Of a stretch of 40,283 nucleotides of DNA, positions 1 to 40,283 are shown piece by piece (position 1 is the first letter of the stretch; every line of letters begins with the position of its first letter). The translations under genes and the position numbers were made by a program. The stretch is from Candidatus Tiamatella sp. GTDB taxonomy: Archaea; Thermoproteota; Thermoprotei_A; Sulfolobales; Acidilobaceae. The stretch lies in assembly GCA_015522645.1 (NCBI GenBank), contig WALV01000019.1:1-40283 (forward strand), read 5' to 3'. The notes under the pieces are model-generated. The model saw nothing but the letters and a program-made list of their open reading frames with translations, did no database searches and had not been told where the DNA came from.

Positions 1-42
1 TCCCCGCACGGGGCTTTTTCAGCCGGGCCCTCGTAGCGGGGC
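1..42 (-). ncRNA. possible 5' end of a GC-rich structured RNA, cut by the window edge
   Basis: Read on the minus strand, positions 42 to 1 are far more GC-rich than the AT-rich sequence beside them and can form short hairpins, including CCCCG/CGGGG (positions 12-2) and GGC/GCC around an A-rich loop. An AT-rich TATA-like stretch lies at about 48-66, roughly the right distance upstream for transcription starting near 42. In an AT-rich hyperthermophile, GC-rich islands are often stable RNAs. I do not recognise the start as a tRNA, 5S, 16S or SRP RNA. On the plus strand the same hairpin followed by CTTTTT could instead be a terminator of a gene outside the window. Confidence 0.3.
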
Positions 43-156
43 AATTCTAGTATATAGATATTAAAACAATTAGTTTTTTACATTTAATAGCCTCAAGGCT
101 CCGCCCAAAGCAGTAATAATCAACGACCTAGAGGACCTCTCTACCGGTAGCAAGCG

Positions 157-414
157 CTATCTCTTATTTTCTAGACAATCCCGTATTCTGTTTAAGTATT
201 CGTAAGTTGGATTTTTCCATATTCTCTTAACAATCCTCGGGGAAACCAAACTGGAAGCCATTAATGCTCTATTCAATCTTCTAAGTACTCTCATCCCATC
301 ACTGTTTAGTCTATTAAATCTGTCGAAATACTGTTCTCTATTGCTTAGAAGCTTGTCAAGTAAATCATACGCATACCTTTTCACATGTAGCCTGTGTTTC
401 TCCTTAGCATCCAT
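157..414 (-). CDS. small hypothetical protein, 85 aa
   Basis: This is a basic, charged 85-residue protein rich in Arg, Lys, Asn and Leu, predicted helical, with no signal peptide, membrane segment or motif I recognise. It starts at ATG 414. A TATA-like TTAAAAAATA (complement of 435-444) lies about 26 bases upstream, which fits a leaderless transcript, a common arrangement in Crenarchaeota. It is divergent from the PEP carboxykinase gene, with 83 bases between the two starts. The credible promoter and balanced composition argue that it is real, but nothing in the sequence gives a function. Confidence 0.55.
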   Translation of the reverse strand: MDAKEKHRLHVKRYAYDLLDKLLSNREQYFDRFNRLNSDGMRVLRRLNRALMASSLVSPRIVKRIWKNPTYEYLNRIRDCLENKR

Positions 415-434
415 TCCTAATATTCAACCATTAC

Positions 435-460
435 TATTTTTTAATCCCTGGAATATATAA
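435..460. promoter_or_regulatory. divergent promoter region, two TATA-like boxes
   Basis: For the rightward gene there is an ATATATAA box at 453-460, about 40 bases before ATG 498. For the leftward 85-aa gene the complement of 435-444 reads TTAAAAAATA, about 26 bases before ATG 414. The two boxes lie side by side, so binding of TBP/TFB at one could exclude the other. Confidence 0.5.
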
Positions 461-497
461 CCTTAGCAAGACCATTATTATAACCGGTGTCTAGACT

Positions 498-1982
498 ATG
501 ATAGATACATTGAAAATTGTAGAAGACTTCTTTAATAGCTTGAAAGGTAGACTTATTGAGGATCCAAGTACGGTCAAGCTTAGGGAGAAAGCGAAAACTT
601 ACAGTATATCAAACGATAATGGCATTCTATTATTCCACACGAAGATAAAAGCAAGGCAACCTAAAGCCAATATCATAGAAGGTATAGACCCAGAGCAGAG
701 GGTTCTGGAGGGAGTTGAGAGAGTTCAGAATGCCTTAAAAAAGTATAAGTCGAGGGATTTTTACGTTATAAATAGAAAAATAGGAACAGGCGGGATCTCG
801 TTCAACATCAGGGCTTATATACCAGTAGAATTCCCCCATCTAGCTCTTATGACTCAATTAAACTTCTTCCACCCGGAAGAAGACACGAAGCCAGACTTTA
901 TTACATTGGCTCTTCCAGACACGCAGGATCTTCTCGTGTTTGTTGACTATGATGACGGTACTAATGTTCTACTTGGAACAGATTACTATGGAGAGCTTAA
1001 AATGAGCTTCCTTAGATTGGCAATGAACTACTCACGAGATTTCTTCAACTCGATAGGCCTCCATGCTAGTTCAAAGTACTATAGGCTAAAGACTCGGGAG
1101 GGTTTCGTGGAGAAAGGCGTCCTAATATTCGGGTTATCGGGAACAGGGAAGTCAACTTTAACAATGAGTGATCACGGGTTAGAAGAGCCGGAAGAAGCTA
1201 CTGTCAGACAAGATGATATCGTCATACTGAGATCAGACGGTCATGCATACGGTACTGAAAGAAACTTTTATCCAAAGACAGACAGCTTACCACATATTCC
1301 TAGCTTGATTCCGGCTGTTATGAATCCTCTGTCCGTCCTAGAGAACGTTACAGTGAAGAATGGACGTGTAGATTTCGAGGATTTAACTGTAAGCTCTAAT
1401 GCTAGGGCCATAGCTATCAGGGAATACGTTAGAAACGCTGAAAACAGAATAGACCTGGACAGGGTTGACATCTTATTCTTCTTAACAAGGAATCCTCTAA
1501 TGCCGGCAGGCCTTAAGACTTCATCGCCTGAACAAGCAGTGGGATATTTCATGTTAGGAGAAAGTGTGAGAACCAGTGCTGAAGCTGGAAAACCTGAACC
1601 AGTTAGGGTCCCAGGGTTTGATCCCTTCATGCTTGAGCCTAAATGGAAGACTGCCATGAGGCTTTACGAGTTCCTTGAGAGGCATAGAGGTGTCGAGGTT
1701 ATATTACTTAACACCGGCTATGTGGGTAACGTTAAAGTTACCCCTGAGGAAACCTCTCAGATAATATTGGAAGCGGTTAGAGAGGAGATTAAATGGAGAT
1801 ATGATGATCATTTAAGGGCGTATATACCTGTTAGCGTTCCGGGAATGGACATTACCAGATTGGACCCGTATAAGATAATTGGCGAAGCGTATGGTGGTGA
1901 GTTGGAGGAGCTGAGAAAAGACAGAGTAATGTTCTTGGAATCGACTCTCCCCCAACTAAAGTTCCTAGCTGACTATATCTAA
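498..1982 (+). CDS. pckA: phosphoenolpyruvate carboxykinase (ATP-type), divergent archaeal form
   Basis: Cytosolic enzyme converting oxaloacetate and ATP to phosphoenolpyruvate, CO2 and ADP, the entry step of gluconeogenesis. The 494-residue protein has the PckA-type P-loop FGLSGTGKST at 211-220. Upstream is a KMS..MNY segment (168-178) and GLHAS (187-191), matching the Lys and His region of the active site. Downstream are an acidic kinase-2 element QDD (238-240), NFYPKTDSL (256-264) and SPEQAVGYFMLGE (343-355), which parallels the conserved PEQAMYYF region. LLNTGYVG (403-410) matches the C-terminal NTGW motif. It is somewhat shorter than the bacterial enzyme (about 540 aa). ATG 498 is the first start and lies about 40 bases from a TATA box. 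It overlaps its convergent neighbour by 4 bases. The enolase gene 1.5 kb away works on the same metabolite. Substrate direction and nucleotide preference are inferred from family. Confidence 0.85.
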   Translation: MIDTLKIVEDFFNSLKGRLIEDPSTVKLREKAKTYSISNDNGILLFHTKIKARQPKANIIEGIDPEQRVLEGVERVQNALKKYKSRDFYVINRKIGTGGISFNIRAYIPVEFPHLALMTQLNFFHPEEDTKPDFITLALPDTQDLLVFVDYDDGTNVLLGTDYYGELKMSFLRLAMNYSRDFFNSIGLHASSKYYRLKTREGFVEKGVLIFGLSGTGKSTLTMSDHGLEEPEEATVRQDDIVILRSDGHAYGTERNFYPKTDSLPHIPSLIPAVMNPLSVLENVTVKNGRVDFEDLTVSSNARAIAIREYVRNAENRIDLDRVDILFFLTRNPLMPAGLKTSSPEQAVGYFMLGESVRTSAEAGKPEPVRVPGFDPFMLEPKWKTAMRLYEFLERHRGVEVILLNTGYVGNVKVTPEETSQIILEAVREEIKWRYDDHLRAYIPVSVPGMDITRLDPYKIIGEAYGGELEELRKDRVMFLESTLPQLKFLADYI

Positions 1983-2836
1983 GCCGCACTGCTTTTTTTG
2001 CTATACGCCTTATATCCTACTAGGAGAATTAGTAATCCCATTCCAATAGCGTATCCCCAGGCTATTCTAGCCAGAACCGTGATGACGCCTTGTGAACTGG
2101 TGAAAACCGCTGCTAAACCTACTAATATGAATATAGTATAAAGGAATATTTTGACTAGAGAATAAACATCCTGCATGTCACCGGAGGCGTCTATACTAGA
2201 GAATATACTGTCGGTTAAGAGGATGCCTAGGACCATTATGAAAAAGCCTAGGACTATCCAGTAGATAATATCGAATTGGTTCAGCTCCATCACATCCAAT
2301 CCTATCACTGTAACAGCCACTATCAGGGCTATCTTGATTATTTCCGGGAATAGTGTGATAGCCTTGTTTCCTGTTTGCAGAGAACTGAATATGAGACTAA
2401 GGTATCCAGCGAAGAGTTCCGAGAAAACTAATCCTAGCGTAAGTATAATTATCCCCGCAACGAGTCGTGGAAGATAATCCGCTATCAGCCCTATATAATA
2501 ATCAGCTGCACCCCCAATATTCAAGTACTCTAGCCCTATGGCAATAGCTATTACAGCAATGAAAGCATAGACCAACCCTCCTATCAAGCTTGCTATGCCT
2601 ATACCAGATTCCTCTAGGACTCTTCCAGTCCGAGTTTCACTGAACTTCTTCATAAGCCCCTGTGAAGAGAATATTCTCGTTGTAATAGAGCCCACTATTT
2701 TACCAACCCATATGCCTATAACGATTATTACTAGCGCAGCTATAATGCTAGGTAACGCTGCTATCATACTTTGAACGGCATTGTTCAAGCTTTGTTTGGT
2801 TGCATCCAGTAGTGTCGAGTAAGCGATAGGGAACAA
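1979..2836 (-). CDS. integral membrane protein with MscS-like TM-helix repeats
   Basis: A 285-residue, strongly hydrophobic protein with about seven predicted transmembrane segments. Gly/Ala-rich helices beginning near residues 29, 82 and 124 are each followed by an amphipathic stretch, the pattern of the conserved TM-helix family (PF05552 type) related to the pore helix of small-conductance mechanosensitive channels. No MscS cytosolic beta domain follows, so it may be a channel-like membrane protein rather than a full MscS. The TTG start at 2836 is supported by an AGGTGAG ribosome site (complement of 2842-2848) six bases upstream. Its stop overlaps the pckA stop tail to tail. Function in osmotic relief is an inference from family only. 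Confidence 0.7.
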   Translation of the reverse strand: MFPIAYSTLLDATKQSLNNAVQSMIAALPSIIAALVIIVIGIWVGKIVGSITTRIFSSQGLMKKFSETRTGRVLEESGIGIASLIGGLVYAFIAVIAIAIGLEYLNIGGAADYYIGLIADYLPRLVAGIIILTLGLVFSELFAGYLSLIFSSLQTGNKAITLFPEIIKIALIVAVTVIGLDVMELNQFDIIYWIVLGFFIMVLGILLTDSIFSSIDASGDMQDVYSLVKIFLYTIFILVGLAAVFTSSQGVITVLARIAWGYAIGMGLLILLVGYKAYSKKSSAA

Positions 2837-2890
2837 TTATGCTCACCTAAGAGGCAAGAGTGGTGGTATCGGTATAAAATAATAAACCTG

Positions 2891-3448
2891 TTAGAAATGA
2901 GTTGTAGAACCTTCCTCTCCTGTTTTACCTGACTGCGCGAGTAGAGGACCTGGAAGAAACCTATTTATTTCTGATATAATTATGTTAAAGCAGTTTATCA
3001 TTAATGTGAATACGTCGATAACCATTTTCGGATCCAGTTCCTCCACCATTACTACTTTAGAGACAGCTATATTTCTCAGCTCGAGAGGACTGGGTTGAAG
3101 TACTATCTGGCAAGTCGGGCATGTATGTATCAGTTTTTGAAGCATAGATGAGTATAGGTCTATCCTGCTTTTAGGGCTAAGCTTTTCATACTCGGTCATA
3201 TGCTGAGGACTTATAGTTACAGGTAAAGTTACTATAATCCTATCCTCCTTGCTTGGAATCGACACTACGTGTAATTTTATTCTAAGCGGAGGCGGTGTTA
3301 TAACTTCCAACCCCCAATTAATGTTAACCTGGGGGGGCTGAGGGAGTTTCTTAACCTCGAAACCTTCCTCTAAAAACAGGTTAATTATTCTCTCTCTAAG
3401 CTCATTCTTATCCTCCAAATCAAGCACCATGTATTCCGTGTTAAGCAT
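2891..3448 (-). CDS. DUF2299-like archaeal protein
   Basis: A soluble protein of about 185 residues, no signal peptide or membrane helices. A core with LPVTISPQHMTEYEKLSP and a paired cysteine CPTC resembles the archaeal DUF2299 family (about 150 aa), whose function is unknown. I recall this family only from general pattern, so the assignment is tentative. ATG 3448 is preferred; a TTG at 3457 and an ATG at 3430 are alternatives. It is divergent from enolase, and the two 5' ends lie within 80 bases, so the promoters overlap. Confidence 0.6.
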   Translation of the reverse strand: MLNTEYMVLDLEDKNELRERIINLFLEEGFEVKKLPQPPQVNINWGLEVITPPPLRIKLHVVSIPSKEDRIIVTLPVTISPQHMTEYEKLSPKSRIDLYSSMLQKLIHTCPTCQIVLQPSPLELRNIAVSKVVMVEELDPKMVIDVFTLMINCFNIIISEINRFLPGPLLAQSGKTGEEGSTTHF

Positions 3449-3526
3449 GTGAGACAAATAACATTATCCATACACCCTATGAAACAGACTGATGATGGGT
3501 TAATGTTTAATTCTAGTTTGAACGAT

Positions 3527-4828
3527 ATGTCTAGACGGTTGATAGTGTTGGATAATCTTTTCACCGTGGAAGACGTAAACGCGTTAATTGCTCTCGACAG
3601 CCGTGGTAATCCCACTGTCAAAGCTGTTGTAAGGACAAGGGGTGGAATTGGAGTAGCTTTGGCACCTAGTGGAGCTAGCACTGGTAAACGAGAGGCTATT
3701 GATCTTAGGGACGGGGGTAAAAGATGGCTGGGAAGAGGCGTTGATAGAGCAATAGCTAATATCCATAACGTGATTAGAAATGCTCTCATAGGAATTGACT
3801 CGAGAAGACAAGCATACGTTGACAGCATCCTCGTAACTCTCGACGGGACTGATAACATGTCTAAACTAGGCGGAAATGCTACTACTGCTGTCAGTATTGC
3901 AGTCGCTAAGGCTGCTTCTACGACGGCAGGGTTCCCGTTATACCAGTACCTAGGTGGACCTCAAGCTAGGCTTTTACCTGCCCCGCTTATGAATATCCTG
4001 AATGGCGGGGTTCATGCTGGAAACGACCTAGACATCCAGGAATTCATGATTATCCCAGTTGGCGCAGATAAATTCATTGACGCTCTGCGTATTGCTGTTG
4101 AAGTCTATGGTAATTTAAAGAATACATTGAAAGAGAAGTATGGTAAAAATTCTATAAATGTGGGGGATGAAGGTGGTTTCGCTCCTCCCTTAAAACATTC
4201 AAGGGAAGCACTATCTCTTTTAGTAGAATCGATTTCCAGAGCCGGATACGAGCCTGGTGAAGATGTATTATTGGCTATGGACGCCGCGGCAAGCCAGTTT
4301 TATGACTCCGATACTAATACCTATCACATCGACGGGTTAACTTTAACTAGCAACGAGTTATCTGATTACTATAAGACTCTTGTAGACGAGTATGATATAA
4401 CGATAATAGAAGATCCTTTCGACGAGGATGACTGGAGCGGGTTTAAGGAGTTCACATCCAAAATGGGCAACCGTGTAATGATAATAGGAGACGATGTATA
4501 TACAACCAAGGTTGAAATGTTGAAGAAGGGGATAGAGGGAAAATGGAGTAATGCTGTTCTAGTAAAAGTAAACCAGGTAGGTACATTGACGGAAGCAATC
4601 GACTTTACTTACATGGCTATGAGGAATGGGATGAAAGCTGTCATAAGCCATAGAAGCGGGGAGACTGAAGATAGTTTCATAGCGGATCTAGCTGTTGCAC
4701 TTGGAACAGGGTTCATTAAAACAGGAGCCCCGGCAAGGGGGGAACGTGTAGCTAAGTATAATAGGTTAATAGAAATAGAACAGGAACTTGAGCCTGTATC
4801 GTTGTATAATAATAAGCGCCCCATTTAA
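3527..4828 (+). CDS. eno: enolase (phosphopyruvate hydratase)
   Basis: Cytosolic enzyme interconverting 2-phosphoglycerate and phosphoenolpyruvate in glycolysis and gluconeogenesis. The protein has LDSRGNPT near the N-terminus, PSGASTGKREA, catalytic-region DIQEFM (E172) and VGDEGGFAPP (E215), metal-binding IIEDPFDEDDW, the family signature LVKVNQVGT, then ISHRSGET and KTGAPARGER at the C-terminus. The frame is open from 3449, but that would add a 26-residue tail not seen in enolases. ATG 3527 gives 433 residues, the normal length, and a TTTAAT element at about 3507-3512 lies near the distance expected for a leaderless start. ATG 3503 is an alternative. A T6 tract follows the stop. Confidence 0.95.
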   Translation: MSRRLIVLDNLFTVEDVNALIALDSRGNPTVKAVVRTRGGIGVALAPSGASTGKREAIDLRDGGKRWLGRGVDRAIANIHNVIRNALIGIDSRRQAYVDSILVTLDGTDNMSKLGGNATTAVSIAVAKAASTTAGFPLYQYLGGPQARLLPAPLMNILNGGVHAGNDLDIQEFMIIPVGADKFIDALRIAVEVYGNLKNTLKEKYGKNSINVGDEGGFAPPLKHSREALSLLVESISRAGYEPGEDVLLAMDAAASQFYDSDTNTYHIDGLTLTSNELSDYYKTLVDEYDITIIEDPFDEDDWSGFKEFTSKMGNRVMIIGDDVYTTKVEMLKKGIEGKWSNAVLVKVNQVGTLTEAIDFTYMAMRNGMKAVISHRSGETEDSFIADLAVALGTGFIKTGAPARGERVAKYNRLIEIEQELEPVSLYNNKRPI

Positions 4829-4832
4829 TCTA

Positions 4833-4838
4833 TTTTTT
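4833..4838 (+). terminator. T-tract terminator after enolase
   Basis: A run of six T begins four bases after the enolase stop. Short T runs without a hairpin are the usual archaeal termination signal. Confidence 0.45.
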
Positions 4839-4866
4839 ACTATAAAATACTGTGAACGGTTAAATA

Positions 4867-4877
4867 TTATATAAATA
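4867..4877 (+). promoter_or_regulatory. TATA box of the KaiC-like gene
   Basis: TTATATAAATA centred at 4872, about 30 bases before ATG 4902, so the transcript is probably leaderless. Confidence 0.5.
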
Positions 4878-4901
4878 TTTTCATATAATACGGTGATTTA
4901 T

Positions 4902-5642
4902 ATGGAGAGGATTAAGACAGGAATACCCGGAATGGATGAACTACTCCATGGCGGCATTCCCAAGAGAAACGTTGTCTTATTATCAGGAGGACCTGGTACT
5001 GGTAAGACGATATTCAGCCAGCAATACATTTACTATGGACTAACGAAGGGAGAGCCTGGAATATATGTCGCGTTGGAAGAGCATCCTGTTCAAATAAGAA
5101 GTAATATGGCGGGCTTAGGCTGGGATGTAAGGGAATACGAGAAAAAAGGCTTATTCGCTATAGTAGATGGCTTTACGGGAGGAATAGGAGAAGCAGCTAA
5201 GCGGGAGAAGTATGTGGTAACATCCATTGACGACTTCGGCGAATTCATTGATGTTGTAAAAGAGGCTCTACGGGACACAGGGGCAGTTAGGGCTGTAGTT
5301 GACTCAGTTTCAACATTATATATTACAAAGCCCTCTGTAGCTAGAGGGGTTATGATGAATCTAAAGAGAATACTTGCAGGACTGGGAGCCACCTCTATAC
5401 TTGTATCACAGGTAAGTGTTACGGATAGAGGGTTCGGGGGACCCGGAGTCGAGCATGCTGTCGATGGCATCATTAGACTGGACTTGGATGAAATTAGAGG
5501 GGAACTTCAGAGATCATTAATCATATGGAAGATGAGGGGCACTAAGCACGATATGAGAAGGCATCCATTTGAGATAACTGATAAAGGAATTATAGTATAC
5601 ACGGATAAAATAGTTAGGAGTATCGGATACCAGGGTTATTGA
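4902..5642 (+). CDS. single-domain KaiC-family (RecA-fold) ATPase
   Basis: A 246-residue RecA-fold ATPase of the archaeal single-domain KaiC group. It opens with the family's [15 protein letters not shown], followed by Walker A GGPGTGKT (29-36), YVALEEHP, and a Walker B-like strand [13 protein letters not shown]. The late segment [23 protein letters not shown] leading to KMRGTKHD is also typical. Together with the HTH/coiled-coil gene 90 bases downstream it matches a recurring archaeal pairing (TIGRFAM KaiC_arch_4 type next to near_KaiC_dom). The role is thought to be signalling or regulation; the target is unknown. ATG 4902 is chosen over GTG 4893 because of the TATA spacing. Only one KaiC domain is present, so this is not a clock KaiC. 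Confidence 0.85.
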
Positions 5643-5643
5643 T

Positions 5644-5667
5644 AAAAAATTGATATAACAATTTTTT
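5644..5667 (+). terminator. AT-only hairpin terminator after the KaiC-like gene
   Basis: A perfect 9-bp inverted repeat, AAAAAATTG (5644-5652) and CAATTTTTT (5659-5667), with the loop ATATAA, starts one base after the stop codon and ends in a seven-T run. Only one of its nine pairs is G-C, so the T run probably matters more than the stem at high temperature. Confidence 0.5.
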
Positions 5668-5675
5668 TCATGTAT

Positions 5676-5727
5676 AATATTTAAATAATAAGTTTGTGCA
5701 TCATAATAAGTAGGGAGAGGAGGTGGT
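5676..5727 (+). promoter_or_regulatory. TATA box and strong ribosome site of the KaiC-partner gene
   Basis: An ATATTTAAATAATA element at 5676-5689 sits just after the terminator hairpin, and a GGAGGTGGTGAT-like Shine-Dalgarno stretch (about 5719-5730) precedes GTG 5733. The partner gene can thus be transcribed independently of the KaiC-like gene. Confidence 0.5.
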
Positions 5728-5732
5728 GATCT

Positions 5733-6260
5733 GTGTCGACTATAATACCGTTAAAACCTCTAGGAAAGGAAGATGTTAGGAAACTGGAACTCGCACTCAT
5801 ATTCGGGACTCTATTCAGAAAAGATGTTATCGAGAAAATAAAGGATGCACATGACAGACTAACATGGCTTGACTCTCTTGTAGTAGCTGCAGGAGCCTTA
5901 GCCAGAGAACGTGCAGGATACACAGTAACGAGAATAGCGGACGAACTAGGTAGATCTGAATCTACGATAAGAAATCATCTCCAAGTTAAAACTGAGGCTG
6001 GGAAACTAGTTAAGGAAACCTATGAAGCTATTGTACGAAATAAGGGGGTATTCGAAATAACCCCGACTGAAGAGCTCGCAGAACTCGGATTAGTACAATC
6101 TGGCAGGATAAAAGAGTTAGAAAATAGGGTTAAGGAACTAGAGGAATACAAGCAGGAACTAGAGGCAAAACTGAAAGAATATGAGAACCACCTGATGGCA
6201 CTGAATCAGAAGCTTTCCATGGTGAAGGAAAAGCTTGCGAAAGTTTTAGAAGAATTATAA
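5733..6260 (+). CDS. KaiC-associated HTH/coiled-coil regulator
   Basis: A 175-residue protein with a helix-turn-helix near residues 57-85 (VTRIADELGRSESTIRNHL) and a C-terminal coiled coil from about 120 to the end (heptad Leu/Val among Glu and Lys). It corresponds to the archaeal near_KaiC_dom family, which regularly lies next to KaiC-like ATPases, as here. It probably binds DNA or RNA and oligomerises through the coil; the link to the ATPase is inferred from position. The GTG start at 5733 is fixed by the strong GGAGGTGGTGAT ribosome site. Its leader and own TATA box mean that it need not be co-transcribed with the KaiC-like gene. Confidence 0.8.
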   Translation: MSTIIPLKPLGKEDVRKLELALIFGTLFRKDVIEKIKDAHDRLTWLDSLVVAAGALARERAGYTVTRIADELGRSESTIRNHLQVKTEAGKLVKETYEAIVRNKGVFEITPTEELAELGLVQSGRIKELENRVKELEEYKQELEAKLKEYENHLMALNQKLSMVKEKLAKVLEEL

Positions 6261-6360
6261 TCGTTTAAATAGCTGCTACTATAAATGTGCTAATCATTAC
6301 TTTTCGAAAGGTTCGATGTATATTATTCCTTAAATCAATAATTTTACTTGGGGGGCTAAA

Positions 6361-7539
6361 GTGCTTATAGAAGCTCCAGAGCGCTTTGAACAATATGGTT
6401 CTGTTAGAATTTATGATGTAAGTAAAGTACTTGAATTGGATTCCTTGGCAAGCCGGAATCCTACAGGAACATACAAGCTCGACTACAGTGAACTCGAAGA
6501 TATAGGTTCTAGGACTGCAATAGTTGTTCCTGTGAAAAACGAGGAACTCTTTACATTAGAAGGGGTCCTAGCCGGTATACCACATCTATCCCCAATCATA
6601 CTAGTCTCGGCTTCATCCAGGCTTCCAATTGACAGGTATAAACATGAGATGGCCCTTTCCAAGAACTTTTACTATAGAACGGATCGCCCCATTGTTACTG
6701 TCCATCAAAGAGACCCCTTTTGGGGAGAGTATCTCTCCGGAACCCAGCTAGAGGAGCTACTGGATGATAGCGGTGTTGTAAGGAAAGGTAAAGGTGAAGG
6801 TATGATTTTGGGTGTTATGATAGCCAAATATCTAGGATACGAATACGTAGGCTTTATTGACAGCGACAACTATGTCCCAGGCTCGGTTCATGAGTATGCA
6901 TGGACATATTACGCCGGCTTTGCTATGGCTGAGAGCAAAGGTTCGATGATTAGAATACAATGGCCCTATAAGGCAAAGCTTCAGGAGTCGGAAGTTTATC
7001 TTCGCAGGAGAGGTAGAGTTTCTAGAGTAACGAACTCTGTTATGAATCATGTCCTCACGATGATAAGAAGAATCGAGACTGATATCATTAAAACAGCTAA
7101 CAGCGGGGAACACGCGTTAAGCATGGACCTCGCGACAGAAATGCGGTGGGCTGGTGAATTTGCCGTAGAACCTTTCGAATATATATACTTATTAGAGAAG
7201 TGTTGGATAGAAAAGGATGAAAACGGGTGTCCTATGATTAAAGAAGGAGTGAAAATTATACAACTAGAATCAAGGAACCCTCACATTCACGCAAGCAGGG
7301 ATGACGAACACTTAATAGAAATGCTCGCACTAAGCCTGGGAACAATATATCACTCGAAACTTGTAAATGATAGCCTTAAGAAATATGTGATCGAAACTCT
7401 AAGAAACTATGGGTACACTGGCAAGGAACCACCCAAACCGAGGGTTTACCCTCCTATAAAGAGTGTGGATATAGATAAAATTGTTTCACACGTCCTATCT
7501 GAGAGTCTAGATGCTAGGATCTATGGTCTAAACCCGTGA
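6361..7539 (+). CDS. mpgS: mannosyl-3-phosphoglycerate synthase
   Basis: GT55 glycosyltransferase that transfers mannose from GDP-mannose to 3-phosphoglycerate, the first step of mannosylglycerate synthesis, a compatible solute of hyperthermophiles. The 392-residue protein follows the Pyrococcus enzyme closely: MLIEAP start, AIVVPVKNE (53-61), GKGEGM (143-148), the metal-binding FIDSDNYVPG with DSD at 167-169, NSGEHALSM and the IYHSKL segment near the end. The GTG start at 6361 gives the same N-terminus as known family members. The next gene starts 11 bases after the stop, so they form an operon. No mannosyl-3-phosphoglycerate phosphatase gene is in the window, although it often lies next to mpgS. 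Confidence 0.93.
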   Translation: MLIEAPERFEQYGSVRIYDVSKVLELDSLASRNPTGTYKLDYSELEDIGSRTAIVVPVKNEELFTLEGVLAGIPHLSPIILVSASSRLPIDRYKHEMALSKNFYYRTDRPIVTVHQRDPFWGEYLSGTQLEELLDDSGVVRKGKGEGMILGVMIAKYLGYEYVGFIDSDNYVPGSVHEYAWTYYAGFAMAESKGSMIRIQWPYKAKLQESEVYLRRRGRVSRVTNSVMNHVLTMIRRIETDIIKTANSGEHALSMDLATEMRWAGEFAVEPFEYIYLLEKCWIEKDENGCPMIKEGVKIIQLESRNPHIHASRDDEHLIEMLALSLGTIYHSKLVNDSLKKYVIETLRNYGYTGKEPPKPRVYPPIKSVDIDKIVSHVLSESLDARIYGLNP

Positions 7540-7549
7540 GGTGCAGGCA

Positions 7550-8470
7550 ATGTCCGGCTTACAAATTGTACTGAAACATTGTACACTAACCACTCCGGTA
7601 GCTATAGTTCACGGAGGAGCAGGTACATGGAAGGCTGCTCCTATAGAGGTATGGGAAGTTCTAGATAAAGCAGTCATGATAGGAGTAGAAAACTCTAGTA
7701 AATCTGCTCTAGAAGGAGCAGTACTTAGCGTGGAGAAGTTGGAAGATACCTGTCTTTTGAACGCTGGGAGAGGCAGTGTCCTAGACTACTATGGGAACAT
7801 AAGTATGGATGCTGGATTAATGGACGGGGTCTCTAGAAAATATGGTGCAGTAGCTAACGTTCATTACCCGCTTCACCCAATAAGACTGGCTTACATCATA
7901 ATGAATCAGACAGCTCACAACTTCCTGGCTGGTATGGAAGCAGACCTCTTCGCCTCACAGCTGGGTTTAACGAGGCATCCCGGACCTTGCGAAAACAGGA
8001 TAAATCAATGGGTTGAATCTAGATCTAAACCCCTTCGCCCACATCTTGAGGCAAACAGGAAGTGGCTTGAATCAGATACTGTAGGCGGGATCGTGTCTGA
8101 TGGGAACCTTGTTGCTGTCGGAGTTAGTACAGGAGGGATTTCCTTGAAAATGCCAGGACGCGTGGGTGACTCACCCCTTATAGGTGGAGGATTCTATTCT
8201 ACTGGTAAGGTTGGAGTCATAGCTACAGGAATTGGTGAGTTAATATCAAGGTACCTCTTATCTTATAGATTAGCCTTGGCCTTCGAGGAAGGAGGATACA
8301 GTGCAGTGTCCAAGGTCTTCAATGAGTTCACCGATAAATATGGATACGGTACTGCAGGGTTTATTCTAGGTTCAAATAAGGGCGATGTTATTACCGGCTA
8401 TAATACAGAATTCATGCCATGGAAGGCGTGCGACAAAGAAAGATGCATAGGTAACTATGTTAAATCCTAG
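7550..8470 (+). CDS. plant-type asparaginase / isoaspartyl aminopeptidase (Ntn hydrolase)
   Basis: A 306-residue precursor of the Ntn-hydrolase asparaginase family, which hydrolyses asparagine or isoaspartyl dipeptides after self-cleavage. VHGGAGTW near the N-terminus, LNAGRGSVL and SMDAGLM are conserved. The cleavage/nucleophile site is ESDTVGG, with Thr177 as the expected new N-terminus. PGRVGDSPLIGGGFY and ATGIGE follow. Repair of isoaspartyl damage would suit a hyperthermophile, but the substrate cannot be told from sequence. GTG 7541 is in frame, but a GAGGTG ribosome site (7538-7543), which overlaps the mpgS stop, sits six bases before ATG 7550. That makes 7550 the better start and suggests translational coupling. 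Confidence 0.88.
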   Translation: MSGLQIVLKHCTLTTPVAIVHGGAGTWKAAPIEVWEVLDKAVMIGVENSSKSALEGAVLSVEKLEDTCLLNAGRGSVLDYYGNISMDAGLMDGVSRKYGAVANVHYPLHPIRLAYIIMNQTAHNFLAGMEADLFASQLGLTRHPGPCENRINQWVESRSKPLRPHLEANRKWLESDTVGGIVSDGNLVAVGVSTGGISLKMPGRVGDSPLIGGGFYSTGKVGVIATGIGELISRYLLSYRLALAFEEGGYSAVSKVFNEFTDKYGYGTAGFILGSNKGDVITGYNTEFMPWKACDKERCIGNYVKS

Positions 8471-8508
8471 GATTATATTATTTTATAATGGAAAAGGTGT
8501 TCTATTGA

Positions 8509-10161
8509 TTGATTATTGATATGATACGTCATAAAAAAATTGTACCTGCCAGTGAAGCCTTGTCTAGAGTCAGAGACAATGATGTGGTTGCGGTTTCAGG
8601 GTTTAATCTAGCCTCCACTCCAGACTATCTTTTAAAGGAGCTTTATGACTTATACGTCAAAACCGGGCATCCTAGTAAATTATTCATAGTGTCCGACACT
8701 CTTCCAGGTAGCCCTGGGAAAGGTTTGGATAGAATCGCGAAGGACATGTTGGAGAGGAAAGACTATGATTTCATTAGAGGGGTTCTCCTACCTTTCCTAG
8801 GATGGACTCCTAACATGCAAGAACTAGTCAAAGACAACATAGTCGAGGGATACACGTGGAGTATAGGGATAATGGCTTACTGGTTCCGTGAAGTCGGGTC
8901 TGGGAGGCCTGGGGTCATAAGTAGAGTGGGGTTAGCAACGTTCCTTGACCCGGAATATGATGCTGGGGCACTAAACGATTTGGCTAAGGAGAAACGCACA
9001 GCGAAAATAGACTACGTGAAACTTGGAGGAAAAATCTATCTATTCTACCATGCACCTAAACCAAACGTCGCCCTCATAAGGGGGACCACTGCGGATGAAA
9101 TAGGTAACCTGACACTAGAAGGGGAGGCCTTAATAGGTACTGTATTGAATATTGCTCAAGCAGCGAAAGCTCGGCCTAATACCGGCATGGTTATCGCACA
9201 AGTTATGAGGCTAGCTAAATTTGGGAGCCTTAATCCGAAATGCGTTCAGGTCCCAGGGCCCATTATTGACTATATTGTAACGGTGAAGAATACAGAATAC
9301 CATAAGCAAACAGCTAATATAGTATATGACCCCAGAATATCGGGTGAAATCATACCCCCATTGGATCCTTCCTTGTATGAGAAGCCGCCCCTTGACGCGA
9401 GAAAAGTAATTGCAAGAAGAATACTCTTACAATTCGTTAAAATAATAAGAAACGAGCATAGACCAATAATTATCAACTTAGGTATAGGAATCCCCTCCCT
9501 AGCCACATCTGTAGCTATCGAAGAAGAAATAAGTGATCTGCTAGCCACTACAATAGAATCAGGGCCTTGGGGAGGTAAAGCATTAGCTGGGGAAGATTTT
9601 GGCGCCTCAATAGGTCCTTACGCTATAATACCAATGCCTGATCAATTCAGCGTATATGAAGGAGGTATACTTGATGCGGCTGGTTTAGGTTTCCTACAAA
9701 TAGATAGGCATGGAAACGTAAATCCGAGCGTCCTTCCCGGTAGAATGACAGGTCCCGGGGGGTTCCCAGTTATAGCTACTGGAAGCCCTAGATTATACTT
9801 TGCAGGCCTGTTTACAGCTGGGAAGCAAGACATCCGCGTACTAGACGGAAAACTAGACATCCACGCGGATGGTGAGATAGTAAAGTTCGTCGACCACGTG
9901 TATAAAATATTATGCTCAGGGATCAACCTGCTGAGAAAGAAAGAGGTTCTCTTCATTACAGAGAGAGCAGTGTTCAGGTTAAGCAGTGAGGGCCTCATTT
10001 TGGAAGAGATTGCACCTGGCGTAGACATCGAGAAAGATATTATAAATAAAATGGAATTCAAGCCGGTTATTCACGGTGAACCTAAACTAATGGATGAAAG
10101 ATTATTCAGAAATAGGAGGATGAATCTCCTCCATGAGATAATTGAAATAATGGGCAAGTGA
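8509..10161 (+). CDS. family I CoA-transferase (acetate/propionate CoA-transferase-like)
   Basis: A 550-residue protein with the alpha and beta CoA-transferase halves fused, as in propionate CoA-transferase and YdiF. The second half has INLGIGIPSLA (322-332), followed by TIESGPWGG in which Glu350 is the expected catalytic residue that carries the acyl-CoA thioester. Then come FGAS, YEGGILD and the QIDRHGNVN segment. It moves CoA between acyl-CoA and a carboxylate, probably in organic acid or amino acid metabolism. The substrate is unknown. An AAGGTG site at 8494-8499 is 9 bases from TTG 8509 but 21 from ATG 8521, so TTG is preferred. It lies 38 bases after the asparaginase gene and could share its transcript. 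Confidence 0.88.
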   Translation: MIIDMIRHKKIVPASEALSRVRDNDVVAVSGFNLASTPDYLLKELYDLYVKTGHPSKLFIVSDTLPGSPGKGLDRIAKDMLERKDYDFIRGVLLPFLGWTPNMQELVKDNIVEGYTWSIGIMAYWFREVGSGRPGVISRVGLATFLDPEYDAGALNDLAKEKRTAKIDYVKLGGKIYLFYHAPKPNVALIRGTTADEIGNLTLEGEALIGTVLNIAQAAKARPNTGMVIAQVMRLAKFGSLNPKCVQVPGPIIDYIVTVKNTEYHKQTANIVYDPRISGEIIPPLDPSLYEKPPLDARKVIARRILLQFVKIIRNEHRPIIINLGIGIPSLATSVAIEEEISDLLATTIESGPWGGKALAGEDFGASIGPYAIIPMPDQFSVYEGGILDAAGLGFLQIDRHGNVNPSVLPGRMTGPGGFPVIATGSPRLYFAGLFTAGKQDIRVLDGKLDIHADGEIVKFVDHVYKILCSGINLLRKKEVLFITERAVFRLSSEGLILEEIAPGVDIEKDIINKMEFKPVIHGEPKLMDERLFRNRRMNLLHEIIEIMGK

Positions 10162-10233
10162 CCTGTCCACCCTTGATCATAAACTATTAGCCCAGTAGTG
10201 ACTGCAACCCTGGTTCATAGATCTAAATAACGC

Positions 10234-10263
10234 TAGAGAGGTTAAGGAGGAAGAAGAGAGGAG
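10234..10263 (-). terminator. pyrimidine-rich tract downstream of tRNA-Glu
   Basis: On the minus strand, just past the tRNA 3' end, about 30 bases are almost all C and T. This may serve as the tRNA terminator. The 177-base stretch between the CoA-transferase and the next ORF holds nothing else I can identify besides the tRNA. Confidence 0.25.
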
Positions 10264-10275
10264 TCCCGCGCGTTG

Positions 10276-10353
10276 TGGTGCCGCGGCCGGGATTTGAACC
10301 CGGGTCACGGGCTCGAGAGGCCCGCATACTTGGCCGAGCTATACTACCGCGGC
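10276..10353 (-). tRNA. tRNA-Glu (anticodon CTC), CCA encoded
   Basis: The minus strand folds into a full cloverleaf: acceptor GCCGCGG/CCGCGGC, anticodon stem CGGGC/GCCCG with loop CTCTCGA giving anticodon CTC, a four-base variable loop, and T-arm CCGGG-TTCAAAT-CCCGG. Discriminator A is followed by an encoded CCA (10276-10278). There is no intron. A TTTAAA element near 10387-10392 could be its promoter, placed inside the end of the upstream membrane-protein gene. Confidence 0.95.
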
Positions 10354-10794
10354 TTTCGGCGTATTATTTGATTCATCAACGCTGGATTTAAAACTATTAC
10401 CTGTTTTCATTTTCCTGCATTTCAAGTATATTCTTACTGCTTCAATTACAATGAAAACCTGGCTTATATCAATATATGAAACTTTATATACACCCTCGAC
10501 TGGTGGATGTTCTACTGAATGCCGTTCCACTATCAGTAAGGGATATACGGTTTTTTCCGTGGGTATGTGAGATATTACTATAAGATTGGTTAACAGCAAG
10601 GTAAACGCTATTGTGAGTGTGGCCCAGGCGGGGGGTTTGTCTTTCAACAATAATATTAGAAGATAAAGAAAGCTCAAATATAGAACAGACCATCCTCCTC
10701 TTATAGGGTCGGCTATTAAAGCATAAGACACGCCGGGCACTAAGACCATTATTAGTACAATTATTTTCAAGGGATCGATCGTTGAAGCATCCAT
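10339..10794 (-). CDS. small hypothetical membrane protein
   Basis: About 151 residues with three strongly hydrophobic segments in the first half (from KIIVLIMVLV, WSVLYLSFLY and TLTIAFTLLL) and a fourth, weaker one near ISQVFIVIEAV, followed by a basic tail. No family recognised. ATG 10794 is chosen; TTG 10818, with an AGGGGG stretch just upstream, would add eight residues. The last 15 bases overlap the 5' end of the tRNA gene on the same strand, and the tRNA promoter must lie inside the coding region. The clear membrane pattern supports a real gene, but a competing ORF in another frame covers part of it. Confidence 0.5.
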   Translation of the reverse strand: MDASTIDPLKIIVLIMVLVPGVSYALIADPIRGGWSVLYLSFLYLLILLLKDKPPAWATLTIAFTLLLTNLIVISHIPTEKTVYPLLIVERHSVEHPPVEGVYKVSYIDISQVFIVIEAVRIYLKCRKMKTGNSFKSSVDESNNTPKAAVV

Positions 10795-10867
10795 ACAAGC
10801 ACTGAACCGTTCGTTCAATCAAACCCCCTATTTGCTGGGTATAGGGTTGATAGATTAATTTATAATT

Positions 10868-13195
10868 ATGGTAGTTTTACAGTGGAGAAACACGGGCTTT
10901 GGGTTCATGACTGTTGAAGGTATTGCCGGTGGAAGCAACGGGGTATCCTCCAGTAGGATGCTGCTTTACGGGATATCTTATGGAGCCACTATCCTTGCGG
11001 GGTTCCTGTATATTTATGGCCTGATCTCATATGAGATAAGCCTCGTTATAGCCTTACTCGCAGGGCTTTACTTGTCACTGTACAGGTATAATATCGCAGG
11101 TACACGGCCAGCTGATTACTATAGGTTCGAAGTCAACAATCAAGTTTACCTGGTTTCTCTATTAATAGTTGTTATAGGGATCCCTCTCAGGGTTTACGGG
11201 TCAGGTGTTGCTTATTTCATTGAACTAATCTCGCTAGCATATGCGACGGACGCTACAATAGGCCTCATAGACTATAGCATCGTCTCTCTTAGGAACTATT
11301 ACATGAGAAGACGGCATGAAAAGAGTATATGGAAAGAATACGACCTACGTCCGGTTCCATGGATAAAAAGAATAGATAAACTGATCGCTCTATTCGCAAC
11401 CTATCCTCTTATAATGATGACTGTATTCCTACTGGTTCCAGTTGCAATCGTGGTTTTGAACGCGTTCACCCCGCCTACTATAGGGCCCGGCGCAGGAGAT
11501 CACTTGTATTGGCTGAAAGAAGTATTCACCGACCCCATATACGTGAGAGCCAAGCCTGTTGGAAAATTCATTGAGACGAGGATTGTAGATGGTATACCTG
11601 TACTCTATTTGGGAGGAGCTAGGGTAACATATAATCACGGCATACTGATCAACTCACTATTAGTAGCCATTACAGTAACTATATCAGCCACATTACTAGG
11701 GCTTCTAATGGCATTTATAATGGCTAGATACAAGTTCCCTGGTAAATCCCTGTTCCGCATACTAGTACTAGTCCCCATGTTCATCATACCATTCGCTAAC
11801 GCTCTAGCCGTAAAAGCAATATTCAGTTACGATGGAATAGGGTCAGTCATTATGCATGACTACCTGAGAATCCTACCATGGAGAATAAACCTCAGCGGCC
11901 TAGCTGGAGTAATGTTCCTCCAGGTAATGGCTTACATGCCAATAGCCTACCTAAACATATTCTCCTCCCTCGCAAACATAGATCCCAACCTAGAAGAACA
12001 AGCCGAGAACCTGGGGGCTAAAGGATTCAAGCTATTCAGAACAGTAACACTACCCCTTGCACTACCTGGAATAGCGGCAGGAGCAATACTAGTTTTCATA
12101 TTCAGTCTAGAGGATCTCGCAGGCCCTATAGTTTTCGAAGAAAGAAACCTTATCAGCTACCAAATATACGATAAACTACTTGTTTCAGCCGGCAAACCAA
12201 CAATTCTGCCGGAGATATCTACATTAGCCTTAGTAATGCTTATGTTTGCAATACTCGGATACGCCATCATCAGGAGCTACGTTAGCTTGAAACAATACGC
12301 AATGCTATCTAAGGGAGGAAGGAGGCATCCGAGGGAAAGGAGGCCTGGAGCCGTAGGGCTCGCCTTGATATATATAGTGCTCCTATCCGTCCTGGCCTTC
12401 GCCTCTACACCACAAGTTGGAACCATCCTCATAACCTTCGGCATACTTCAACCTGACGGCAAGCTAACATTGAGTCAGTTCACACTACAGCATATAGAGC
12501 GGGTGTTAACCGCTCCGGACGTAAATATTTACATTAGGAACTCGATTGTTTATGCTTCACTAGCACTTGCACTTATGTTAACTATAGCCATACCTGCTGC
12601 GTATGCTGTTTCACGTAGCAAATCAAAGTTAATGAACATATTAGACGCGCTTGTTACACTGCCCATAGCGATACCAGGACTAGTTATAGCAGTAGGGTTA
12701 TTCTTCTTCTACTCAAGAGGCATATTTCGGGGTACAGTTTTCGATCCGACAAGCCCTGAAACATATAACCCGATGTACGTCCTTGTACTAGCGTATGGTA
12801 TAAGGAAAATCCCCTTCGTGGCTAGAAGCCTGTTCGCTGGTCTCCAACAAACACATGTAAGCCTTGAGGAGGCCGCGATGAATCTCGGGGCTTCAAGGTC
12901 AAAGGTTCTTGTAAGCATAGTTATCCCATTAATACTACTCAACATTCTTAGCGGAGTTCTCCTAGGATTCATTTACGCTTCGACAGAGGTTAGCGTTAGC
13001 ATTACACTAGGTGGAATGTCTGCTGACAACACAAAAGCACCACTCACGTGGTTCATGAAGCAAACGAGTTTAGCCTCGGTTCAAGCCTCGTTTGATCTCG
13101 CCTCCCTCGGGTTCGTCCTCATAATCATACAGTTAATAGCCGTGGTGGTAATTGTGCTCGGCCTACGTCAGAGTTACGCGTTTATATCACTTTGA
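10868..13195 (+). CDS. ABC importer permease, two fused permease domains
   Basis: A 775-residue inner-membrane protein with two consecutive binding-protein-dependent permease domains, as in FbpB-like iron(III), phosphonate and polyamine importers. Each domain carries an EAA loop that docks the ATPase: EEQAENLGAKGFKLFRTVTLP in the first, and EEAAMNLGASRSKVLVSIVIP in the second. About four extra hydrophobic segments precede the first domain. ATG 10868 lies directly after an AT-rich TATA-like stretch; ATG 10907 is an alternative. The stop overlaps the ribosome site of the ATPase gene. The substrate is unknown, and no solute-binding protein gene is adjacent. Confidence 0.88.
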   Translation: MVVLQWRNTGFGFMTVEGIAGGSNGVSSSRMLLYGISYGATILAGFLYIYGLISYEISLVIALLAGLYLSLYRYNIAGTRPADYYRFEVNNQVYLVSLLIVVIGIPLRVYGSGVAYFIELISLAYATDATIGLIDYSIVSLRNYYMRRRHEKSIWKEYDLRPVPWIKRIDKLIALFATYPLIMMTVFLLVPVAIVVLNAFTPPTIGPGAGDHLYWLKEVFTDPIYVRAKPVGKFIETRIVDGIPVLYLGGARVTYNHGILINSLLVAITVTISATLLGLLMAFIMARYKFPGKSLFRILVLVPMFIIPFANALAVKAIFSYDGIGSVIMHDYLRILPWRINLSGLAGVMFLQVMAYMPIAYLNIFSSLANIDPNLEEQAENLGAKGFKLFRTVTLPLALPGIAAGAILVFIFSLEDLAGPIVFEERNLISYQIYDKLLVSAGKPTILPEISTLALVMLMFAILGYAIIRSYVSLKQYAMLSKGGRRHPRERRPGAVGLALIYIVLLSVLAFASTPQVGTILITFGILQPDGKLTLSQFTLQHIERVLTAPDVNIYIRNSIVYASLALALMLTIAIPAAYAVSRSKSKLMNILDALVTLPIAIPGLVIAVGLFFFYSRGIFRGTVFDPTSPETYNPMYVLVLAYGIRKIPFVARSLFAGLQQTHVSLEEAAMNLGASRSKVLVSIVIPLILLNILSGVLLGFIYASTEVSVSITLGGMSADNTKAPLTWFMKQTSLASVQASFDLASLGFVLIIIQLIAVVVIVLGLRQSYAFISL

Positions 13196-13207
13196 GGTGT
13201 AGGAAAA

Positions 13208-14305
13208 TTGACACGGGTGAGAATAGAGGGGATAACTAAGATATATGGGCCCGTAATAGCCGTAGATAATATGACGCTTGAAATAGAGGACGGGGAATTC
13301 TTCACATTCCTCGGTCCCAGCGGGTGCGGTAAAACTACTACTCTAAGACTCATCGCAGGATTCGAATTCTCTGACAAGGGTAGAATATTCTTTGACGATA
13401 AAGAGGTTACGTTTCTCAAGCCTTATGAGAGAAACACGGCTATGGTTTTCCAGAACTATGCACTATGGCCTCATATGACAGTATTCGATAATATAGCCTA
13501 CGGTCTTAAGCTAAGGAAAGTCCCCCGCGAGGAGATAACGCGGAAGGTGAAACAAGTACTGGAATTGACTAGACTCGAGGGAATGGAAAACAGGTACCCT
13601 ACCCAGCTGAGCGGAGGTCAGCAACAGAGAGTTGCTCTAGCTAGAGCACTCGTAGTCGAACCAAGCATTCTCCTTTTAGACGAGCCTCTAAGTAATCTGG
13701 ATGCAAAACTAAGAGTAGGTATGAGGGAGGAGATAAAAAGAATTCAAAAAGAATTGGGCATCACGACGATATATGTTACACATGACCAGGAAGAAGCGCT
13801 TACAATGAGTGACCGTATAGCGGTTATGAATAAAGGCAAAGTCCACCAGGTTGGAACTCCGTATGAAATATATGCGCGGCCTAGAGACTTATTCGTAGCT
13901 ACATTCCTCGGCAGAAGTAACCTCTTAAAAGGAACTGTAAAAAGCGTTGATGGGAGCAAGGTTGAAGTCGAAACTAGCCTTGGGAGAATAACAGGCTTCA
14001 CCCATAGAGATTATATTGACATGAAAGTAAAGGAAGGAAGCACAGTAGGCGTGATAATTAGACCCGAATCATTCATACTAGAACAGAAGCGAAACAAAGA
14101 ATACAATAAATTCACGGTGAACATCATACTGTCCATGTTTGCAGGCAATAGAATAGAGGTAAGAGGAGTATACAACGACACGGAGCTCCTCATCTACCTA
14201 CCTTCAAACGCTGAAATCCCCGTTGATAAGCCTCTGGATGTCTATGTAGAAAGAAGCGAAATACTAATACTCCCATGGGAGAAGGGGTTGCTGCATCAAA
14301 GCTGA
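13208..14305 (+). CDS. ABC importer ATPase (MalK/FbpC/PotA type)
   Basis: A 365-residue ABC ATPase that powers the neighbouring permease. Walker A GPSGCGKT at 36-43, Q-loop FQNYALWP, signature LSGGQQQR at 134-141, Walker B ILLLDEP at 154-160, D-loop SNLDAKLR and H-loop THDQEEA at 190-197 are all present. The C-terminal third is a TOBE-type regulatory domain, as in sugar, iron and polyamine importers. The TTG start at 13208 is fixed by GAGGTG (13194-13199), which overlaps the permease stop TGA, so the two genes are translationally coupled. Confidence 0.92.
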   Translation: MTRVRIEGITKIYGPVIAVDNMTLEIEDGEFFTFLGPSGCGKTTTLRLIAGFEFSDKGRIFFDDKEVTFLKPYERNTAMVFQNYALWPHMTVFDNIAYGLKLRKVPREEITRKVKQVLELTRLEGMENRYPTQLSGGQQQRVALARALVVEPSILLLDEPLSNLDAKLRVGMREEIKRIQKELGITTIYVTHDQEEALTMSDRIAVMNKGKVHQVGTPYEIYARPRDLFVATFLGRSNLLKGTVKSVDGSKVEVETSLGRITGFTHRDYIDMKVKEGSTVGVIIRPESFILEQKRNKEYNKFTVNIILSMFAGNRIEVRGVYNDTELLIYLPSNAEIPVDKPLDVYVERSEILILPWEKGLLHQS

Positions 14306-14384
14306 CTTCCCATACATCTTCACTACCATCATTTTAATATTCCCCCAATTCACCATTAGCCACACAGAAACAGAGGTGTATCTC

Positions 14385-16457
14385 GTGAAAAAAACCTCGT
14401 TGCTATCACTCCTCGTCGTTACACTAACAATAATATTTGCACTACAAGCATACACCCTCACGTCGGCAACAGCAACTAATAGTATACCACTAGGATGGGA
14501 GCATCCAAGCCCCTTCAGAGACCTGCTCACAGCATATACCGCTCACGTAAAGCCGGGCGGGCGAATAGAGGCTCACTTGGCGGGAAACTATAATATTATA
14601 AGCGGTTACATATTCACAGTAGTACAGAATAAGACCAACTTGATACCAGTGAATAAAACCGTTAGCATACAAGTCGAAAACAACACTGTATTCATACACG
14701 TTCCAAGTGACACCCCTACAGGAGTATACGACCTATTCATAAAAACAAGCACCGGGCTATATAGGATACCCCAGTCTATATGGGTCTCAAAGGATTGCTC
14801 ACTGCCCATAAGAATAGCTCATTTCACAGACGAGCATTTCGACCTACACCCAGACTACTATACGTCTGCAGCTATCCTAACTAAGCTGTTAGGCGTACAA
14901 CTAGTTATAGGCACTGGTGACGCAACTGACACGGCATCCGAGCTCCAGGCAAAACATTACGTGATGCATAGAAGCTCCTTCCTATACGGTCTCCCTCTAG
15001 TTGAGACCCCGGGTAACCATGACTATGAGTCTGATAACACTGGAACCCCCTATTTCAAGAAATACATTGCCCCAGAGTATTGGTATAAGAACTATTGTAA
15101 TAAAATACTCATTATAGGCCTCACAACAGGTAAGGAAAGGGACGTTATCACACAACAGGAACTATACTTTACAAAGAATGTTTTAGCGAACAATACGAAC
15201 GTGCCTGTGAAAATAATAGGCTACCACCACCCGTTCTTCTGGCATCACGGTAATGTCACGTCAACATATAATGACCCGAAGCTCGTAAACTATCTAAGCA
15301 CAGGATTCTGGTATGGTAAAAACGCTAATATATCACTACAATTCCTCAAGCTCATAGAGGAATACAGAGTAGAACTCACTCTGCAAGGGCACGTTCACAG
15401 TGATAGCATGGTAAACTTCACCAGTACAATGACTGGTTACAAGACTTGGTTTGTTACGACTACAACAATCGGCGGCCCCCACGCACCCGAAATATATAAC
15501 GGGTTCCAAGTAATGGATGTATACCCGAATGACACTGTGAAATTCCCATTTGCTCCCCCGACATTCAACGTTCCAGTAACTCATAGCGTTAACAGAGGAG
15601 TATACCCCAAGCTCTCAATACCTGTACAAGATAACTACCCAGAGCATTTCTACGCCAAATATTATTCCTATGGTCCAACTTTCGCTTTAGAAATGGAGAA
15701 CACTTTAGGTTACCTTAATCCGTCGGGGTCTCTGTTAATAAGAGTTCCATGGACGCAGAATAGAATGCCTGAATTCTTCCTAACAAGATACTCAAACACG
15801 GGCTCGATAAAAGTATTGAATGCCACGATACCTGGTGACAGTTACCTCTACTTGCTATTATCAGTAAACTTACCGACAGGCTCTCACTTAATACTGGTGG
15901 GAACAACCCAGGGTCCCGACAATACACCACCGACAGCGTCAATAAAGATGGTAATACCTAGAACACCGCAGGTCGGATCCACCCTAACCATGTATATTCA
16001 AGCAACTGATACTGGGTGGGGAATAAAGTCCGTATCAGCCATGATGGATGGTAAGCAGTTAGGTGTAACCCAGAGCGGGAAATACTATCTATTATCGACG
16101 AAGCTGAAACACGACAACACAAGCATACTTCTCACAGTAGAAGACCTTGCAGGACACAAATCCCTTTACACAATTAATATAGCCAACGGGAAGATAATGT
16201 TATCACCCTACCAACCGCAAAACACGACGACTACAGCCGCAACACAAACCAGTCAAACCCAAACCACAACTATAACAAGTAAAACAACAAGTTCACCAAC
16301 ATCTTCACCGACCCAGACAACAAGCAGTGAAACTAGCCAGACTAGCACGACCCAGAGTAAAACTGTTGTGAGCAAGGGAAGCTCCTATACTATTCTATGG
16401 GTTTCAATAATTGTTGCAATAATCATTATTGCAGCAGCCCTACTACTTAAACGTTAA
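14385..16457 (+). CDS. secreted, membrane-anchored metallophosphoesterase
   Basis: A 690-residue cell-surface calcineurin-like phosphoesterase. It has an N-terminal signal peptide (KKTSLLSLLVV...), an N-terminal beta domain, then the full dinuclear metal site: TDEHFD (D149, H151), GTGDATD (D179), GNHDYE (N211, H212), GYHHPFF and GHVHSDS. An Ig-like domain follows (PPTASIKM onward), then a Thr/Ser-rich linker rich in TTT and TSS, likely O-glycosylated, and a C-terminal membrane helix ending in KR. It would hydrolyse phosphate mono- or diesters outside the cell. GTG 14385 is supported by GAGGTG (14373-14378) six bases upstream. It follows the ABC genes by 79 bases, with its own TATA-like ATTTTAATATT (14332-14342). 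The link with the importer is an inference. Confidence 0.88.
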   Translation: MKKTSLLSLLVVTLTIIFALQAYTLTSATATNSIPLGWEHPSPFRDLLTAYTAHVKPGGRIEAHLAGNYNIISGYIFTVVQNKTNLIPVNKTVSIQVENNTVFIHVPSDTPTGVYDLFIKTSTGLYRIPQSIWVSKDCSLPIRIAHFTDEHFDLHPDYYTSAAILTKLLGVQLVIGTGDATDTASELQAKHYVMHRSSFLYGLPLVETPGNHDYESDNTGTPYFKKYIAPEYWYKNYCNKILIIGLTTGKERDVITQQELYFTKNVLANNTNVPVKIIGYHHPFFWHHGNVTSTYNDPKLVNYLSTGFWYGKNANISLQFLKLIEEYRVELTLQGHVHSDSMVNFTSTMTGYKTWFVTTTTIGGPHAPEIYNGFQVMDVYPNDTVKFPFAPPTFNVPVTHSVNRGVYPKLSIPVQDNYPEHFYAKYYSYGPTFALEMENTLGYLNPSGSLLIRVPWTQNRMPEFFLTRYSNTGSIKVLNATIPGDSYLYLLLSVNLPTGSHLILVGTTQGPDNTPPTASIKMVIPRTPQVGSTLTMYIQATDTGWGIKSVSAMMDGKQLGVTQSGKYYLLSTKLKHDNTSILLTVEDLAGHKSLYTINIANGKIMLSPYQPQNTTTTAATQTSQTQTTTITSKTTSSPTSSPTQTTSSETSQTSTTQSKTVVSKGSSYTILWVSIIVAIIIIAAALLLKR

Positions 16458-17238
16458 AGAATCTGACACTACTATACAAATCCTTTTTTTCCCTGTAATC
16501 ATCTAGAACCGGGAGCCTTTTTCTCACACTTTGAATCTCGCTGAGATCTATTTCCCCTAGAATAACACCCTCCTGCTCACCCGCCTCAACGACAATGTCT
16601 CCCCACGGGTTTATTATTAATGAGTGACCAGCGAAGGATTCCTGGAACACGCCTCTTCCCGTTCTATTTACAGCAACCAGGTATACCTGGTTTACCGATG
16701 CTTCAGACCCTGTTACTGTTCTCCACTGGTGAAGCCGTGGCTTGCCCCATGCAGCAGGGGATACTATTAGTTCTACACCATTCAAAGCATACTTCCTAAC
16801 TAGCTCAGGAAACCTTAGATCATAGCATATTGAGAAACCTATAATTACTCCTTTATACTTGAATATTGACAAACTGCTCCCTGGTGTAAACAACTTGTCT
16901 TCATTGAACGGTTTGAACAAGTGGATTTTATCATAATAAGCAACTATTTGCCCTTCATAAACAGCTAATGCCCTATTATACGTCCCCTCCTCAATGTGCC
17001 AGGGGACGCTTCCTATCACCAGGCTTTTCGTCAGAATCGAGAAACGCGACATGGCTTTGAAAGCTATTTTGTAATTGACATTAGAGTAATCATCTAGATA
17101 ACCGCAACACCAAAGCTCCGGCAAAACAATCATGTCTGGCATGGCAGAGTATAACATCCTCACGAACTTATAGGCTTTGCTAATATTATGTGCTATATCC
17201 CCATCTTTAACCTCCATTTGTATACCTGCAACTATCAT
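16447..17238 (-). CDS. nitrilase-superfamily carbon-nitrogen hydrolase
   Basis: A 263-residue cytosolic amidase of the nitrilase superfamily. The catalytic triad is visible: Glu41 in VLPELW, Lys104 in YYDKIHLF and Cys138 in FSICYDLRFPE. The strand order and GHSLIINPWGD, typical of the omega-amidase/Nit branch, follow. The frame stays open to 17568, but residues before ATG 17238 look random and overlap the divergent gene, so they are excluded. The 3' end overlaps the phosphoesterase gene by 11 bases. A repair role on deaminated metabolites is possible from family knowledge; the substrate is unknown. Confidence 0.9.
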   Translation of the reverse strand: MIVAGIQMEVKDGDIAHNISKAYKFVRMLYSAMPDMIVLPELWCCGYLDDYSNVNYKIAFKAMSRFSILTKSLVIGSVPWHIEEGTYNRALAVYEGQIVAYYDKIHLFKPFNEDKLFTPGSSLSIFKYKGVIIGFSICYDLRFPELVRKYALNGVELIVSPAAWGKPRLHQWRTVTGSEASVNQVYLVAVNRTGRGVFQESFAGHSLIINPWGDIVVEAGEQEGVILGEIDLSEIQSVRKRLPVLDDYREKKDLYSSVRFFNV

Positions 17239-17344
17239 GCCAGGCCACCATCTGCCTCGGTATATGATCTTTGCTACCCATTCTTTTATGTTAACCGCTT
17301 GAAAAATAACTAACAATAGGGGAAAGATAGTGCAGAGGAAAATT

Positions 17345-18913
17345 ATGGTAGTTACTGGAAACCTGGCGAGGAAGGAAGCTGAGAAACAAGTCTTTCTATT
17401 AAATAAGGCGGGTTGGGAAGCTAAAGTAAAGGTATTCAATATCGACGTAGCTGTATTTATTAATGAAAAAATCCTTGCAAAATGGATAAACGAGTCCTGT
17501 AACGAACTGAGAGACGCAATAATAGTGCTCCCGGGAGGGGTACTAGTGAACCCTAGCCTTCTTCTCAACTTAGTTAAATGCAGGGAGATAAGAATAGTGA
17601 AGGGTCCAACCCATATATCTGATCTTTACATGTATATCCAGATGATTCCAATCGAGGAATGGACGTTAGACGACTCTATAGATACGCTGTATGCGAGAGA
17701 AAAATATGATTCAATCGTTACTTGTTATAGGGAAATGATAAGTGGGAATCATGGAGTGAAAAGCGTTCACTCCAATATAGTTATACCCGTAACTCCTCCT
17801 CCATTTATACCCGCTGGAGAATTATATGTTGATAGTTACTTCAGCAGGTACCTTGAAAACAAGCTGAAATGGATAATAGACTCGAAATTCCCGATTATTG
17901 TATTAGGATCAATCAACAATGATTTACATAGCATTGAAAGATGGATTAGGGGAATAGAGCAGGAAGGGTATAATGGGATAATAGGATTAGATGCGACTCC
18001 ATCTTGTAAAAGCATGGAATTAGTATCGCGTACCTCCGCTGAATTATTCCTATCAATCGATTCACACCACCTCCAAAAACTTGAGAGATGCATTAAGAAA
18101 CACAGGGAAGAGATCATTCCAGTATTAACTCCACACAATACAACTGGTAATAAGAAGTCAAAACTGGCTTCTCTAGGTTATACAGTAAGGAAAGCCCGTG
18201 AGCTCGGGATTGACAGGTTTATCCTCGACCCTATCCTCCCGCCACCGTATACCGGGGAGAACACTAGTATTTTAGATGCGTTCCTAATGGCGAAAAATCT
18301 CAATGTGAAATACGGGAAACCGTTACTATTAGGTTTATCCAACTACATTGAGCTAACTGATGCAGACTCTCCGGGACTAGTTTTCAGTTTAATTCAAATG
18401 AGCATAGATGCAAGAGTTTCCTTAGGCTTATTTGCCGAGGAGAGCTATAAAACCCAGGGAGTACTGCAAGAAGCATTCATCGCAGCTATAATGAACTCAT
18501 ACTCAGCAAAACGGAATACTCCACCGAAAAACATGGGGATAGACCTGCTTGTATTGAAGGATAAGAGAAGAATGGAAAACAATACGGCGGGGAACATATT
18601 ATTAGTACGAGAGAGAGATACTGGGAAACCTGTTGGGAAGTGGGATCCTCTGGGTCATATAAATATTGCAGTTGACTATAACCGGAAAATAGTGCTGGTA
18701 AAGAAGGATTCATGGAATAGTTGGATTGGAAGCGGTGAGTGGAGGCCAGTCATAGATTACTTACTTGAAAACAATGAAATATCAAGTATAGGCCACGCCT
18801 TTTACATTGGTAAAGAAATTTATAAAGCTGTTCTTGCCCTGAAATTAGGGAAGGATTATATTCAAGATCAAAGACTATTCAAGAAGAACTATTTGGAAGG
18901 TATAGAAAAATAA
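17345..18913 (+). CDS. archaeal dihydropteroate-synthase-related protein
   Basis: About 522 residues. The central part (about 180-370) resembles the TIM-barrel of dihydropteroate synthases, with IVLGSINND, GIIGLDATPS, LTPHNTTG, GIDRFILDPILPP and GLSNYIELTD. The C-terminal part (GIDLLVLKDK onward to GHAFYIGKEIYKAVLAL) matches the small domain (DUF4346 type) found in the archaeal family TIGR00284. That family occurs in archaea lacking classical DHPS and may act in pterin-type cofactor synthesis; activity is unproven. GTG 17330 is in frame, but AGAGG at 17334-17338 is six bases from ATG 17345, which is preferred. It diverges from the nitrilase gene and converges on the surface-protein gene. Confidence 0.82.
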   Translation: MVVTGNLARKEAEKQVFLLNKAGWEAKVKVFNIDVAVFINEKILAKWINESCNELRDAIIVLPGGVLVNPSLLLNLVKCREIRIVKGPTHISDLYMYIQMIPIEEWTLDDSIDTLYAREKYDSIVTCYREMISGNHGVKSVHSNIVIPVTPPPFIPAGELYVDSYFSRYLENKLKWIIDSKFPIIVLGSINNDLHSIERWIRGIEQEGYNGIIGLDATPSCKSMELVSRTSAELFLSIDSHHLQKLERCIKKHREEIIPVLTPHNTTGNKKSKLASLGYTVRKARELGIDRFILDPILPPPYTGENTSILDAFLMAKNLNVKYGKPLLLGLSNYIELTDADSPGLVFSLIQMSIDARVSLGLFAEESYKTQGVLQEAFIAAIMNSYSAKRNTPPKNMGIDLLVLKDKRRMENNTAGNILLVRERDTGKPVGKWDPLGHINIAVDYNRKIVLVKKDSWNSWIGSGEWRPVIDYLLENNEISSIGHAFYIGKEIYKAVLALKLGKDYIQDQRLFKKNYLEGIEK

Positions 18914-18930
18914 AAAAGGATTTTAATGGT

Positions 18931-21900
18931 TTAAGGCCTTACCTTCATTAGTACTGCTGCAGCTATAATTAGGGTTATTATAATTAGCACCGCATTGACT
19001 ATTGCATAAGTCTTTAATGAGGCTGAACCTGACTTTATTCCTTCAACTGTCGTTGATATACTGTCAACCTTACTGGATATAGCGTCCTCCTTCTGGTTCG
19101 CCTTCTGTGCAGCGTTAGCCGCTGACTGTGCTGCTGTTCCAGCATTCTGTGCTGCATTAATTGCTGAGTCAACTTTCTGGCCTAGAGTCTGTAACTTACT
19201 ATCCACATTTGATTGCAGTGAAGTTACTTCATTCTTTATGTTGTTTATGTTACTGTTCATGTCATTCAGTTTATTGTTAACATTGCTTGCAGCGGTATTC
19301 ACAGCATTAATTACTTGTTTATTAGAGTTCTCCACTGTACTGTTCACACTAGATATTGCACTGCTGAGCTCGTAAGCTGAATTCTCGACGTTATTATTCA
19401 CCTTGTTTATACCGCCAAGTATCTGGGCAGCATAGCTATCCATCGCACTACTGAGACCACTAGCAGCATTATTCACAGCACCAGTCACCTGGCCTGCGGC
19501 TGTATTAACTGCGCTAAGAATCTGGCTAGCAGCATTATTCACAGCACCAGTCACACTCTCATTAACAGCAGTTATACCGCCAAGTATCTGGGCAGCATAG
19601 CTATCCATCGCACTACTGAGACCACTAGCTGAAGCCTTAACGGTGTCATTCACGCTACCAACAGCCATTAATATACTCGAAGCCTCGTCGTTAACAGCGC
19701 CAAGTATCTGGGCAGCATAGCTATCCATCGCACTACTGAGACCACTAGCAGCATTATTCACAGCACCAGTCACCTGGCTGGCTGCATCATACACAGCACC
19801 AGTCACACTCTCATTAACAGAGGAGAGCTGGGTGCTGAGGTTGCTCGCCTCGTCTTTTACTGTATTGTTGACACTAGTGATCTTATTGTTTAGAGCTGTG
19901 TCTACACTTACTACTGTATGGTCCGTCGAATACACGTCGTATAATCCATAGATGTTAGCTTTAGCGAGTGCGTCTATTACTAGTCCATCAGTTGCTGGCT
20001 GGTGTGTTATTGTGTACGTTATCACTATTTCGCCCGTCTCCTTATTTACGTACACTACTGGCGGACTGGACAGGCTGGTTACTGAAACATTGTCAACGTC
20101 TCCTGATCCGTATATGAACCACACTGTTAACCCTTCTAGAGTTACATCGTTATTGTTTAGAGCGGAGTATTGCTGGTTATCAAGCACATACACTAATTTG
20201 ATAGCGACAAATATCGTGTCCCCGACAAACGCGTTATCATCTGCTTTCACTGAGATCTTGAAGAGAGGCTTTGCACCTAATGATAATGTGAACTCTACTG
20301 TACAGGGCTCTGAGAATATCTTCAGTTTATACACACCGCTCTGGCGTCCAGTCAGTTGTAATAGTTCAGTCGTATTTAGAGTCACATTAAACGAGCCGTT
20401 CGCGTCTGTTATTACATCTACTAGTGGTGAAGCAAGAGATGGTACTAGGCTTGTTATGTTGCCATTAGTATTATTAATTAGTCCATATCCTATGAATACT
20501 ATAACGTCTCCTGGTTTAGAGCTTATTACAGCACCGCCTGTAAGTTTCTCATATGCCGCTGAAGCACCGGTCTTATAGCCTATTATACAGTTTATTGTTA
20601 TATTATTATATGACTGTTTCTCAATAGTATATGTTGGATTACCATTGGTTTCGTTGACAAGGATTCCTAGATCATTATGATACGTTTCTGGTACCTCGTA
20701 TGTTAACTCTTTATATCCCTGAGTTAGGTCTGTTGCATTGAACTGGTCTAGAGTTATATTGATGCTTGTGGAGGTCATGTTAACCGTTAAAGTTGCATTT
20801 TCCCACATTGGGAATCCTATTATCTCAACTACTACATGTGTCTCATTATCCGTGACACCATTTATGACATGCGCTGGATACGGGTAAACTGTCAGGTTAT
20901 GCCGCGTGGATGTTATCTGCAGACTAGTTGTTGTATCAGCGTGGAATCTCGCATAGCTGCTATCGTCTGGCCAGATAAACACTTTTGCTGTGTCTTTATC
21001 GTTCACTACTTTGCTAGCATTAGTCAATGATAATCCCACATTGTCACCTGTACCTAGTAACCCGAACTTGAACTCGTTGGACAATAATGTCTCATTTATG
21101 TCTGTTGGTAGCTTAATAACTAAGGCGATCTTGCCTAAGGTATCATTCTTGACTAGATACGCGTCTATATGGCCGTCACCGTTCGTGTCTAGGCCTACCT
21201 TATTATCAACGCTTATTATATGGCTGAGTGCCATAGTAAGGTTGCTCAAGTCATATGTTATAACAGGCTTTAGGTTCTCTGTTGTAATAAATCCGTATCC
21301 CTTGATCAGTATATAGTCTCCAGGTGCTAATTTCTCACCGTCTATACCATGCCAGCTACCATTATATTCTAAGTATGACGCGTTGACATATGGGTATATT
21401 TTGAGTCCCTGTGCAGCGTCCACCCATGTTCTAACCATTGTTCCAGTATCGTTTACCTTGATTATTGGGTAGAATGTTTCGCCTCCATACCAGTGATCGG
21501 GTATTGTGACTATGCCAGTTATAATTCCAACCGAATTTACAGTTGGACCGCCCGTATAGCTAGTGTTCCACGTCTCAAACGCTGTTCCATTCCAGTAGGC
21601 TAGGCATATAGCGTTCAACGCAGCACTACTAGGTAAGTTGTGGCCTGTTACCTCGAACTTGTCGCCAGGGTTCATTTGTGCTCCTAGTATATGGTCCGAG
21701 CCGCCTACAACCGTAGGATCAGGGTTAGACAGTTCGATCGATGGGTATACGGTTATATTATCAGGGACGGCCGGGTTCCATATTATGTTGTACACCACGT
21801 ATGCTTCATCAGATGTTTCATTGAACACATAGTTCATGGAATAGCTCCCGAAATCCCCCGAGGTTCCATTATATGTGTAGTATCCTAGTGTTCCTGTTTC

Positions 21901-23022
21901 ACCGTCAGCTCCAATTGTTCCCTGGGAGAACACTGTCGATGAATCCGTTAGAGTTATATTCAAGTACGTGCTTTCTGTTATGTTTATAGTAACAACGCTA
22001 TTAGAACTATCAAATGAGCTGTTGTAATGCTCATCCGCTAATGGTGAGATCTTAACATCGTAATATTCTCTGAACTCGCTTACTGGGAACATCCCTTCAT
22101 TACCGGTTGGTGTGACAGGGAAGTCATAGAGGTAACCTGTTGTGAGGTTCAGTTGTGAAGTCTCGTTTATGAACGCGTTACTGTCAGCAGAGAGAATCGT
22201 GATATTAGATGGAATATTGAATACATCGGATGCTGCATTGATTATCTCCGAATCCCCGCTGGTCGTGTTAGTCGCATTGATGTCAAACAATTTATATGTC
22301 TCGTATCCATTAGTCATTGTTACGTTATAGTCTATCCATTTGGCTTCTCCGTTAGTCATGTTGATAGGTGTCCCGTCAGGGTGTAATAGTTGTATTACGA
22401 TATTGGTGGTATTCGCTGTTTCAGGTCCTCCGTACCAGGTAGCGTTAAAGCCTGTGTATGATAGTTGCTTGTTTGTTATCTGGTATTTACCTATGATTGT
22501 TGTGTTTGATACTGTGAATGAACCGTCCATGACGGCTACGGTGTTCTGGTCTATCTGTATTTTCAGGTAAACCGGGGTGCTACCGTCAGTATAGTCCTGC
22601 CCTGTCGCTTGGTTTACTTTTGCCCACCAAGCATTACTGCTTGGCAGTTCTGCGGAGACTATTAGGTAGTTCTCGCTTGCACCAGCAGTATCTAGTTTGA
22701 GGTGCTCGTTGTATGGTGGTGTTATGCCGTTGTATTCACCGTTGCTTATCAGGGGGACGCTTGTAGATGTTATCTGGGCGAAGGGGTCTGTATCCATGAA
22801 TATGTTAACTGCTATTGCCTGCGGGTAACTTTGCCTCAGTTTTTGAACGTTTATTACGAAAAATATCTTCCCTCCTATGCTTGTCTTCTGCGTAAGTACG
22901 AATGCTTGTGTGTTTATCTCTGTTCTGGACGTTGTTGCGGCTTCCGTGTGGTATGCTCCTGCAGCCATGCTTAGAGCTATGAGAAGCACAGCTGCGAGCA
23001 CTATTTGTTTTTTCCACTGCAT
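18931..23022 (-). CDS. S-layer / tetrabrachion-like surface protein with hendecad stalk
   Basis: A 1363-residue secreted surface protein. It has an N-terminal signal peptide, then about 1000 residues rich in beta strands, Thr, Ser, Asn and Tyr with dozens of N-x-S/T sequons, almost no Cys, and low Lys/Arg. From about residue 1044 to 1330 follows an Ala/Ser/Asn/Val-rich stalk that breaks into 11-residue units (for example SGLSSAMDSYA, AQILGAVNDEA, ESVTGAVNNAA, SQILSAVNTAA), then a C-terminal membrane helix ending in MKVRP. This matches the plan of Staphylothermus tetrabrachion: an outer canopy on a right-handed coiled-coil stalk. The start ATG 23022 has a GGTGAG site eight bases upstream and AT-rich TATA elements. 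It is probably the main or one of the main envelope proteins. Confidence 0.88.
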   Translation of the reverse strand: MQWKKQIVLAAVLLIALSMAAGAYHTEAATTSRTEINTQAFVLTQKTSIGGKIFFVINVQKLRQSYPQAIAVNIFMDTDPFAQITSTSVPLISNGEYNGITPPYNEHLKLDTAGASENYLIVSAELPSSNAWWAKVNQATGQDYTDGSTPVYLKIQIDQNTVAVMDGSFTVSNTTIIGKYQITNKQLSYTGFNATWYGGPETANTTNIVIQLLHPDGTPINMTNGEAKWIDYNVTMTNGYETYKLFDINATNTTSGDSEIINAASDVFNIPSNITILSADSNAFINETSQLNLTTGYLYDFPVTPTGNEGMFPVSEFREYYDVKISPLADEHYNSSFDSSNSVVTINITESTYLNITLTDSSTVFSQGTIGADGETGTLGYYTYNGTSGDFGSYSMNYVFNETSDEAYVVYNIIWNPAVPDNITVYPSIELSNPDPTVVGGSDHILGAQMNPGDKFEVTGHNLPSSAALNAICLAYWNGTAFETWNTSYTGGPTVNSVGIITGIVTIPDHWYGGETFYPIIKVNDTGTMVRTWVDAAQGLKIYPYVNASYLEYNGSWHGIDGEKLAPGDYILIKGYGFITTENLKPVITYDLSNLTMALSHIISVDNKVGLDTNGDGHIDAYLVKNDTLGKIALVIKLPTDINETLLSNEFKFGLLGTGDNVGLSLTNASKVVNDKDTAKVFIWPDDSSYARFHADTTTSLQITSTRHNLTVYPYPAHVINGVTDNETHVVVEIIGFPMWENATLTVNMTSTSINITLDQFNATDLTQGYKELTYEVPETYHNDLGILVNETNGNPTYTIEKQSYNNITINCIIGYKTGASAAYEKLTGGAVISSKPGDVIVFIGYGLINNTNGNITSLVPSLASPLVDVITDANGSFNVTLNTTELLQLTGRQSGVYKLKIFSEPCTVEFTLSLGAKPLFKISVKADDNAFVGDTIFVAIKLVYVLDNQQYSALNNNDVTLEGLTVWFIYGSGDVDNVSVTSLSSPPVVYVNKETGEIVITYTITHQPATDGLVIDALAKANIYGLYDVYSTDHTVVSVDTALNNKITSVNNTVKDEASNLSTQLSSVNESVTGAVYDAASQVTGAVNNAASGLSSAMDSYAAQILGAVNDEASSILMAVGSVNDTVKASASGLSSAMDSYAAQILGGITAVNESVTGAVNNAASQILSAVNTAAGQVTGAVNNAASGLSSAMDSYAAQILGGINKVNNNVENSAYELSSAISSVNSTVENSNKQVINAVNTAASNVNNKLNDMNSNINNIKNEVTSLQSNVDSKLQTLGQKVDSAINAAQNAGTAAQSAANAAQKANQKEDAISSKVDSISTTVEGIKSGSASLKTYAIVNAVLIIITLIIAAAVLMKVRP
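19414..19493 (-). repeat. stalk repeat, copy 1 (80 bp)
   Basis: Identical over 80 bases to copy 3 (19699-19778), and over 58 bases (from 19407) to copy 2. It encodes the SGLSSAMDSYA-AQILG units of the stalk. Confidence 0.9.
19572..19629 (-). repeat. stalk repeat, copy 2 (58 bp)
   Basis: Matches 19407-19464 over 58 bases. It lies 165 bases from copy 1, exactly five 33-base (11-codon) units. Confidence 0.9.
19699..19778 (-). repeat. stalk repeat, copy 3 (80 bp)
   Basis: Identical to copy 1 over 80 bases. It lies 120 bases from copy 2, which equals three 11-codon units plus seven codons. Shorter partial copies of a neighbouring unit are at about 19526-19554 and 19792-19819. Confidence 0.9.
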
Positions 23023-23030
23023 GGTTTATA

Positions 23031-23095
23031 CTCACCTTTACTTTAATTTATAGTTTGGTCGTATGATGTACTCGTATTACCATAGATTATTAAAG
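23031..23095 (-). promoter_or_regulatory. promoter and ribosome site of the surface-protein gene
   Basis: On the minus strand GGTGAG (complement of 23031-23036) lies eight bases before ATG 23022. TATA-like CTATAAATTAAA (complement of 23042-23053) is next, and a second candidate, TTTAATAAT, lies at about 23085-23093. The second box fits a transcript that retains the ribosome site; the first would give a leaderless one. Confidence 0.5.
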
Positions 23096-23103
23096 GGTTT
23101 TGG

Positions 23104-23143
23104 TTGTTTTTCCAGTTACTTGGAATCCCATATGGAAAAACAA
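23104..23143. promoter_or_regulatory. 11-bp inverted repeat between divergent genes, candidate operator
   Basis: TTGTTTTTCCA (23104-23114) is repeated inverted as TGGAAAAACAA (23133-23143) around an 18-base spacer. It sits between the promoters of the surface-protein gene and the RHH-PIN gene, a natural place for an autoregulatory site. No T run follows that would make it a clear terminator. Confidence 0.45.
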
Positions 23144-23269
23144 GTGATTAGAAAACGATTTAATTTCCTGGAAGACAATATGCTATTTAGTGATTATAGA
23201 ATGTGAGAGTTATTGCTTAACAGCCCGTTAGTTAGGCGTGAGCAGACGGGGTTTATGAGGGCGATTCGG

Positions 23270-24043
23270 ATGGTAGTGACTGTCGAGATTACTGGGATGC
23301 TTGAGGAGATCCTGGAAGCACTTGTAGCTGCCGGGCTTTATAATAATAAGAGTGAGGTTGTTAGAGATGCTATAAGGCGCCTAGGAGAAAATATGGATTT
23401 GACAGGTATTGCGTTTAAAGTTTACGTGAACAATAAGGAAGTAACGTTTACTAGAATACTTAATGTTTCAGGACTAGCTTTTAAAGAAACCATCATCCAT
23501 TTTATAAGGCACGGTTACGCTCCGGAGCTAGGTGCCTTATCCGAGGATGAGGTAACTGTAATACCTGCTTTCAAGGGAGAATCAGTCATTGATTATTCTA
23601 CGCTGGAGGTGTATTTGGAAACAGGGTTCATTGAACATCTACCTAAACTCTCGGGTACGATAAAATTCGTTTTACCTAAGTCCCTAGAGGATCGCATTAG
23701 GCAGCTTCCACTGAGATATGGTATGACGTATAAGAGGCTCTTAAAGCTCCCCGGTTTCCATATAGTCAAGGAAACAGTATCCACTTCAGAGAAGGGCTGG
23801 CTTTCGGAGAGTGAGGCGGAGGCGTTAAAGATCGCGGCTAATAGGGATATACCGGTGGTGTCTTGTGATATCAGGTTTAGGAAGGCTTTGAGGCTCAAAG
23901 GGATACAAGCGATCCCTGGTTTATCTCTCGCTTACATGAGCGTAAAGAGAAACCTCGTTCCCCCCGGTTTCTGGCCTATATTTATAGCTAGAGCAACTTC
24001 GATACCTATATATGTGCCTCCAGCGGTGGAAAGGATTGTATAA
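23270..24043 (+). CDS. ribbon-helix-helix / PIN-domain fusion protein
   Basis: About 257 residues. The N-terminus (VVTVEITGMLEEILEALV...NNKSEVVRDAIRRL) is a ribbon-helix-helix of the kind found in VapB-type antitoxins. The C-terminal half looks like a PIN nuclease: VIDYSTLEVYLETGFIEHLPKL (D108), SESEAEALKIA (E180-E184) and PVVSCDIRFRKAL (D200) supply the expected acidic cluster. About 60 residues between the two are not recognised. It is one polypeptide where a toxin-antitoxin pair would be two. ATG 23270 has GAGGG eight bases upstream; ATG 23255 and TTG 23213 are in-frame alternatives. The VWA gene overlaps its end by 8 bases. Confidence 0.7.
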   Translation: MVVTVEITGMLEEILEALVAAGLYNNKSEVVRDAIRRLGENMDLTGIAFKVYVNNKEVTFTRILNVSGLAFKETIIHFIRHGYAPELGALSEDEVTVIPAFKGESVIDYSTLEVYLETGFIEHLPKLSGTIKFVLPKSLEDRIRQLPLRYGMTYKRLLKLPGFHIVKETVSTSEKGWLSESEAEALKIAANRDIPVVSCDIRFRKALRLKGIQAIPGLSLAYMSVKRNLVPPGFWPIFIARATSIPIYVPPAVERIV

Positions 24044-24590
24044 TGTTGGGGAAATTATTGTTATAATCGTTGATGAAAGCTTGAGTATGATGAAAACCGA
24101 TTTTAAGCCTAGGAGAATTGATGTTCTACGCGAGTCATTGAAACCTTTTGTTAGAAGCCTCCTTGAAAGAGAGATCCACACACTCGTAGGGCTAGTGGGT
24201 TTCTACAAGATAGCATATCCTATAACGTACCCTGTGGACAACACGGAACCCCTAATGGAAGCCTTGGATACTATAAGAATAAAAGGCGAAGCCTCCGCGT
24301 CAGGCGACGCGGTGAATCTTGCTTCACTAATACTCTTCTCAACCTCCCCTCCCGGATACAATAAGAGGATGATTTTAATCACGGATGACACTTCCAATGC
24401 AGGTATACCATTGTCCCTAATGTCAACACCTCTAAAGACCAGTGGTATCAAGGTTGACGTAGTCGGTCTAGGCAGGCTCGCAAGGAACGCTAGGGAGGAT
24501 CTCGAAGCTCTTGCTTCGTCATCAAACGGTGTGTTCATTAAAGTGGACAGGAAAGAGGATCTCCTTCCTTCACTTTACAAACTCCTTTAA
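24036..24590 (+). CDS. small VWA-domain protein
   Basis: A 184-residue protein consisting of one von Willebrand A domain with an intact MIDAS metal site: DESLS (first loop), a middle segment GEASASGDAV and ILITDDTSNAG. No signal peptide or membrane helix, so it is intracellular and probably a protein-protein scaffold. The TTG start at 24036 is supported by GGTGGA (24025-24030) five bases upstream. It overlaps the RHH-PIN gene by 8 bases, so the two are coupled. VWA proteins commonly partner AAA ATPases such as MoxR, and a MoxR gene lies 15 kb away, but nothing ties the two together directly. Confidence 0.8.
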   Translation: MYNVGEIIVIIVDESLSMMKTDFKPRRIDVLRESLKPFVRSLLEREIHTLVGLVGFYKIAYPITYPVDNTEPLMEALDTIRIKGEASASGDAVNLASLILFSTSPPGYNKRMILITDDTSNAGIPLSLMSTPLKTSGIKVDVVGLGRLARNAREDLEALASSSNGVFIKVDRKEDLLPSLYKLL

Positions 24591-24603
24591 TCCTTTAACC
24601 ATG

Positions 24604-24640
24604 CTCCCTAGCAAAGGCAACAAGGGGAGTCTCTTTATTG
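24604..24640 (+). terminator. possible terminator after the VWA gene
   Basis: CTCCC (24604-24608) and GGGAG (24625-24629) can pair around a 16-base loop, followed by TCTCTTTATTG. The stem is short, so this is weak. A TATA box TTATAAAATC (24641-24650) for the next gene follows. Confidence 0.25.
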
Positions 24641-24681
24641 TTATAAAATCTCTCCTCAACCTATGATGCTAGGTGCCTTTG

Positions 24682-26706
24682 ATGGGGAAGGGAAACTATT
24701 GGCCTGTGAAAAACAGGGTCTACTGGTGCCCTCGCAGCAATGTGCCTCTGATGGGGAAATACTGTGGGAACAGGGATCCTGCCCCGCAGCTTAAACTCAC
24801 AGACCCTGGAGACGCGAGGCCTGGTTTCCAGCATGACAGGGAAACCATTAGGAAAGCCTATAGAAACGAGTTTGGTTCACTGAAGGGAATAGACAAGCTG
24901 CTTGGCCATGGAGTCATCCTTCTCAACAAGGTTCCATATATGGATGAAATGAAGGAAGTAGTTTCTCAGGGAACGGTTGTTGCTAGAGTGTACTACGAGC
25001 CATTTGAAGGTAAATGGAGGCTGAGACTAAGCCGTCCGGGTATACTTAGAATAATGGATACTGGCATATTCGGCTTGTTTAAAGTTGAGGGCGGGTTGAA
25101 GGTACTGAGGCATAGGAGGAAGCTGAAAGCTGTAAGGGAGAATTATATGGAAGGCGAGCAGGTTGTTTTAGTAGACGGTCATGGGGAGCCGGTGGGTATA
25201 GGTTATTATGCTAATGGGGAAATATCTGTTCACAATGTTTTCTACACGTATTATCCATCAAGGTTCGCTGAAGACGAGGATTCCACGTGGGATGACGCTG
25301 TCAGGGAAAACGAGGAATACCTTGCTGAGTTGGAGGAGAGGGCTATTAGGTTCATAAGGGCTATGTATGAAAATAGGGGAGGGCCTGTAATAGTCTCATT
25401 CTCCAGTGGAAAAGACAGCCTGGTTGCACTGCATTTGACTTTAAAAGCCGGGCTGGAACCTGTTATACTATTCAATAATACAGGAATCGAGCTACCTGAG
25501 ACGGTAGAGCATGTATATAAAATAGCGGATATGTGGGGGTTAAAGGTTATTGAATCCTCTGCAGGCGATGCTTTCTGGAGATCTGTAGAGAGAGTAGGCC
25601 CTCCGGGGAAGGATTATAGATGGTGCTGCAAGATAACCAAGTTGGCACCATTGGCCCAGACTGTAAGTAAGCATTTCCCTAATGGCGGATTGAATATTGT
25701 TGGGCAGAGAGCTTATGAGAGCCTTGATAGAGCGAGAAGCGGGAGAGTATGGAGGAACAAGTGGCTACCTGGACTTTTAAACATAAGCCCGATACAGTAC
25801 TGGGGGCAACTAGCTATATACCTTTACATTTTCAAATACAACCTGCCCCTCAACCCATTATACTTCAAAGGATTCGACAGGCTAGGCTGCTTTATGTGCC
25901 CTGCAGCCACAGTAGCCGAGTACCAGCAAGTAAAGGAGACACACCCGGAGCTATGGAGTAAGTGGACCTCTGTCCTATATAAATGGGCTAAACGAATAGG
26001 GCTTGATGGAAAGGATGCGGATCTATGGGTGGAAAAGGGTGTCTGGAGGTGGCTGACGCCTGCAAGTCAGAAGAAGAGGCTGGAGAAGCGTTTAGGGATA
26101 TATATGCCTGATTGGAGAGAGTACTATACTAAGTGGTTGAAACCGTTCTCCATTATCGAAGATAGAGAAGAGGGAGTCGTGATACGGTTTGACGGATATA
26201 TAGATCCTGAGTTCTTCGAGGACCAGTACAGTGTTGTAGGCCCGTTCACCCGCGGTAATGGCTATAGGTATAGTTTAAAGAACACCTGTATAAGCGTTGC
26301 TATTGATGGTAATCGCGTGCATATATATGGTTTGAAGGGGAGAGCCGGTAGGGAGTTCGCATATGACGTGGTTAAACTCTACTATCGCTGGAAGAATTGC
26401 GGTGAATGCAAGTTATGTGAAACAAGCTGTCCTACAGGAGCCATAAAGATAATAGATGGGAGGCCTATAGTAGATACAGTTGCTTGTATACACTGTAAAC
26501 TATGCATTGATAATTGCCCGGTTTCTGACGTTACTGTTGAGAAGGTAGTTATACCTGTAAATGAGGATGAGGTCACCGCCTGGAGGAGGAAATGGAAGCG
26601 TAGCCGGGAGAGTGTTATCAAGCGTTATTATAAATTAAAGAAGGAAGTAGAGGGCTCAGAGGTTGAAGAAGAGGGGGAAGAGGAGGGGTTCTTCCTCGGC
26701 GGCTAG
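24682..26706 (+). CDS. PAPS-reductase-like PP-loop protein with 2[4Fe-4S] ferredoxin domain
   Basis: About 674 residues. A short N-terminal segment with WCPRS and KYCG and an approximately 120-residue PUA-like region precede a PP-loop nucleotide-binding domain, SFSSGKDS at 239-246. It also has WCCK (C315, C316) and CFMCP (C403, C406), the CC...CxxC spacing of assimilatory APS reductases that holds a [4Fe-4S] cluster. The C-terminus has two CxxCxxCxxxC motifs (C573-C583, C602-C612), a bacterial-type ferredoxin. An acidic tail follows. The catalytic ECGLH tail of true reductases is absent. It may use AMP-activated chemistry with sulfur, perhaps in RNA modification, but that is a guess. AGGTG (24671-24675) six bases before ATG 24682 fixes the start against GTG 24673. 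It overlaps the helicase gene by 4 bases. Confidence 0.85.
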   Translation: MGKGNYWPVKNRVYWCPRSNVPLMGKYCGNRDPAPQLKLTDPGDARPGFQHDRETIRKAYRNEFGSLKGIDKLLGHGVILLNKVPYMDEMKEVVSQGTVVARVYYEPFEGKWRLRLSRPGILRIMDTGIFGLFKVEGGLKVLRHRRKLKAVRENYMEGEQVVLVDGHGEPVGIGYYANGEISVHNVFYTYYPSRFAEDEDSTWDDAVRENEEYLAELEERAIRFIRAMYENRGGPVIVSFSSGKDSLVALHLTLKAGLEPVILFNNTGIELPETVEHVYKIADMWGLKVIESSAGDAFWRSVERVGPPGKDYRWCCKITKLAPLAQTVSKHFPNGGLNIVGQRAYESLDRARSGRVWRNKWLPGLLNISPIQYWGQLAIYLYIFKYNLPLNPLYFKGFDRLGCFMCPAATVAEYQQVKETHPELWSKWTSVLYKWAKRIGLDGKDADLWVEKGVWRWLTPASQKKRLEKRLGIYMPDWREYYTKWLKPFSIIEDREEGVVIRFDGYIDPEFFEDQYSVVGPFTRGNGYRYSLKNTCISVAIDGNRVHIYGLKGRAGREFAYDVVKLYYRWKNCGECKLCETSCPTGAIKIIDGRPIVDTVACIHCKLCIDNCPVSDVTVEKVVIPVNEDEVTAWRRKWKRSRESVIKRYYKLKKEVEGSEVEEEGEEEGFFLGG

Positions 26707-29579
26707 GTTTTCCAGTATCTCCTGTTTTCAACATACTTCCTCTCCTCTTCCACAATTGCTCTATAGAACTCCCGTTCACCATAATCAACTAGTTTAGATA
26801 CAACCCGTGGAAGTACAGTTGGACCTATACCTCTGGCCATTAATGCCTCAATAACGTATCTACCTAACCCCTCGGCCGAATATGATAATAATAGGCCTGC
26901 AACCTTCTGGAGGTCTTTCAGTCTTCTCCTCTCTTCCCTAGTAAGCTTCTTTTTATCAAGGTACTTTCTAACTATTCGCCCCGCTTCTTCATCTCCTCTC
27001 CAGGTAACTGTGATAAGCCTGCTGCCACACCTGGGGCACTTGATGTATTCTGAGGAACTTATATCCCGTGGCTTAGCCTTCCACGAATACCCGCAGCTCA
27101 AACATATGAGTCTGGCTTCACTGTTCTCGAGTCTTCTTCGAGCAGCTTCTATCATTATACTCTTCAATAATGCCTGTCTACCTGAGGCAGTTTCAGGCTT
27201 CCTCATATACGGGTTTTCTAGAACTTGCCTCGCCAGAAACGTAGGGTTACCCTGTTGGTTGTCGATAACGGTGATTTCATCGGCCTTGAGGTTTTCCAGG
27301 AAATCAATAACAGTTTTCATATCATTGTTTTCAACAAGCATTTCGTTAATTACCTCTCTCTCGAGGACACTGCCCTTGTATATTTGCGTTAGTTTGCGTA
27401 GTGTCTCTGATGTCAGCCGTGCATCTTGGTTTATTACCCCCATCCTCTTCGCTATCCATGATAGCCTGATTCTGTAAGCGTAAGTGTTCCTCACATGGTC
27501 TATGAAGAGGCCCATTAGCTCTGGGAAATCCATGTTTGATAACTCTCTAAGTGCATTTACTATCATTTTCGCAAGAACCTTTGCTGACATGTTGGATGTG
27601 AATAGTATTGCATAAGGTATTCTACTGTATTCTACATGCTCAATTCTAGATATTATACTTGAGATTAAAAGGCCTAACGTATAATTGCCTTTGCTTCCGA
27701 GGCAGGTATAAAGGAGGACTCCACCGTCTATTACTTCAAGTGTAGGCCTGTAATAGCCTAAATTGAAGAGACCATTAGAGTTATTATGCAATTCCCTTAT
27801 AAGTGAATACAGTTTATCCCGAGCGTTCTCTGATAGGAAATCTCCATACCTATTATCAATTAATTTTAAACCATACTCCTTGTCGTAGAGGATGAGTTGA
27901 AGTACACCGCAAACCTCCCTAGAGACCTTATAATCGACTGGTATGAGCTCTCCCTCCCATGAAGGTATTCTAGCCTCGGATACCCCGTGCAGCATCACGT
28001 ATATCCTGCCCTTCTCAGTGTCGATGTCTAGAACGCGCCAGATTTTCCCTGCTAGAACAAAGTAAGGTGTTTCACGGCTAATGTTGGAAACGACGAAGCG
28101 CTCCGATACCTTTCCGATCACTGCTCTTGATGAAATATCTATTACAATGTAGTCGGGTTCGCTTGGGATCATTGAAACATTATAGAAGTAGCTTCTAGTT
28201 CTCCTACCCCAGTCAAGCTCTTTCTCCCTCTTCCTAATAATTCTGAGGTCATTCATAAAGTTGGCAATTTCCTCTATTTCATCTAAGTTAAGGCTCCTAT
28301 AGAATGGTAGCTGAGTGACATAGTAGTATACTTCATCTATCCCAACAGGCCTAGAATCTAGTATGAACCCGGCAATACCGTGAGCCAGCACGTCTAATGG
28401 CTTATCGTAGATGGGGAGATCTTCTAGGTCACCCTTCCTTGTTCTCCGTGCAATAACGATTGATTCCAGTATTTCATAGATGTTTGGTATTGTTATGATG
28501 TACCCTGTGCTCGTGTACCCCAATAAATGACCAGATCTGCCTATTCTCTGGGATAGATTGGTAGCCCTCCTAGGGGATGTAACTTGTACTACCCTGTCTA
28601 CTGAGCCTATGTCTATTCCTAGTTCCATGCTTGACGTTGAAACCAGTACCTTTATTTTCCCTTCCTTGAATTCCTTCTCAATTCTCTCCCTTATACCTCT
28701 GTGTAGGCTTCCATGATGGACTCCTGTATTGAATTCGTTTTCTCTATTCAATTCTACCCCAAGTCTTTCCGCTACCTGTCGTGTGTTAACGAACACTAGC
28801 GTACTCCCTTCTTTCGAGGCTACCTCTGAAATAATCGAAGACAAATCAGGCCAGAAATTATTCTTTGAACCCGCAATCTCTACTTTTATACTATAATTCT
28901 TAAATGAGGAATCTATAGCCAATAGGGGGTATCCTCCTAAGGCTTCGCTAACTCTTCTAACACTTTTACCTGATAATGTCGCAGATAACGCTATTAGCTG
29001 AGGTTTTCTACTAATCAATCTCTCCAAGCGTTTTATGGTTAGAAAAAACTCTACACCACGCTTGCTACTAAGAAGCTCATGGATCTCGTCGATAATTATC
29101 CATCTCACATTTTTCAGATGCTTTCGGATCTTGTTAACAGTTATAAGTAGTCCGAAAGACTCAGGTGTCGAAACCATCATTGTGGGAGGCGTTTCCATGA
29201 ACTTCTTTCTTCCCTGCTGGCCGGTATCGCCGTGTCGAACCATAAGGGTATAACCATTAATTTCTATGAGTTGCTTCATTCTGGAATGTATATCCCTGTT
29301 CAGGGCTCTAAGGGGAGTAATATACACTATTTTTATACCCTCAGGATCTATCGCATGTTGGCGGAGCTTCGACAGAACAGGTATAAGAGCTGCTTCCGTT
29401 TTACCAGTCCCAGTCGGTGCCACAACTAATACACTCTTCCCAGAAAGAATAAGTGGAATAGCTTTCTCTTGAATAGGAGTAGGCTTAGCGTAACCCAGCT
29501 TACAGAGTATTCTGACTAATCCTTCGTCTAACCCTAAGTTACTCCACAGACATTTATTGTCTAGTGTAGTTCTAAACAT
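26703..29579 (-). CDS. Lhr-type superfamily 2 DNA/RNA helicase
   Basis: About 958 residues. Helicase core with Q motif PTPIQEKA, Walker A APTGTGKT (54-61), Walker B DEIH (164-167), motif III SATLSG, motif IV LVFVNTRQVAE and motif VI QRIGRSGH. A long Lhr-like region follows, then a C-terminal zinc ribbon (CLSCG...CPRCGS). Archaeal Lhr enzymes are 3'-5' translocases for DNA repair or RNA processing. The second ATG (29579) has a GAGGA site six bases upstream and is preferred over 29585. It is divergent from the HerA-like gene 90 bases away. Confidence 0.93.
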   Translation of the reverse strand: MFRTTLDNKCLWSNLGLDEGLVRILCKLGYAKPTPIQEKAIPLILSGKSVLVVAPTGTGKTEAALIPVLSKLRQHAIDPEGIKIVYITPLRALNRDIHSRMKQLIEINGYTLMVRHGDTGQQGRKKFMETPPTMMVSTPESFGLLITVNKIRKHLKNVRWIIIDEIHELLSSKRGVEFFLTIKRLERLISRKPQLIALSATLSGKSVRRVSEALGGYPLLAIDSSFKNYSIKVEIAGSKNNFWPDLSSIISEVASKEGSTLVFVNTRQVAERLGVELNRENEFNTGVHHGSLHRGIRERIEKEFKEGKIKVLVSTSSMELGIDIGSVDRVVQVTSPRRATNLSQRIGRSGHLLGYTSTGYIITIPNIYEILESIVIARRTRKGDLEDLPIYDKPLDVLAHGIAGFILDSRPVGIDEVYYYVTQLPFYRSLNLDEIEEIANFMNDLRIIRKREKELDWGRRTRSYFYNVSMIPSEPDYIVIDISSRAVIGKVSERFVVSNISRETPYFVLAGKIWRVLDIDTEKGRIYVMLHGVSEARIPSWEGELIPVDYKVSREVCGVLQLILYDKEYGLKLIDNRYGDFLSENARDKLYSLIRELHNNSNGLFNLGYYRPTLEVIDGGVLLYTCLGSKGNYTLGLLISSIISRIEHVEYSRIPYAILFTSNMSAKVLAKMIVNALRELSNMDFPELMGLFIDHVRNTYAYRIRLSWIAKRMGVINQDARLTSETLRKLTQIYKGSVLEREVINEMLVENNDMKTVIDFLENLKADEITVIDNQQGNPTFLARQVLENPYMRKPETASGRQALLKSIMIEAARRRLENSEARLICLSCGYSWKAKPRDISSSEYIKCPRCGSRLITVTWRGDEEAGRIVRKYLDKKKLTREERRRLKDLQKVAGLLLSYSAEGLGRYVIEALMARGIGPTVLPRVVSKLVDYGEREFYRAIVEEERKYVENRRYWKT

Positions 29580-29669
29580 ATCCATTCCTCATAGCCGCCA
29601 TTCATTTTTACCATAATCAAGCCTTTTATGATATGAGGATATATGACTTGGAGGGGTATCGAGGATTCG

Positions 29670-31442
29670 ATGAAACCTCTTAAAACAGTCTCGAGAAGGA
29701 TACTGGTATCCGTTGCACTCTTTTCACTATACATGGTTTTACTGTCAGTAGTCTTGAAGGATATCCGCCTTCCCTATAATTCGTTGAATACGGGTATGAT
29801 TATCTACCCTAGTATTAAACCGTTATTACTGCTTACGGCGGTACTTACGTTTGGACTAGGATTCTCATACCTAGCAACAGGGAGTGTACTTGAGTATGTT
29901 TCAATGCTATCAACAAGCATGTATATACTATGGCTGTTCCTTCCTGAAGCTGGTTTAGCTGGGTTTATTTTAATTATCTCCTTACCTCTAGCTATGACTC
30001 TTATTCCAGTCATTCTTTACATGGTCAAGAAGAATAGAATCACCGAGCCTTTTCTTCTAAAATCCTCTGTTTGCATAAAGATAGGTATGAAACCGATAAT
30101 ATTATTAGGTTTCATTTCCGGTTTAGGAGTAGGTTTTTCTATACAAGGCCTTCTCGGCTGGTTGACCATTTATAATGGATGGCTTTACTGGTTATTAGGC
30201 ACTCTTGCCTCAGCCTTACTAGGATCATGCTTCTTATACTACAACCCTGTTCTACTAGGCTTGTCTGCCTCCTTTTCTATTCTCTCACTCCCAGTGTCCG
30301 TGCTTCTTAGCCTAGTCTCACCATTAAAGATACTCCGGCAGGGAGAAGGCCCACGCGTCGGGGACGTGATTGGAGGGCTTTACTTCTGGAGTAAACTGGA
30401 TGCGCTAGAGTTCCCCTTCAACTATAGTGAAGGCATTGTTAGCTGGCACTGGGCTATGACGGCTGACAGCAAGCTATATCTAAGTTCAATGATAGGATTC
30501 CCCGGCAAACCTAATTTGAACTCGATTGTTATGGGAAGAAGTGGCTCTGGTAAATCGTTGCTAACAAAGCGATTAGTGTCGTCTTTCTCAGCAAAAGACT
30601 ACAGGGTTTTAGTACTAGATTTCCATGGGGAGTATGCCGATGTAATAGATGATGGTAGAGTGGTAGACTTCTGGAATTCCAATTATTACTTGGATTTCAA
30701 GTCGATAAAAGGAGACGGGGAATTTAAAGCGCAAATTATTACCGATGCATTTAGAAGCATATACAATTTAGGAGGCCGGCAATACACAATGCTCTATGAC
30801 GCCTTAACCGATTATTTTTCAACAGAAAACACTGAGAGCCTCTCTAAACTAGTTCCGAGGAGTCTACTTAGCCTGTCAGATGCATCCGGCTTTAGTGATA
30901 GACCCAGTGTTATCAGTCTAGCACAATATATTCGACAGTTAGGGTACTTATTTGAAGGAGAGTTACCTGTTAATGTCCTGCTTGAAGGAAAGGATAATGT
31001 AATCATTGATCTATCGAAGATACCTGGAATACATCTAAGATTAGCGACCGCTGAGCTAGTTTTGAGGATACTATACAATACGATGACAACAGCTTCAGCA
31101 TCTAGCCGCCGTCTCCTCGTAGTAGAGGAAGCCCACCACTTTAACAATAAGAGCATACTAAGTAAACTCTATACAGAATCGAGAAAGTTCGGGCTGACAA
31201 TTATCAGTGTGACCCAAAACCCGAAGGCGTTACCGGAGGATATTGTAATAAATTCCACTAATAAGCTAATGTTCGGTATGGACGAGCCTGAGAATCTGGA
31301 TTATATAACTAGAATTCTGACACCAATAGATAAAGAGCAGAACATTCTTCTCAAGGACACTATTTCGTCGCTCCCACCGGGATATACACTATTTAGCAAT
31401 AAACTCCTTGGCAAGGAAATTCTACTTATTAAGGTTTTTTAG
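29670..31442 (+). CDS. membrane-bound HerA/VirB4-like ATPase (CedB-like)
   Basis: About 590 residues. The first ~220 have six to eight hydrophobic segments, followed by a HerA/VirB4-type ATPase: Walker A GRSGSGKS (289-296), VLVLDFHGEYAD, IIDLSKIPG, and Walker B LLVVEEAHHF (482-491), then the Gln-rich ISVTQNPKALP. The HerA-specific DFHGEY is clear. Crenarchaeal CedB, the ATPase of the Ced DNA-import system, has this membrane-plus-HerA plan, so it is a candidate; other TraG-like or HerA paralogues remain possible. A TATA-like element at about 29625-29634 and GAGGAT before ATG 29670 favour that start over ATG 29643. No other Ced subunit is recognised nearby. Confidence 0.75.
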   Translation: MKPLKTVSRRILVSVALFSLYMVLLSVVLKDIRLPYNSLNTGMIIYPSIKPLLLLTAVLTFGLGFSYLATGSVLEYVSMLSTSMYILWLFLPEAGLAGFILIISLPLAMTLIPVILYMVKKNRITEPFLLKSSVCIKIGMKPIILLGFISGLGVGFSIQGLLGWLTIYNGWLYWLLGTLASALLGSCFLYYNPVLLGLSASFSILSLPVSVLLSLVSPLKILRQGEGPRVGDVIGGLYFWSKLDALEFPFNYSEGIVSWHWAMTADSKLYLSSMIGFPGKPNLNSIVMGRSGSGKSLLTKRLVSSFSAKDYRVLVLDFHGEYADVIDDGRVVDFWNSNYYLDFKSIKGDGEFKAQIITDAFRSIYNLGGRQYTMLYDALTDYFSTENTESLSKLVPRSLLSLSDASGFSDRPSVISLAQYIRQLGYLFEGELPVNVLLEGKDNVIIDLSKIPGIHLRLATAELVLRILYNTMTTASASSRRLLVVEEAHHFNNKSILSKLYTESRKFGLTIISVTQNPKALPEDIVINSTNKLMFGMDEPENLDYITRILTPIDKEQNILLKDTISSLPPGYTLFSNKLLGKEILLIKVF

Positions 31443-31489
31443 CGGACCAGGCTATTCTGTTTATATCGCAGTTAATGGGTGGATTACAG

Positions 31490-31852
31490 TTGAGTACTGA
31501 CGAGATCACGGCATCGGAAGAACAGGAAGAGGAGGCGGCGGCATCGGAAGAGGAGGTTGAAGAGGAGGACATTGGCTTTATTGTCTTGAGTCCAATGCTT
31601 GTTGAATCCATGCTCACATACATTGATATCCTGGAAAAACTCGCGAGAGACGAGGTAACGATAGCTGAAGCCAAATCCTATATTACAGAGATAAAGCCGC
31701 CTGAGGTCAAGAAAAAGAGGAAGGCGAAAAAGAAGAAGGCAGCTAAAACAACAAGGACTACCAAGTCAAAAACAGGGAAGGGGGCGAGAAAATCGAAAGA
31801 TTCAAGTAAAACAAAAACTAGTAGGAAGACTAAAAAGAAGAGTTCAAAATAG
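31490..31852 (+). CDS. rpo13: RNA polymerase subunit Rpo13
   Basis: A small 120-residue protein with an acidic N-terminus (Glu-rich, 1-32), a central helical segment LSPMLVESMLTYIDILEKLARDEVTIAEAKSY and a long Lys/Thr/Ser-rich tail beginning KKKRKAKKKKAAK. This is the same three-part layout as Sulfolobus Rpo13: acidic start, helix pair ending in an EAK motif, then a Lys-rich tail that contacts DNA. It is longer than the approximately 104-aa Sulfolobus form because of its tail. The TTG start at 31490 gives MSTDEI, like MSTEEE in Sulfolobus, and GGTGGA (31478-31483) is six bases upstream; ATG 31475 is in frame but has no such support. A TTTATAT box lies at about 31460-31466. Confidence 0.8.
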   Translation: MSTDEITASEEQEEEAAASEEEVEEEDIGFIVLSPMLVESMLTYIDILEKLARDEVTIAEAKSYITEIKPPEVKKKRKAKKKKAAKTTRTTKSKTGKGARKSKDSSKTKTSRKTKKKSSK

Positions 31853-32221
31853 GTTCTCAATCTTCACTTCTCTATATCCTATCTCTTTTAATAAACGTGA
31901 TAAATCTTCCAGTGGAAACCGTTTATCGAACACTAATACAACGATGCTATCATTACCTCGTCTCTCTAATCTGATTTTATCTATAGATACATCTCCCTTC
32001 AATAAATCACTGTAATCGTGTGGCAATGGAATATAATCCCGCTGCTTCCGTCGCATCATGTCATAGAAGATGTTGAAGTTCTCAGTTATCCTAAGTGCTT
32101 CCTTAACCTCATCCTTGCTTTTCTCCTCTAGAAGAATGTTTAGGAGTTCAATTGCCTTTTCTTTTGAAAGCTCTATCCTACGGTATTTAGCTAGATCCAG
32201 TTTTATTGTAACAGATTCCAT
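31844..32221 (-). CDS. conserved hypothetical protein, 125 aa
   Basis: A 125-residue soluble, charged protein with alternating Glu/Lys helices and a C-terminal beta-alpha-beta segment (SIVVLVFDKRFPLEDLSRLLKEIGYREVKI). No family recognised. ATG 32221 is preceded at four bases by a GGGTGG site (complement of 32225-32230), and a TATA-like CTATTTTATC lies farther upstream. It diverges from PCNA and overlaps the rpo13 stop by 9 bases tail to tail. Its place beside PCNA and rpo13 hints at a replication or transcription link, but that is position only. Confidence 0.65.
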   Translation of the reverse strand: MESVTIKLDLAKYRRIELSKEKAIELLNILLEEKSKDEVKEALRITENFNIFYDMMRRKQRDYIPLPHDYSDLLKGDVSIDKIRLERRGNDSIVVLVFDKRFPLEDLSRLLKEIGYREVKIENLF

Positions 32222-32293
32222 TAGTCCACCCGTTTGTGGGTTTAGTAAGTATGATAAAATAGTTTTTAGCTGGATATAACACTTATACTGATT

Positions 32294-32301
32294 GATATAA
32301 G
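32294..32301 (+). promoter_or_regulatory. TATA box of PCNA
   Basis: GATATAAG centred about 28 bases before TTG 32325. A GGGTG stretch at 32313-32317 is also present seven bases before the start. Confidence 0.45.
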
Positions 32302-32324
32302 CCGATTGTCTAGGGTGTTAGGAT

Positions 32325-33077
32325 TTGTTGAAGGCGTCTTATGCTAACGTATCCAAACTCAAATACGTTGCCCAAGCCCTTGCTAAAGTAGGTGACGAAG
32401 CTTTAGTTATGACTGGAGCAGACGGGCTTGTCTTCAAGGTGTTAAGTCCGGATAAACTTATTCTTGCGGTATTCCGTATGCCACTATCATCTTTTGAGGA
32501 GTATCATTTAGACGAGGAATACAAATTTACGGTTAGAACGGACAGAGTTAGCGCGGCTATGAAGCGTGGTACTAGAAATGATGTATTAGAACTTGAGTAC
32601 TATCCTGAGACAAACAATCTGAGGATGGTGTTCCGGGACAAGAAAACAAGTGTACCGAGAATATTTGAGATACAAACAATGCCAGGGCTTAGCGATATCC
32701 CGGAACCAAAAGTTAACCTAACAACGAAGATACTGATGGGAGCCGATGAGTTTAAGCACATTCTCTCGGATGCTAAAGCTATAGGAGCAAACATTATTAC
32801 ATTAATTACGGAAGCCGACAATCTAACCGTAATGGCTTCCGAGGAACCCTTCGAATATAAGGGATTGTTTAAGCGTGACGCTCCTCTAATAGATATAGAT
32901 ACACCTGGGAATGAGAGAACAAGTTATTTGCTGGCTGCACTACAGGCAGCAGCTAAACCTGCCGGAGCGGCAGAACAGCTAGCTGTAGAATTCTCCACGA
33001 ATATGCCGATGAAACTAATCTATAGGCTTCCCGGAGGAGAGGATCTCTACCTGTGGATAGCTCCAGCAGTGGATTGA
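32325..33077 (+). CDS. pcn: PCNA sliding clamp
   Basis: A 250-residue clamp subunit with the two-domain PCNA pattern: YVAQALAKVGDEALVMTGADGL, FKVLSPDKLILAVFRMP in domain 1, the connecting loop, then VNLTTKILMGADEFKHILSDAK and LAVEFSTNMPMKLIYRL in domain 2, ending in LYLWIAPAVD. It encircles DNA and tethers polymerase, ligase and FEN1. Crenarchaeota usually have several PCNA genes forming a heterotrimer; which one this is cannot be told. It starts with two consecutive TTG codons, the first at 32325. Its stop is two bases from the stop of the next, convergent gene. Confidence 0.95.
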   Translation: MLKASYANVSKLKYVAQALAKVGDEALVMTGADGLVFKVLSPDKLILAVFRMPLSSFEEYHLDEEYKFTVRTDRVSAAMKRGTRNDVLELEYYPETNNLRMVFRDKKTSVPRIFEIQTMPGLSDIPEPKVNLTTKILMGADEFKHILSDAKAIGANIITLITEADNLTVMASEEPFEYKGLFKRDAPLIDIDTPGNERTSYLLAALQAAAKPAGAAEQLAVEFSTNMPMKLIYRLPGGEDLYLWIAPAVD

Positions 33078-33079
33078 TA

Positions 33080-33328
33080 CTAGTGGTTCTCTCTACTACT
33101 ATTATCTATATACGATAATATTCTTCGGGAGCGCTTGTCTCTTCCAACTTTTCTTTTAGCGGTCTTCAAGCTAGGAAACCATACAGGGTTAGGGCAGTTT
33201 TCTCTTTCAGGGCATGTAAGACAACACCATGGACAAACCATTAGTCCAGGCCTCAGACTACACTCCCTCACTGGACCATGGCGACCGCATACATCGCATC
33301 TCTCCCATGCAAGCGTGTTTCTATCCAT
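33080..33328 (-). CDS. cysteine-rich zinc-binding mini-protein
   Basis: An 82-residue protein with nine cysteines in the first 50: CDVCG, REC, VCPWCCLTC and ENCP. This suggests one or two small zinc ribbons, followed by a basic tail with an RRIL motif. It probably binds nucleic acid or protein. No family recognised. ATG 33328 is the only good start. The stop is two bases from the PCNA stop. The 117 bases upstream are a GC-rich structured region that could be its leader. Confidence 0.6.
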   Translation of the reverse strand: MDRNTLAWERCDVCGRHGPVRECSLRPGLMVCPWCCLTCPERENCPNPVWFPSLKTAKRKVGRDKRSRRILSYIDNSSRENH

Positions 33329-33338
33329 ATCCTAGTTA

Positions 33339-33438
33339 CCCCGCATATTTCTGTAGAGCCCTCCTTGCGGAGGTCTACCCGGAGGGCTATTAGCACTGTA
33401 TCCCTCCCCGGATCCCCCCGCTCATCGGTGGGCTTATC
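33339..33438 (-). ncRNA. GC-rich structured element, candidate ncRNA or 5' leader
   Basis: By hand count 61 of these 100 bases are G or C, well above the genes on either side. On the minus strand a hairpin GTAGA-CCTCC / GGAGG-GC-TCTAC (33378 to 33353) closes with the tetraloop GCAA, of the stable GNRA class. On the plus strand the loop is TTGC, so the minus strand is the likely RNA. An alternative stem AGCCCTCC/GGAGGGCT (33388-33381 with 33364-33357) uses the same GGAGG and excludes the first. A third possible stem near 33410-33430 is CCG-ATGAG-CGG, extendable by CCC/GGG. It may be an independent small RNA or the leader of the Cys-rich gene. Confidence 0.4.
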
Positions 33439-33445
33439 GTAATTA

Positions 33446-34216
33446 TTATTTTCCAAGATTTAATTGTTCGAGGACTCTCTTAAAACTAGTTGCATCATCA
33501 AACATGTATATATTATTGAACATGACATATGATACTGTTTTCATTCTATTCTCTATATAGTATAGTACCTGGTTTAACAGTCTTTTCAGGTCGTTAAAAG
33601 TGTATTTATACTTATAATTGACCTGGCGGCCTCCAAGGCCATGTAACCGTGTATATAAAATATTATTTCCGTAATCCACTGGTAGGAAACCTCTGAGTAT
33701 ATCAGTTGATAATACGAGCCCACTGGTTCTCCCTGTGATCCTAGCTAATTCTTCTTTGTATTCTAGTGTGGATCCTCTGACCTCCCATACCGGTGTGAAC
33801 CCTTTTTCTTTGACCTGTCTCATGAACTCTGATATTCCATTGATATCTAGGGGTTTGAACGAGCTTGGCGTCTGAAATATTATTAGATTGGCATCTAGTT
33901 CTCGAGCGGCGTTAATTACCTCTTCAAGTAGCTTGAAATTCTCCGCAGTGGGTTTTAAACCACCTATGTTACTTGTATTCAAGTCTAGGCCGGCTTCGTC
34001 TAGCCTTGCCTTTCTTGCTAGGAACCTATTCCAACCATGGGTTATTAGAAACCATGCCTTTACTGTGAACTCAAGGCCTGGGGCTCTCTTCTTCCATCTA
34101 GGATATTTGCCCGGTTTAGGCCTGTAGAATGTTTCCTGCACTTCCACTACATCTAGTTTTTCTGATAGAACCTCGATTCTCCTAGGTAGACCGCAGACTC
34201 CTACTCTGATATCCAT
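33446..34216 (-). CDS. DUF72 (YecE-type) TIM-barrel protein
   Basis: A 256-residue protein of the DUF72 family: VGVCGLPRR at the start, EVQETFYRPK, FTVKAWFLITH, LLEEVINAARELDANLIIFQTPSSF, WEVRG and YTRLHGLGGR. It is a TIM-barrel-like protein with no established activity. ATG 34216 has GAGGGACC before it. It overlaps the MBL-fold gene by 16 bases, so they form one operon, and a joint role is likely. Confidence 0.9.
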   Translation of the reverse strand: MDIRVGVCGLPRRIEVLSEKLDVVEVQETFYRPKPGKYPRWKKRAPGLEFTVKAWFLITHGWNRFLARKARLDEAGLDLNTSNIGGLKPTAENFKLLEEVINAARELDANLIIFQTPSSFKPLDINGISEFMRQVKEKGFTPVWEVRGSTLEYKEELARITGRTSGLVLSTDILRGFLPVDYGNNILYTRLHGLGGRQVNYKYKYTFNDLKRLLNQVLYYIENRMKTVSYVMFNNIYMFDDATSFKRVLEQLNLGK

Positions 34217-34890
34217 ATAGGTCCCTCTTTCTCTATTCTATCAAGATATTCGATGAACTCTCGTCTGGTGTAGCACTTTACACTGGTACAATAAGCGTCC
34301 GCCTCTAATTCCTTCAGCTTATCTAATGTTTTCATCCATTTCTCCTTGCTAGAAGCCCATTTCTCGTTTAACGAGCCTAATGCATCCCCGATAGATACTA
34401 TTGTTCTCATAGGATCATGGATTACGTATGTAGTGGAACCAGGAGTATGTCCTGGCGTGTGTATGTATTCTAATTTAACTAAATCATCTTCTAATAGGCC
34501 AGTTTCGTTTCTTAGCACATAACCCACCGGTGTAGGATGGAACTTGGTATTAAATCTAAAAGAGTCAGTTAGCAGTGGGTCCCCTTCTCTTATAGCCTTG
34601 GAATCCCATTCATGTGCAGTTATCATTGCTGATTGATACTTATGGAGTATGTAATCTCCGCCTGCATTGCTAATGTGGCAGTGGGTATTGTAGACTCTAG
34701 ACACCCTCTTATCTGTTAAACCTAGGTATATTATGCAATGCATTATCTGCTCATACACTCCCGTGAGACCAGTTCCCGAGTCTATCAACGACAAATGGTC
34801 TCCCTGGTCAACTAATATGGAGATAGCGTCAAACGGGTATACTATGCCAGGTTCGAGCACCCGGTATACGTGTTTGCCCATCCTAATCAT
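34201..34890 (-). CDS. metallo-beta-lactamase-fold protein with degenerate metal site
   Basis: A 229-residue MBL-fold protein. The usual HxHxDH motif reads THCHISN: H70 and H72 are kept, but Asp and His are replaced by Ser74 and Asn75. His148 (HTPGHTPGST) and Asp169 (SIGDALG) are present. Metal site 1 is therefore conserved and site 2 looks lost, so it may bind one metal or have a changed reaction. ATG 34890 lies about 20 bases from TATA-like AAATATATGA (complement of 34905-34914), suggesting a leaderless transcript. It is the first gene of an operon with the DUF72 gene. Confidence 0.88.
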   Translation of the reverse strand: MIRMGKHVYRVLEPGIVYPFDAISILVDQGDHLSLIDSGTGLTGVYEQIMHCIIYLGLTDKRVSRVYNTHCHISNAGGDYILHKYQSAMITAHEWDSKAIREGDPLLTDSFRFNTKFHPTPVGYVLRNETGLLEDDLVKLEYIHTPGHTPGSTTYVIHDPMRTIVSIGDALGSLNEKWASSKEKWMKTLDKLKELEADAYCTSVKCYTRREFIEYLDRIEKEGPIWISE

Positions 34891-34904
34891 AGCAACCGCC
34901 TATT

Positions 34905-34926
34905 CATATATTTAACACTGTAGTGT
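34905..34926 (-). promoter_or_regulatory. MBL-gene promoter with adjacent palindrome
   Basis: TATA-like AAATATATGA is the complement of 34905-34914. Directly upstream of it (higher coordinates) lies the inverted repeat ACACT-GT-AGTGT at 34915-34926, where TFB or a regulator would bind. ACCGCC (about 34894-34899) and GGCGGT (about 34942-34947) form a wider flanking inverted repeat. Confidence 0.4.
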
Positions 34927-34980
34927 AAGGTAGAAAGGCGGTAATCTGCAACACCGTAAAATGGTTTTAATATATGTTAG

Positions 34981-35397
34981 CTACATAACTCTTATCGGGC
35001 GAATAGAAACCATCCTAACCTCAGAGAGGTCGTTGAGTATCTCTTTAAGCTCATCAACGCTAACTTTCGCATTTGACAAGTCAACAACCATTGTGCATTC
35101 AGCTATATCACCTCTCCTTATGGTAGAGCACCTGGTTGTAATCTGATCCGCCCCCTGCCTAGCAAGCTCGTCTGAAACCGATGCAAATGCTCCTGGGACA
35201 TCTTGAAACTCTACAGTTATCTCATAGACGTTTTGGCCTGAGCTGATTATGGGTGTCAGAATTATTTCTTTACTATCCGAGTCCCCTATTATGACTAGAT
35301 ACATTCCTTCATTAATACCCAAAGTCTCACGTATCAATGCAGGAATCGTGACTCTCCCTTTAGCGTCCATCCTGACTATGTCTGTTATTCTCAACAT
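34981..35397 (-). CDS. AbrB/SpoVT N-terminal plus ACT domain regulator
   Basis: A 138-residue protein. Residues 1-50 (VRMDAKGRVTIPALIRETLGINEGMYLVII) are a SpoVT/AbrB swapped-hairpin DNA-binding domain, and the rest (ITVEFQDVPGAFASVSDELARQGADQITTRC onward) is an ACT ligand-binding domain. This points to a small regulator that senses a ligand, possibly an amino acid. ATG 35397 has a perfect GAGGTGAG (complement of 35401-35408) three bases upstream. It is divergent from IleRS, which makes regulation of the synthetase or amino acid genes possible but untested. Confidence 0.85.
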   Translation of the reverse strand: MLRITDIVRMDAKGRVTIPALIRETLGINEGMYLVIIGDSDSKEIILTPIISSGQNVYEITVEFQDVPGAFASVSDELARQGADQITTRCSTIRRGDIAECTMVVDLSNAKVSVDELKEILNDLSEVRMVSIRPIRVM

Positions 35398-35479
35398 AAA
35401 CTCACCTCGTTTCCCACATTTATTCCACGCGATTATATTAAACCACTCTAACCTGTAATATATAGTTTGCCTTTACATA

Positions 35480-35562
35480 TTAGCTTAAAGCAATTAGCTT
35501 AAAATTATAATTGTCACACCGTTTCAGAGAACTACATAGCGTCTTGTAGCGGCGGAAAGGTG
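35480..35562 (+). promoter_or_regulatory. IleRS promoter and leader
   Basis: TTAGCTTAAA occurs twice, at 35480-35489 and 35494-35503, 14 bases apart. The second copy runs into the AT-rich TATA-like AAAATTATAATT. A short CTACA/TGTAG stem (35532-35536, 35545-35549) lies in the leader, and AAAGGTG (35556-35562) is the ribosome site. The duplicated element may be a binding site for a regulator or a duplicated promoter box. Confidence 0.35.
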
Positions 35563-35569
35563 CTTGGTT

Positions 35570-38500
35570 TTGAGCAGAGTCAGAGGTCAACTGGAAGGAT
35601 CGTATGACCCCCATAAAGTAGAGGATTACGTTCACAGGTTCTGGGAGGAGAACAGGATATATTACAAGGTAAAAGATAAGTCCATGAAAAGTAAGAAAAA
35701 ATATTATTTCCTAGATGGACCGCCCTATCCATCGTCTAGCACGTTTCATATAGGGACGGCTTGGAATAAGACGATCAAAGACTCTATGATCAGGTTCTTC
35801 CGTATGAAAGGCTACAATGTCTGGGATCAGCCTGGCTACGATACGCATGGACTACCCATAGAGGTTAAAATTGAGAAAGAATTAGGGTTAAAGAGTAAGA
35901 AGGATATCCTGAAAATAGGGATAGACAAGTTCGTTACAATGTGCATGGAGTTCGCTAAGAAAAACGTTAGCGGTCTAACAAAGGGATTTAAAGATCTAGG
36001 CGTCTTCATGGACTGGGAGAATCCCTATCTCACCTTCAAAAACGATTACATAGAATCCGGCTGGTGGATGATAAAGAGGGCCAGTGAAGAAGGTTTGCTT
36101 GAAAGAGACTTGCTCGTGCATCACTGGTGTCCACGGTGCGAGACAACACTTGCGGACTATGAAGTATCCGAGTACAAGGAAATAGAAGACCCCTCCATAT
36201 ATGTCAAGTTCAAGGTAAAGGGTCAGGAAAAAACATACATAGTCATCTGGACCACTACACCATGGACTTTGCCCGCGAATGCCTTTGTAATGGCTCACCC
36301 TGAAATAGAGTATGCGGAAATCAAAACAGGTAACGAAACCCTAATTCTATCGAAAATACGAGCACCGGTCATTCTAAAACAAGCAGGAATAGAGGATTAC
36401 ACAGTAGTCCGGACTTTTAAAGGTATAGAGTTGGAAGGCCTAGAGTACGAGCATCCCCTCGAAGAAGAGGTTACTGCTCAGAAGACTCTAAAGAACTACC
36501 ATAAAATCATACTCGCACCCGAAGCAGTTACAGAGCACGAAGGAACAGGATTAGTGCACTCGGCGCCCGGACATGGAGATGTCGACTTTGAGGTGGCCAA
36601 GAAAAACGATGTACCTATAATCTCCCTTGTTGGTGACCAGGGTAATTTAGTGGAAGACGCAGGTAAATACTCTGGCCTATACTTTAGGGACGCTAACGAA
36701 TACATTATTGATGACTTGAAGAAGAAAGGAGCAATCCTGTATGAGACCAGAATAAAACACAAGTATCCAGTATGCTGGAGATGTAAAACCCCCTTATTAT
36801 TGAGGGCTACAGAGCAGTGGGTCATCAGAGTTTCCAAGCTTAGAGATAAGCTAATAAGGGAAGCTGAAGCCGTAACCTGGCAGCCTGAATGGGCTAAAAA
36901 CAGATTCATTAATCTATTGAAAAACGTTAGAGACTGGGTTATAAGCCGACAGAGATTTTGGGGTATACCATTACCTATATGGGTATGTAAGAAATGCGGT
37001 CATATAGAAGTCATAGGTAGTAGAGACGATATAAAACGGTTAGGAGGCGAGGTTCCCGAGAACCTACATAGGCCCTGGATAGATAGTGTGAAACTGACAT
37101 GCCCTAAATGCGGGGGGGAAATGGAGAGAGTTAAGGACGTTACCGACGTTTGGTTCGATAGTGGCATATCATTCTATGCGAGCCTGGGATATCCAGCGAG
37201 AAAGGAGTTATGGGAGTCACTTAAACCTGTTGACTTCATAACGGAAGGGCACGATCAGATCAGGGGTTGGTTCTTCAGTCTACTCAGGAGTGGAGTGATA
37301 ACATTCGGTTCAAAACCCTATAATAGGGTTCTTGTGCATGGATTTACGTTAGACGAGCACGGGTTTGAAATGCATAAATCACTAGGAAATTATGTCGAGT
37401 TCCAGGAAGTAATCAGCAGAATGGGAAGGGACGTCTTCAGATGGTGGGCTATGATGACTACCACCTGGGAAGACATGAAGTTCTCATGGAACGGTATGGA
37501 AAAAGTAAAGAGGGATCTCTCAATAGTTTGGAATGTATACAATTTCGCTTTAACATATATGTCACTAGATTCATTCGACCCCGTGGAAAACACGGTAGAG
37601 AAATACCGGGAATATATGAAAACCGAAGACAAATGGATAATATCCAGGCTCAATAAACTGATACGTAGATATGAAGCCGCGATGTATGATATGAAGCCCC
37701 ATGAAGCCGCCAGAGCTATTAGAGAATTTATAATAGAAGACGTGAGCAGGTGGTATCTCAGGCTAATTAGGAGAAGGGTTTGGGTGGAAGAAGATACTGC
37801 TGATAAGAGAACTGCATACGCTGTACTTTATAACATACTAAAGAACTGGCTCGTGCTAGCAGCACCCTTCATACCATTCATAACGGAGAAACTATACCAG
37901 GAGCTCGTGTTTAAATCCGGGGAAGGCTATGAATCTGTTCACCTGGAGAGCATTCCTTCATACGATAATGAATCTATCAACGAGGAAATAGAGGAATCTA
38001 TGGATATAGCCAAAGAAATAATAGAGGCTGCACTGGCAGCTAGGATGAAGGCGGGGATAAAAGTCAGAAGACCTGTAAAAAAGATACTTCTCTCACCTAT
38101 AGACACTATTATTGCAAGTAAACTGGACCCGGTGAAACACATTATTCTAGAGATGGTTAACGCTAAGCAGCTTGAAGTTGTCAGTGAAGGATTCATCGAG
38201 TCACAAATGGTGAAGAGTGTAGAGCCCAACTACAGCACGATAGGCCCTGAGTTCAAGAAGAAGAGCAGGGAAATAGTTGCAGTAATAGACGAAAAAAACA
38301 GGGAAATAGCCAATAGCATGGTTAGCAATGGCTTCTATATTGTAAAACTGGGCGGAGAGGAAATACGTTTGGAGCCGAGACATGTAAAGATAAAAGCTGA
38401 GTATCCTTCATGGCTTAGTGTGGAAGCAGCTAGAATAGGTCTAGTGGCTATTGACTCTAGGCTTGATGAAGCTGAAATACTAGAAGGACTAGTCAGAGAG

Positions 38501-38734
38501 ACCGTTAGGAGAGTTCAGTTTATGAGGAAGGAAAAAGGACTAGGCATAGAAGATAGTATCAAGCTTTCAGTAATAACTGATGATCCCCTGCTCTCTAAAG
38601 CATTGAATACTTACAGGGACTATCTAATGAGGGAAGTCAGAGCGATAGAGATCACGGATAAACCGTTTGAAGGATACAGGAAAGAATGGGATATTGATGG
38701 AGTAAGAGTAGTAATAATAATTGAAAAAGCATAA
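35570..38734 (+). CDS. ileS: isoleucyl-tRNA synthetase
   Basis: A 1054-residue class I synthetase that charges tRNA-Ile. HIGH motif FHIGT near residue 63, PGYDTHGLPIEVKIEKE, editing-domain TTTPWTLPANAF and HSAPGHGDVDF, zinc-type CWRCKTP and CKKCGH/CPKCGGE pairs, WFDSG, GWFFSLL, and a KMSKS-loop variant EMHKSLGN. The helical anticodon-binding domain and a C-terminal extension follow. GGTG (35559-35562) is seven bases from TTG 35570, so this is chosen over TTG 35564. The Cas4-like gene overlaps its stop region. Confidence 0.96.
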   Translation: MSRVRGQLEGSYDPHKVEDYVHRFWEENRIYYKVKDKSMKSKKKYYFLDGPPYPSSSTFHIGTAWNKTIKDSMIRFFRMKGYNVWDQPGYDTHGLPIEVKIEKELGLKSKKDILKIGIDKFVTMCMEFAKKNVSGLTKGFKDLGVFMDWENPYLTFKNDYIESGWWMIKRASEEGLLERDLLVHHWCPRCETTLADYEVSEYKEIEDPSIYVKFKVKGQEKTYIVIWTTTPWTLPANAFVMAHPEIEYAEIKTGNETLILSKIRAPVILKQAGIEDYTVVRTFKGIELEGLEYEHPLEEEVTAQKTLKNYHKIILAPEAVTEHEGTGLVHSAPGHGDVDFEVAKKNDVPIISLVGDQGNLVEDAGKYSGLYFRDANEYIIDDLKKKGAILYETRIKHKYPVCWRCKTPLLLRATEQWVIRVSKLRDKLIREAEAVTWQPEWAKNRFINLLKNVRDWVISRQRFWGIPLPIWVCKKCGHIEVIGSRDDIKRLGGEVPENLHRPWIDSVKLTCPKCGGEMERVKDVTDVWFDSGISFYASLGYPARKELWESLKPVDFITEGHDQIRGWFFSLLRSGVITFGSKPYNRVLVHGFTLDEHGFEMHKSLGNYVEFQEVISRMGRDVFRWWAMMTTTWEDMKFSWNGMEKVKRDLSIVWNVYNFALTYMSLDSFDPVENTVEKYREYMKTEDKWIISRLNKLIRRYEAAMYDMKPHEAARAIREFIIEDVSRWYLRLIRRRVWVEEDTADKRTAYAVLYNILKNWLVLAAPFIPFITEKLYQELVFKSGEGYESVHLESIPSYDNESINEEIEESMDIAKEIIEAALAARMKAGIKVRRPVKKILLSPIDTIIASKLDPVKHIILEMVNAKQLEVVSEGFIESQMVKSVEPNYSTIGPEFKKKSREIVAVIDEKNREIANSMVSNGFYIVKLGGEEIRLEPRHVKIKAEYPSWLSVEAARIGLVAIDSRLDEAEILEGLVRETVRRVQFMRKEKGLGIEDSIKLSVITDDPLLSKALNTYRDYLMREVRAIEITDKPFEGYRKEWDIDGVRVVIIIEKA

Positions 38735-38748
38735 TGAAGGATGCTATC

Positions 38749-39393
38749 ATGAGGAAAGAGAGGATCGCTTTCACTCCAACAGAGATAAAAACATTCTTCT
38801 ACTGTCCCCGCCTATATTTTTTCGAGTTGTATCTCAGAAAAAAGCCCTCAGTTAAACGCAGAATTAGAATGGCCCTAGGCTCCTTCTATCACGTGCTGGA
38901 GAGGTACATCAGTATTTTAGAAGGCAGAGAGGCTGAAAAAACTGTATCCATAGAGTTCGGAGGCTATATCTTAACAGGACGAATGGACGCTTTTGAGGTC
39001 CGTGAACAGGAAGTGGTAATACATGAGTATAAAAGCAGTAAAGGTCCTCGAGAAGGGGCATGGCTATCCGATTACATGCAAGCTTTGACATACGCCTTTA
39101 TTATTATAAGAAAAAGAAGAGGCAAGGCTAGAATAGAACTCCACTATAGAGCCAGGACAGTTAATTTCGACGTGGACTCTGACTCGGTAGAACTCCTGCT
39201 AAGAGCTCTCAGTGACATGTATTTAATTAAGAAATACGGTATCCTCCCTGATCCCAACCCTACTCCCCGTAAATGCGCTAAATGCCCTTATAGGGATATT
39301 TGTGAAGGAATGTCAGTGGACGGTGCTCTAGCCTCGTGGGTTAAAGAAATTAGCCCTGTCCAAAAACCTCAGACAACAGGGTCTAGTTTATAG
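38749..39393 (+). CDS. Cas4-like / RecB-family nuclease
   Basis: A 214-residue protein with the Cas4/RecB nuclease pattern: FYCPRLYFFE (first Cys), GRMDAFEV (Asp), VIHEYKSSK (Glu-x-Lys), DYMQALTYAF (QxxxY) and a C-terminal CAKCPYRDIC cluster, so four cysteines for a [4Fe-4S] cluster. Family members are DNA exonucleases. No CRISPR array or other cas gene is in the window, so it is likely a stand-alone housekeeping or repair nuclease. GAAGGATG five bases before ATG 38749 favours that start; ATG 38734 overlaps the ileS stop by one base. It is in the same direction as ileS and the MoxR gene and may be co-transcribed. Confidence 0.85.
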   Translation: MRKERIAFTPTEIKTFFYCPRLYFFELYLRKKPSVKRRIRMALGSFYHVLERYISILEGREAEKTVSIEFGGYILTGRMDAFEVREQEVVIHEYKSSKGPREGAWLSDYMQALTYAFIIIRKRRGKARIELHYRARTVNFDVDSDSVELLLRALSDMYLIKKYGILPDPNPTPRKCAKCPYRDICEGMSVDGALASWVKEISPVQKPQTTGSSL

Positions 39394-39451
39394 CCTCCGT
39401 TTTTCAGATAAGCACCTAAATCCGGTTTGGAAGATAGGGGATGAATAAGAC

Positions 39452-40283
39452 GTGGAAGACGTCCTTGAAAAGAAAGTCGCTGAGCTTTATGGAAACATAT
39501 TAGAACGAAGGACCCCTATTAGAAACCCGCATTTAGCAGTTAAGATTTTGGAGAAGGAATACAAGCTTGTTGTAGATGAGAGAATAGTAACGCTAACATT
39601 CGCTGCATTCTATAATGGGAGGCCCGTCCTCTTCGAAGGCCCTCCTGGAACTGGGAAAACTGAGATAGGATACGCCATACTCGAACTATGGTCTGGAAAA
39701 CAGCCTTTTATTCTTCCATGTAGTGAGAACTATGATGAATACAGGGTTCTAGGCGACTTCCATCCACTGATGGCTATGAAACTAGGTTTTAATGAAGAAT
39801 CATTCACTCCACGCCCCCTGTTATCGGCACTATTACTAGATACAGGAATCCTCATTGACGAGGTTAGAAGGAGCAGTGAGGAGTTCCAGAACATGGTTCT
39901 TGACATTATAGATAAGAGGAGGATAATCATTCCAGAATTAAAAAAATACTATAGGGCAAAAGGTTTAGGTTTTCAAGTTATCTTCACTAGTAATCCAGAG
40001 GATATAGGGCAAAACGAGTTGAGCGATGCCTTTCTTAGAAGAGTCGTCAGATTAGAGTTCAGTTACCCCTCACCAATAATCGAGGATAGGATTATGGAAA
40101 TAAGGAAGCTGAGTAAGCCTATACTAGGAAGCGATGTTCTATCATTCATGTCCAGGGTAATAGGGTTTCTAAGGAACTCTCCAGCATTATATAAACCGGG
40201 AACATCGGATATCGTTGAATGGGGGAGGCTTTCCCAAATTATTGCACAGTTATACGAGAGGGATAAAGTTACGATAGAGGATG
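39452..40283 (+). CDS. MoxR-family AAA+ ATPase, partial (3' end outside window)
   Basis: The frame is open from GTG 39452 to the window end (277 codons seen). Walker A FEGPPGTGKTE, then the Walker B variant LIDEVRRSSEEFQNM, sensor 1 IFTSNPEDIG and DAFLRRVVRLEF are those of MoxR/RavA-type ATPases, which load or remodel partner proteins, often VWA proteins. A GGGGATGA site lies seven bases upstream. It follows the Cas4-like gene by 58 bases in the same direction. Downstream partners cannot be seen. Confidence 0.85.
   Translation, partial: MEDVLEKKVAELYGNILERRTPIRNPHLAVKILEKEYKLVVDERIVTLTFAAFYNGRPVLFEGPPGTGKTEIGYAILELWSGKQPFILPCSENYDEYRVLGDFHPLMAMKLGFNEESFTPRPLLSALLLDTGILIDEVRRSSEEFQNMVLDIIDKRRIIIPELKKYYRAKGLGFQVIFTSNPEDIGQNELSDAFLRRVVRLEFSYPSPIIEDRIMEIRKLSKPILGSDVLSFMSRVIGFLRNSPALYKPGTSDIVEWGRLSQIIAQLYERDKVTIED

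Follow-up and report, generated by a model that had tools for sequence, protein, structure and literature searches.

The stalk gene and its surroundings

The window, that is, the whole stretch of 40,283 nucleotides analysed here, belongs to a genome of 71 contigs with a total length of 1.54 Mb. A preliminary description had singled out the minus-strand interval 18931-19900, which corresponds to residues 1042-1363 and the stop codon of a 1363-amino-acid open reading frame (ORF), and had attributed it to a new surface protein with a tetrabrachion-like stalk. The features of this protein and of the genes beside it, with the grounds in brackets, are as follows:

18931..23022 (-): predicted tetrabrachion-family surface-layer protein, 1363 aa (ORF, canopy homology and synteny)
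22939..23022 (-): putative signal peptide at the N-terminus, roughly residues 1-28 (its hydrophobicity is conserved among relatives)
19900..22938 (-): beta-rich canopy, residues 29-1041 (sequon count; AlphaFold mostly beta, low confidence)
19285..19899 (-): hendecad stalk segment, residues 1042-1246 (period 3.65 over residues 1045-1215, falling to about 3.6 lower down; helix in the model)
19627..19647 (-): seven-residue interruption DTVKASA, residues 1126-1132 (sequence; adjoins a break of the modelled helix at 1131-1134)
19405..19785 (-): in-frame stalk DNA repeats (three 96-nt copies, spaced by 165 and 120 nt)
19460..19591 (-): 66-nt tandem inside the stalk repeats
19033..19284 (-): heptad stalk segment of 12 heptads, residues 1247-1330, Ala-rich in its mid-part (periodicity)
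18949..19014 (-): predicted transmembrane (TM) helix, about residues 1337-1358, with a short basic tail after it (hydrophobic C-terminus; AlphaFold helix)
23213..24043 (+): RHH-type (ParD-like) gene, a conserved neighbour (profile match, synteny)
24012..24590 (+): VWA-domain gene, neighbour
24673..26706 (+): PAPS-reductase-like/ferredoxin gene, synteny anchor with the Staphylothermus marinus tetrabrachion locus
26703..29585 (-): Lhr-type DEAD helicase, synteny anchor

The canopy carries 39 N-X-S/T sequons, compared with 16.0 expected from shuffling (sd 3.4, maximum 27, n=500), and an AlphaFold model of the canopy, made with three sequences, is nearly all beta, at a mean pLDDT of 38, which is low confidence. 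The sequences used for structure prediction came from the window and related loci. Searches of the PDB with the ORF protein (phmmer) and with a canopy profile (hmmsearch) gave no useful match and no chain for the canopy. In a single-chain AlphaFold model, long helices span residues 1026-1130 and 1135-1329, and a separate helix is formed by residues 1337-1357. This model supports the helicity of the stalk and leaves its handedness unaddressed; the separate helix backs the C-terminal TM helix that had been claimed, which is conserved in relatives. Elsewhere in the window, the plus-strand gene at 14376-16457 encodes a calcineurin-like phosphoesterase that is secreted, has a Ser/Thr-rich linker, carries a TM helix at its C-terminus and is probably another surface protein, and the one at 29643-31442 (+) encodes a HerA/CedD-like ATPase with N-terminal membrane segments and a weak likeness to the DNA-translocating ATPase CedD.

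Hendecad and heptad parts of the stalk

Residues 1042-1336 are helical and contain neither proline nor cysteine, and the 299 stalk residues include 14 basic and 22 acidic ones. Fourier analysis of hydrophobicity over residues 1045-1215 gives a peak at a period of 3.65 (power 43.8), with a power of 40.5 at 11/3 and of 0.26 at 3.5; shuffled sequences have a mean of 1.0 at 11/3, and 0/1000 shuffles reached the observed value. The best hydrophobic period of residues 1216-1337 is 3.54, and 55-residue sliding windows fall from 3.62-3.69 in the upper stalk to 3.60 and then to 3.48 next to the membrane. The 11-residue units were said to have hydrophobic residues at positions 3, 6/7 and 10/11, and this is borne out by 15 hendecads taken in the same phase from residues 1049-1220: position 3 holds a large hydrophobic residue in 15/15 and position 7 in 14/15, position 10 is hydrophobic or Ala in 13/15, and few such residues occur at positions 1, 2, 5, 8 and 9. 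The seven-residue interruption was also located as described. The hendecads had, however, been extended over residues 1044-1330, which holds for about 1042-1246 and fails for 1247-1330, where an aliphatic residue or Ala occupies position 6 in all 12 heptads. A period of 7 rather than 11, which would speak against the preliminary reading, is found in the membrane-proximal third only, the upper part being hendecad. Because the period drops from about residue 1216 and heptads fill residues 1247-1330, the hendecad stretch is placed at about 1042-1246 and the rod is a hybrid.

Helices with a period above about 3.63 form right-handed or straight supercoils, and those with a lower period form left-handed ones. 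With a period of 3.65 in the upper and of about 3.5 in the lower stalk, the supercoil sense is therefore predicted to switch along the rod. Right-handedness and four-fold symmetry are suggested by the period and by homology, and the seven-residue break, together with the low charge, could make the rod flexible rather than rigid. CCfrag models of the tetrabrachion stalk agreed with an earlier annotation that assigned it more than one periodicity (PMC11676326), so a single stalk of mixed periodicity has, in principle, a precedent.

An 11-residue repeat could also belong to a lipid-binding, amphipathic stalk of the apolipoprotein type that forms no coiled coil, and in Pfam the stalk does match Apolipoprotein A1/A4/E best (PF01442, E 3e-8), with the window protein missing the cut-off at 33.9 bits versus 90. 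The known tetrabrachion also raises this model (score 25), so the model detects the period and not a function; in addition, the stalk is poorly charged, has its hydrophobic residues in a narrow stripe (positions 3, 7 and 10) and lies outside a TM anchor, all of which makes the lipid-binding reading highly improbable and favours a coiled-coil rod. Matches of the whole protein to Pfam and NCBIfam models were all below the cut-off and to unrelated helical proteins, which we read as shared periodicity.

Relationship to tetrabrachion and spread of the family

Tetrabrachion is the protein whose long rod bears the outer coat of the heat-loving S. marinus; it was reportedly described by Peters et al. 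in 1995 and 1996. Among the genomes compared (numbered G001 onwards), a tetrabrachion fragment is found with 98% identity inside a 1527-aa ORF of G094, which we take to be S. marinus F1. PF11401, the Pfam Tetrabrachion model of a stalk segment, matches neither the window stalk nor anything else in the window's genome, and likeness of the stalk alone does not prove homology. A first canopy profile, built from the window protein and the corresponding proteins of G001, G002 and G012, retrieved distant homologues of the same plan from G069, G044, G112, G006, G067 and G010. Its HMMER matches to G112 were composition-biased, and homology was therefore re-tested profile against profile with reversed and shuffled controls. 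By hhalign, the canopies of the window clade and the S. marinus clade match at E 1.2e-15 over 296 columns, the intermediates match the S. marinus clade at 3.7e-18 and the window clade matches the intermediates at 2.3e-51, whereas the best E-value of reversed or column-shuffled profiles is 0.11. The G112 protein, whose canopy falls within the family, has a stalk that matches PDB 1ybk at E 1.2e-7; 1ybk and 1fe6 are both solved structures of the coiled-coil stalk of S. marinus tetrabrachion.

The gene neighbourhood points the same way. The stalk gene and the PAPS-reductase-like gene are divergent in the window, G094 and G112, and a convergent Lhr-type helicase gene follows the latter; this matching order and orientation identifies the locus as that of tetrabrachion. 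In the window, G001 and G012, extra sequence beginning with the RHH-type gene lies between the stalk gene and the PAPS-reductase-like gene, and in G044 and G051 PIN/RHH-type, VWA-like and PAPS-reductase-like genes adjoin the stalk proteins. The RHH-type gene, PIN-like in some relatives, sits beside the stalk gene in the window, G001, G012, G069, G044, G006 and G051, and may regulate the coat gene. A dihydropteroate-synthase-like neighbour was discarded as a synteny anchor, with strong, near full-length matches in only the four nearest genomes; the PAPS-reductase-like gene is the better anchor. Canopy and neighbourhood together turn the tetrabrachion likeness that had been claimed into real homology, and by the same evidence the protein is not new in kind: judged by sequence comparison, it is a divergent member of the tetrabrachion family and its positional orthologue.

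The window protein shares with S. marinus tetrabrachion a signal peptide, a homologous beta canopy, a hendecad stalk, a C-terminal TM helix, the gene neighbourhood and a STABLE-like subtilisin in the genome. It differs in its shorter stalk (299 versus 460 residues), which PF11401 does not recognise, and in being heptad near the membrane, where tetrabrachion has periods of 3.61-3.71; the heptad-like windows of tetrabrachion lie near the arms. The tetrabrachion stalk of S. marinus carries the subtilisin STABLE (PMC5744192). Of 18 genomes tested, 16 have subtilisin homologues, which we infer to belong to the STABLE family; among the 16 are the genome of the window (C65:7455-11243, E 2e-203) and that of S. 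marinus, with an open frame of 1349. In G010, a 1336-aa STABLE-like subtilisin is encoded directly downstream of the tetrabrachion homologue (L023:4755-13024), and this gene pair ties the stalk protein and the protease together at the genomic level.

Within the order, PF11401 matches 3/214 genomes, and a canopy profile of 13 sequences matches 28/214 at E 0.001, some of them weakly; we regard strong, full-length canopy matches as family members and weak ones as leads. At the corresponding locus of G053, from the genus of G094 (L041, C1:1379000-1392500), the PAPS-reductase-like gene and the gene for a 458-aa protein, which in S. marinus lie on either side of tetrabrachion, have no tetrabrachion gene between them, and the G053 genome yields no match to PF11401 or to the canopy profile. 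At the same locus in G051 (L044:4946-9430), a 1494-aa protein that contains a long coiled coil as well as a TM helix matches the canopy weakly and is perhaps a distant family member. G006 and G067 have two family paralogues each, so not every member need be a main coat protein, and the window protein could instead be a surface fibre or adhesin; we think this quite unlikely, as the window's genome has a single, full-length family copy at the conserved locus.

It is also unlikely that the protein is the SlaB-like anchor of a two-component coat, with a separate SlaA-like protein forming the outer lattice. By published description, SlaB is laid out in the same order, from beta domains through a coiled coil to a C-terminal TM helix (PMC6911244, PMC10903991), and PMC5744192 cites a report that it distantly resembles tetrabrachion. 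Unlike the window protein, however, SlaB of Sulfolobales is much smaller, trimeric and a partner of SlaA, with three beta-sandwich domains in 475 residues (PMC10903991), compared with a beta part of about 1010 residues here, and the window protein has its strongest kin, in canopy and locus alike, in the single-component tetrabrachion.

Stalk replacement and the proposed coat

The closest relatives of the window protein are found in G001 and G002, sister species of the same genus, and in G012, a member of the same family (WAOQ01000005.1, MAG S143_140_esom). All three encode an orthologous canopy at the same locus, with a C-terminal TM helix, and canopy identity to the window protein is 56%, 50% and 34%, respectively; in the canopy tree the window groups with G001 and G002 (100/100), and G012 lies outside (100/100). 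The stalk, by comparison, has 299 residues in the window protein, about 506 in G012 and 144-145 in G001 and G002, and it is hendecad in the well-formed parts of G012 and an Ala-rich heptad (period 3.51-3.52) in G001 and G002. Rod length and repeat type have been swapped among these closest relatives while the canopy was kept. The heptad segment of the window protein aligns with the G001 and G002 stalks at scores of 81 and 94 (shuffled maxima 71 and 84), its upper stalk scores 89 and 88 against the same stalks, below the shuffled maxima of 103 and 105, and the upper stalk scores 184 against G012 (shuffled maximum 115), which, since shuffling destroys periodicity, partly reflects a shared period. 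The simplest history suggested by these sequences is that the line of G001 and G002 lost the hendecad part and expanded the heptad units; the window line may instead have gained it. Across 19 canopies, the stalk class changes at least 7 times on the tree, where classes were set by the global period, several stalks are mixed and a simple rule placed the stalk boundaries in distant members.

The stalk DNA indicates how such changes may arise. In the window, the repeat spacings of 165 and 120 nt correspond to five hendecads and to three hendecads plus seven residues, and the 66-nt tandem to two hendecads; the repeats of G012 measure 33 and 165 nt, and those of G001 measure 42 nt, or two heptads (4.3 copies, 92%). 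With in-frame DNA repeats of hendecad or heptad size, duplication is thus the likely route by which stalks grow and shrink, and the repeat structure suggests that the odd 120-nt spacing may be the origin of the seven-residue interruption.

We consider it very probable that the protein is a tetrabrachion-family S-layer protein, in which a TM-anchored, parallel coiled-coil rod of hendecads and heptads lifts a glycosylated canopy and the stalk changes fast; domain order, periodicity and tetrabrachion homology support the membrane-rooted, hendecad-bearing stalk under a beta-rich canopy that had been proposed. In this model, the host would be a Desulfurococcales-type archaeon and the protein its lattice-forming surface-layer protein, secreted and held in the membrane by the C-terminal TM helix. 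At 0.1485 nm per residue, the rod formed by several parallel chains would be about 44 nm long; it would hold the N-glycosylated beta canopy away from the membrane and thereby set the width of the space below the coat. The upper, hendecad two thirds of the rod are predicted to be nearly straight to right-handed and the lower, heptad third left-handed, and in-frame duplication of repeat units would allow quick change in rod length and repeat type under a conserved canopy. By the same measure, the 460-residue S. marinus stalk (period 3.66) would be about 68 nm long, in line with the 70 nm reported for tetrabrachion (PMC5744192). The stalks of G001 and G012 would measure about 22 and 75 nm.

In the open-access literature we found no report of a family that spans the order, or of sister species in which hendecads and heptads have replaced one another. 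New hendecad families are said to have been described by Martinez-Goikoetxea and Lupas in 2023. By the Pfam model, tetrabrachion is a near-orphan, whereas the canopy profile and the locus reveal a wider family with many natural stalk variants. We see an even chance that the handedness of the stalk is evolutionarily free, switching along the rod and being replaced between sister species that share a canopy (about 44 versus 22 nm). If so, the stalk would be an exchangeable spacer, with DNA repeat turnover setting its length in 33- or 42-nt steps. The swaps of hendecads and heptads under a conserved canopy provide a natural experiment on how far an archaeal coat depends on the superhelix sense and the length of its stalk, and they supply new coiled coils of known length that are probably heat-stable.
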